A stretch of 41,361 bases of DNA. Source: Singulisphaera sp. GP187 (GTDB lineage: Bacteria > Planctomycetota > Planctomycetia > Gemmatales > Gemmataceae). The stretch covers positions 1 to 41,361 of the forward strand of contig CAMDQN010000056.1 of the NCBI GenBank assembly GCA_945905925.1, in the 5' to 3' direction. Both the position numbers and the translations under genes were made by a program. Below are positions 1 through 41,361 of the stretch, piece by piece. Under the pieces are notes generated by a model. That model saw only the letters and a list, made by a program, of their open reading frames with translations. It did no database searches and was not told where the DNA came from. Each line of letters begins with the position of its first letter. Position 1 is the first letter of the stretch.

Positions 1-1
1 C

Positions 2-949
2 GCGGCCGGTTGCACGATCGTGTGCAAGCCCGCGAGCCAGACGCCGCTCTCGCTCATCGGTGTGTTCGAGTGCCTCATCGACGCTGGCCTGCCCAAAGGC
101 GTCGCGAACCTCATCATCGGTTCAGCTTCTGAAATCAGCGACGAGTTCATGCAGAACGAAGCGGTGCGGAAGATCAGTTTCACCGGCTCCACGGAGGTCG
201 GGAAGCGCCTGATGAAGCAGGCCGCGGACCAGGTGAAGCGGCTCTCGCTGGAACTCGGCGGGCACGCCCCGTTCATCGTGTTCGAGGACGCGGACCCGGA
301 AGTGGTCGCGAAGGCCGCGGTGCAGGGGAAGTTCCGCAACAACGGGCAAGTATGCATCAGTCCCAGCCGCTTCTTCGTTCACGAGAAGATCTCGAAGCGA
401 TTCACGGAGGTCGCGGTGGAAGAGGCGAAGAAACTCAAGATGGGCAACGGACTCGATGAAGGCGTTGTTCTCGGGCCGATGTTCGAGAAGAAAGCGATGG
501 ACGGAACGCAGGCACTCATCGACGACGCGAAGGGCAAGGGCGCGAAGATTCTCACCGGCGGCGGGAAGTCCACGCGCTTCGAGAAGGGCTACTTCTTCGA
601 GCCGACCGTCTTGTGCGGGTTGTCGCAGGATGCGCGGATTCTGACAGACGAACCGTTTGCGCCGGTCATGCCGGTTCTGGACTTCTCGAAACTCGACGAG
701 GTGATCGCGCAAGCGAACAACACGAAATACGGTCTTGCGGCGTACGTGTTCACGAATGACATCAGCATCGCGTGGCGGATGGCCGAAGGGCTGGAAGCCG
801 GCATCATTGGCATCAACGACCCGGTTCCCGCGACGCCGCAGTGCCCGTTCGGTGGGATGAAAGAGTCCGGCCTGGGCCGCGAGTTGGCTCACGAGGGTCT
901 CGAAGCGTATCTCGAAACCAAGTACATTTCGATGATGCTTCGGGGATAA
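2..949 (+). CDS. NAD(P)-dependent aldehyde dehydrogenase, succinate-semialdehyde dehydrogenase-like (5' truncated by window edge)
   Basis: Oxidises an aldehyde, probably succinate semialdehyde, to the acid with NAD(P)+ in the cytoplasm. The open frame runs to the left edge of the window. The first codons read AAGCTIVCKPASQTPLS, an internal motif of the family (cofactor-binding lysine in KPAS), so the GTG at 20 is not the real start and roughly the first third of the protein is missing. Seen here: FTGSTEVGK (cofactor fold), catalytic Glu in LELGG (codon at 251), catalytic Cys in GQVC (codon at 353), and the C-terminal motif MKESGLGRE. The GST, LELGG and KESGLGRE motifs fit the GabD group, but substrate cannot be fixed from sequence alone. 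The gene stands alone at its 3' end, followed by a half copy of a dispersed repeat. Confidence 0.9.
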   Translation, partial: AAGCTIVCKPASQTPLSLIGVFECLIDAGLPKGVANLIIGSASEISDEFMQNEAVRKISFTGSTEVGKRLMKQAADQVKRLSLELGGHAPFIVFEDADPEVVAKAAVQGKFRNNGQVCISPSRFFVHEKISKRFTEVAVEEAKKLKMGNGLDEGVVLGPMFEKKAMDGTQALIDDAKGKGAKILTGGGKSTRFEKGYFFEPTVLCGLSQDARILTDEPFAPVMPVLDFSKLDEVIAQANNTKYGLAAYVFTNDISIAWRMAEGLEAGIIGINDPVPATPQCPFGGMKESGLGRELAHEGLEAYLETKYISMMLRG

Positions 950-960
950 CCAGAGATTCC

Positions 961-994
961 GTTTAGCCGCGACCCAAAGGGGAGCGCGGAACTT
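961..994 (+). repeat. Half copy of dispersed palindromic repeat (B family)
   Basis: This stretch begins GTTTAGCCGCGACCC and ends GAGCGCGGAACTT. It aligns with the left arm and loop of the perfect palindrome at 9264-9323 with a few substitutions and one extra T. No matching right arm follows. It starts 11 bp after the aldehyde dehydrogenase stop codon. Confidence 0.55.
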
Positions 995-1101
995 GCGAAA
1001 AATCTCTACCCAAGACCAATCGGACGTGGTAAAGAATTAGGTGGTAGGTTACGAATACATCAGTACGCCCAGTCACGGGCGCGTTTCAAGGGTGATATGC
1101 C

Positions 1102-1398
1102 ATGACCCGCATGTCGCGTGAGTTATCTCTCGTTCTGCTCGGCGCCGGCGTGTTGACCGCCACGTATTTCGTCTGGCCGAACAAGGAATTCAACGAAGAG
1201 GCCGACAAACAGGCCGAGAAGCGCGTTGGCGGGCGGCCCCGCAGCGGCGGCATGTTCATCTTCATCGGTCACATCGGCGGTGGCGGTTCGTCCATGCGCG
1301 GCGGCGGCGGTGGCGGCCCGGCGATGGGCAGTAGCGTGTCCAAGGGCGGTTTCGGCTCCGTCGGTGGTCGCGTCAGCGGTGGTGGCGGCGGCAGCTAA
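1102..1398 (+). CDS. Small glycine-rich membrane-anchored protein, YgiB-like tail
   Basis: Predicted 98-aa protein (95 aa if the second ATG at 1111 is used). It has one hydrophobic N-terminal segment (about residues 7-23), a short charged stretch (KEFNEEADKQAEKR), and a C-terminal half made almost only of Gly, Ser and Met. An AAGGG sequence lies just upstream of the ATG. I do not recognise a Pfam domain. However, the tail SVSKGGFGSVGG resembles the end of E. coli YgiB (DUF1190), which also finishes in a Ser/Gly-rich segment with an RGGFG-type motif. The next gene downstream is a YgiC-like protein, which matches the ygiB-ygiC order. The gene is therefore probably a reduced YgiB counterpart. 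A low-complexity Gly-rich ORF can also arise by chance in high-GC DNA, which limits confidence. Confidence 0.6.
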   Translation: MTRMSRELSLVLLGAGVLTATYFVWPNKEFNEEADKQAEKRVGGRPRSGGMFIFIGHIGGGGSSMRGGGGGGPAMGSSVSKGGFGSVGGRVSGGGGGS

Positions 1399-1423
1399 CC
1401 CGCTCCGAATGAAAAATTAGAAG

Positions 1424-1493
1424 TGAAAAAGGAAAAATGGAGGAAGGCACCGTGAATGCGGTGTTCTTCGTCTCGCCATTTTTCCTTTTTTCA
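1424..1493. repeat. Long imperfect inverted repeat (hairpin) upstream of the ATP-grasp gene
   Basis: Left arm 1424-1452 and right arm 1459-1493 pair over about 29 positions with a few bulges around a 6-nt loop (TGAATG). The outer A/T-rich part, TGAAAAAGGAAAAATGG against its complement, is perfect except for one extra base. It fills the gap between the Gly-rich gene and the strong ribosome binding site AAAGGAGG at 1516-1523. It could attenuate or separate the two transcripts, or be a mobile palindromic element. Confidence 0.75.
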
Positions 1494-1528
1494 TTTTTCC
1501 TTCTACCTTTCCTCCAAAGGAGGCTGCT

Positions 1529-2671
1529 GTGCGCCGGGTCACGACCGATCCCCGCCCTAACTGGCAGAAGCGGGTCGAAGAGTACGGATTGTACTACCAC
1601 ACGATCCGCAACGAACCGTACTGGGACGAAACCGCGTACTACCAGTTCACAGCGTTTGAGATCGACACCATCGAGGCTGCCACCCAGGCGCTGCACAAGA
1701 TGTGCATGGAGTTGGTTCAGGAGGTCATCGACAAGCGGTTGTTTGGGTTGTTCCTGATTCCGCAAGAATTCGAGGACTACGTCATCCGGTCGTGGGAGCG
1801 GAAGGATCCGTCAGTGTACGGTCGGTTTGATCTCGCCTACTGCGGCGGCACCGACACGCCGAAGATGCTGGAATACAACGCCGACACCCCAACCGCGCTC
1901 GTCGAAGCGGCGGTCGCGCAATGGGTGTGGCTCAAGGATGTGGACGAGCGCGCCGACCAGTTTAATAGCATCCACGAACACCTAATCGACGCGTGGAAGG
2001 AAGTTCTCCGGCACGACAGCGGGCCGATTCACTTTGCCGCGATGAGTAAACTCGATTCGCCCGAGGATTTCATCACCGCGGAGTACCTGCGGGACACCGC
2101 GATCCAGGCAGGCGCCAAGACCACGTTCATCGACGTTGACGACATCGGCTACGACCGTCCGCGCAAGGTGTTCGTGGATGGGACCGGGTTCCCGATCCAC
2201 CGGTGCTTCAAACTGTACCCGTGGGAGTGGATGACACGCGAGGAGTTCGGCCCGCACCTGCGCACCGCGCCGACCCGGTGGGTCGAACCTGCGTGGAAGA
2301 TGATCCTGAGCTGCAAAAGCATCCTGCCCCTTCTCTACGAGCGCCACCCGAACAGCCCGTTCCTGCTCCCCGCGTCGTTCGACCCGCTCACCGACGGGAG
2401 CTATGTGAAGAAGCCGATTCACGCTCGCGAGGGAGCGAACATCGAGGTGGTGATCGGCGGGCGGCTCGCCCACAAAACCGAGGGGCCGTACCAGGGCGGG
2501 CCGTACGTCTACCAGGCGCTCGCCAGCAACTTCAAGCCGCACGACGGCCGCTACCCGGTCCTCGGCAGTTGGATCGTCAACGGTGAGGCGTGCGGGATGG
2601 GCATCCGCGAAGACGCTTCACTGATAACCGGAAACACGAGTCGTTTCGTTCCGCACCAGTTCGTGGGCTGA
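1529..2671 (+). CDS. Glutathionylspermidine synthase family protein (YgiC/YjfC-like ATP-grasp)
   Basis: 380-aa cytoplasmic ATP-grasp ligase of the glutathionylspermidine-synthase C-domain family. Seen in the sequence: the N-terminal pre-ATP-grasp region with the family motifs YNADTPT (about residue 118) and GRFDLAY, KPIHAREGAN (ATP-grasp loop, about residue 292), EGPYQGGPYVYQAL, and the end GSWIVNGEACGMGIREDASL, which closely matches E. coli YgiC. The length equals that of YgiC (about 386 aa), so there is no N-terminal amidase domain as in full GspS. The GTG start at 1529 is chosen because an AAAGGAGG Shine-Dalgarno lies 5 nt before it, one of the clearest in the window. The physiological substrate of YgiC-type proteins is not firmly established. 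Peptide-to-polyamine ligation is the family-level guess. Confidence 0.92.
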   Translation: MRRVTTDPRPNWQKRVEEYGLYYHTIRNEPYWDETAYYQFTAFEIDTIEAATQALHKMCMELVQEVIDKRLFGLFLIPQEFEDYVIRSWERKDPSVYGRFDLAYCGGTDTPKMLEYNADTPTALVEAAVAQWVWLKDVDERADQFNSIHEHLIDAWKEVLRHDSGPIHFAAMSKLDSPEDFITAEYLRDTAIQAGAKTTFIDVDDIGYDRPRKVFVDGTGFPIHRCFKLYPWEWMTREEFGPHLRTAPTRWVEPAWKMILSCKSILPLLYERHPNSPFLLPASFDPLTDGSYVKKPIHAREGANIEVVIGGRLAHKTEGPYQGGPYVYQALASNFKPHDGRYPVLGSWIVNGEACGMGIREDASLITGNTSRFVPHQFVG

Positions 2672-2676
2672 TTTCG

Positions 2677-2758
2677 TAGCGTCGAATGTCGTAAAGTCGG
2701 AAACAGTCCTGACTTGACTTCACGGCTTGAGTCCTTACGACTTTCGACATTTGCGCTA
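2677..2758. repeat. GTC-periodic hairpin repeat, copy 1 (A family)
   Basis: Imperfect inverted repeat with arms 2677-2707 and 2729-2758. The left arm contains GTCGAATGTCGTAAAGTCGG (2681-2700). The right arm carries the complement of TAGCGCAAATGTCGAAAGTCG. The 20-nt core aligns 17-18/20 with cores at 11584-11603 and 37279-37298. It occupies most of the gap between the ATP-grasp gene and the next gene. Confidence 0.8.
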
Positions 2759-2776
2759 GACTCTCGGAGAGCTGGA

Positions 2777-4360
2777 ATGTCCAAGACGTTCTTGTTCGAG
2801 GAACTCGACGACGCGACCCGTGAGTACCTGACCGCGGTCCGCGACAACGAAGGCGTCGGGGCGCCGGGCGTGTTCGCCGCGACCAGCGACTCGTTGCCGG
2901 GCTGCGGGTGCATCGCGGGGCCGATCGCACTTGTCGCCACGTTCTTGCTCACCATCCCAACGTGGACCGGGATCATCTTCCAGGACCCGGTGCGCGTCGC
3001 GGTCCTCCAGACCGCCGGTTTCATGGTCGGCGGCTGGCTCTTCCTCGCCAAGTTCCGCGCGATGGGCGGCAGAAAGAACGCAGGCACGTGGGTCTACGTC
3101 GACCCACTGTTCCTCTACGAGGCATTCCGCGAACAGGTCACCGTCACGGCGATCGACGAAGTGGCCGACGCGCGTTATACGCACAACTACGACAGCAACG
3201 GGAATTACCAGAACAGCGTCGTGGTGATTCTTCTCGGCGGGCGGAAGAGCGCCGCGGTGACGCTCGCCCACGAGGCCCGCGCCGAGCAGATGGTCACGTT
3301 CCTGAACTACGTTGCGTGGGCGCGCGGACCGGACGGTGGCGAGCGGGCCGACCTCGGCGCAGCCGACCTGGGCGGCCTCGCGAAGTACGTCGTACGCAAC
3401 GGCGACGAACCGAAGGACGCACAGGAAAGCATCAACCTGAACCTGGTCGAACTCGACATCACCGAGGTACCCGAGGGGCCGACCCGCGAGGGGCGCGCGA
3501 TCCCCGCGTTCCTTCCCTATTTGTTCATTTTCGCCGGCTGCTTCCTGTGCTTCTGCGTCATGGCGTTCCTCATCAACCCGGTGGTGCGCGACGAAGCCAT
3601 CTTTGAGCGGGTGACGAAGGACCCGCAGCGCGAGCAACCGGGGGCGTTGCGCGCGTACCTCATCGACCCGCGGAATACGATGCATCGCAAGGAGGTACTC
3701 GACCGACTACCGCGGTTCTACGTCGACCCGGTCAAGCACATCGAGAGTAACATCGCGGCGAAGACCGCCGACCCGCAACTCGGTCGCGGCATGTGCGAGA
3801 TTCTTCGCTTGCTCGGCACCGCGGAACAGCCGGTCGTGTCGCTGCGGGTCACTGAAACGCTGTCGCCGCCCAGAGATACCGAAGAGGAGAAGGAGGAGAA
3901 GGAGGAGAAGAAGAAGAAGCTTACGCGCGAAGGGAAACTGCGCAACGAGTTCGCCGACGGGGTGAACACCGCGTTCGCGAACGAGCCGTGGGGGAGGCAG
4001 GTTCCGCCGCCCCCGGGCTACACGTGGGGAAGTCCGACGGACCCGCCGCCGATCGGGCACCAGCTGATCGCTTTTGTCGAGGGACCGGAGGAGAAACCCG
4101 TCCACTTCGACATCGCCTATGCGGTCAAGCCAGTTGTCGGTGGGCAGTTTCAGATCGTCGTGAATGTGACGCTCAAGGCGGACGTCGCGAAGGACGAGGT
4201 GGGTCGCGCGCAGTTCACTGTGCCCGGCACGTTCACCGCGGACGACCTCAAGACCGGTGGCACCGCGCTTGTCAAGGTGAAGGACGAATTGATCAAACAG
4301 ATGATCGGGCCGAACACAGCGGTGCCGCTGCCGGGTCCGCAGTTCCCACAGTTCCCGTAA
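2777..4360 (+). CDS. Unrecognised three-span membrane protein
   Basis: 527-aa protein that I do not recognise. The start at 2777 is preferred over an upstream in-frame codon at 2714, because the upstream codons lie inside the hairpin repeat and CGGAGAG precedes the ATG at 2777. Visible parts: a soluble N-terminus, two hydrophobic segments (about 47-68 and 73-92), a central soluble domain (about 100-225) containing a Tyr/Asn-rich hairpin DSNGNYQNSVVV, a third hydrophobic segment (about 232-257) rich in Phe and Cys, and a large C-terminal domain (about 260-527). The C-terminal domain includes a Glu/Lys-only stretch (about 369-382), a Pro-rich linker and a beta-rich end. Probably an inner-membrane protein restricted to planctomycetes. 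A Rho-independent terminator follows. Confidence 0.8.
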   Translation: MSKTFLFEELDDATREYLTAVRDNEGVGAPGVFAATSDSLPGCGCIAGPIALVATFLLTIPTWTGIIFQDPVRVAVLQTAGFMVGGWLFLAKFRAMGGRKNAGTWVYVDPLFLYEAFREQVTVTAIDEVADARYTHNYDSNGNYQNSVVVILLGGRKSAAVTLAHEARAEQMVTFLNYVAWARGPDGGERADLGAADLGGLAKYVVRNGDEPKDAQESINLNLVELDITEVPEGPTREGRAIPAFLPYLFIFAGCFLCFCVMAFLINPVVRDEAIFERVTKDPQREQPGALRAYLIDPRNTMHRKEVLDRLPRFYVDPVKHIESNIAAKTADPQLGRGMCEILRLLGTAEQPVVSLRVTETLSPPRDTEEEKEEKEEKKKKLTREGKLRNEFADGVNTAFANEPWGRQVPPPPGYTWGSPTDPPPIGHQLIAFVEGPEEKPVHFDIAYAVKPVVGGQFQIVVNVTLKADVAKDEVGRAQFTVPGTFTADDLKTGGTALVKVKDELIKQMIGPNTAVPLPGPQFPQFP

Positions 4361-4400
4361 AGGTGGGAGTGAGCCGACGCTCGAACGTCTCGCCACGGGA

Positions 4401-4438
4401 AACCCCGCGACCACGGTCGCGGGGTTATTTGCTTTCTT
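4401..4438 (+). terminator. Rho-independent terminator between convergent genes
   Basis: Perfect 11-bp stem AACCCCGCGAC / GTCGCGGGGTT with a 4-nt loop, followed by ATTTGCTTTCTT. It lies 40 bp after the stop codon of the plus-strand membrane protein and before the stop of the minus-strand protease. It may act in both directions, although the minus-strand T-tract is short. Confidence 0.8.
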
Positions 4439-4465
4439 GCCCTCGCGTTCGGAGCCCAACCCAGT

Positions 4466-5182
4466 TCACCCCACCACGACGCCGACGAGGACGTCGTAGC
4501 CGGCGTGGGCACCAACTGCGATTCCGAACCCGCGACCCACGAACAGCACCGTGAAGAATAGCCCTGCGGCGGTGCGGAACACGAAGTAATCGGCCCGCAT
4601 CGGTTCCCCGTAGGGGCCGACGTGGTGCGCCGCCGCGAATGCCAGCGCCGCCGCGCACGCGGCCACCGGGATCGCCACCACGCCCGGCACGCCGACTGTA
4701 CGCAGCAACAGGGTCAACCCGCCGAACAACGCGAGTCGGAACAGCACTTCTTCGTAGATGCCGGCGCCGATGAATGTGAGGATTTGCGCCGCGGGTGCCG
4801 TGCGCATCGTGATTTGGAGCTTGATTCCCAGACCGTCGATGATCGGCCCGAAGTTCCGGCTGAACTGCCACAGCACGACCGCGAACATTGCGCTCTCGAA
4901 CGCCATGCCGAACAGTGCCGTCACCGGGTCTTCCGGTCGGTCGGCCCAGCGCCACCAACTCCACACGAGCAGCACGCCGAGGACGACCGCCGGCGCGACG
5001 AGAGCGTGGCCCGCGCCGAACACTTCGAGCGCCCACCGGAGCCACGCGTCCGCGCCGTTGCGGAGTCGCACGCCCTGCTCCCCGCCGAGCCAGTACAACC
5101 CGCCCTCATAAGCCGCCAACAGTGGCAGCAGGAACAGGAAGCAAACCCACGGGTGGCGCGTCGCCGCGAGGTAGGACGTCAT
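4466..5182 (-). CDS. CPBP family intramembrane glutamic endopeptidase (CAAX-protease-like)
   Basis: 238-aa polytopic membrane protein of the CPBP/ABI family, intramembrane proteases related to eukaryotic Rce1. The three signature motifs are present: EE with Arg (E144, E145, R149 in YEEVLFR), the second motif with His (AAHHVGP, H186/H187), and the third HAGYD (H226, D230). The protein is otherwise a series of hydrophobic helices, beginning near residue 12. Length is usual for the family. In bacteria these proteins process or immunise against peptides, or trim membrane proteins. The substrate here is unknown. The gene lies 45 bp downstream of the HD-GYP-like gene on the same strand and may be co-transcribed with it. 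Confidence 0.9.
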   Translation of the reverse strand: MTSYLAATRHPWVCFLFLLPLLAAYEGGLYWLGGEQGVRLRNGADAWLRWALEVFGAGHALVAPAVVLGVLLVWSWWRWADRPEDPVTALFGMAFESAMFAVVLWQFSRNFGPIIDGLGIKLQITMRTAPAAQILTFIGAGIYEEVLFRLALFGGLTLLLRTVGVPGVVAIPVAACAAALAFAAAHHVGPYGEPMRADYFVFRTAAGLFFTVLFVGRGFGIAVGAHAGYDVLVGVVVG

Positions 5183-5227
5183 GGTGGCTTGGTCGTTTCG
5201 CCGCGACGCGAAGCGGAGCGTCCCGCG

Positions 5228-6673
5228 TCAAACGAGATCGGGATACCGGCTCGCCAACAATTCGCGGCACCGCGCCGCGGAAACCGCCTTCACAATGCTC
5301 CCGCGATCGGCTGCGGACAAGTCCAGGTACTCGGCGCGCGACAACATCGTGCCGTCCGGCTCCGTCAGAACCGCGACGACCGGGCGCCCAGGCGCACGGG
5401 GGTCGATCCGGTTCGCGTGGTTCGCTACGACCACCCCAACGCTCCCGTCGGTGAGTTCGACCACCGTGTCCACCGGGTAATACGAGAGGTTTAGCAGGTA
5501 CTCGGCGAAGTCGCGGTCGAGTTGCCCGTGTTCGGCCATCAGGAGCACGTCGGTGAGAGCGGCGCGCGGGTCGCCAGCCGGGCGGTGTGGGCGGTCCTCG
5601 GAGAGCGCCGCGTACACGTCCGCGACCCGGAGCAACCGGCCGAGTGGCGGCACCTGGGCGCCGGGCAGCGCCGCGGGGTAACCGGTTCCGTCGGCACGCT
5701 CGTGGTGCGACGCGACGGCCGCCGCGAGTGGACCCGCGATGTTTGGGAACCGCCAGAGCAAGAGTTCCGCGCCTAACTTCGGGTGTGCTTCCAGAACCCG
5801 GCGCTCGTCGGCCGTGAGCGGTTCCGTCTTCGCGAGCACCTCCGACGGCACGGTCAGCATCCCGCAGTCCATTATCAGCGCCGCGACGACCGGCGCGAGC
5901 GGCCGGCCGGCCCATTCGTAGTCGAATGGCACGACCCGCGCCACGACCTGCGCCACGTTGAGCGCGTGCGCCGCGATGAACCGGGCCGGAACAGGAAAGG
6001 CCGTTGTTCCGCCGGGTGAGTGAGCGGACATTACCGGCGCACGGACGAACCGGACTGGCTTCGCGAGCCGTGCGTCCGCGAGCAGTTCCTCGGCGAGAGT
6101 TGCGACCGTTTCTAGCGCCACTGGAAGGTTGCAGTGCAGCGAGGTAAAGAACCCCGCGAGCCGGTCGATGCGGTCCGCGTCCGTGTGCCGCTGTGCGAGT
6201 ACGCGCTCTTGAATCGCGAGCCGATCGCGCACGACGCCGAGCAACCCGTTCAGCCCGTCGCACATCTTCAACTGGGCACCCGCGGAGTCCGGGAACGCTT
6301 GCGCGAGCCGCACTACCGAATCGAGCACGCCGACGGTTTCGCGGTGGTAGCTCACGAGTGAGTCCGGTTCACTGCTCGCGGCGCAGGCCGCGTACAGTGG
6401 GTCGGTCGTGAACTTGCGCTGTCGGTCGAGGAGCGTTTTCGCCCGCCCGAGCAATTGCTGCGCGCGGTCCGTGAACTGCGGCAGTGGTCCCTCTGCAACG
6501 TTCGGGCTGCCCGCGATGCGCTTGAGCGACAAGCGGAACGCTTCGGCTTCCGACACGACGGCGTTCGCGTCCCCGTGATCGACCGTGATCGCGTCCGGGA
6601 TCAGGTTCGGTGTCGCGTCGAGCCGTTGCCGGAACGCGGAGATTCGATCGAGCAGACCGCGTGTATCGCTCAT
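5228..6673 (-). CDS. Degenerate HD-GYP domain protein
   Basis: 481-aa protein with an alpha-helical N-terminal region (about 1-210) and an HD-GYP-like domain (about 230-400). True HD-GYP proteins hydrolyse cyclic di-GMP using an H...HD...HH...D metal centre and the GYP motif. Here the first His (H236 in AAHALNVAQV), the HHE...DGTGYP segment (H323, H324, G331-Y-P333), the later Asp (D352 in ADVYAAL) and RPHR are retained. However, the central HD dyad (usually HDIGK) reads M268-D269-C-G-M, so one metal-ligand His is lost. Activity is therefore doubtful and the protein may be a c-di-GMP-related binding or regulatory factor. There is no receiver domain or membrane segment. GGGGAAG just upstream supports the ATG at 6673. 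Confidence 0.85.
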   Translation of the reverse strand: MSDTRGLLDRISAFRQRLDATPNLIPDAITVDHGDANAVVSEAEAFRLSLKRIAGSPNVAEGPLPQFTDRAQQLLGRAKTLLDRQRKFTTDPLYAACAASSEPDSLVSYHRETVGVLDSVVRLAQAFPDSAGAQLKMCDGLNGLLGVVRDRLAIQERVLAQRHTDADRIDRLAGFFTSLHCNLPVALETVATLAEELLADARLAKPVRFVRAPVMSAHSPGGTTAFPVPARFIAAHALNVAQVVARVVPFDYEWAGRPLAPVVAALIMDCGMLTVPSEVLAKTEPLTADERRVLEAHPKLGAELLLWRFPNIAGPLAAAVASHHERADGTGYPAALPGAQVPPLGRLLRVADVYAALSEDRPHRPAGDPRAALTDVLLMAEHGQLDRDFAEYLLNLSYYPVDTVVELTDGSVGVVVANHANRIDPRAPGRPVVAVLTEPDGTMLSRAEYLDLSAADRGSIVKAVSAARCRELLASRYPDLV

Positions 6674-6834
6674 GGCAACTTCCCCAGTCCGTGGTGGATC
6701 GTTCCAGGCTCCCCAAAGCCGGCACGGCTCCCTTGTCGCACCTGATCGACACTCGGGGTGGGGGAACTTGAACGGATTGTTTTGGTTGTGCGGCTGGAAC
6801 GCGAAGATGGGGGGGCGAAGCTATTCGGAATTGG

Positions 6835-6920
6835 GGTGAGCGGGGGCGTAAGCGCCCTGATAACCCTCAGAGCAATCGTTCGCTCTTAGGTTCAACAGGG
6901 ATCTGACGCCCCCGCTCGCC
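6835..6920. repeat. Large imperfect hairpin element 3' of the second ExbD gene
   Basis: Outer arms GGTGAGCGGGGGCGT (6835-6849) and ACGCCCCCGCTCGCC (6906-6920) pair with one mismatch. The inner segments CCCTGATAACCC and its near complement ending CAACAGGG continue the stem to a short loop around AATCGTT. Together they form one stem of about 35 bp. It ends 2 bp from the ExbD stop codon, so it could protect or terminate that transcript, but there is no T-tract. The rest of the 249-bp gap (6674-6834) holds nothing I can identify. Confidence 0.7.
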
Positions 6921-6922
6921 CA

Positions 6923-7552
6923 CTACTTTCGCGTGCGCTGATTGTTGATGATACGGTGAACCTTGTTGCCCTTCGCGGCGTCGAGGATCGCGGTCTCGAT
7001 GCCCCACGGCACGTCCTTGTCGATGTCAAGCAGCATTTGTTTGCGCGCGGTCGTGTTGATGATGTTGCCCATATCCGCGAAGATCCGCTCTTGCGGCACT
7101 TCCTTCAGCGTGCCCTGCGTGCCCATTTTGATGATTGGACGCTCGCCGTCCATCTTCACGAGAACCATGAACGAGTCGTCCTTGAACTCGTCCTTGTGTC
7201 GTTCCGGGGCGCCCTTGTCGTCGGCGGTGTCCTCCGGCACATCAAGCGCGCGTTCCAGCGAGGCATAGGTGATGGTCAGGATGAAGAAGATAAGCAGCAC
7301 GAGGCACACGTCGATGAGCGGGTTCATGTCGAGGTGCGTGTCGTCGGCCTCGTCTGGGGGCGGGTCGATGTCTTCGGCCGCTTCCGCGAACGTCGGGTGC
7401 GCTTCGATCGCGATCCACACCACGTCGGTTGGCCCCTTCACCTCGTCGGTGGGGAGGAAGTTGCCGTCGCGCAACCCGGTCAGCACCTCGGCTGCAGTCG
7501 GGAGCGAGAGTACGTCCGGCGAGCCTTCTTTCCTGACCTGCCACACGGTCAT
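6923..7552 (-). CDS. ExbD/TolR-type protein with N-terminal GYF_2-like domain (second copy)
   Basis: 209-aa inner-membrane protein of the ExbD/TolR family, part of a proton-driven MotA/ExbB-type motor. Residues about 2-62 resemble a GYF_2 (DUF4339) domain: VWQVRKEG at the start, then LRDGNFLPTDEVKGPTDVVW. A short acidic linker (DPPPDEADD) leads into the single transmembrane helix DMNPLIDVCLVLLIFFI. The Asp in PLID corresponds to the essential proton-carrying Asp of ExbD. The periplasmic part follows. The ATG overlaps the stop codon of the preceding ExbD gene (ATGA, 7552-7549), implying translational coupling. The GYF-like domain lies on the cytoplasmic side and probably binds a partner (inference). 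Confidence 0.88.
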   Translation of the reverse strand: MTVWQVRKEGSPDVLSLPTAAEVLTGLRDGNFLPTDEVKGPTDVVWIAIEAHPTFAEAAEDIDPPPDEADDTHLDMNPLIDVCLVLLIFFILTITYASLERALDVPEDTADDKGAPERHKDEFKDDSFMVLVKMDGERPIIKMGTQGTLKEVPQERIFADMGNIINTTARKQMLLDIDKDVPWGIETAILDAAKGNKVHRIINNQRTRK

Positions 7553-8310
7553 TTTTCGGGTGCCTCGACAACGGTCGCGACGAACGAGTTGATGAGTTTC
7601 TTCTTGCGCTCCTCTTCGAGAGCGCGGCGCAGTTCGTAGACGCGCTCGCGGGGCAAGTCCTTGCGGCACGCGATCCGCACCTCGGGCGGTCGCGTCGCCC
7701 CGGACAGTAACTCCTTGAGGGCCTTGATCGCGGCCTCCGGGGTTGGCAGTTTGTCGTGGATCGCCTTCGGTGCCAGGTTGCCCACGCGGACCGAGTAGTA
7801 CACTTCTTCGGCGTTCAACTTCTCGATGGTGATCGTGATCGCGGATGGGTCGTTGCTGAGTTGCCCGCCGTACTTCATCTCCGGTACGTCCACGGGCGCG
7901 AGCGCGCCGGCCGCTTGAATCATGATGAAGAAGACGAGCAGCACCATGCTGATGTCGATGAGCGGGATCATGTCCACTTCGTCGTCGTCTTCGGGTCGGC
8001 TGACGCGCCGGGCCGGTTCCGGGTCTGGTAGTTCGACCGGTGCGGCCTCCACTGAGGGCGCAGTTTCTGAAGTGCGAACCATCACAGACACTGCGGTCGC
8101 GGCCGACGGACGTGTGAGGTAGTCGGCGAGCAGGTCGAACTCCCCGACCGCGACCCAGACTTCCGTGGTGCCGGCGGGGCGCACCATGTCCGTGCGCGCG
8201 AGCCGGCCCTGCTGTGTCCAGTCCGCGACGACGTTGTAGGGCACGGCCTTGTAGACCGTGTTCGCGACGACGAACCACACGTCGAACGCTTTCGGCGGCT
8301 TCACGGCCAT
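7549..8310 (-). CDS. ExbD/TolR-type protein with N-terminal GYF_2-like domain (first copy)
   Basis: 253-aa partner of the ExbB-type channel encoded just upstream. Order of parts: a GYF_2-like domain (about residues 10-65; DVWFVVANTV, then WTQQGRLARTDMVRP and VWVAVGEF), a Pro/Glu-rich linker, one transmembrane helix (about 117-140) starting DMIPLIDISMVLLVFF with the conserved proton-relay Asp, and a periplasmic domain ending in a Lys/Glu-rich helix. The ATG at 8310 is preferred because the GYF-like domain then starts near the N-terminus, as in the sister protein. A TTG at 8376, overlapping the ExbB stop as TTGA, is an alternative giving 275 aa. The stop overlaps the next start. Two different ExbD proteins with one ExbB is common in planctomycetes. 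Confidence 0.87.
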   Translation of the reverse strand: MAVKPPKAFDVWFVVANTVYKAVPYNVVADWTQQGRLARTDMVRPAGTTEVWVAVGEFDLLADYLTRPSAATAVSVMVRTSETAPSVEAAPVELPDPEPARRVSRPEDDDEVDMIPLIDISMVLLVFFIMIQAAGALAPVDVPEMKYGGQLSNDPSAITITIEKLNAEEVYYSVRVGNLAPKAIHDKLPTPEAAIKALKELLSGATRPPEVRIACRKDLPRERVYELRRALEEERKKKLINSFVATVVEAPEK

Positions 8311-8372
8311 GATCACTCGCGGTTGTGGGGACTGCTCTCGCCCCTCCGGGTCGAACGCGAAACCGTGGCGAT

Positions 8373-9158
8373 TCAATCCTCTCGCATTCGCTTCTTGGGT
8401 CTGCGCTTCCGGTCGTCGTCATCATCGTCATCGTCTATTGTTTTCTCGTCGAGCAACTTCGGGTCTTTCTTGTAGTTGGTGACGAGTGTGATGAGCTTCT
8501 GCGACGACGTTTTGACGCGGATCTCGAACTTCGCGATCCACTCCTTGAACAGCACGTGACTGAACACCAGCGGAATCGCGGTGAACAGCCCGAGAGCGGT
8601 CGCGAATAGTGCGAGGCCGATCTTGTCCGCGCCGCCGGCCACGCCCTTCACGTTGCCCTCCTTGGTCTGCGCCCCGATGGCGTCGAACGTGTTGATCATC
8701 GAGATGACGGTGAAGAACAGCCCGACCATCGTGGCGATCTTCGCAATCGCAAGGATCGGGGCCAGCAGGAAGTGCAATCGCGGGACGATTTCGAGTTCGT
8801 TCTCGTTCGCCATGCTCCGGCGCATCGCCGCGGCACCCTGATCCGCAGCCTCCAGGCCTGCGATGAACAGCCGGTTCGGGATTAGTCCCTTCTCCTCTTT
8901 GCAAAGGCTCACCGCTGCTTTGATCCCACCCTTGCGTAACGTCTGCTGGAACAAGGGTAAGAAGTCGTCTAGATCTGTGTTCGCGGTCATGTTCAGGAGG
9001 ATGCGCCAGATCACCAGCGCCGCCGCGATCAGCGACATGACCACGAGCGGCACCGAGAAGTACCACTCGCAGTAGAAGAATTTGAAGACGGCGCTTTTCC
9101 CCTCTCCGCATTCGGCGAACAGGGCGGGGAGACCCGCGGCAAAGAGGGGTTCGGTCAT
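8373..9158 (-). CDS. MotA/TolQ/ExbB proton channel family protein
   Basis: 261-aa inner-membrane protein that should form the pentameric channel around ExbD dimers and convert proton flow to mechanical work. There is a transmembrane segment near residues 35-55 (VPLVVMSLIAAALVIW), a cytoplasmic domain, then two family helices: LAPILAIAKIATMVGLFFTV and the segment ending ALFATALGLFTAIPLVF. These match the MotA_ExbB domain, including the conserved G-L-F-T-A-I-P stretch. The C-terminus is unusual: a run of eight Asp followed by a basic tail. The ATG at 9158 is chosen since upstream codons have no family resemblance. It is the first gene of an ExbB-ExbD-ExbD operon. No TonB or TolA-like gene lies nearby. 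Confidence 0.92.
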   Translation of the reverse strand: MTEPLFAAGLPALFAECGEGKSAVFKFFYCEWYFSVPLVVMSLIAAALVIWRILLNMTANTDLDDFLPLFQQTLRKGGIKAAVSLCKEEKGLIPNRLFIAGLEAADQGAAAMRRSMANENELEIVPRLHFLLAPILAIAKIATMVGLFFTVISMINTFDAIGAQTKEGNVKGVAGGADKIGLALFATALGLFTAIPLVFSHVLFKEWIAKFEIRVKTSSQKLITLVTNYKKDPKLLDEKTIDDDDDDDDRKRRPKKRMRED

Positions 9159-9263
9159 GAGGGTACCTGGAATCACCGGTCGGGCCGGGTTGGGGTGGTC
9201 CCAAGTGGCGCGAGGTGTTGTGCTTCTAGGAATAGCGACGCAGAGAGGTGGCTTCAACAAGTT

Positions 9264-9323
9264 GTTAGCCGCAAGCCGAAGGCGAGCGCGGATCTTCGCG
9301 CTCGCCTTCGGCTTGCGGCTAAC
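9264..9323. repeat. Perfect 27-bp palindromic repeat (B family)
   Basis: Arms 9264-9290 and 9297-9323 are exact reverse complements (GTTAGCCGCAAGCCGAAGGC... and its complement) around a 6-nt loop GATCTT. The right arm's last 25 nt recur exactly at 31286-31310, and a diverged left arm recurs at 961-994. It sits between the EF-G-like gene and exbB-like gene. No T-tract follows on either strand, so it is a dispersed repeat rather than a classical terminator. Confidence 0.9.
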
Positions 9324-9346
9324 AGGGTGCTCTCAGGTGCGACGTC

Positions 9347-11491
9347 TCAATCGTCCTCCTCGTCCTTCATCTGGGCCTTACTGACGATCTGCTGTTGAAC
9401 GTTGGCCGGCACCATCTCGTAGTGGCTGAGTTCCATCGCGTATGAACCTTGTCCTTGCGTCATGCCGCCGAGTTGCGCCGCGTAGCGCGCGACCTCCGCA
9501 AGGGGCGCGCGAGCATAAATCACCGTCATGTCGCCCGGCAAACTGTCCTGGTTCTCGACGTGTGCGCGCTTCGTGGGCAGGTCGCCGAGAATCGCCCCGG
9601 TGTACTTGCTCGGCAACGTGATTTCCAGCTTCACGATTGGCTCGAGCAGCGACGGTCTCGCCGCCAGGAACGCTTTGCGGAACGCGTGCCGCGCCGCCGT
9701 CTTGAATGCGGCTTCCGACGAGTCCACGTCGTGGTACTTCCCGAAGTGAACTTCGACGGCACAGTCCTGAATGCGGTAGCCGGCCAGCACGCCGCGGTCG
9801 AGCATCTCCTTGCACCCCTTCTCGACGGCCGGGATGAAGTTGTTCGGGATCGTGCCGCCGACGATGTGGTCGATGAACGCGAAGTTGAACGCCGGGTCGT
9901 AGTGACAACTCCGCAACTTCTCGAACCGGCTTTTGTTCGCGAACTCCGCTTCGCACTGTGCCTGATCCTTGATCTCGCGCGACAGCGAGTAGATGCGGAT
10001 ATGGACCTCGGCGAACTGCCCGCGGCCACCGGTCTGTTTCTTGTGCTTGTGTTCGCCGGGTGCCTCTCCATCGATCGTCTCGCGGTACGGGATCTTCGGT
10101 TCTTTGGTGTTCACTTCCACGCCGAACCGAGCCTTGAGCCGTTCGCGGATGATGTCGAGGTGGAGTTGGCTCACGCCGCTGATGACGAGTTCGTGCGTCT
10201 GCGAGTCGTGCGTGACCTTCACGGTTGGGTCTTCGGCCGCGAGCTTGTGCAGCCCAACGGAAATCTTCTGCTCGTCGCCTCGGGTCTTTGGCTCGATCGC
10301 CAGTCCGAACATCGGCGTTGGGAAGTGCGGCAGCGGAATCTTCGGCGCGTGGTTCGTGTACGCGATCGTGTCGCCGATCTCCAACCCCTCAACCTTTGCT
10401 ATCGCAACGATGTCGCCCGGGCCGACCTCGTGAACCTGCGTCGTGTTCTTCCCCTGCGCTTCAAGCAGGTGTCCGACGCGGAGCGTGGCTCCGTTGCGCA
10501 GGTTGACGACGTTGTGGTTGTGCTGGAGCTTGCCCGCGAGCACGCGAATGAAGCTCAGGTGCCCGACGAATTTGTCGTTCACGACTTTGAACACCTGCGC
10601 GACGAACTCTTCCTGTTCAGTCGGTTCGAGTTGGTGGGTCGAACCGTTAGCGCCGACCTGCAACCCTTCGAGACGCTTGCGGGCGAACGCCGGCGACAGC
10701 CCGTAGCGGCTGAGCGCGTCGAGCAGTTCCTTCACGCCTTTGTCTTTCTTCGCGCTCACGCAGAAGATCGGGATCAGCGTGCCCGCGTCCAATGCGTGTG
10801 TGATGTCGGCTTCCAGTTCCGCGAGCGTTACTTTGCCTTCGCTCAGGTACTTTTCGAGCAACTCCTCGTCGGCTTCCACCACGGCTTCGATGAGTTGACT
10901 GCGCGCGGCGGTGGCGTCCACTGGGCTTGACGGCGGGAAGATTTGTCGCGGGTCGAGCAGGCAGTGAACCTCTCGCATCCCGGCGCCGAGTCGGTCCGGG
11001 ACGTTGAATAGCACGCAGTTCTTTCCGAACGCGGCCTGAATGCTTTCGACCAGACTCGGCAGGTCGATGTTGTCGGCGTCGAGTTTGTTGATGACGAAGG
11101 CGCGCGACAGCCCCAGCGCGGTCGCCTCCGTGAACATCTTCCGCGTGATCATCTCGACGCCGGTGGTCGCCGAGATGACGATGACGGCGGTTTCGACTGC
11201 CGCGAGCGCTTCGAGTGCGGCACCAATGAAATCCGGTGAGCCAGGGGCATCGAGAATGTTGAGGTGTTTGCCGTCGTGTTCGGCGTGGAGGACGTGTGTG
11301 TCGATGGAGAAGTGGTGTTTGTGTTCTTCGTCGTCGGAGTCGGCGATTGAGGTTTCGTCGTCCACGCTGCCCAGTCGGTCCACCGCATGTGCGTCGAAGA
11401 GGAGGGCATCGGCCAGGCTGGTTTTGCCCGCGGCGCGGTGCCCCACGAGTGCAATGTCTCTGACGTTTTCCACCAGATGCTTTACAGCCAT
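9347..11491 (-). CDS. Elongation factor G paralogue (EF-G2-like GTPase)
   Basis: 714-aa translational GTPase of the EF-G family. G1 is GHRAAGKTS (residues 17-25), G3 DAPG (81-84) and G4 NKLD (135-138). Later domains follow normal EF-G order, with GGRGQFAEVHIRI and GGTIPNNFIPAVEKG in domain IV and KYTGAILGDLPTKRAHV, then GGMTQGQGSY in domain V. The switch I region reads SIADSDDEEHKHHFSI and lacks the usual RGITI motif, and an insertion of about 15 residues follows IRI. These features point to an EF-G2-type paralogue rather than the main housekeeping FusA. No ribosomal protein or rpsL/tuf genes are adjacent, which agrees. GAAGGAG lies 9 nt before the ATG. Its exact role (recycling, special mRNAs or stress) cannot be told from sequence. 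Confidence 0.9.
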   Translation of the reverse strand: MAVKHLVENVRDIALVGHRAAGKTSLADALLFDAHAVDRLGSVDDETSIADSDDEEHKHHFSIDTHVLHAEHDGKHLNILDAPGSPDFIGAALEALAAVETAVIVISATTGVEMITRKMFTEATALGLSRAFVINKLDADNIDLPSLVESIQAAFGKNCVLFNVPDRLGAGMREVHCLLDPRQIFPPSSPVDATAARSQLIEAVVEADEELLEKYLSEGKVTLAELEADITHALDAGTLIPIFCVSAKKDKGVKELLDALSRYGLSPAFARKRLEGLQVGANGSTHQLEPTEQEEFVAQVFKVVNDKFVGHLSFIRVLAGKLQHNHNVVNLRNGATLRVGHLLEAQGKNTTQVHEVGPGDIVAIAKVEGLEIGDTIAYTNHAPKIPLPHFPTPMFGLAIEPKTRGDEQKISVGLHKLAAEDPTVKVTHDSQTHELVISGVSQLHLDIIRERLKARFGVEVNTKEPKIPYRETIDGEAPGEHKHKKQTGGRGQFAEVHIRIYSLSREIKDQAQCEAEFANKSRFEKLRSCHYDPAFNFAFIDHIVGGTIPNNFIPAVEKGCKEMLDRGVLAGYRIQDCAVEVHFGKYHDVDSSEAAFKTAARHAFRKAFLAARPSLLEPIVKLEITLPSKYTGAILGDLPTKRAHVENQDSLPGDMTVIYARAPLAEVARYAAQLGGMTQGQGSYAMELSHYEMVPANVQQQIVSKAQMKDEEDD

Positions 11492-11513
11492 GATGTGAAC
11501 TCCTTCGAGAAAG

Positions 11514-11603
11514 GTCGAAGGTCGTAACGTCGAAGGTCGTAACGTCGAAAACCAGAGCAGGAGAAGTCTTCGACGTTACGAATCGGACTTTATGACTTTC
11601 GAC
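11514..11603. repeat. GTC-periodic hairpin repeat, copy 2 (A family)
   Basis: The left arm (11514-11552) is two tandem copies of GTCGAAGGTCGTAAC plus a partial third. The right arm (11568-11603) is an imperfect complement of it. The complement of 11584-11603 reads GTCGAAAGTCATAAAGTCCG, matching the cores at 2681 and 37279. The right arm overlaps the 3' end of hisA and supplies its last residues and stop codon. Confidence 0.85.
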
Positions 11604-12309
11604 TGATGTGGAGAGCGGCTGCGAGATCAAGAGTTCCTTCGTAAAGTGCGCGGCCGATGATGCAGCCGGGAATCCGTTCTTCGATCAGTCGGCGCACGTG
11701 GTCCAGGGTGCAAACGCCTCCGCTGGCGATTACGGGAAGAGGCATCGCGTCACGCATCTCCGCGAGACCCGCGAAGTTCGGCCCGCTCATCATGCCGTCC
11801 TTCGCGATGTCCGTGTAAACGACCGCCGCGAGCGGCGAATCGCTTACTTGCTTGGCGAGATCGATGGCCTTCACTCGCGACACTTCGAGCCACCCCTCGG
11901 TCGCGACGAAGCCCTCCTTCGCATCAACGCCGAGAACAATGTGATTCGGGTAGCGGTTTGCGACCGTGCGGGTCCAGTCTGGTGATTGGAGCGCGCGAGT
12001 CCCGAGTACCGCCCAGCGGACGCCCCAGCCGAAGACGGTTTCGAGATCGGCGTCGGTGCGGAGTCCACCACCGAGTTGAACGGGTACGCCTGCGGCTTCG
12101 ACGATCGCGCGAATGACGGGGCCGTTCACGGGCTTGCCGGCTTTTGCTCCGTCGAGGTCCACGACGTGGATGCGGTCGGCACCGAGTTCAACCCACTTGC
12201 GTGCGACCGCAGCCGGGTCGTCGGAAAAGACGGTTTCCTGCGAGTAATCGCCTTGCCGAAGCCGCACAGCGCGGCCGTTGAGGAGATCAATCGCCGGGTA
12301 GATGAACAT
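11590..12309 (-). CDS. hisA: Phosphoribosylformimino-5-aminoimidazole carboxamide ribotide isomerase
   Basis: 239-aa (beta/alpha)8-barrel enzyme of histidine synthesis. It performs the Amadori rearrangement of ProFAR to PRFAR in the cytoplasm. The N-terminus MFIYPAIDLLNGRAVRL is diagnostic. Catalytic acids are D8 and D129 (GVDAKEG). Phosphate-binding segments VQLGGGLR and VIASGGV are present, as is YTDIAKDGMMSGPN. Length is normal for HisA. AGGGA lies 8 nt before the ATG. The last residues (SRKS) and the stop codon are encoded by the right arm of the repeat at 11514-11603, so the native C-terminus may have been replaced by repeat sequence. No other his genes are in the window. Confidence 0.97.
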   Translation of the reverse strand: MFIYPAIDLLNGRAVRLRQGDYSQETVFSDDPAAVARKWVELGADRIHVVDLDGAKAGKPVNGPVIRAIVEAAGVPVQLGGGLRTDADLETVFGWGVRWAVLGTRALQSPDWTRTVANRYPNHIVLGVDAKEGFVATEGWLEVSRVKAIDLAKQVSDSPLAAVVYTDIAKDGMMSGPNFAGLAEMRDAMPLPVIASGGVCTLDHVRRLIEERIPGCIIGRALYEGTLDLAAALHISRKS

Positions 12310-12391
12310 GAAGTCGATCCCTGTGCGCGGAAGTTATTCTTCACGGTGTGTCGGAAGAAAGCAAGGGAATTGAAGGAATCGTGAAGAGACT

Positions 12392-12459
12392 AGACGAATA
12401 CCAACTCCCCACCGGAAGGGAAATTTGAAACCGCAAGTGGCAATGAGGAACATTCGTCT
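12392..12459. repeat. Inverted repeat in the gap upstream of hisA
   Basis: AGACGAAT (12392-12399) and ATTCGTCT (12452-12459) are perfect complements enclosing about 52 nt with weak internal pairing. It lies between the first alpha/alpha-barrel gene stop (12506) and the hisA start (12309). It may be a leader hairpin or another element of the kind seen in other gaps. Nothing else is recognisable in this 196-bp gap. Confidence 0.4.
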
Positions 12460-12505
12460 TGCTTCCCTTCCCTTCCCTACAGGAGGAGGTGGTGGTTTCT
12501 TCTGC

Positions 12506-13585
12506 TCAGCGCGAGAACGCGGGGAGGTAGTCGTTGTCGAGTTGCAGAATCACAAGTGTCAGCGCGGTGGAGTAGACCGGACCGAAGTTCTGGTCGGGCC
12601 AGTTCCCGTCCTTGCCCTGCGTCTCCTTGAGTACCTTGAAAAGCCTGGCGCGGTGTACGGACCAGCGGAGCAGGCTCTCTTCGCTCGCGTCGGGGTCGAG
12701 TTTGCGGTGCCCGTTCTCGCCCAGTGCGAACGCGACCCGTGAGAGATGGTGTTGATGCGGTATCGCGTAAATGCCGTTCGTTCGGAGCAACTGGAGTTGT
12801 TGAGCGGTGTTCGTGCCGTTGGCGTACTTCACCCACTTCGCTAGCAACTCCGGTCGGCTCCCGTCCTGCATGAGGGCGCCCGCGGCGGCCATCGAACTGA
12901 TCATGGGCTGTCCGTCGTTGCCCCGCGGAACCTGTCCGCCGAAGATGCTGTAGATGATCCCGCCTTCATTGTTGGTCGCTTTCGAGAGGTACTGAACGGC
13001 CCCGTCGGTCGCCTTCCTCGGAACCTTGATACCGGCCTTTCGCACGGCCAAGAGCGCCTGGAGAACGGTCGCCGTGGACTGGCTGTCGTCGTAGTCGTTG
13101 CCGGGTCGCGAGCCGACGAAGCCCCACCCGCCGCGCGCGGTCTGTTGTTCCACGAGGAACGCTGTTGCCTTCGTCAGCACCTTCGCGATTCGTGTGCGGC
13201 GCTCGGGGTCGTCGTCCGCGTCGTAGGCGCAGACGAGGAATAGCAGCGCTTGCGAGTGACTGGGGATGTACTGGTACATTTCGTTCTGCCCGTTGCTCGC
13301 GAGCATTCCCTTGTCGCTCGTGTTCGTCTCCAGCCATGCGATCGTTTTGCGGATGTGCGGCGCGTAAGCGCCGTCCTTCGGCGTACTCCCTTCCATCAGG
13401 AGCGCCAGGCCCGCGGTCGCGGTGGTTGTGGTCGGGGCGAACCCGTTCAAGCTGTCCCAGGTGCCATCCGCTTTCTGCTGCGACGCGAGCCACTTCAAAC
13501 CCACCTGTACCGTGGGGCCCGCGCTCGATGTGGGTGCGGGTGTCGTCAGAATCGCGAGCGCGATGGCGGCAGCGGCGGCGTTCAT
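12506..13585 (-). CDS. Secreted prenyltransferase/squalene-oxidase-repeat protein (alpha/alpha barrel), paralogue 1
   Basis: 359-aa protein with an N-terminal signal peptide (MNAAAAAIALAILTTPA, then an Ala/Ser-rich cleavage region). The mature part consists of helical repeats typical of terpenoid-cyclase/prenyltransferase-like alpha/alpha barrels: GLKWLASQQKADGTWDS, ARGGWGFVGSRPGND, DGNWPDQNFGPVYSTAL. These QxxDGxW and GGWG motifs define the squalene-oxidase repeat, but the catalytic acidic DxDD motif of cyclases is not seen, so an enzymatic role is not supported. Planctomycetes encode many such exported barrels of unknown function. The ATG at 13585 follows GAGGG by 7 nt; a TTG at 13597 is also open. 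A clear paralogue lies immediately upstream, so this is a tandem duplication. Confidence 0.85.
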   Translation of the reverse strand: MNAAAAAIALAILTTPAPTSSAGPTVQVGLKWLASQQKADGTWDSLNGFAPTTTTATAGLALLMEGSTPKDGAYAPHIRKTIAWLETNTSDKGMLASNGQNEMYQYIPSHSQALLFLVCAYDADDDPERRTRIAKVLTKATAFLVEQQTARGGWGFVGSRPGNDYDDSQSTATVLQALLAVRKAGIKVPRKATDGAVQYLSKATNNEGGIIYSIFGGQVPRGNDGQPMISSMAAAGALMQDGSRPELLAKWVKYANGTNTAQQLQLLRTNGIYAIPHQHHLSRVAFALGENGHRKLDPDASEESLLRWSVHRARLFKVLKETQGKDGNWPDQNFGPVYSTALTLVILQLDNDYLPAFSR

Positions 13586-13620
13586 GGCGACCCTCAATAA
13601 AGCAACGAAAGCTCTCTACC

Positions 13621-13650
13621 ACTATGGACGCACCACGGGGCGGAGAGCAA
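13621..13650 (-). promoter_or_regulatory. Candidate promoter of alpha/alpha-barrel paralogue 1
   Basis: Read on the minus strand: TTGCTC (13645-13650), an 18-nt spacer, CATAGT (13621-13626), then 35 nt to the ATG. A closely similar arrangement precedes the paralogue (14787-14815). The 15-mer TGCGTCNATAGTGGT is shared by both with one difference, while the sequences downstream of it have diverged. Confidence 0.5.
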
Positions 13651-13680
13651 CAGTCATTCGCGGATTTCGGTGAACTCGGT

Positions 13681-14754
13681 TCAGCGTGCGAACGCGGGCA
13701 CGTAGTCGTTTTCGAGCTGAAGGATGATGAGCGCGATGGCTGTGGAATGGGCTGGCCCGTTGAGCGTGTCTGGCCAACTCCCGTCCGCTGACTGTTCGGT
13801 CTTGAGTGCGCCGTATGCCACCGCTCGATACGACGACCACCGCACGAGGTCCGTCACGAGTGCGTTCGGATCGAGCCGGGCGTGACCGTTTTCGCCCAGC
13901 GCGAACGCGGCCCGCGCGATCTGGAGGTTTGTGAACGCGGAGGCCGAATTGACACGCGTGAGTCGTAAGCCGATGTTCGGTTTGAGGTTCGCAACCCAGC
14001 GCCGCAGCGCGTCCGGTCGCAACCCGTCGTGCATTAGTAGTGTTGCGGCGGACCCGGACGTGAGTTGCACCTGTCCGGTTCCCGCGCCGGGGAAATTCGC
14101 GTCGATCGCGCGGGGGAAGACTCCGCCGGCTGCGTTCGTCGCTTTCACAAGGTAGTTCGTGGCCGCGTCAGTCAACTTCGGCGGCACCGCGATCCCGGCT
14201 TTGCGTGCGGCGAACAGCCCTTGTAGCATCAGCAGGGTTGTAAAACTGTCGTCGCCGTTCGCGCGCTCGCGCGAAGAGACCAGTCCCCACCCACCGCGAT
14301 TTCCTTGCGAATCCTCGGCGAACGCGACCGCGCGAGAGAGCAGTTTACCGATCTGCTTGCGGCACTCGGGGTCGTCGTCCGTCTCGTGGGCACACGCCAG
14401 GAACAGCAGCGCGTGTGCGTGTCCCTGCACGTTGCGGCCGGTTTCCCCGGTGCTGGTGGCGAGCAACCCGGATTCGGTGGCGTTCTTGTCGATCCACGCG
14501 ACCGCCTTGCGCAGTTGGTGCGCGTAGGTTCCGCTCTGGGGCGTGCTGCCTTCCGCGAGCAGTGCGAGGCCCGCGAGGGTGGTTGTGGTGGTCGGGTAGC
14601 GGTCGTTCCGACTGGCCCAACTGCCGTCCGCGTGTTGCTGTGCGGCGAGCCACTTCAATCCCTTCTCGACGCACGGCTTGAACTCGTCAGTGGTGGGTTC
14701 CCGTGGGTTCGCGGCCGTGAGGACGGCGAGCGCGATGGTGGCGACAGCGTTCAC
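13681..14754 (-). CDS. Secreted prenyltransferase/squalene-oxidase-repeat protein (alpha/alpha barrel), paralogue 2
   Basis: 357-aa paralogue of the next gene downstream, with the same architecture. It has a short signal peptide (MNAVATIALAVLTAANP), then VEKGLKWLAAQQHADGSWAS, TTTTTLAGLALLAEGSTPQ, NRGGWGLVSSRE and DGSWPDTLNGPAHSTAIAL, ending NDYVPAFAR as in paralogue 1 (NDYLPAFSR). The two proteins can be aligned end to end. As in paralogue 1, no cyclase active-site motif is visible. The start codon is GTG with no strong Shine-Dalgarno; an alternative would be a slightly later codon. The lipoprotein gene upstream is on the same strand and ends 77 bp away, and a separate promoter-like sequence lies in that gap. 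Confidence 0.84.
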   Translation of the reverse strand: MNAVATIALAVLTAANPREPTTDEFKPCVEKGLKWLAAQQHADGSWASRNDRYPTTTTTLAGLALLAEGSTPQSGTYAHQLRKAVAWIDKNATESGLLATSTGETGRNVQGHAHALLFLACAHETDDDPECRKQIGKLLSRAVAFAEDSQGNRGGWGLVSSRERANGDDSFTTLLMLQGLFAARKAGIAVPPKLTDAATNYLVKATNAAGGVFPRAIDANFPGAGTGQVQLTSGSAATLLMHDGLRPDALRRWVANLKPNIGLRLTRVNSASAFTNLQIARAAFALGENGHARLDPNALVTDLVRWSSYRAVAYGALKTEQSADGSWPDTLNGPAHSTAIALIILQLENDYVPAFAR

Positions 14755-14786
14755 GGTGGCACCGGGGAAAGTGAGGAGATGCCACC

Positions 14787-14815
14787 ACTATTGACGCATG
14801 GGGGGGAAAGATCAA
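14787..14815 (-). promoter_or_regulatory. Candidate promoter of alpha/alpha-barrel paralogue 2
   Basis: Minus strand: TTGATC (14810-14815), a 17-nt spacer, AATAGT (14787-14792), 32 nt before the GTG start. It resembles sigma-70 elements loosely, but the support comes mainly from its conservation with 13621-13650, including flanking TGACNGTTG and TGCGTC. Confidence 0.5.
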
Positions 14816-14831
14816 CCGTCACGATCTTAAA

Positions 14832-15722
14832 TCACTTCTTTGGGATTGTGAGAACGGCGTTCGCCATGATCACTCGCCCGGCGACAACCATGACTGGGCG
14901 TGAGCTTTCCAGTGGTGCCGCGTACACGACCCGCTGCACCAAACTGGTTTCGGGGTTCCGTTCGCTCGCGGTGGTTGTCCAGTTCGGGTGCCACACGACG
15001 AGTTCGTAGGTGCCCTCGGGAACCTGCGTGAACGCGAACATCCCGTTGGAATCCGAGACCGCGTAGTACGGGTGGTCGCACACGAACAGATCTGCGGCGT
15101 GCCAGTGGAATCCGGCGGCGCTCGTGAGTTCGACACGACCGTACGTCTCGAAGCGGTGTTCGAGCGGCTTCTCTGGGTCGGGGAAGGGGAGTGCGAAGAA
15201 CGCGGCTCCGCGCCCGCGCAGCACGTGGTGAAACGGTTCGCTCGATTGCATCTTCACCGGTTCGCCTTGGCGCACGAAGCCTACGCGCCCCGGCGGGCGG
15301 TCGCCCTGTTTCACGACGATCTGCGAGTCTCGCACTTCGACCGTCACCGTAGGCAAGTCCCACGGCTTCGCGCGCACCGGGTTGACTCCGCGCAGGTACA
15401 CGACTGCGCCTTTGAGGGCGCGCGTGAACTGATCGATGTTGGGCGCGTAGGGGTGCGTGAGGATTCGCGTGTCGTAGCCGTTTCCGTCCGAGCGTGGGCG
15501 CCTGTCGTAGACCTGCGGCACCGCGGGTATTGGGCAGTCTCGATCCCATGTCACCGAACCGCTGATCTTTCCGCAAGTGCCCGGTTGGAAGTCGGCGGGT
15601 TTGTTGTTCGTGGCGGTTGGCGCGGGGGTGCTCGTGGCGGCCGGCGGTTCGGAACCGCACCCGACCGCGAACAGCACGAGCGGAAGGAGCGGAAGGAGCG
15701 AACAGAGCAGGGGACGCGGCAC
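14832..15722 (-). CDS. Lipoprotein with cupredoxin-like and carboxypeptidase-regulatory-like regions
   Basis: 296-aa exported lipoprotein. The GTG at 15722 is chosen because GAGAGGA precedes it by about 8 nt and it puts a lipobox AVGC (Cys22) right after a hydrophobic signal sequence. An upstream codon at 15803 would overlap the divergent cupin gene. After a Pro/Thr-rich linker comes a beta-rich region with KGAVVYLRGV, FHHVLRG, then FHWHAADLFVCDHPYYAVSD and GMFAFTQVPEGTYELVVWHP. The last motif is typical of carboxypeptidase-regulatory-like domains and of methylamine-utilisation-type cupredoxin proteins. The clustered His residues might bind a metal (inference). Function unknown. It is the first gene of the minus-strand run, divergent from the cupin gene with a 65-bp shared upstream region. 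Confidence 0.75.
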   Translation of the reverse strand: MPRPLLCSLLPLLPLVLFAVGCGSEPPAATSTPAPTATNNKPADFQPGTCGKISGSVTWDRDCPIPAVPQVYDRRPRSDGNGYDTRILTHPYAPNIDQFTRALKGAVVYLRGVNPVRAKPWDLPTVTVEVRDSQIVVKQGDRPPGRVGFVRQGEPVKMQSSEPFHHVLRGRGAAFFALPFPDPEKPLEHRFETYGRVELTSAAGFHWHAADLFVCDHPYYAVSDSNGMFAFTQVPEGTYELVVWHPNWTTTASERNPETSLVQRVVYAAPLESSRPVMVVAGRVIMANAVLTIPKK

Positions 15723-15787
15723 GCGGAGATCCTCTCGAAGCCGGAGCGAATCCGGCGTATGCTGTGTGAACTTACCGGAGAACACCG

Positions 15788-16144
15788 ATGCAAACCGCGA
15801 CACTGGGCTATCTGGTGCGAAAGCTCAGCGAGGCGCCGAGCGTGCCGTGCCCGTGCGGCGTCAGCACGCGACCACTCACGGCGCTCGACGCAGCGCCATG
15901 TTCGCTGCACGTCACCGCGATCACCGATTCCGCACGGCACTTCCACCGTGAAACCACGGAGGTTTACTACATCCTGGAGGGATTGGGCAAGATCGAATTG
16001 AACGGCGTGTGGCACGACGTGGAGCCTGGCACCACGGTCTGGATCGAACCGGGTACGCGGCACCGCGTTGTGAGCGATGCCGGACTGAAGACGATCGTCT
16101 TCGCGCTGCCGGCGTTCAACGCGGCGGACGAGTGGTTCGATTGA
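15788..16144 (+). CDS. Cupin domain protein
   Basis: 118-aa single-domain cupin, a small beta-barrel that usually binds a metal. Cupin motif 1 is seen as HFHRETTEVYYILEGLGKIE (His-x-His, then Glu, then Gly), and motif 2 as PGTTVWIEPGTRHRV with the second His ligand. The typical metal ligands (two His, one Glu, one His) are all present, so metal binding is likely. The protein starts with a segment containing several Cys (CPCG) that may be an extra site or simply structural. No substrate can be assigned. The gene is divergent from the lipoprotein gene and convergent with the SDR gene, with only 33 bp to its stop, so it is probably monocistronic. Confidence 0.88.
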   Translation: MQTATLGYLVRKLSEAPSVPCPCGVSTRPLTALDAAPCSLHVTAITDSARHFHRETTEVYYILEGLGKIELNGVWHDVEPGTTVWIEPGTRHRVVSDAGLKTIVFALPAFNAADEWFD

Positions 16145-16177
16145 GGTGTTGCCCCTGTGGGACAACGCTAAACGTCG

Positions 16178-16987
16178 TCAGATGGTGACCGACGAGAAGC
16201 CGCCGTCCACGACGATGTTCTGTCCTGTCACGAAGCCAGACGCACGCTGCGATGCGAGCCAGATCACAGCGCCGGCCAACTCTTCCGCGCTTCCGAACCG
16301 GCCCATCGGTGTGTGGCCCACGATCGACTGCCCGCGGTCGGTGTACGTGCCGTCTTCCTTGAGGAGCATCCGCCGGTTCTGCTCCGCGGGGAAGAAGCCG
16401 GGGCTGATCGCGTTCACACGGACGCCCTTCGTGGCCCACTCGCGTGCCAGCCAGAGCGTGAGGTTCAGCACGGCGGCCTTCGAAGCGGAATACGCGACCA
16501 CCCGCGACAACGGCGTGATGCTCGCCATCGACGCGATGTTGATGACGCTTCCCTTACCGGAGGCGACCATCGTTTCGCCGAAGATTTGGCACGGGAACAG
16601 CGTCCCGCCGACGAGGTTCAGATCGAAGACTGCATTCCACCCTTCTAGCCCCAACTTGCAGAAGTCACCGCCGGGCGGAACGGTCGCTTCTGGTTTGTTG
16701 CCGCCGGCACCGTTCACGAGGATCGTGACGTTGCCGAGCTTCGCGATGATCGCGTCGCGTGCGGAAATAAGCGAATCGCGGCTCATCGCGTCGGCGGCCT
16801 GGAAGATCGCTTTCCCGCCGGCCTTCTCGATGGCGCGAACACGTTCCATGCCGCGTTCCTCGCTGCGCCCGACGACCGCGATGGTCGCTCCGGCTGCGGC
16901 GAGCGCATCGGCCATCGCCCCTCCGAGAACGCCAGTGCCGCCGAGGACCGCGGCAACTTCGCCAGAAAGATTGAAGAGGTTCGTCAT
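16178..16987 (-). CDS. SDR family oxidoreductase, probable fructuronate reductase (D-mannonate oxidoreductase)
   Basis: 269-aa short-chain dehydrogenase. NAD(P)-binding motif GGTGVLGG (residues 16-23), NGAGG (92-96), catalytic Ser153, Tyr166 and Lys170 (YSASK), and the end GQNIVVDGGFSS are all intact. The insertion GGNKPEATVPPGGDF after the NGAGG motif occurs in SDRs annotated as D-mannonate oxidoreductase. Its partner upstream is uxaE, which makes D-fructuronate, so reduction of D-fructuronate to D-mannonate is the likely reaction. This assignment is by context. The ATG at 16987 is chosen because the Rossmann fold begins at once. The upstream gap of 59 bp contains an inverted repeat. Confidence 0.85.
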   Translation of the reverse strand: MTNLFNLSGEVAAVLGGTGVLGGAMADALAAAGATIAVVGRSEERGMERVRAIEKAGGKAIFQAADAMSRDSLISARDAIIAKLGNVTILVNGAGGNKPEATVPPGGDFCKLGLEGWNAVFDLNLVGGTLFPCQIFGETMVASGKGSVINIASMASITPLSRVVAYSASKAAVLNLTLWLAREWATKGVRVNAISPGFFPAEQNRRMLLKEDGTYTDRGQSIVGHTPMGRFGSAEELAGAVIWLASQRASGFVTGQNIVVDGGFSSVTI

Positions 16988-16997
16988 GGTTCTTGTA

Positions 16998-17052
16998 GGG
17001 TGGGCAGTACCCACCACGCTTGGGGAGGAAAGACGGTGGGTAGTGCTCACCC
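16998..17052. repeat. Inverted repeat at the uxaE-SDR junction
   Basis: GGGTGGGCAGTACCCACC (16998-17015) is itself palindromic, and a near copy in opposite orientation lies at 17035-17052. The second copy overlaps the uxaE stop codon (17047-17049). It fills almost the whole intergenic gap, and could form a hairpin between the two cistrons. Confidence 0.7.
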
Positions 17053-18297
17053 GATGAACAGCGGTTTCAGGTGCCGGTCGAACAGGTTCGTCGTGACGTT
17101 GCGAGACACGGCGCTCTCACACGCCTTCAGCATGTTCAGGTATTGTTCGCCCATCTGCGCCGCTATCTTGAACCCGACGTGAAGCAACTGACGGAGGGAC
17201 GGGTTGAACAGCGGATTCGCCTGATCGTGGCGAAGTGCTCCCACGAACTGCTCTGGACTCCACTCGTACACCTCGTCCGCAGTGGGCAACTTTGTTGCGT
17301 CGATGTCGATGACGGCCGCGTAAGGTGCGCACAGTTCGGCCTTCTTCGTGAGCGCTTTCGCGTAGATCACCTTTGACAGGGCCAAGCCGTCGCCGCCGGA
17401 CTCCGCGAGGCCGATCACTTCTTCGAGCCACGTCGTGCCCGCGGTCTTCAGGTGAACGCCCGCACCGGTGTCGCGGAGCGCACGCTGCATTGGCGCGTAC
17501 AGCGAGAACTTGTCGCTGCCCGAGTGGACGCTGAGTTTGAGATTAGCAGGGAGCCGGAACTTGTTGACCGCGTAAGCAATCACCGCGAGGTCGTCGCGGA
17601 ACTCGCGCTCGAACTGCACCACGTCGCCGACGTAGTCCACGCCCTTGTTGAACCGACCCGTGAACTTCGGCGCGATGGTCTGCACCGGCACGCCTTCGTC
17701 GGCGAGCGCCGCGAGAATCAGCAGGAGTTCCTGCGGCGACTGCGGTGCGTCGGTTTCGTCCATCGAAACTTCGGTGATGAAGTTGTCGGACCCCTTCGAC
17801 CATGCGATCTTGTGGTAGATTTCGCTCGCGTCTTTCACCGCCTTCAGATACTTGCCGACAATGCGCTGGATGTCCGCGGGTGTGGTGGTGAATGGTTCAG
17901 CAGTGCCCGGAATCGAGAGCGTGCCGAGCAACTCCGGGTGCCGCGTCGTGAAGATTTTCACCGCGTTCGCGTTCGTGGGCTGGCCAATCGAATCGGCCAC
18001 GTCGATCGTGTAGAAGTCGCACGACGGCAGATACCGCTCGACGGTTTCGAGCCTGATGTGGTCGGCATCGACGTGGTATGGTTTGGTCCATTTCAGGTCG
18101 CGAACCGCGGCATCGGCTGAGGCACGCACGCTCGCGGGTTCGGACCCGATGATGGTGTGTTCGCGGTTGGACTTGTTCCACACCGGGATGACTTCGATGC
18201 CACTTCTGGCCGCGAGGATGCACGCCTGCAACTGGGCTTTGGCCTGGTGCGCGAACCGGTCGCCGACCCCGATCGAATTCTTGCCGAGCGTGAGCAT
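17047..18297 (-). CDS. uxaE: Tagaturonate epimerase family protein
   Basis: 416-aa enzyme of the UxaE family, which interconverts D-tagaturonate and D-fructuronate at C3 and so links galacturonate to mannonate in bacteria such as Thermotoga. Family-like segments seen: MLTLGKNSIGVGDRFAHQ at the start, HVDADHIRLET, FYTIDVADSIG, TEVSMDETDAPQSPQELL, APKFTGRFNKGVDYVGD, LSVHSGSDKFSLY and HLKTAGTTWLEE. The conserved His, Asp and Glu residues would bind the metal. The ATG at 18297 gives the family's usual N-terminus; longer in-frame starts only add non-homologous sequence. The following SDR probably performs the next reduction. uxaC, uxuA and kdgK are not in the window. Confidence 0.85.
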   Translation of the reverse strand: MLTLGKNSIGVGDRFAHQAKAQLQACILAARSGIEVIPVWNKSNREHTIIGSEPASVRASADAAVRDLKWTKPYHVDADHIRLETVERYLPSCDFYTIDVADSIGQPTNANAVKIFTTRHPELLGTLSIPGTAEPFTTTPADIQRIVGKYLKAVKDASEIYHKIAWSKGSDNFITEVSMDETDAPQSPQELLLILAALADEGVPVQTIAPKFTGRFNKGVDYVGDVVQFEREFRDDLAVIAYAVNKFRLPANLKLSVHSGSDKFSLYAPMQRALRDTGAGVHLKTAGTTWLEEVIGLAESGGDGLALSKVIYAKALTKKAELCAPYAAVIDIDATKLPTADEVYEWSPEQFVGALRHDQANPLFNPSLRQLLHVGFKIAAQMGEQYLNMLKACESAVSRNVTTNLFDRHLKPLFIG

Positions 18298-18486
18298 GGG
18301 CCGAAACCTTAGTTGTGTGGGGAGTGATTCTATCGGAGAGGTGACGCGTTTGCGATGTGAACGAGTGTCCCGCGCCGTGGTCAGAGCCGGAATGTCGTTG
18401 ACTTCGTGTGCCGAAGTTGCGAGAGTTTTACTATTCTCTCCCGCCGTATTCGCTCTCGTTTCGCACCTCCAACCCACGCGATCACT

Positions 18487-19743
18487 ATGCCGCGTTCCTT
18501 CTCACCTGCGCCGCGGGCGCTGTCCCGCCGGACCTTCTTGCGCGGGGCCGGGGTTGCAATGGCTCTGCCGTTGCTAGACGCCATGCGGCCGGCGTTCGCG
18601 GCCGAGAAAGCCGACGTGCCGCGGCGAATGGTGTGCATCGAGACGAACATGGGCATCTTGCCGCAGTTCTTCTTCCCGGAGCAGGCCGGCAAGGACTACG
18701 CCCTCTCCCCATACTTGGAACGGCTCAAGGCGAATCGCGACCACCTCACGGTGTTCTCGGGCGTCAGTCACCCCGGCGTGACCGGTGCGCACGCAGCGGA
18801 GAAGTGCTTCCTCACCGGCACGCCGCACCCAGAGCGCGGCGGGTTCCGCAACTGGGTGTCGCTCGACCAGTATGCGGTCGAACAGATCGGCAATCGCACG
18901 CGCTACCCTTCACTCACGCTCGGCGTCGGCAGTGAGGGGCAAACGCTCAGTTACACTCGCAGCGGCGCACCGATCCCGATCGAGCGCAGCCCGAAAAAAC
19001 TCTTCGAGCGGTTGTTCGTGCAGGGGAAAGCGTCGGAAGTCGCGGCCCGGATGGAAGAACTTCGCCAGGGACGCAGCACCCTCGACTTCGTCGGCGATCA
19101 AGCGAAGCGGTTGAACGCGTCGCTCTCCGCGGCCGACAAACAGCGTTTGGAGCAGTACCTCAGTTCGGTGCGCGATCTGGAACAACGGCTCGCGAGTGCC
19201 GAGGAATGGGAAACCAAACCGAAGCCGAAGGTGACCGCTACGCCACCGGAAGACATCAAGGACGGCCGCGAGTTCGCGAAACAAACGACGATCATGTTCG
19301 ACGTGATCAAGCTCTCGCTGGAAACGGACTCGTCGCGACTCGTGTCGCTTTTCATCGATGCGACGTCGATTCACAACATCACGCACCACGGGAACCGCCC
19401 CGAGGTACTCGCGGAGTTGCGGGCGAAGGAGGAGACGCAGTTCGACGCGCTCGCGGGGTTCCTGAAGGTTCTGTCCGAAGCGAAGGAAGCTGACGACACG
19501 CTGCTCGGTCGGACGATGGTGCTGTACGGGACGTGCATGGGCAGCGCGAACTCGCACTCGAACTACAACTTGCCGGTGCTGCTCGCGGGCGGCGGGTTCA
19601 AGCACGGTCAGCACCTCGCGTTCGACAAGGACAACAACTACCCGCTGACGAACCTGTTCGTGTCGATGCTCCAACGCTTGGGAATCGAAACGCGCGAGTT
19701 CTCGACGGGCAAGGGCACGATGCGCGGGCTGGTGATGAGTTGA
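18487..19743 (+). CDS. DUF1552 domain protein, Tat-exported
   Basis: 418-aa protein of the DUF1552 family, abundant in planctomycetes. A twin-arginine signal lies at the start (SRRTFL, residues 13-18, then a hydrophobic stretch ending PLLDAMRPAFA), so it is exported folded. Family-typical segments include RRMVCIETNMGILPQFFFPE, FSGVSHPGVTGAHAAE, CFLTGTP, HNITHHGNRPE and NYNLPVLLAGGG. The domain is related to sulfatase/alkaline-phosphatase-like folds such as DUF1501, but its reaction is unknown. The DUF1592 cytochrome gene follows, the standard neighbour of DUF1552 genes. The ATG at 18487 is chosen because it places the RR motif near the N-terminus. The 189-bp gap upstream is shared with the divergent uxaE gene; I see no convincing promoter in it. 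Confidence 0.92.
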   Translation: MPRSFSPAPRALSRRTFLRGAGVAMALPLLDAMRPAFAAEKADVPRRMVCIETNMGILPQFFFPEQAGKDYALSPYLERLKANRDHLTVFSGVSHPGVTGAHAAEKCFLTGTPHPERGGFRNWVSLDQYAVEQIGNRTRYPSLTLGVGSEGQTLSYTRSGAPIPIERSPKKLFERLFVQGKASEVAARMEELRQGRSTLDFVGDQAKRLNASLSAADKQRLEQYLSSVRDLEQRLASAEEWETKPKPKVTATPPEDIKDGREFAKQTTIMFDVIKLSLETDSSRLVSLFIDATSIHNITHHGNRPEVLAELRAKEETQFDALAGFLKVLSEAKEADDTLLGRTMVLYGTCMGSANSHSNYNLPVLLAGGGFKHGQHLAFDKDNNYPLTNLFVSMLQRLGIETREFSTGKGTMRGLVMS

Positions 19744-19786
19744 GAAAAGAGAAAAACAGGTCTCTCGCAAAGCCGCGTCTTTTCTG

Positions 19787-19918
19787 CCCCTCTCCCCTTG
19801 CGGGAGAGGGTGTCGGCGCTTCGCCGACGGGTGAGGGGTAGCGCCTTCTGCGGGCTAATGTTTCACCCCTCACCCCGCCGCGAAGCGCGGCGACCCTCTC
19901 CCTCAAGGGGAGAGGGCG
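19787..19918. repeat. Two inverted copies of a ~53-bp double-hairpin repeat
   Basis: Unit 1 (19787-19839) has two hairpins: CCCCTCTCCCC/GGGAGAGGG and GTCGGCG/CGCCGAC, ending GGGTGAGGGGT. Unit 2 (19865-19918) is the same design in the opposite orientation, starting ACCCCTCACCCC. Units like this (CCCTCTCCCC...GGGGAGAGGG plus GGGTGAGGGG) are widespread dispersed repeats in bacteria. It fills the gap between the DUF1552 and DUF1592 genes. Any ORF extended into it encodes repeat sequence only. Confidence 0.85.
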
Positions 19919-19947
19919 AAAACCAAGAACACCGCGACATTCCCACC

Positions 19948-22572
19948 ATGACCCACTTCCGCAGCACGCTCCTCGTTTCGCTCGCCACACTCGCGCTCCC
20001 GACCATCGGGCGCACCGCGCCGCCGGTCGCGTTCCTCGCGGACAACTGCGTGTCGTGCCACGACGCCAACGGCAAAGCCAAAGCCGGCGGTCTCGACCTC
20101 ACCGCACTGAAGTTCAGCCCAGCCGATGCTGAGAATTTCGCGACTTGGGTCAATATCCATGACCGCATCGCGAGCGGTGAGATGCCGCCCAAGAACAAGC
20201 CGCGACCGCCCGCGGCCGACATCGTCGCGACCACGAAGACGCTCCATGATGATCTCGTCGCAGTTGAGCGAAAGGCGGTCGCCGCGAACGGTAAGACTCG
20301 CCTCCGAAGGCTCACTCGCGTCGAGTACGAGAACACCGTTCGCGACCTCTTCGACCTCCCCGGTCTTCCGCTCCAGATCGACCTCCCGCCGGACGGACAG
20401 GTCCACGGGTTCGACAAGAACTCGGACGCCCTCGACCTGTCACACGTCAACCTGTCGAAGTACATCGAAGCCGCCGACCGCGTACTCGACACGGCCATCG
20501 CGAAGCGCCCGACCGCGCCGAAGCCGGACAAGTTCCGCACCACACTCGCGTACCCTTCGGGGTTCGTCGCGCACGTCCTCATGAACGGCGACGGCGTGCT
20601 CCTCAAGAACAAGAAGCCGGACCCGGATTTCCCACCCGCGGGTGAACACAACCACCTCGACCAAGGCGCACACGAGCGCCTGGGCACGTTCCGCAACGGG
20701 GCGAGCGTTGGGCTGTTCCGCCACGAGGACGAATCGTTCCACCCGTACTTCAACGAGTTCGTCGCCGTCTACCCCGGCCGCTACAAGCTCACAACCTCGC
20801 TCTGGGCCTTCCAGTGGGACAAGGGGAAAGTGCTGCCGGCGCGCGGCACCGAAGCGGCCCGGCTCTCGATCGTGCAACTCACCGGCGACGGGCGCGGTGG
20901 CGGTCACCCCAGCACGGTACTCGGCTACTACGACGCGCCGTCGATGGACGAGCAGAAGCACGTTGTCACCACGTGGCTGAACCCGCGCGAGACAATCGGG
21001 TTCAACGCGGCATCGCTGGCCCCGGCGGCGAACTACGCGCGCAAGGGTCGCGCGATGGCGTTCACCGGTCCCGGGATCACGTGCGACTACTTCGAAGTGG
21101 AAGGGCCACTGCACGACACCTGGCCGCCGGTTGGGCACAAGCGGTTGTTCGGCGATCTGCCCATCGAGAAGGTTGATCCGAAAGCGAATCCGAACGTGCG
21201 GTTCCCGGTGCGCGCCCCGGACCGGCAACAGTTGTTCATGGCGAGGAACAAACCGGACCCGATCGAAGGCCTGTGGACCGTCTCCAGTACGAAGCCGCTC
21301 GAAGACGCTGACAAGTTGCTCGCGGACTTCCTCCCGCGAGCGTTCCGGCGTCCGGTCGCGGCCGATGTGCGGAAACTCTACGTCGCGAAAGCGGGCGAGC
21401 GCATCAACGCGGGCGACTGCTTCGAGTTGGCGATGCGGTGGGCGTATCGCGCCGCGCTGTGTTCGCCCGACTTCCTCTTTCACGTCGAACCGGCGGGCGA
21501 ACTCGATGACCACTCGCTCGCGTGTCGGCTGTCGTACTTCTTGTGGAACTCGATGCCGGACGAGAAGCTCTCCGCTCAAGCCACGACCGGGAAGCTCAAG
21601 AAACCCGAAGTGCTTCGCGCGGAGATCGACCGGTTGCTCGCGGACGCACGCTCGCAGCGATTCGTCGATGACTTCTTGGGCCAGTGGTTGAAACTGCGCC
21701 TGATCGCGGCCAACGACCCGGACCGCAAGCTCTACCCGGAGTTCAACAAGTACCTGCAAGACTCGATGATGGCGGAATCGCTCGCGTATTTCCGCGAACT
21801 CATCGACAAGAACCTCACGGCCGACTACCTCGTGAAGTCGGACTTCGCGATGATCAACGGCAAACTCGCTGCGCACTACGGTCTGCCCGCGGTGTCTGGC
21901 TCGCAGGTACGCCGCGTGCAACTCCCGCCCGGCACGCCGCGCGGCGCGTGCATCACGCAGGCGGCGGTGCTGAAGGTGACGGCCAACGGCACGACAACGT
22001 CGCCGGTTCCGCGTGGCGCGTTCGTCCTAGATCGACTTTTGGGTCAGCCCCCCGCCCCGCCCCCGCCGAACATCCCCGCAGTGGAGCCTGATGTTCGAGG
22101 CGCCGTAACAATCCGCGAACAGCTCGACAAGCACCGCAACCACGCGATGTGCGCGTCGTGCCACACAAAGATGGACCCACCGGGCTTCGCGTTGGAAGAG
22201 TTTGACGTGATCGGCGGGCACCGTGGGCGCTACCGTTCACTTGGAATCGGCGATCCGGCCCCGCGCGGCACCATCGACCCGTTCATTGGCATCGGCTTCA
22301 AACTCGGCCCGAAGGTCGATTCCAGCGGGGTACTCCCTGACGGGCGGAAGTTCTCCGACCTCACCGAATTTCAAACGCTACTCGCCGCGAACAAGGATTT
22401 GCTTCTGACGAACCTCGCGAAGCAGTTTGCAGTGTACGCGACCGGGCGCGGGGTGTCATTCGCGGACCGCGACGAGATCGTGGCCGTGATCGCCGTCACG
22501 AACAAGAACGGCGGCGGAACCCGCACGCTGATTCACGACCTGATCCAGAGCCAGTTGTTCCGAACCCACTGA
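19948..22572 (+). CDS. DUF1592 domain cytochrome-like protein (DUF1587/1592/1588/1585)
   Basis: 874-aa exported multidomain protein. Signal peptide at residues 1-23. A first c-type heme motif CVSCH (C34-H38) lies in a PSCyt1-like domain with GEMPP. DUF1587 follows (LRRLTRVEYENTVRDLF), then a large central domain, then DUF1592 (ALCSPDFLFHVE, ACRLSYFLWNSMPDE), DUF1588 (ADYLVKSDFAMINGKLAAHY; GRGVSF in DUF1585) and a second heme motif CASCH (C735-H739) in HAMCASCHTKMDPPGFALEE. This domain order is characteristic of planctomycete cytochromes that accompany DUF1552 proteins. Their biochemical role is unknown; an extracytoplasmic redox or polysaccharide function has been suggested. The ATG at 19948 starts after the repeat region and gives a clean signal peptide. 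The next gene is only 7 nt away. Confidence 0.93.
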   Translation: MTHFRSTLLVSLATLALPTIGRTAPPVAFLADNCVSCHDANGKAKAGGLDLTALKFSPADAENFATWVNIHDRIASGEMPPKNKPRPPAADIVATTKTLHDDLVAVERKAVAANGKTRLRRLTRVEYENTVRDLFDLPGLPLQIDLPPDGQVHGFDKNSDALDLSHVNLSKYIEAADRVLDTAIAKRPTAPKPDKFRTTLAYPSGFVAHVLMNGDGVLLKNKKPDPDFPPAGEHNHLDQGAHERLGTFRNGASVGLFRHEDESFHPYFNEFVAVYPGRYKLTTSLWAFQWDKGKVLPARGTEAARLSIVQLTGDGRGGGHPSTVLGYYDAPSMDEQKHVVTTWLNPRETIGFNAASLAPAANYARKGRAMAFTGPGITCDYFEVEGPLHDTWPPVGHKRLFGDLPIEKVDPKANPNVRFPVRAPDRQQLFMARNKPDPIEGLWTVSSTKPLEDADKLLADFLPRAFRRPVAADVRKLYVAKAGERINAGDCFELAMRWAYRAALCSPDFLFHVEPAGELDDHSLACRLSYFLWNSMPDEKLSAQATTGKLKKPEVLRAEIDRLLADARSQRFVDDFLGQWLKLRLIAANDPDRKLYPEFNKYLQDSMMAESLAYFRELIDKNLTADYLVKSDFAMINGKLAAHYGLPAVSGSQVRRVQLPPGTPRGACITQAAVLKVTANGTTTSPVPRGAFVLDRLLGQPPAPPPPNIPAVEPDVRGAVTIREQLDKHRNHAMCASCHTKMDPPGFALEEFDVIGGHRGRYRSLGIGDPAPRGTIDPFIGIGFKLGPKVDSSGVLPDGRKFSDLTEFQTLLAANKDLLLTNLAKQFAVYATGRGVSFADRDEIVAVIAVTNKNGGGTRTLIHDLIQSQLFRTH

Positions 22573-22579
22573 GGACGCC

Positions 22580-23164
22580 ATGCATGCACACCGCTTCTTC
22601 TCCGCGGCGCTCCTGATCGCGGCTCTCGTGACGAGCGCCGGGACGGTTGCCGCACAGCCCGCGAAGGCTGAACCGAAGATCGAGAAGATCACCTACCGCG
22701 TCACTGGGTTGTTTTCCCCGGACCGCGAGAAAGATCTGCGCGCCGCGTTCGAGGAACTGCCCGACTTCAAACTCGTCGCGGTCAACTTCAACGACGCGGA
22801 GATCACCGTTGAATTCTCGCCCGCGAAACTGTTCCCGGGTCAGAAGCCAGATCGCGTCACGGAGCTGGTCAACGACAAGGTGCGATCGGTTACGCGCGCC
22901 ACGTTCGGCGTGAAATCGCGGCGCACCGTCGCGCGCGACAAGCTTCAACAGGTGGTCATTCCGGCGGCGGGTCTCGACTGTAAGGCGTGCTGCCTCGCGG
23001 CCTACGAAGCGATCGCGACCATCGACGGCGTTGAGCAAGCCACGGCCAGTTTCAAGGACGGCAAAGTGACCGCGCTCATCGACCCGACGAAGACCGACAA
23101 GTCCAAACTCGAAGAGGCGCTCAAGAAGAAGGGCGTGGATCTCGGCAAGCCCGGCAAACCGTGA
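22580..23164 (+). CDS. Secreted HMA-like (heavy-metal-associated) protein
   Basis: 194-aa exported protein with signal peptide (about 1-25, cleavage near VAAQP). It appears to contain two ferredoxin-like HMA folds. The first (about 34-110, ITYRVTGLFSPDREKDL...ITVEFSP) has no cysteines. The second (about 125-190) carries C134-K-A-C137-C138 in GLDCKACCLAAYEAIATIDGVE at the position where HMA domains have their metal-binding CxxC, followed by the typical VTALIDP strand. Metal binding by the second domain is therefore plausible; the first is probably structural or regulatory. The gene starts 7 nt after the DUF1592 cytochrome stop, so the two are likely co-transcribed. Confidence 0.82.
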   Translation: MHAHRFFSAALLIAALVTSAGTVAAQPAKAEPKIEKITYRVTGLFSPDREKDLRAAFEELPDFKLVAVNFNDAEITVEFSPAKLFPGQKPDRVTELVNDKVRSVTRATFGVKSRRTVARDKLQQVVIPAAGLDCKACCLAAYEAIATIDGVEQATASFKDGKVTALIDPTKTDKSKLEEALKKKGVDLGKPGKP

Positions 23165-23175
23165 GTGTCGCAACG

Positions 23176-23220
23176 CAGCGATTCGACAGAGAGGTGCTGA
23201 AGAAGCCGGAGAAGAAATGA
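23176..23220 (+). pseudogene. Possible 3' remnant of a copy of the downstream secreted-protein gene
   Basis: The sequence encodes QRFDREVLKKPEKK and then TGA. The intact gene ending at 23682 finishes with ERFRVMKLEVLKKPEEKK. The nucleotide differences in the shared part fall mostly at third codon positions, which suggests a once-coding duplicate now reduced to its tail. It is too short to be certain. Confidence 0.4.
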
Positions 23221-23292
23221 CCCCGTTTCGACCGGTCGGCGGTTCGCAAATTGATTGTTCCCGTCCGCTTCCACACACTACGGAGATGTAAG

Positions 23293-23682
23293 ATGTTCGC
23301 ACGATTGGCTCTCGCCTGGTCACTGGCCTTCGGTATGGTCGGGTTTTGCCTGATCGCCGGCGCCGCGCAGGACAAGAAACCAGATGAGAAGAAGGACGAG
23401 AAGAAGGATGAGAAGGACCGTAAGGGGGCGGTGACCGGTGTGATCACCGCGAAGGGCGACAACTGGATCGAGATCAAGGCCGACGGCGAGGAGAAGGCCC
23501 GCAAGTACGTTCCGCAGTGGAAAGGTGGCGCCCCAGCCGCAGGCGGCGGTCCAGACAAGGACATGGTCGCGCAGATCAAGGGCACCGTCGTGAACAGTCG
23601 CGTGAAGATCGAGTGGCTATTCGAGGAGCGCTTCCGAGTCATGAAACTTGAAGTACTCAAGAAGCCAGAAGAGAAGAAATGA
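23293..23682 (+). CDS. Small secreted protein of unknown function
   Basis: 129-aa protein. The signal peptide spans about residues 1-25 (LALAWSLAFGMVGFCLIAGAA). A Lys/Asp/Glu-rich stretch follows (KKDEKKDEKKDEKDRK), then a small beta-rich domain (about 45-129) with GVITAKGDNWIEIKADGEE and QIKGTVVNSRVKIEWLFEERFRV. The latter resembles a small OB- or SH3-like barrel, but I cannot assign a family. GGAG 7 nt before the ATG at 23293 supports that start over a longer one at 23251. A short remnant of a related tail lies upstream (23176-23220). Confidence 0.75.
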   Translation: MFARLALAWSLAFGMVGFCLIAGAAQDKKPDEKKDEKKDEKDRKGAVTGVITAKGDNWIEIKADGEEKARKYVPQWKGGAPAAGGGPDKDMVAQIKGTVVNSRVKIEWLFEERFRVMKLEVLKKPEEKK

Positions 23683-23779
23683 TTCCCGTGGAGGGGGTTC
23701 GCGCGCGGTCTTCCCACGACCGAGCCGCATCCCGCAACGCGACCGGTTGGTGCCAATACACTCAACTCGAGGTTCCCCT

Positions 23780-24982
23780 ATGTCCCGCGTCCTGGTTCTG
23801 CCCGCCCTGATGCTCATCGCGGGTTCCGCGACGGCCGCGCCGAAACCCGACGCCGCGAAATACGGCTGGCACACCGACTACGCGACCGCGAAGGCGGAGG
23901 CGAATCGCACCGGCAAGCCGATGCTACTCGTCTTCCGTTGCGAGCCTTGAGGCGACTGCGCCCCGATAGACGAGCAGGTTGTTCGTCTCCACAAGGACAT
24001 CGCAGATGTCGCCGACAAATTCGTCCGCGTTCGACTGGTGAAGATCGCCGGGGCGGATCTGCGCCGGTTTGAATTCGACTACGATCTCACCTGGTTCGTG
24101 TTCCTCTTGAACGCCGACGAGACCGTCTACGGGCGTTACGGCGGGCGCGACGCGTTCGACGCCGAGGCCCGTCTCTCGCTGAAGGGCCTGCGCCACGCGA
24201 TGCTCCGCGCGCTGGAGGTTCACAAGGCGCCGCTGGCCGCGACGCCTCTCATGGGCAGAGCGGAGCGCGCCGAGGACTTCGCCGCCGCGGCCCGCCACAC
24301 CGGCTGCATCCACTGCCACAACGTCAACGAGTTTCGCCGGGCCGATCTCAAGGCCGCCGGGAAGTGGGACCGCAACAGCGTGTGGGTGTACCCGTTGCCC
24401 GAGAACGTCGGTATCACGCTCGACGTGGATGGTGGCGACCTTGTGAAGTCCGTCACGACCGGCTCAGCGGCGGAGAAGGTCGGGCTGAAGGCAGGTGACC
24501 GCGTCGCGAAGCTCAACGGGTACGGTATCGCGTCCTTTGCGGATGCATCGTACGCGCTACACAAGGCGCCGCCGAAAGGGGACATCTCGCTCTCGTGGAT
24601 TCGCGCCGGGAAGGAGACGACCGCCACGCTTTCCGTCACCGACGGCTGGCGAAAGACCAATTTGACGTGGCGGCCGTCGATGCTTGACATACTCCCCTCG
24701 GCGCCATTCAGCGGCGACGAGTTGACCGAGGCCGAGAAGAAGGCGTTGGGGCTGGATCCGAAGCACGCAGCGCTTCGCCAGGATGCAGAAGTCCACGCGA
24801 CTCTCAAAACCGCAGGGGTCCGGGGCAGGGATGTGCTGATCGGGTACGACGGGAAGGCTGTCGAGGGCGACATCAGCAGGCTGTTCGGCTACGTCCGACG
24901 AAACTACCTCGTTGGTGACGAAGTCACCATCAACGTCATCCGCGACGGCAAGCGCGTCGATCTGAAGTTGCTGCTGAAGTAG
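23780..24982 (+). CDS. Trx7/PDZ-type selenoprotein with in-frame TGA (Sec57) and a CxxCH motif
   Basis: 400-aa exported protein read through an in-frame TGA at 23948-23950. Signal peptide at 1-20 (VLVLPALMLIAGSATAAP). A thioredoxin-like domain begins GKPMLLVFRC54-E-P-U57-G-D-C60 and continues with DKFVRVRLVKI and WFVFLLNADETVYGRYGG. A c-type heme motif C176-I-H-C179-H180 follows, then a PDZ domain (about 205-290; GSAAEKVGLKAGDRVAKLNG) and a second PDZ-like region (about 325-400). The frame is open and homologous in style on both sides of the TGA, the stop falls exactly in the redox loop between two Cys, and a SECIS-like hairpin follows. GTG at 24038, the first start of the downstream part, lies mid-domain. 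An NCBI family name that I recall, Trx7/PDZ domain-containing (seleno)protein, fits. Probable periplasmic thiol redox role. CGAGG precedes the ATG by 7 nt. Confidence 0.88.
23951..23990 (+). promoter_or_regulatory. Candidate bacterial SECIS element
   Basis: Immediately 3' of the in-frame TGA. AGACGAGC (23968-23975) pairs with GTTCGTCT (23981-23988) in an 8-bp stem with one G-U pair and an AGGTT loop (23976-23980). Bacterial SECIS elements carry a GGU-type apical loop about 16-37 nt after the UGA (E. coli fdhF loop AGGUCU); here the loop starts 26 nt after it. Confidence 0.65.
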
Positions 24983-25128
24983 TTCGGAAGGACCCGCGAG
25001 ACCGGCGTGAGCCATCAGTCGCCACCTAGGTGAGGAGACGTGATCGCTGGCAACCTAACCGGGTTTGGAGTAAAGCGGACCACGCGGTATAAGTGAGTTG
25101 GGAGAAGTTGCACACCTCAGGCAGGCAA

Positions 25129-26565
25129 ATGGATTCGATCGAACTGCGAGACCTCGACGCGGCCCGGCACTACATCCTCGACGGATTGTTGCTCCAACGC
25201 GCGCTCAAGCCGACCGCGAACACCGTCCGGCGCGCTCTCGAATGGGCGATGGAGATCGCGTCCGAAGGCGACCCACTCCCGCCGATCGGGTTCGTCGCGG
25301 ACGTGGGCAACGTCGCGCTCGGGGTGGATTCCGAACAGCGTGTGCGCGAGGCGTACCCGGTTCCCGGTTGGCCGCCGGCGCTCGGACGCAGTTACGAAGA
25401 CCACGTTCTCGGAAAACTCTACGCGGACTGGACTTTCGAGCGCGCGGGCGACGCGCTGCGGAAGTACAAGGACAAGGACCGGGTTCGCGGGTTGGCGTAC
25501 ATCGTGCGCCAGATTTGCGACCGCGCCGGGATCGCCGGCGTGCTGCTCCCGCCCGCGGTGATCCGCGGGCTGCAAACCACCAACCCTGACGAGGTCATCC
25601 AGACCGGCTACGACGGCCTCGTGCGCGACGGCCCTTCCGCGCTGCTCGTTCAGATGTACGAATCGCTCGTGTCCGCCGGGCGTCGGATCGCGGAGGTACT
25701 CGCGCCCGAGGACGTGATCGCGCTGGAACAAGGAACGGCACTCGCCGACAAGGCCCAGTACGTCGCGCACCGGCAGATTCTGCAAACAACGGCGCGGATC
25801 GAATCCAGGCTCCCGGCGCGCCCGGTTAAGCCACTCGTCGGCCGCAAGGAAGTTCCCACTCGCGTGCTCGACGAGGATCAGTACCCGGTGGGCGGGTACA
25901 CGTCGATTTCCACGAAAGGCTCGATCGAGAGCCTGTTGCACTCGCAACTCGCGTACATGGAAGAGGAAAGCCCGGACCTGTTCGACATGAAGTTCGTGCG
26001 CGACGAACTGTTCTACTACTCACGCGACGAGAACCAGTTCCTGCGCCGGCGCCGGGCGTTTGCGTTCGTGCTGTACCCGGACCTTCTTGCGGCGCGATTC
26101 AAGGACGGCGAACTGCCGTACCAGCGTATCGTGTTGATCCAGTCCACGATTCTCGCGCTCGTTCGCAAGTTGACCGACTGGCTGAGTACGGACGCAATCC
26201 GCTTTGAAGTGCTGTTCGTGCTAGATAGTGGCAAGAACCCACTCGCGGAAGAGGCCTCGCTGCTGAAACTGCTGCTGCGCGAGCCGATCGAGCGCGGTGA
26301 TGGCGAGGTGTTGGAACTCCCGGATCACAACGCGGTGGTGACGCACCTGAACCGCTTGTCGCGTATGGCGCAGGTTCACTGCCTCGCGTCCGCGACGGAG
26401 CCGTTCGAGATGGACTTGGACAACGTGGTTGTTACCGAGTTGATCGTGAGCGGTCCACGCCCGGAGATCGGGAGCGGCGATGGCGTGGTCGCGGTACTCG
26501 ACGGCGAAGACCCGTTCGACGTGTGGCAGGAAACCGTGTTCCGCGTGCTCCGGTTGTGGGTGTAG
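25129..26565 (+). CDS. Unrecognised protein with possible degenerate vWA-like C-terminal domain
   Basis: 478 aa from the ATG at 25129 (a GTG at 25093 would add 12 residues). I do not recognise the family. There is no signal peptide or membrane span, so it is cytoplasmic. The N-terminal two thirds are mostly helical and acidic, with several Tyr and Arg. In the last third, RRAFAFVLYPDLL, then a long helix YQRIVLIQSTILALVRKL, then IRFEVLFVLDSG form a beta-alpha-beta order like a von Willebrand A fold. The metal site DxSxS is absent (YPDLLAARF instead). Proteins of this kind occur in MoxR/vWA-linked ternary systems, but no MoxR AAA+ ATPase lies in this window, so that is speculation. A strong terminator follows, so it ends its transcript. 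Confidence 0.75.
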   Translation: MDSIELRDLDAARHYILDGLLLQRALKPTANTVRRALEWAMEIASEGDPLPPIGFVADVGNVALGVDSEQRVREAYPVPGWPPALGRSYEDHVLGKLYADWTFERAGDALRKYKDKDRVRGLAYIVRQICDRAGIAGVLLPPAVIRGLQTTNPDEVIQTGYDGLVRDGPSALLVQMYESLVSAGRRIAEVLAPEDVIALEQGTALADKAQYVAHRQILQTTARIESRLPARPVKPLVGRKEVPTRVLDEDQYPVGGYTSISTKGSIESLLHSQLAYMEEESPDLFDMKFVRDELFYYSRDENQFLRRRRAFAFVLYPDLLAARFKDGELPYQRIVLIQSTILALVRKLTDWLSTDAIRFEVLFVLDSGKNPLAEEASLLKLLLREPIERGDGEVLELPDHNAVVTHLNRLSRMAQVHCLASATEPFEMDLDNVVVTELIVSGPRPEIGSGDGVVAVLDGEDPFDVWQETVFRVLRLWV

Positions 26566-26584
26566 CAAGCAGGTCCCGGCCAAG

Positions 26585-26618
26585 AGACCCAGCCTTCTGA
26601 TGCAGGCTGGGTCTTTTT
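26585..26618 (+). terminator. Strong Rho-independent terminator
   Basis: Perfect 11-bp stem AGACCCAGCCT/AGGCTGGGTCT with an 8-nt loop, directly followed by TTTT (the last stem base is also T). It lies 20 bp after the stop codon of the gene ending at 26565 and separates it from the ABC transporter genes. Confidence 0.92.
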
Positions 26619-26718
26619 GGCTCCGCTCCCTACATATATCAACCGCGGGGCGAACCGCCGGGCCGGTGACGGCGTATGGCGGGTAACGTCCACTTCGCTA
26701 CGACCACCGGGCCTGCGC

Positions 26719-28002
26719 ATGTTCTCGATGCTGACCAACGACCCAACCGTGCTGCTCGCCGGCGTCGTGCTCGCCACCGTGCAGTTCATCGCGGCGCTGC
26801 CCTGGCTGTTCGCTATCGACCCGAAAGGGTGCAAAGCAGCTGCCGCCAGCCCCGTTTCGCTCGGCTACGTCATCCTCGCCCTGATTGTCGCTGGGATCGG
26901 CGTGGCCGCGTTCCTCGGTTACAAAGGCGACGCGGCAAATCTCACTTGGTACGGTCGCTACCTCTACGGCGCGATCCTCCACCTGCAACTCATCATCGAC
27001 GTGTTCCTGTTGCTGCCGCAGTTCGTCATGATCGTGTGGCCGAAGGGCGGCGTGGTCGCGTTCGCCGCGTTCCGCGAGAGCTGCCGGCAGCCCATGTTCT
27101 GGCTCATCACCGGGGCCGCCACCTGCGCCATCTGGATATCCGTCGCGATCCCTTACTTCACGTTCGGCGACGACTACAAGATGATGAAGCAGATCGGCTT
27201 CGACATGGTCATGCTAGCCGCGAGCCTCTTCGGAGTGCTGGCCGCGAGCATGTCCATCAGCGAAGAAATCGAGGGTCGCACTGCCGTCACTCTCATGAGC
27301 AAGCCGGTGAACCGCAGGCAGTTCCTTATCGGCAAGTTCCTCGGAATCCTCATGGCCTGCATGGTCATGTCGATGCTCCTCGGCTGGACCCTAACACCCG
27401 CGCTGCGGGCAATGCGCGAGTTCGATCCGATCAACAACACCGCGGACCCTTCTGACCCACTCGCCGCTGCCACGGACAAGGTCGTGGATCCGATGACCTA
27501 TCAGGCGCAGAAGACCGTGGTGCCGCCGTTCAAGAAGGCCGTGCCGAGCGTGCCTGGCAAGGCCGTGGCCACCGGCGCCGGGTTGTGGTTCTCGGACGCA
27601 CTCGCCCACACGATGGGCATCGCCCTCGGGTTCGGGCAGGTGATGATACTCGTTGCGGTAGCGTCGGCGCTCGCGACCCGGCTGGCGTTCGTCGTGAACC
27701 TCGTCCTCTGTCTATTGCTGTTCTTTCTGGGCCACCTCGCGCCCGTCGTGGTGCAGGTCACGCAACAGGCTCGTGGCGGGGGGGTGGGCGTGGGACTGGT
27801 CGAGTTCCTCGGAAAACTCTTCGACGCGCTGTTACCGTCGCTCGAATCATTCAACATGAGCCGGGCGATCATCCGCGAGACTCCGCTCGACCTGTGGCAA
27901 TTCGGCGGCTACATCCTGACTGTGACCGGCTATTCACTGGTCTACACGACGATCGCGCTCCTCGCCGGGTTACTCATGTTCGAGGACCGCGATCTGGCTT
28001 GA
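26719..28002 (+). CDS. ABC-2 type transporter permease
   Basis: 427-aa polytopic inner-membrane protein with about eight hydrophobic segments. The central motif SEEIEGRTAVTLMSKPVNRRQFLIGKFLGI (about residues 180-210; given as position and key residues E182, G186, K206) is the coupling-helix region of ABC-2 permeases, in which E-x-x-G-R/T, a Pro and a GK pair are conserved. A large periplasmic loop (about 235-310) follows, rich in Asp, Pro and Val. An ATG at 26719 is chosen because upstream codons belong to no hydrophobic or conserved segment; the slightly later ATG (M4) is equally plausible. Such permeases need an ABC ATPase partner, but the next gene is an exporter with degenerate ATPase motifs. 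No competent ATPase is seen in the window, so the partner must lie elsewhere. Confidence 0.85.
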   Translation: MFSMLTNDPTVLLAGVVLATVQFIAALPWLFAIDPKGCKAAAASPVSLGYVILALIVAGIGVAAFLGYKGDAANLTWYGRYLYGAILHLQLIIDVFLLLPQFVMIVWPKGGVVAFAAFRESCRQPMFWLITGAATCAIWISVAIPYFTFGDDYKMMKQIGFDMVMLAASLFGVLAASMSISEEIEGRTAVTLMSKPVNRRQFLIGKFLGILMACMVMSMLLGWTLTPALRAMREFDPINNTADPSDPLAAATDKVVDPMTYQAQKTVVPPFKKAVPSVPGKAVATGAGLWFSDALAHTMGIALGFGQVMILVAVASALATRLAFVVNLVLCLLLFFLGHLAPVVVQVTQQARGGGVGVGLVEFLGKLFDALLPSLESFNMSRAIIRETPLDLWQFGGYILTVTGYSLVYTTIALLAGLLMFEDRDLA

Positions 28003-28007
28003 AATCG

Positions 28008-28165
28008 TTGAGTGTGAGTGGAAGACCGTGGAAGACAAGGCAGCGCAACACAGGCGGGTGGGATCGTCGTTCAGCGTGCGACCCGCGGGGTTGCCGCGAC
28101 TCCTGAGTCTGGTGCGAAGGTACCAACCACAGGCGCGACTTTCTCCAGCTTCACTCACACTCGCA
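28008..28165. repeat. Inverted repeat framing the gap before the ABC exporter
   Basis: GTGTGAGTG-containing arm (28008-28025) pairs with TTCACTCACACTC (28149-28165) across about 123 nt. The inner sequence has GC-rich partial pairing (CGGGTGGGATCGTCG against CGACCCGCGGGG). It fills most of the 237-bp gap. A structured leader or a repeat element is possible. I cannot assign a known RNA. Confidence 0.4.
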
Positions 28166-28239
28166 ATTCATCTCTGCTAGGCTGAACCTGAACGGGCGAC
28201 ACGCCCGTGGTCCGCTCGATTCCCTCGCCGAGGGCAACC

Positions 28240-30465
28240 GTGGCCACCAACGCACTCGACCGTACCCGCGCCGACTTCGTCCAGTCGCCGACCGCCCGCC
28301 GTGGTGCGGTCGTCAGTTCCGTCGGGTCTGCGGTCATATACGCGCTGCTCCTCGTGCTCCTCTACCTGTTCGTGGATCTGCTGGTCTGGCGTGGCGAGAT
28401 TCCTTCGTACACACAACTCACACCGAGCCAGAAGCGAGAGTTCGCCGACGAGTGGGCCAGTCACTCGGCCGCGGACCGCGCCGAAGCGGTCAACCGCCTC
28501 GGCTGGCCCGACCACCGCGCGAAACGTCTCGCCGCCCGTAACGACGACGAGTTGAAACCTCTCGCGAAGTCGAAGGCCGAAGAACGCCTTTTCATGGACG
28601 AGTGGGAGGCACGCTGGCAGGCCGGCGTGTGCCTAGCGCTTCGCGATCGCGTGACAAAGGGGGCAGCCGACATCTACCTCCCGTCGCCGGGCAGGGAGCG
28701 CACCGACACGGCCGAACTCGCCGACCCGGACACGAAGTCGCAGTATGGGTTGCTGAGTCTCGTCGTCCGCGAACGGAACCGGTGGACCGCACCGCTACTC
28801 GGTCAACTCGCGGCGTGGAACGGATGGGCGTGGATGCCGGGCCCGAACGGCTCCGCAAACGTGCCCTACCTCACCGGGCTGTTCATTCTCGCCTTTGGTC
28901 TCGCGGCCGTTCGCGGCATCCTCGTGAACGCATTGGCGTACCTCTCGGCCACGGTCACGCTTGACGCTGCCACACGACTCCGCCGCGCGGTGTACTTCCA
29001 CACGTACCGGTTAGGCCCGCTGACGATGCAAGCCGTGGGCACCGCTGAGGCCGCGGACCTGTTGACCCGGCGCGTCGAAGAGGTGAGCGACGCGATCCAG
29101 GCCCGGCTCACGGTCGCGGTCCGCTACTCGCTCACGGTCGTGCTCCTGATCGGGTTGATCGTGTTGGTCAACTTCTGGCTGGCGCTGAGCTTCCTCGCGC
29201 TAGCGGCTTTGGTGTGGCTGGTAGGCGGGCAAATGGCCGCGCACTACCGCCGCGAGGGGCGACTCGGCGAGCGCCAGGCCGGGGCCACGCTCGCGCTCCT
29301 GAAAGAGAGCATCGGGCTGTTCCGACTCGTGAAGTGCTTTCAGATGGAGCGGTTCAATCAGGCGCGGCTGGAGCGGCAGTTGACCGAATCCGGGCGCTCG
29401 AACTGGCGCCGGTTGCGCGGCAGCGCGATGGCTGGGTCGCTGCTCGGCTTGGTGGTGCTGTCCACTGGCGTCGCGCTGCTGTACCTCGCGTCGCGGGGTG
29501 TGCTCGCGGGCGGGTTCACGGTCGCCGGCCTCGCGGTGATGGCGGTCGCTCTCGTGTCGCTCGCGGTGCCCATCACGGCGCTGTTCGACTACGCGCAGAA
29601 GGTCCGGCGCGGGCGCGAAGCCGCCGACGCACTATTCGAGTTCCTCGACCGTCGGGGCGAAGCAACCGAGGCCGCGGACGCGGAGTTCCTTCCGGCGCTA
29701 ACGACGCGCGTCGAGTTCCGTCAGGTCACGCTCAACGACCCGGCCAGTGGGGAGACCATTCTCGAAAACGTCACGTTCGCGGTGCCGGCTGGCGCGAGCA
29801 TCGCGATCGTGGGCCAGAGCGCGGCCGAAAAGCACTCACTTGTCTACCTGATCCCGCGATTTCTCGACCCGTCAAGTGGTGAGATCCGAATCGAGGACAA
29901 GAACATTCGTTGGGTCACGCACGAGTCGCTTCGCGCGCAGGTCGCGCTCGTGATGCAGGATGACCTCACGTTCACCGACACCGTGGCGAACAATATCGGC
30001 GTCGGCGACCCAGAACACAGTCTTCCGCAGATCATCGAGGCGGCGAAACTCGCGCACGCACACCAGTTCATCGAGAAACTGCCCTACGGCTACGAAACGC
30101 TGATCGGGAACGGCGGGCACTCACTCACGCCGGGCGAACGGTTCAGGGTCGCGATCGCGCGAGCCCTGCTCCGCGACCCGTCCATCCTGATCATCGAGGA
30201 ACCGATCGGGCCGATCGACGAGGACACGCTCGCACTGCTTGACGACACGGTCGCGAGGGTGTCCGTCGGGCGCACCGTGATCTTCCTCGCGCAACGGCTA
30301 TCGACGCTCCGCAACGTGGACCGCGTGTTCCTACTCAAAGACGGCCACATCGTGGCGTCCGGCGCGCACAACGACCTCTGGAAGAATGACGACAACTACC
30401 GCCGGCTGCAAATCCTCGCGGACGCGACCGCGACCGAACACCCCGTGCTGAAAACTGAGGACTGA
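28240..30465 (+). CDS. ABC exporter-like protein with degenerate ATPase motifs
   Basis: 741-aa half-transporter (permease then ATPase domain). GTG at 28240 is preferred to that at 28207 since GAGGG lies 5 nt before it. TM1 is at about 30-50, then an extracytoplasmic insertion of about 150 residues, and the remaining TM helices at about 210-450. The ATPase domain is full-length and recognisable, but its motifs are broken. Walker A reads GQSAAEKHS (525-533; expected GxxGxGKST, so two glycines are lost). The signature LSGGQ reads LTPGE (629-633). Walker B ends IIEEP (653-654; Asp to Glu). The switch His is Gln (Q685 in AQRLST). The Q-loop Gln573 is kept. It is unlikely to hydrolyse ATP. It may be a structural or signalling partner, or one half of a heterodimer. 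The next gene starts 2 bp after the stop, so they are co-transcribed. Confidence 0.85.
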   Translation: MATNALDRTRADFVQSPTARRGAVVSSVGSAVIYALLLVLLYLFVDLLVWRGEIPSYTQLTPSQKREFADEWASHSAADRAEAVNRLGWPDHRAKRLAARNDDELKPLAKSKAEERLFMDEWEARWQAGVCLALRDRVTKGAADIYLPSPGRERTDTAELADPDTKSQYGLLSLVVRERNRWTAPLLGQLAAWNGWAWMPGPNGSANVPYLTGLFILAFGLAAVRGILVNALAYLSATVTLDAATRLRRAVYFHTYRLGPLTMQAVGTAEAADLLTRRVEEVSDAIQARLTVAVRYSLTVVLLIGLIVLVNFWLALSFLALAALVWLVGGQMAAHYRREGRLGERQAGATLALLKESIGLFRLVKCFQMERFNQARLERQLTESGRSNWRRLRGSAMAGSLLGLVVLSTGVALLYLASRGVLAGGFTVAGLAVMAVALVSLAVPITALFDYAQKVRRGREAADALFEFLDRRGEATEAADAEFLPALTTRVEFRQVTLNDPASGETILENVTFAVPAGASIAIVGQSAAEKHSLVYLIPRFLDPSSGEIRIEDKNIRWVTHESLRAQVALVMQDDLTFTDTVANNIGVGDPEHSLPQIIEAAKLAHAHQFIEKLPYGYETLIGNGGHSLTPGERFRVAIARALLRDPSILIIEEPIGPIDEDTLALLDDTVARVSVGRTVIFLAQRLSTLRNVDRVFLLKDGHIVASGAHNDLWKNDDNYRRLQILADATATEHPVLKTED

Positions 30466-30467
30466 CA

Positions 30468-31265
30468 ATGGCGTTCGAGATCGAATTGGCCGCGGCGCGC
30501 GAAGCCGCGGCACTAGCCAGCGACCTGCTGTGCCGCGAGTACGAAACGTTCGTCGCGATCCCCGACGCCCCGGTCACGATCAGCACGCACGCGGACAAAG
30601 CGTCGCAGGAGTTGATCCTTGCGTTCCTGCATGAGCGGTTCCCGGCCGACGGTCTGTGCGCCGAAGAGTCCACGCCCGCGTTCGATGTACTGCCGAAAGC
30701 TGGGCGCCGCGCGTGGGTGGTTGATCCGATCGACGGCACGCGCGGGTTCGCGAAGAAGGTCGGTCAGTTCTCGGTGATGATCGGTTTCCTCGTGGACGGC
30801 CAACCGGTCGTCGGCGTGGTGGCGGAACCGGCGCAACACCGGACGACGTTCGCATCGGTCGGAGGCGGGTGTTGGACGCACACCGACGCCGCGGAGCCGT
30901 CTCGCTGCGTGGTCTCGACTCGCGGTTTCAGTGAACTGGTTCTGGTTCAGAGTTGGGCGAAGACCGGAATGTCACCAAAGCCGGTGAAGGCGTTAACACC
31001 GCTTCGCACAATCGAAACCTATTCGGGCGGGGTGAAGCTCGCGCACGTCGCGCGCGGCGAGGCCGACGTGTACGCGAACACCTACGAAGCGTTCGCCGAC
31101 TGGGACATCTGCGCCGGGCACGTGCTCGTGACCGAGGCCGGCGGCACCGTCACCGACCTGAGTGGGAACCCGATCACTTACCAAAGCGCGAACTTCAGGC
31201 AGACGCGCGGGCTACTCGCAACGAACGGTGTCATTCACACCGAGGCAGTGGTTCGATTGAGTTGA
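30468..31265 (+). CDS. Inositol monophosphatase/CysQ family phosphatase
   Basis: 265-aa cytoplasmic, Mg-dependent phosphatase of the FIG superfamily. Signature motifs: AEEST (E66/E67), WVVDPIDGTRGF (D86, D89, T91) and WDICAGHVLVTEAGG (D213). The sequence GTRGF with Phe is typical of the family's 3'(2'),5'-bisphosphate nucleotidase/inositol monophosphatase group. The exact substrate among inositol phosphate, PAP or histidinol phosphate is not decided. Length is normal (about 260). The start lies 2 nt after the stop of the degenerate ABC gene, suggesting translational coupling. A half copy of the dispersed B repeat begins right after its stop. Confidence 0.9.
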   Translation: MAFEIELAAAREAAALASDLLCREYETFVAIPDAPVTISTHADKASQELILAFLHERFPADGLCAEESTPAFDVLPKAGRRAWVVDPIDGTRGFAKKVGQFSVMIGFLVDGQPVVGVVAEPAQHRTTFASVGGGCWTHTDAAEPSRCVVSTRGFSELVLVQSWAKTGMSPKPVKALTPLRTIETYSGGVKLAHVARGEADVYANTYEAFADWDICAGHVLVTEAGGTVTDLSGNPITYQSANFRQTRGLLATNGVIHTEAVVRLS

Positions 31266-31268
31266 TCG

Positions 31269-31310
31269 TTTAGCCTAAGGCTACTCGCTCGCCTTCGGCT
31301 TGCGGCTAAC
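31269..31310. repeat. Half copy of the B-family palindromic repeat
   Basis: 31286-31310 (CGCTCGCCTTCGG... through GCGGCTAAC, 25 nt) is identical to 9299-9323. The left partner is degenerate (GTTTAGCCTAAGGCT). It sits between two convergent genes. Confidence 0.75.
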
Positions 31311-31322
31311 CAGTTAACGAAG

Positions 31323-32699
31323 TTAGGGCCGCACGTCGAGGCACACCACGTTCTTCTCGTCGCGCAGGTAGAGCCGGCCGTTCACGAGCGTCGGTGTCGC
31401 CCAGTTGTTGTTCCCACTCAGCACCTTCGGCACCTTCGCGATCAGGTTGAACTCTTTCGGATTCGCCTCTGCCAGCCACACCTCACCCTTCTTCGCGATC
31501 TGGAGAATCAGGTGGTCGCCCGCGAGGATGACGCTCGCCTGACCCGTCTCGGCACCGTCCCAGTTGGGCACCTCTTTCCCGGTCATGAAATCGACGCACT
31601 TGAGGCCGCGTTCACCCTGCGTGCCGTCAATCCCAAACAGGTGCTTGTCCTTGAACACGCTCGTCGCGTGGTGCGTCGCGAAGCCGTTGCGCCGGTTCTC
31701 GTACACCTTCACAAGTGACACTTCGTCGCCTTTTCGCTCCGCCCGCAACAGCGCGCAACCCATGCTGTACGCCGACGAGATGAAAACGTACTCGTCGTCC
31801 ACGATGATCGGTGTCGTGATGTTGCCCTTAAACTGCGTGGGCCACTTGAAACTGCTCATGAGTTTACCGTCGGTCGGGCGCACCGCGAGGAGCGCGTCGC
31901 CCATGAATGCGAACACGGTTTCCAGACCGCCGATGCTCGCGGTAATCGGTGAACTGTAGCCCGGCGGGTTCGACCCAGTCTTCCACTTGACATCGCCCGT
32001 AGTCTTATCGAACGCGACAACCGATGCGCCCTCGCCGCCCGGCAGGACGATCACGAGATCGCCGAGTATCAGCGGCGAACACGCGACGCCCCAATCCGGC
32101 ATCGTCGCCTGGAACTCGGGCAAGAGGTCGTGTTGCCACCGCATCTTGATCGCGTTTCCTTCGGCTTCTAGCGCGAGGAGTTTGCCCGCACCGCCAACAG
32201 TGAAGACCATGTTGCCGACGACGGTGGGTGTGGCCCGCGGGCCGTTCTCGTAGCCGCGCCCGGTGCCGATCTGCCCCACAGCGTAAGAATAATCCCACAC
32301 CGTTTTCCCGGTCTCGGCGTCGAGGCAAACGACGCGTTCCTTATCGCCCAACTGATCCTGAAAGTAGAGTTTCCTGTCGACAACAGCGCACGACCCGAAC
32401 CCGCCGCCGATGTTCGCGCGCCACAGTTCCTTCGGCTTCTGCTTATCCCAGTCGGTGCGGAACGACCCGACCGGTGCGACACCGGTGCGCGAGGCGCCGC
32501 GCCACTGCGGGTAGCCGGTCGCGGCGTCCGCGGGTGCGTGGTTCTTCAGCAGTGCTTTCTTGCCGCGTTCAAGTTCGACTGGGTCGGCGCTACTGCGCGC
32601 GAACAGCGAGCGCACCCACGGATTTCGGTACGCCGCGTACCCGCCGATACCCAGGATCGCGGAGATACCGACAAGGAGAACAATGACGCGGGCCTTCAT
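31323..32699 (-). CDS. PQQ-like beta-propeller protein, membrane-anchored
   Basis: 458-aa protein. The ATG at 32699 places a hydrophobic segment at about residues 4-22 (VIVLLVGISAILGIGGYAAY) without a clear cleavage site, so it is probably an uncleaved anchor with the rest periplasmic. The mature part shows pyrrolo-quinoline-quinone-type propeller repeats: LDAETGKTVWDYS, FDKTTGDVKWKTG, LLAVRPTDGKLMSS and a final LYLRDEKNVVCLDV. Such proteins are frequent in planctomycetes and not always PQQ-dependent enzymes; no dehydrogenase motif (such as a conserved Cys pair or calcium site) could be read with confidence. It is likely to bind or assemble proteins rather than catalyse. Faces a palindromic repeat and a terminator upstream. 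Confidence 0.85.
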   Translation of the reverse strand: MKARVIVLLVGISAILGIGGYAAYRNPWVRSLFARSSADPVELERGKKALLKNHAPADAATGYPQWRGASRTGVAPVGSFRTDWDKQKPKELWRANIGGGFGSCAVVDRKLYFQDQLGDKERVVCLDAETGKTVWDYSYAVGQIGTGRGYENGPRATPTVVGNMVFTVGGAGKLLALEAEGNAIKMRWQHDLLPEFQATMPDWGVACSPLILGDLVIVLPGGEGASVVAFDKTTGDVKWKTGSNPPGYSSPITASIGGLETVFAFMGDALLAVRPTDGKLMSSFKWPTQFKGNITTPIIVDDEYVFISSAYSMGCALLRAERKGDEVSLVKVYENRRNGFATHHATSVFKDKHLFGIDGTQGERGLKCVDFMTGKEVPNWDGAETGQASVILAGDHLILQIAKKGEVWLAEANPKEFNLIAKVPKVLSGNNNWATPTLVNGRLYLRDEKNVVCLDVRP

Positions 32700-32773
32700 G
32701 TGGAAGAATCCAGAGGCGAACATGTGGGCGAGCGAGTGTAGTGCGCGGGTGAGTGCGAAGAACCTCTCCCCCA

Positions 32774-32798
32774 CCCCCTCCCCTAAGTAGGGAGGGGG
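32774..32798. repeat. Pyrimidine/purine-rich palindrome
   Basis: CCCCCTCCC (32774-32782) and GGGAGGGGG (32790-32798) form a 9-bp stem with loop CTAAGTA. It is the short form of the C-rich hairpins at 19787-19918 and 41041-41089. Confidence 0.7.
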
Positions 32799-32799
32799 A

Positions 32800-32842
32800 T
32801 CCAGAGAAAAGACAGACCCGCGAACGCGCAGCGTTCGGGTCT
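32800..32842 (-). terminator. Rho-independent terminator after hemL
   Basis: On the minus strand: AGACCCGAACGC pairs with GCGTTCGCGGGTCT (2-nt bulge) around a small loop, followed by GTCTTTTCTCT. It lies 34 bp after the hemL stop codon and fits termination of that transcript. Confidence 0.8.
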
Positions 32843-32875
32843 GAAGCCCCTCCCTTCTTTAGGGCTCTGTCCACC

Positions 32876-34177
32876 CTACGCCACTGCCTTCAAGCTCTCC
32901 GCGCCGGCCTGAATCGTCTGGGCGATGTGTTCGTCGGTCATCGCGGCGCAGGTGAACGCGGCCTCGAACTGGCTGCACGGTAGGTACACACCGCGGCTCA
33001 TCATCTCCCAGAAGAACCGGCCGAACCGCTTCGCGTCGGAGGTCTTCGCGGTGTCGAGATCGGTCACGGGCGTGTCGGTGAAGAACAGCGTCCACATGCT
33101 CCCGACGCGGTTGAACTGCACCGGGACGTTCGCGTTCGCTGCGGCTTTCAGCAAGCCGTCGCCGATCCGCTTGCTTTGTTCTTCGAGCCGCGCATAAGGC
33201 GGATTCACCTTCAGTTCGTTGAGCGTCGCGATCCCGGCGGCCATCGCGACCGGGTTCCCCGAAAGCGTGCCGGCCTGGAACACCGGCCCGCTTGGCATGA
33301 TTTGCTTCATGATGTCGGCGCGCCCACCGTAGGCGCCGACCGGATAGCCGCCGCCGATGATCTTGCCGAAGCACGAGAGGTCCGGGCGATCACCGAGCAT
33401 CACCTGTGCGCCCCCGTACCCGAGCCGAAACCCGGTCATCACCTCGTCGTAAATCAACAGCGCGCCGTGTTTCTGCGTGAGTCGGCGGAGTTCGCTTCGG
33501 AACTCCGCCATCGGCGGAACGAGGCCCATATTCCCGACGATGGGTTCGAGGATCACGCCCGCGATCTTGTCCCCCTTCGCGGCGAACAGTTCCGCGAGTG
33601 CCGCGACATCGTTGTAGCGCAACACGCTTGTGTCTTGCGTGCAGCCAACCGGCACGCCGGGGCTGTTCGGAACGCCGAGCGTTAGCGCGCTGGAGCCAGC
33701 GGAGACGAGGAGCGAATCGACGTGCCCGTGGTAGCAACCCGCGAACTTCACGATGACATCGCGCCCGGTGAACCCGCGTGCGAGGCGGATCGCGCTCATC
33801 GTTGCTTCGGTGCCACTGGAAACGAACCGCACCATCTCCATGGACGGCACCGCATCCACGACCATTTCCGCGAGTTGCGTTTCGAGTTCGCACGGCGCGC
33901 CGTAGCTGGAACCGTTCTTGATCGCCGCAATCGTCGCTTGGATCACAGCGGGGTGGCAGTGGCCGAGGATCATCGGGCCCCACGAGCCGATGAAGTCGAG
34001 GTAGCGGTTGCCGTCGAGGTCGAAGAGGAACGGCCCGTCGGCGCGGGTGATGAACAGCGGGCTTCCGCCGACCCCGCCGAACGCGCGGGCCGGGCTGTTC
34101 ACACCGCCAGGGATGACGGACTTCGCACGCTCGAATGCAGCGGCGCTGGTGGGTCGGACCGTGGAAAGGTCGAGCAT
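32876..34177 (-). CDS. hemL: Glutamate-1-semialdehyde 2,1-aminomutase
   Basis: 433-aa PLP-dependent enzyme converting glutamate-1-semialdehyde to 5-aminolevulinate, an early step of tetrapyrrole (heme) synthesis. Motifs: VIPGGVNSPARAF near the N-terminus, SGTEATMSAIRLARG, YDEVMTGFR (D244 contacts PLP), and FGKIIGGGYPVGAYGG with the Schiff-base Lys272. Length is typical (about 430). The ATG at 34177 gives the expected N-terminus MLDLSTVRPTSAAAFE; an in-frame codon at 34216 would only add residues from the intergenic hairpin. No other hem genes are adjacent. Followed by a Rho-independent terminator. Confidence 0.97.
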   Translation of the reverse strand: MLDLSTVRPTSAAAFERAKSVIPGGVNSPARAFGGVGGSPLFITRADGPFLFDLDGNRYLDFIGSWGPMILGHCHPAVIQATIAAIKNGSSYGAPCELETQLAEMVVDAVPSMEMVRFVSSGTEATMSAIRLARGFTGRDVIVKFAGCYHGHVDSLLVSAGSSALTLGVPNSPGVPVGCTQDTSVLRYNDVAALAELFAAKGDKIAGVILEPIVGNMGLVPPMAEFRSELRRLTQKHGALLIYDEVMTGFRLGYGGAQVMLGDRPDLSCFGKIIGGGYPVGAYGGRADIMKQIMPSGPVFQAGTLSGNPVAMAAGIATLNELKVNPPYARLEEQSKRIGDGLLKAAANANVPVQFNRVGSMWTLFFTDTPVTDLDTAKTSDAKRFGRFFWEMMSRGVYLPCSQFEAAFTCAAMTDEHIAQTIQAGAESLKAVA

Positions 34178-34203
34178 TCGATTCGTTCCAGTGATTGTCT
34201 TTG

Positions 34204-34235
34204 GCGAGCGGGGCATACGCCCCTTTTGGCCTCGC
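34204..34235. repeat. Hairpin in the kinase-hemL gap
   Basis: GGGGC/GCCCC (34210-34214/34219-34223), loop ATAC, framed by GCGAG/CTCGC. The GAGCGGGG...CCCC pattern resembles the outer arm of the element at 6835-6920. The plus strand has TTTT after it, but both flanking genes are on the minus strand. Confidence 0.5.
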
Positions 34236-34245
34236 TGTTGAATTG

Positions 34246-36219
34246 CTACTTCTTCGGCGCCTTTTTGGCGAGTTCGGCTGCGCGTCTGACGGCTTCCTTG
34301 ACCTTCTCGTCGGGTTCGTCGTCGTAGAGTTCGGCGACCTCCCGACAGCGGTTACGCACGTCCCGCTCCCACGCCTGGCGCGAAGCGTTGTCTGGATCCG
34401 TTTTCACCTGCTGAACCAGTGTGACAGCGGTCTCCAACCATTTGTCGATACGTTGGACGCGCACCGCGGCCGGGTCGCTCGCGCCCTTGGGGATCGTAGT
34501 TCGCAGGTAGGCGCCGACCAGGAACCACGCCCGATTCTCGCCTTCCTTATCGGTCAACGCGATTAGCGCCGTGCACGTCTTCCCGGCCTTTTCTGGGTCG
34601 CCCATTTCCTTGAGTCGGAGCGTGCGGATCGCGACCGCTTCCGGGTTCGCTGGGTCGTACGTCAGGGGTTGCTCGTTCACCCGGCTGTTTTTGATCTTCT
34701 CGTTCATCTTCACGAGTTCGGCTCGCGCGGTCTTAACGTCGGTGAGGCGTTTCTCCGCGACCCACCCCCAGCGTGCCTTCGCGAGTTGCTGATCGTTCGT
34801 GGTGAACGGGAGGGTGGCTTCTTCGGGGAAGCGCGCCTTGACCTTCCCCCACATCGCTTCCATGTGACCGAGGTCGCCTTCCTTCTCCGCGTCGATGGCG
34901 AGCATCGCTTTCTCGTACGCGTCGCGGTCGTCGCTCTCGGCGGGTGCCCGCATGTCGGCCTTGTTCCGGTTGGCGAGTTGCTTTTCGCGTTCGCGCACGG
35001 TCGCTTCGCGGTAGATCGTCGCGGCCTTGTCCACCAGGTCGCCGCCCTTGCTGCCATGCGAGTCGAGGAACTTGCGGGCGGCTTCGATCTTGTCCGTCGG
35101 CGTTTCCGCCTTCTCGATCGCGGTGAACATCTCCTCCGGTCCCGCCGGGCGCACCATCAGGTACACCCCGAACGCCATCGTCAGCAGGACCGCGCTGAGA
35201 CCGACTGCGTGGAGCCACTTCTGTTGGTACAACGGCACCGCGACTTTTTTCTTGGTCTTCTTCTTTTTGCCGCGAAGCGCCCGGGCCGCGTCTCGGTCGT
35301 CCGCGTCCATGCGGTCGCCGCTCTGGTTGGTGGGCTTCGTGTTGCGCGCCTGCGCCGCGGCCAGACCGGCGCTCTTGCGCGCGAACGCGTCCTCTTCCAC
35401 TTCAGCGAGCATACGCGCCACCCACGCCGCGTCTACCGGCCGGTCTTCCTTGTCTTTCTCCAATAGTTGAAGGATCAGTGACTCGAACTTCGTCGGGAGG
35501 TCGTTCACCAGTTTGCCGATCCGTGGCGGCTTCTCGTGAACGTGCTTCATGAACATCTCCACCGTCGACTCGGCGGTGAACGGTTTGCGCCCGGTGAGGA
35601 GTTCAAAGAAAAGGACGCCGAGCGAATAGAGATCGGACTTGTTCGTGAGATTGCGGTCGCCTTTGCACTGTTCCGGGGACATGTACGCGGCCGTGCCGAT
35701 GGTGCTATTCGCCCCGGTGAGAGCGGTCACGTCGGTGTCCTTCGCGATGCCGAAGTCGGTGAGTTTCAGCGTGCCGTCGCGTGCGAGCATCAGGTTGGAC
35801 GGCTTCAGGTCACGGTGGATGATGCCTTTGTCGTGCGCGTACTGTAGTGCTTCGGCCAACTGTTTGCCGTAGGCAACCACTTCCTCCCAGCCGAGTTTGC
35901 CGCGGCGCGAGAGGACGCGGTCGAGCGCCTCGCCGTCGATATACTCCATCGCGATGTACGGGGTCGCCTTGTTGATCTTGCCGTACGCGATGAGTTTGAC
36001 GATGTGTGGGTGTTTAAGTTGTTTGAGGATGTTCGCTTCACGCTCGAAGCGGGCCATCGCGCTTTCGTTGCCGAGGAGTCCGAGCGCGACGACCTTGAGC
36101 GCTACTGGCATCACTTTGTCGACGCTGCGCTGGAACTTCGCCCGGTAGACGGTGCCCATCGCGCCGCTGCCCAGTTCGCTTTCGATTTCGAACGGTCCGA
36201 TCTGCTGACCGATCAGCAT
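34246..36219 (-). CDS. Eukaryotic-type Ser/Thr protein kinase with one transmembrane helix
   Basis: 657-aa membrane-anchored kinase. The N-terminal kinase domain (about 8-270) is complete: glycine-rich loop GSGAMG, VALKVV (K42), Glu61 in the C-helix, HRDLKPSN (D137), DFG (D155) and SPEQ in the activation segment. A basic linker (GKKKKTKKK) precedes a single membrane span (about 336-357). The C-terminal part (about 360-657) is helical and likely periplasmic; it lacks PASTA or other repeats I can name. Planctomycetes encode many such kinases. The ATG at 36219 is chosen because the canonical MLIGQQIGPFEIESELGSG starts there; longer frames upstream lack homology. The partner substrate is unknown. 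Confidence 0.93.
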   Translation of the reverse strand: MLIGQQIGPFEIESELGSGAMGTVYRAKFQRSVDKVMPVALKVVALGLLGNESAMARFEREANILKQLKHPHIVKLIAYGKINKATPYIAMEYIDGEALDRVLSRRGKLGWEEVVAYGKQLAEALQYAHDKGIIHRDLKPSNLMLARDGTLKLTDFGIAKDTDVTALTGANSTIGTAAYMSPEQCKGDRNLTNKSDLYSLGVLFFELLTGRKPFTAESTVEMFMKHVHEKPPRIGKLVNDLPTKFESLILQLLEKDKEDRPVDAAWVARMLAEVEEDAFARKSAGLAAAQARNTKPTNQSGDRMDADDRDAARALRGKKKKTKKKVAVPLYQQKWLHAVGLSAVLLTMAFGVYLMVRPAGPEEMFTAIEKAETPTDKIEAARKFLDSHGSKGGDLVDKAATIYREATVREREKQLANRNKADMRAPAESDDRDAYEKAMLAIDAEKEGDLGHMEAMWGKVKARFPEEATLPFTTNDQQLAKARWGWVAEKRLTDVKTARAELVKMNEKIKNSRVNEQPLTYDPANPEAVAIRTLRLKEMGDPEKAGKTCTALIALTDKEGENRAWFLVGAYLRTTIPKGASDPAAVRVQRIDKWLETAVTLVQQVKTDPDNASRQAWERDVRNRCREVAELYDDEPDEKVKEAVRRAAELAKKAPKK

Positions 36220-36407
36220 GGCGCCAACCTCTGGGCGGGACCGGGAACGACGACATTCTACCGAGTGAAACCGGTCATTGCGCCACAGAATTGCGAGCTT
36301 GGCTGCGGGCTTCCGAGTAGGAGGCACATCCCGTGTGCCGTCGCGATGCGCGCCGGAACCGCAACGTGCGATTGAGTTGTGCAGAAACGTCACATGGACT
36401 GTGCCTA

Positions 36408-36941
36408 CTACTTTGGCTCCGCGACGCGCGGGATGTGTTTGAGCGCCGCAGAGTTCAAGCAGAACCGGAGGCCGTGTGGCGGCGGTCCGTCGGGAAACAC
36501 GTGCCCCAGGTGCGCGTCGCAACGGCTACACAGCACTTCCGTGCGCGCCATGCCCAAACTGCGGTCGGTCTTCGTGCTGACGTGATCCTCAGTCACCGGT
36601 TCCTTGAAACTCGGCCAACCGGTGCCGCTGTCGAACTTCGTGAGCGAATCGAATAGCGGCTGGTCGCAGCACACGCACAAATAAACGCCGTCGTCCTTGG
36701 TGTTCCAGAACGCACCGGAACACGATCGCTCGGTGCCGTGTTCGCGGGTGACGCGGTACTGCTCCGGCGTGAGTTGTGCGCGCCACTCGGCTTCCGTTTT
36801 CACGATCTTCGCGCCGCCCATTGGTTTGCCCTCTCGCTCGGGAAGCGGTGGCCGCACGCCTGCGCCGCGAAACACCAGAGCGCCGATTACGAGAAGGGCG
36901 ACCACAAGCAACACGACCGGAACCAACAGTTGTGATCTCAT
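36408..36941 (-). CDS. msrB: Peptide-methionine (R)-S-oxide reductase, membrane-anchored
   Basis: 177-aa enzyme reducing methionine-R-sulfoxide in proteins. N-terminal hydrophobic anchor (about residues 5-24, [20 protein letters not shown]) with no cleavage site evident, placing the catalytic domain in the periplasm. The MsrB domain follows: [12 protein letters not shown], zinc cysteines C89/C92 (in LCVCC) and C138/C141 (CSRC), and RFCLNSAAL with catalytic C161. An extra Cys74 (RSCSG) lies near where some MsrB proteins have a resolving cysteine (tentative). The electron donor cannot be identified; the selenoprotein at 23780 is not linked to it by position. Probably cotranscribed with the FmdB-like gene upstream (33-bp gap). 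Confidence 0.93.
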
Positions 36942-36974
36942 ACAGATTGGATGCGTGCCCGGGGCGAAAGGGGT

Positions 36975-37268
36975 TCACTTCCGCTGAATCTTCTTCGGCC
37001 CAGTCCCGGTGGTCTTCTCGTAACTGCCGTTGCCGGTCTTCACGTACTTCGTGAACCCCTTCGCGGCGAGGTTCTTGTCGCTGACCGCGGCCTTGCCTTG
37101 CGAGTCGGTCCAGGCCCGCGGCGCGCTCGCCTCAGTAAAGACGCGGCGCACCGGTTTGCCGCTCTCCGGGTGCTTCGTGAGTGGGTCGTCGGCCATCTTT
37201 TGGAACACCTCGAACTGCTCGCCCCCGGTCCCGTCCGCGAGCACCTGTTCGTACACGTATAGCGGCAT
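36975..37268 (-). CDS. FmdB-like protein lacking the zinc-ribbon cysteines
   Basis: 97-aa protein. The N-terminal part MPLYVYEQVLADGTGGEQFEVFQKMADDPLT (residues 1-31; key motifs MPLYVYE, FEVFQKM and PLT) followed by HPESGKPVRRVF closely follows the FmdB zinc-ribbon pattern (MPxYEYxCxxCGHxFExxQ...LTxCPxCGGxVRR). All four zinc-binding cysteines are absent: the first pair is replaced by LADGTGG and the second by HPES. There is no Cys in the whole protein. The fold is probably retained without metal. The C-terminal half is Lys/Gly-rich. FmdB proteins are small regulators of uncertain function. The ATG at 37268 is chosen since it gives the family N-terminus. Confidence 0.82.
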   Translation of the reverse strand: MPLYVYEQVLADGTGGEQFEVFQKMADDPLTKHPESGKPVRRVFTEASAPRAWTDSQGKAAVSDKNLAAKGFTKYVKTGNGSYEKTTGTGPKKIQRK

Positions 37269-37278
37269 GTTTTCTCCA

Positions 37279-37372
37279 GTCGCAAGTCGTAAAGTCCACA
37301 AGTCCCAAGTCAAGAAACCAACAGCGGTCAGTTTTGACATGTGAGTTGTGACCTGCGGACTTGTGACTTCAT
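37279..37372. repeat. GTC-periodic hairpin repeat, copy 3 (A family)
   Basis: Arms 37279-37314 and 37332-37372 pair imperfectly, with GTC recurring every 8-10 nt. The left core GTCGCAAGTCGTAAAGTCCA matches those at 2681 and 11584. It fills the gap between the sugar isomerase stop codon and the FmdB-like start. Confidence 0.8.
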
Positions 37373-37373
37373 C

Positions 37374-38306
37374 TTACCCCTTCGCGAGTTCGGCGCGAAC
37401 GGTTTCCAGCAGCTTCTTCGTCGCCTTGACGCCAACGGCCTCGTCACCGCCACCCTCGAACTCAATGCCGATGTAGCCCGTGTACTTATGCTTCTTGCAC
37501 ACGATCTGAAGCATCTTGCGGTAGTCGGTCTTGGTCTCGTTGCCGTCCTTGTCGAACGCGTGCGACTTGGCCGACACGCCTTTCGCGAACGGCATCAGTT
37601 CGTCCACGCCCTTGTAGCGGTCATATTCGGTTTCCTTCACGCCCTCGATCTTGCCGATCCCGAAGTTGCCGAAGTCCGGGAGCGTGCCGCAGCGCTTGTG
37701 ATCGACCATCTTCATCACGCCCGCGAGCCATTCGCCGTGACTCGACAACCCGCCGTGGTTCTCGACGATGGTATTGAGGCCGAGCGTGTCGGTGAACTCG
37801 CTGAGCTTGCGCAGCCCGTCGGCCGCGAGTTTCTGCGTTTCAGCGAAGCCCTTCTTCCAGTCGCTCGCGGCGTTCACGCGGATGCTGTGGCAGCCGAGGA
37901 ACTTTGCCCACTCCGCCCAGCGCTTGTGGTTATCGACTGCGGTCGTGCGGGCCTTCTCGTCCGGGTTGCCGAGGTTCCCTTCACCATCGCACATGATTAG
38001 CACGCTCACCACCTTGTTGTCGTCCGCGACCTTCTTCAGGTCTTTCAAGTACGCTTCGTCCTTCTTCTTGTCCTTGTAGAACTGGTTGACGTACTCGATC
38101 GCGTTGATGCCATAGTCCTTCGCGCTGATCTCTGCGAACTTGAGCGGGTCTTTCTTCTCGACGCCGGCGCGGCCGAAGAACGCGCGGTTGTGGGACCACT
38201 GCGCGAGCGAGATTTTGAACAGCTCGGTCGGTTCCGCAGTGAAAGCGAAACGCGGGAGGAGCGTGACGGCGGCGCTGGAAGCGAGGAAGTCACGGCGAGA
38301 CAGCAT
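37374..38306 (-). CDS. Sugar phosphate isomerase/epimerase family TIM-barrel protein, Tat-exported
   Basis: 310-aa protein with a twin-arginine signal (MLSRRDFLASSAAVTLL), so it is exported folded and likely periplasmic. The mature TIM barrel belongs to the xylose-isomerase-like/AP-endonuclease-2 superfamily. Candidate metal ligands: E182 (TIVENHGG), D211 (GTLPDFGNF), H249 (KSHAFD) and E282 or E284 (IGIEFEGGG). Planctomycetes have many such Tat-exported epimerase-like proteins, thought to act on sugars or keto-acids released from polysaccharides. The substrate is unknown. The gene stands between the TPR peptidase (upstream) and the FmdB-like gene; the upstream gap is 114 bp. Confidence 0.9.
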   Translation of the reverse strand: MLSRRDFLASSAAVTLLPRFAFTAEPTELFKISLAQWSHNRAFFGRAGVEKKDPLKFAEISAKDYGINAIEYVNQFYKDKKKDEAYLKDLKKVADDNKVVSVLIMCDGEGNLGNPDEKARTTAVDNHKRWAEWAKFLGCHSIRVNAASDWKKGFAETQKLAADGLRKLSEFTDTLGLNTIVENHGGLSSHGEWLAGVMKMVDHKRCGTLPDFGNFGIGKIEGVKETEYDRYKGVDELMPFAKGVSAKSHAFDKDGNETKTDYRKMLQIVCKKHKYTGYIGIEFEGGGDEAVGVKATKKLLETVRAELAKG

Positions 38307-38420
38307 GGGAAAGGCTCCAGAGGGTTAGTGCGCGAGGCAGGGGGGATTGTATGGAGCGATTCAAGCAAGCAAGGGCATCCGACTCAACCCTTGCTTGCGC
38401 TGCGGGCCGGTCGATTAGAG

Positions 38421-41159
38421 TCACTCGAACCTCTTTTTCAGCGACTCGATCTCCTTGTCCTTCTTCTGCGCGGCGAGCGCGGCGAAGAGCAGGTCTTTCG
38501 CTTCGGCGTTGAGTACGTCGATGTAGAGCGTGCGACGTGCGACTCGTTCGGCGTCCGCGGGGCGGTCAGCGTTCAGGTGCAACTTCGCGAGCCGGAGGTG
38601 AAGCGCTAGGTCGTCAGGATTAACCACCGTCATGTCGGAAAGCACCTGTGCGAGCAGATCGGACTTTTTCGCGGTGTCGTACACCTTCGCAAGTTGTTCG
38701 AGCCAGTCCGCTTCGCCCGGTGTGCTCTTCCGACCGCTCTCGAAGGTTGTCACAGCCTTGTCGTAATCTTTCATGTCGAAGTAGAGTTTGCCGAGATCGA
38801 GCAACACGCGACCGTCCTCGGGGTTTGCTGTCGCGGCCTCTTCCAGCACCGTCTTCGCGTCCGCATCGTTCTTCGCGCGGCGGAGCATTCGCGCCGTCAC
38901 GATCGCCGCGACTGGGTGGCCCTTCTCTTTCGCGCGCACCGCGTCGGCGAGTTTCTTCGCGTCGTCGAGTTTGTCGCGCCGGAGGTGCTCACCCGCGAGC
39001 CGCGCTGCCAGATCGAGATCATTGGGCGCCGCCTTGTGCGCGGCTTCGAGTTCCGCGAACGTCATCGCCTTGTCCGGGCGCCGCGGGGTTGTGGCCTTCA
39101 CCACGACCGCGAGGTACTTCCGGTAGCCAGCCTCGAACGCGCCCTTCTCCACTCCGAGCGCGGCCTTCAGCGCCGCAGACGTGTCGCCACCGGTTTTGAA
39201 GGCGTTGAGCAACTTTGCGATCGCGCCTTCGCCGCCGTGTTCCTTCGCGATGTACTCGACGTAAAGGAGCCCTTGGTAGTACGCGAGCATCACGTCGGCC
39301 GGTTGGTTGAACCGCTTGTAGGCGCGCACGATGGTGTCGAGGTCGAACGCGGTCCCAGAAGCGAGCCGGTCGCGCAGGATCAGCGCGACCTGACCGAACC
39401 GCTTCGTGTTCTCGGCGCGCACGGCCAAGCCTTCCGTCAACCAGATCGGGGAGCGGTGCGAAGTCTGGAGCAGGTTGAACGCGTGCGTGAGTTCGTGGCG
39501 CACGACGACGGCCCAGTTGTACGTGCGCTTTCCCCCGTCAGCACGCGGCGACGGTAGTGCGATCAGCGGGCCGGTACAGGCGCCCTGCACCGCACCGGGC
39601 AAACCCGGTAGCAGCGCGATGCGGCCACTGAACATCTGCTGTCTCGCGAACACTTCCACGAGTATCTTCCCGGGCGGCGTGTAGGCGTACTGCTTCGCGA
39701 GTTCCGCGAACGTTTCTTCGAGCAACTCCGCGAGGAACGCGGCCATCACCTTGTCGTTCTTCTTGTCGAAGCGGATCACGAAGTGCGGCGTCTCGGTGAT
39801 CGCGTACTCGGCGAGTTCGTCGAGAACTTTGAGCGCGTTATCAACCTTCACGTTGAACGGGTCGATCTTCATCGCGGCCTTGAGCGCGGCGCGCGCCTCT
39901 GGTTCGCGGCCCTGCATGTACAGCATTAGCCCCAGACCCGCCTTCGGGCCCGGCATCGCGGGGCGCAGCGCGCTCGCCTTCTGGAAACACTCCGACGCGA
40001 TATTGAACTGCCGCGCGTCGGTGAAGACGGTGCCGAGTTCCGTGTAATACTGCGCCGGTTTGGAATCGAACGCCTCGACTTCCTTGCACATTGCCTGGAA
40101 GCCTTTGTCGTCGCTCGCGAGGTGCCGCAGCGCCGCGAGGCGTGCTAGCGTGGATTCGTCGCGCGGGTTGATTAGCTTCGCCACTTGCAGGAGTTTCTCG
40201 GCGCTAGCGGAGTCGCTCTCTGCGAATCGCACGTCGGCTTTCAGGCGAAGGGCGCCGGGGTGCTTCGGGTTTACCTTCAGGGCAATGTCGGCCTGCCGTT
40301 CGGCCTCCGCGAATTCCATCCGGTCGAGCGCGATCAAACCTTTTCCGACCAACGCTTCAGTCGCTTTGGGGTTGATCTTGAGGGCGGCATCGAACGCGTT
40401 GGCCGCGATCGCGCGATCGTGCTTGTCGAGCGCCAAGCGGCCGGCGAGGTATTCCGCCTGCCAGCAGTCCGGGTCATGTTTCACCGCGTCGCGAAGGACT
40501 TCCGTCAGGATAAATTTGATCTGGTCCGGTTTGTGATGCGTGATCGCGTTCTCGATGCCCGCCTGCGCGACGATGAGTAGTTTCTCGGCGTCCTTGATTT
40601 CTTGGTCGAGCGTCGCGGCGTCGGTGTAGGTCTTCACGAACCAGCGCATCTCGGTGTCGGCGCCCGTGAGGTCGCCCTTGTCCCTGAGCACGCGGGCGCG
40701 GGTCCACCGCGCGAGGAAGTGTTTCGAGTCCTTCTTGATGGCCGCTTCGGCGTCTTTGGTCGCGTCGTCCCACCTGCCGAGCGCAGACAACAACTCCGCC
40801 CGGTGCGCAAGTAGTTCGGGGTTGTCCGGCGAAGCCTTAAGGCCCGCGTCGAGCGCGTCGATCGCCTTCGCGTTCTCGCCTTGCGCGCGGTAGCACGCGG
40901 CCTGACCGATGAAGGCGAGCGGCAACTTTTCCTTCGCGACGACTTCGTCGTAACCCGCGAGCGCCTCCGCGTAGTTACCGCGCTGGAGCCGCTGCTTCAG
41001 CGCGGGATAGTCGGATTTGGGTTGAACGCGAGTGAAAGCAAGACCCCCCCAACCCCCTCCCTGCAGGGAGGGGGTTGGGGAGGGGGTCTGCTTTCCCCCC
41101 CCTTCAGAGAGGGAGGTCGGCCCAATCACGAACGCGAAAACGGCAAGGAGTGTGCGCAT
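38421..41159 (-). CDS. TPR protein with gluzincin-type (HExxH) peptidase domain
   Basis: 912-aa exported protein. Residues 1-14 form a hydrophobic signal. The next about 27 residues (about 15-41, SLSEGGGKQTPSPTPSLQGG region) are encoded by a palindromic repeat and are not part of the ancestral protein. TPR repeats occupy about 45-470 and 680-912. Between them is a peptidase-like domain with H555-E-L-T-H559 and a downstream Glu576 (WLTEG), the gluzincin signature of the peptidase MA-like family, preceded by FVIRFDKKNDKVMAAF and CTGPLIALPS. All zinc ligands are present, so activity is possible. The ATG at 41159 is chosen; a GTG at 41168 is also open. No clear Shine-Dalgarno. No gene is seen in the 202 bp beyond its start. 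Confidence 0.85.
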   Translation of the reverse strand: MRTLLAVFAFVIGPTSLSEGGGKQTPSPTPSLQGGGWGGLAFTRVQPKSDYPALKQRLQRGNYAEALAGYDEVVAKEKLPLAFIGQAACYRAQGENAKAIDALDAGLKASPDNPELLAHRAELLSALGRWDDATKDAEAAIKKDSKHFLARWTRARVLRDKGDLTGADTEMRWFVKTYTDAATLDQEIKDAEKLLIVAQAGIENAITHHKPDQIKFILTEVLRDAVKHDPDCWQAEYLAGRLALDKHDRAIAANAFDAALKINPKATEALVGKGLIALDRMEFAEAERQADIALKVNPKHPGALRLKADVRFAESDSASAEKLLQVAKLINPRDESTLARLAALRHLASDDKGFQAMCKEVEAFDSKPAQYYTELGTVFTDARQFNIASECFQKASALRPAMPGPKAGLGLMLYMQGREPEARAALKAAMKIDPFNVKVDNALKVLDELAEYAITETPHFVIRFDKKNDKVMAAFLAELLEETFAELAKQYAYTPPGKILVEVFARQQMFSGRIALLPGLPGAVQGACTGPLIALPSPRADGGKRTYNWAVVVRHELTHAFNLLQTSHRSPIWLTEGLAVRAENTKRFGQVALILRDRLASGTAFDLDTIVRAYKRFNQPADVMLAYYQGLLYVEYIAKEHGGEGAIAKLLNAFKTGGDTSAALKAALGVEKGAFEAGYRKYLAVVVKATTPRRPDKAMTFAELEAAHKAAPNDLDLAARLAGEHLRRDKLDDAKKLADAVRAKEKGHPVAAIVTARMLRRAKNDADAKTVLEEAATANPEDGRVLLDLGKLYFDMKDYDKAVTTFESGRKSTPGEADWLEQLAKVYDTAKKSDLLAQVLSDMTVVNPDDLALHLRLAKLHLNADRPADAERVARRTLYIDVLNAEAKDLLFAALAAQKKDKEIESLKKRFE
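41041..41089. repeat. C/G-rich palindrome inside the TPR peptidase gene
   Basis: AACCCCCTCCCTG (41051-41063) and its complement (41064-41076) form a perfect 26-nt palindrome centred on CTGCAG, extended by AGACCCCC (41041-41048) against GGGGGTCT (41082-41089). A further CCCCCCTT...GAGGGAGG hairpin follows to 41116. It resembles the repeats at 19787 and 32774, here in frame in coding DNA. Confidence 0.85.
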
Positions 41160-41361
41160 AGTGAACACACCGTACCGCGACGGTGAAACAACCGCAAGCG
41201 GCGCGCGTCTGTGGAGAGGTTCTTGCGCGTTCCGGGCGTGGCTGGAATCGTAGGTGTTGGTGCGGATCGCAAAATCGTGTTACCCCCGTCTTCTTGGCGT
41301 TCAAGCGGTTTATCTCGTCTCGTCGATGATATTTCGTGATTTCTACCCCAGTCCCTCGGTT

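Follow-up and report, generated by a model that had tools for sequence, protein, structure and literature searches.

Organization of the locus

The window analysed here is a stretch of 41,361 nucleotides from Singulisphaera sp. GP187. On its forward strand, at 23780..24982, it contains a gene for a 400-amino-acid protein of the thioredoxin/PDZ type. When the frame from 23780 to 24979 is translated with TGA read as an amino acid, it runs without interruption to a TAG stop codon at 24980-24982, and its sole TGA is codon 57 (23948-23950), within the sequence R53-C54-E-P-U57-G-D-C60. Under translation table 11 the same region yields 56 codons, from the ATG at 23780 to the TGA, and a 314-amino-acid ORF beginning at GTG 24038. 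The original prediction had described a 400-codon frame broken by a TGA at 23948, the motif RCEPUGDC at the break, and a gene that ordinary calling would split into products of 56 and 314 residues; retranslation reproduced the coordinates and the motif exactly, and the two products match the table 11 ORF list.

All of the neighbouring genes considered here lie on the same strand. Just upstream of the selenoprotein region, at 18406-22572, are an HXXSHH (DUF1552) gene and, after it, a planctomycete cytochrome-type (PSD/PSCyt) gene. Next comes a gene for a small HMA/MerP-like protein (22580-23164), for which the nearest NCBIfam model is NF041115 (UxxU metal-binding (seleno)protein), matched at 48.5 of 95 bits and so below the cut-off. 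A small gene coding for an OB-fold-like product (23251..23682, probable start ATG 23293; pLDDT 88.3 for the predicted structure) is directly upstream of the thioredoxin/PDZ gene, and a gene for a vWA protein of the FtsH ternary systems type (25093-26565) is directly downstream.

Family membership and domain structure

The joined protein matched the NCBIfam family NF041199 (NF041199.1) with 445.7 bits, against a cut-off of 300, over model positions 2-388 of 390. The family name given in the original prediction, Trx7/PDZ domain-containing (seleno)protein, was thus the right one, and the PDZ domains that it named were found by a Pfam search of the joined protein. The Pfam families above cut-off on the 400 amino acids were PF13899 and PF13180/PF17820. 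The Thioredoxin_7 domain (PF13899, 6.6e-11) covers residues 30-111 (23867..24112), although a fold match of residues 28-152 shows that the thioredoxin fold reaches to about residue 150. PDZ domain 1 (PF13180, 1.1e-14) covers residues 212-286 (24413..24637), and PDZ domain 2, residues 304-400 (24689..24979), was placed by a match to the DegQ PDZ fold (Z 12.8, 91 residues, 1.8 Å). Judged by eye from the translation, residues 1-20 (23780..23839) form a probable signal peptide, and the product is likely to be exported.

An AlphaFold2 model, built with an alignment of 55 sequences, had a pLDDT of 92.9 and a pTM of 0.87, and showed the Thioredoxin_7 domain followed by two PDZ folds that is characteristic of NF041199. 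The structure alignment omitted L282 (out of frame), L267 (one stop) and the near-duplicates L235, L243, L246 and L251. The best fold matches of the thioredoxin part were 3f9u (Z 13.1, 115 residues, 2.4 Å), 1sen (Z 12.5) and AGR3 (Z 12.4). The domain thus resembles AGR2, AGR3, TXNDC12 and DsbH-like folds (Z 11-13; AGR2 profile match, E 2.8e-7), but unlike these the window protein has Sec in place of Cys, an extra Cys or Sec three residues before it, a CxHCH motif and two PDZ domains. The PDZ domains resemble those of DegP and DegQ (HtrA, MucD) in sequence and fold. In contrast to those proteins, the 400 amino acids contain no trypsin-like protease domain with a catalytic Ser, since Pfam finds only thioredoxin and PDZ families in them.

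Distribution of TGA and Cys codons in the family

To place the TGA in the context of the family we used Planctomycetota stretches that scored at least 150 bits with a custom profile. Removal of identical and contained sequences left 182 distinct copies, which are assigned to the phylum by their named near records. Homologues align over both halves of the joined protein. At positions 54 and 57, 61 copies have Cys at both (C-C), 54 have Cys then Sec (C-U) and 67 have Sec at both (U-U); the combination U-C does not occur. The matched stretches of the 182 copies hold 188 in-frame TGAs, all of them in columns 54 and 57, and where these columns lack TGA they hold Cys. The TGA codons are therefore not due to chance. 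The redox column of NF041199, position 57, is U in 121 copies and C in the 61 others; these 61 are the Cys homologues that the original prediction had proposed looking for, and the window protein has U. A sequencing error at 23948-23950 is very unlikely, because a homologous TGA is present in these 121 distinct copies from many assemblies.

Ten further stretches, collected later and outside the 182, included four U-U copies and again no U-C copy. In one of them, L294, the match contains a third TGA close to its end, and L299 and L300 have other stops. The Singulisphaera genome itself has a second family copy, all-Cys, on contig 173. In three relatives (L178, L181 and L188) two family copies lie side by side; at L188 the neighbour of a U-U copy is an all-Cys one without the third Cys. 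A quick FastTree tree, made with the motif columns removed, required a minimum of 5 Sec/Cys changes, and 19 changes at position 54 among the Sec copies.

Named records beyond the Planctomycetota come from bins labelled Armatimonadota, Verrucomicrobia, Kiritimatiellaeota, Poribacteria and, in one case, Alphaproteobacteria. This suggests that the NF041199 family extends beyond the phylum, although bin labels can be wrong. The U-U form was also found in one Abditibacteriales, one Armatimonadetes and one Poribacteria bin among 60 of 63 extra loci that were typed; the fragments L278-L280 were left untyped, and some of the 63 records are the same as genomes already in the relatives set.

Selenocysteine machinery

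The assembly (6.47 Mb in 251 contigs, 96.6% complete) contains matches to selA (555.6 bits), selD (387.0 bits) and, with its pieces joined, selB (365.4 bits), as well as a tRNA-Sec (69.5 bits) that ARAGORN calls as tRNA-SeC with anticodon TCA. The machinery whose presence the original prediction had made a point to check is thus all encoded in this genome. Three matches reach the Rfam cut-off for tRNA-Sec, and ARAGORN calls only the first as such; the other two were discarded, one being a tRNA-Ser and one uncalled. The selB match, on contig 174, is broken near model positions 166-176 inside a single open frame, and the same is seen in some relatives. One in-frame TGA is present in selD of the relatives G024, G032, G034, G036, G039-G043 and G048, and none in selD of Singulisphaera.

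Among 59 genomes (Singulisphaera and relatives), 19 have a TGA-containing family copy over cut-off. Of these 19, selA is over cut-off in 17 and tRNA-Sec is found at E<=1e-10 in 16. Both selA and tRNA-Sec are missing from 14 of the 59, and 13 of those 14 lack a TGA copy over cut-off. The exception, the draft assembly G034, has a TGA copy and no match to selA or tRNA-Sec, with selB and selD over cut-off.

A draw across the phylum gave a family match at E<=1e-60 in 123 of 392 genomes. The comparison with selA was made from the matches listed, which cover 120 of the 123, and a genome counted in it as Cys-only might hold a weaker, unlisted copy. A selA match at E<=1e-90 was present in 69 of 76 genomes with a TGA copy compared with 14 of 44 Cys-only genomes (Fisher 2e-11, not corrected for relatedness). 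The seven TGA-copy genomes without such a match are draft assemblies; like G034, they count against the selenoprotein reading. Sec genes have been described in another planctomycete, Gemmata obscuriglobus, in a 2016 paper (PMC4807772).

A hairpin downstream of the TGA codon

A SECIS-type hairpin, AGACGAGCAGGTTGTTCGTCT, is located at 23968..23988 on the forward strand, with a folding energy of -10.3 kcal/mol and its loop 25-26 nt after the UGA (26 nt in the computed fold). The published limits for bacterial SECIS elements (PMC13188914) are a loop of 3-9 nt, a G in the first two loop positions, a distance of 16-37 nt from the UGA and an MFE of <=-7.5; the window hairpin lies within all of them. 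A scan of the window with Rfam at gathering scores gave no match.

To our knowledge, hairpins of this kind are not expected to be listed in Rfam. Folding energy alone was rejected as a test for a SECIS, being too weak: the -7.5 limit was passed by 34 of 40 sampled Sec copies and by 8 of 40 Cys copies, but also by 23 of 40 synonymous shuffles. A Sec copy was lower in energy than its own synonymous shuffle in 28 of the 40 pairs.

After the UGA the Sec copies mostly read GAC-NNN-CAG-GTT-GTN-CGT, and 115 of the 121 have CAG as codon +9, compared with 4 of the 61 Cys copies. Across the seven stem pairs, 85% of cells are paired in the Sec copies and 20% in the Cys copies. The D-x-Q-V-V-R sequence of the Sec forms therefore probably reflects the RNA. 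When the 3′ letters of the Sec copies were shuffled, pairing was 77%, and none of 500 shuffles was as high as the observed 85%.

Covariation was measured in 37 Sec copies, all from other genera, that remained of 39 sampled when the own-genus copies L031 and L032 were removed. In this set 83.8% of cells pair, and 23 changes on both sides of the stem were counted against a shuffled mean of 5.0 (0 of 500 as high). The covariation score was 0.301, compared with 0.134 for shuffled sequences, a value that none of the 500 shuffles reached for the real 0.301. A shift of the partner column by 1-3 positions abolished the pairing. The stem is not uniform: three of the seven pairs are each unpaired in 9 copies, and by inspection copies of the CAG-TTG type need another hairpin register.

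A covariance model made from the same 37 copies (R2) scored the window hairpin at 43.2 bits (E 1.2e-11; such E-values are rough). Seven own-genus Sec copies outside the model, including that of the window, scored 39.6-45.4 bits. The best scores on 60 of the 61 all-Cys copies (L188 was left out, as it also holds a U-U copy) were 25.9, 21.7 and 20.0 bits. A search of the genome, with scores computed for 150 of the 5251 first-look candidates, placed the window site at the top; the next site had 21.1 bits. An earlier model of 33 copies (R1), which included L031 and L032 and omitted six of the 39 sampled, mostly with deviating hairpins, gave nearly the same result, with 43.9 bits for the window, pairing in 89.2% of cells and a covariation score of 0.313. 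The runner-up in the genome with both models, C20:59892 (21.1 bits, E 0.011), was considered as a second SECIS site and found unconvincing; its frame looks antisense. The all-Cys copies L028, L129 and L175 score 20-26 bits with the SECIS model and keep the Q-V pattern, and are perhaps relics of a lost SECIS.

In the two-Sec copies a hairpin loop 25-26 nt after the second UGA is 34-35 nt after the first. Both distances fall within the 16-37 nt range.

Reading of the TGA codon

The split of the frame under table 11, with a GTG start 87 bases after the TGA, is what would be expected if the TGA were a true stop and the locus a pseudogene or a pair of genes, the second starting at GTG 24038. Residues 58-86, which lie between the TGA and that start codon, had dN/dS values of 0.02-0.23 in five of six pairs (dS was saturated in the sixth). 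They are under purifying selection, and GTG 24038 is thus not simply where the second part starts. This conservation across the gap, together with the recurrence of TGA at one codon in two-thirds of the copies with Cys in the remainder, leads us to reject a pseudogene or a split gene as the interpretation of the locus; the covarying hairpin downstream also speaks against a true stop, to which we would assign only a very slight residual probability. Read-through in itself needs no Sec, so the TGA might be decoded as Trp or Cys, or passed by chance. Nothing specific favours such decoding. The confinement of TGA to two columns that otherwise hold Cys and never Trp, the Sec machinery of the genome, and a SECIS-type hairpin that accompanies TGA and is mostly lost with Cys all argue against it, and we regard it as just as improbable as a true stop. 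Incorporation of Sec at codon 57 is, on these comparisons, very likely, and we conclude with high confidence that this NF041199 gene is functional and encodes a selenoprotein, the TGA at 23948-23950 being read as Sec.

The redox centre

In a profile alignment of the thioredoxin domain with AGR2 (E 2.8e-7), U57 falls on the Cys of the AGR2 motif CPHS and C60 on its Ser. The UGA codon at 23948..23950 (forward strand, as are the two following) thus corresponds to the nucleophile position of a thioredoxin motif. Cys60 (TGC, 23957..23959), which is Cys in 169 of the 182 copies, is the second residue of the U-x-x-C pair. Cys54 (TGC, 23939..23941) is an extra redox residue three before Sec57, and its codon is replaced by TGA in 67 of the 182. 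The C-x-x-U-x-x-C loop of the original prediction therefore stands as far as its residues are concerned, but is better described as a canonical pair, U57-G-D-C60, with C54 as an addition. Sec at position 54 occurs only beside Sec57, as would be expected if 57 were the primary site; the history of the SECIS could also account for it. In the arrangement that we propose, Sec57 would be the attacking residue of the pair with Cys60, and Cys54 would act as a third chalcogen beside it.

The CxHCH motif and the gene neighbourhood

The original prediction also noted a CxxCH haem motif. It is present as C-I-H-C-H at residues 176-180 (24305..24319, forward strand), a possible haem c or metal site. All 182 copies have C176, H178, C179 and H180, a stricter conservation than that of the redox centre, and 163 of the 182 have His148. 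In Pfam, cytochrome families gave weak matches only, to 2 of 55 members (best E 0.2), and no Met column that could supply a distal ligand is conserved above 60% in the 182 copies. No cytochrome c chains were among the fold matches listed (50 of 990 aligned chains), which is no evidence against haem.

Among the 64 copies with at least 900 nt of upstream sequence, 11 have the OB-like gene in that interval on the same strand (10 of 28 C-U, 1 of 14 U-U, 0 of 22 C-C); the other 118 of the 182 had less sequence upstream. A conserved operon was considered as a clue to function and discarded: no neighbour is common to most loci, and the commonest, the OB-like gene, was found at 10. The predicted structure of its product was closest to a single-strand DNA-binding protein (best Z 10.5), with further matches to aminoacyl-tRNA synthetases and CusF, and Foldseek gave no match at E<=0.001; the predicted OB fold says little about function. 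In some relatives the OB-like domain is repeated in tandem, as two or three copies, at L222 (7436-7939), L223 (363-1142) and L236 (2711-3364).

Two other functions centre on the CxHCH motif. The protein could be an envelope selenol peroxidase or reductase with a haem link, in which case haem c at CxHCH would feed electrons to Sec57. The strict conservation of the motif and the exported appearance of the protein (by eye) would fit this, as would the PSCyt/DUF1592 gene among the window neighbours and two Cytochrom_C_asm matches in the genome, although these last do not discriminate on the question of haem. Against it, no cytochrome domain is recognised with confidence, only about 30 residues separate CxHCH from PDZ domain 1, and the gene neighbourhood is not conserved; a plain haem site, moreover, would not usually have an invariant His as the second x of CxxCH. 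A function of this kind is in our view unlikely. The motif could instead bind Cu, Zn or Fe in a metal-handling or metal-reducing redox protein, as four invariant Cys and His in five residues, the frequent His148 and the HMA/MerP-like gene two genes upstream might indicate. However, blastp of that gene against the set of neighbour ORFs gave no homologue (best E 0.19) and no metal family was matched with confidence, so that we hold this function to be about equally doubtful. As to the ligand itself, CxxCH suggests haem c, but a metal may be bound instead, given the extra invariant His and the absence of any domain recognisable as a cytochrome.

Discussion

The window gene adds a member to a family that is already catalogued. 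It matches NF041199 over the whole length, has the Trx_7 and PDZ domains and carries Sec at the CxxU position, and the window protein itself does not differ from the catalogued form. In the searched literature NF041199 appeared as a term in one paper, a 2026 review. The family apparently has an older history. A 2008 GOS paper on marine metagenomes (PMC2398784) names a putative secreted serine protease MucD with 2 Sec sequences; a 2021 paper describes MucD fused with PDZ, with additional conserved Cys without clear function; and a 2022 review lists a PDZ domain-containing protein with CxxU. To judge from these published descriptions, the MucD of the 2008 paper is apparently the NF041199 family. 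The old name then misdescribes the make-up of the protein, which has no protease domain.

What the present analysis adds is the placing of Sec57 at the nucleophile position, the two-Sec copies, where a single hairpin lies at a suitable distance from both UGAs, and the invariant CxHCH. The table of the 2026 review gives CxxU with 1 Sec for NF041199, whereas 67 of the 182 copies have a second TGA at position -3. The literature searched, with supplements and most subscription papers outside its scope and other sources available in part, contained no discussion that we met of the two-Sec form or of CxHCH in this family. The table of the 2026 review has other UxxU selenoproteins with two Sec residues three apart, as in the U-U copies (a Prx-like thiol:disulfide oxidoreductase, the metal-binding NF041115 and the FmdB family). 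These are different families, and in NF041199 U54-x-x-U57 precedes C60, the canonical pair being U57-x-x-C60. The Prx-like UxxU selenoprotein has at most the broad thioredoxin fold in common with the NF041199 family.

We propose that the hairpin at 23968-23988, together with SelB and the tRNA-Sec encoded in the genome, would allow the UGA at 23948 to be translated as Sec. The product would be exported, and would consist of a thioredoxin domain of the AGR2/TXNDC12/DsbH-like type followed by two DegP-like PDZ domains. It could then act as a thiol/selenol oxidoreductase of the envelope, brought by its PDZ domains to exposed C-termini or unfolded chains, and electron transfer may involve a haem c or a metal bound at CxHCH. 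Taken as a whole, this mechanism of a PDZ-targeted envelope oxidoreductase with electron transfer at CxHCH is tentative, and we think it rather more probable that it is wrong in some part than that it is entirely right. For the family, one hairpin may decode both UGAs, nine bases apart, with Sec54 gained and lost often but only beside Sec57; the copies would then form a series of a single redox centre with zero, one or two Se atoms, and with a haem or metal at CxHCH as its electron partner. The chances of this more general proposal seem to us to fall just short of even.

As the gene is split under the standard code, the true size and form of the family are easily missed. Its 61 all-Cys, 54 one-Sec and 67 two-Sec copies provide a natural comparison set, which allows the cost or gain of each Se atom to be tested, and also how one SECIS could serve two nearby UGAs. 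The invariant CxHCH in an exported-looking redox selenoprotein points to an electron-transfer arrangement.
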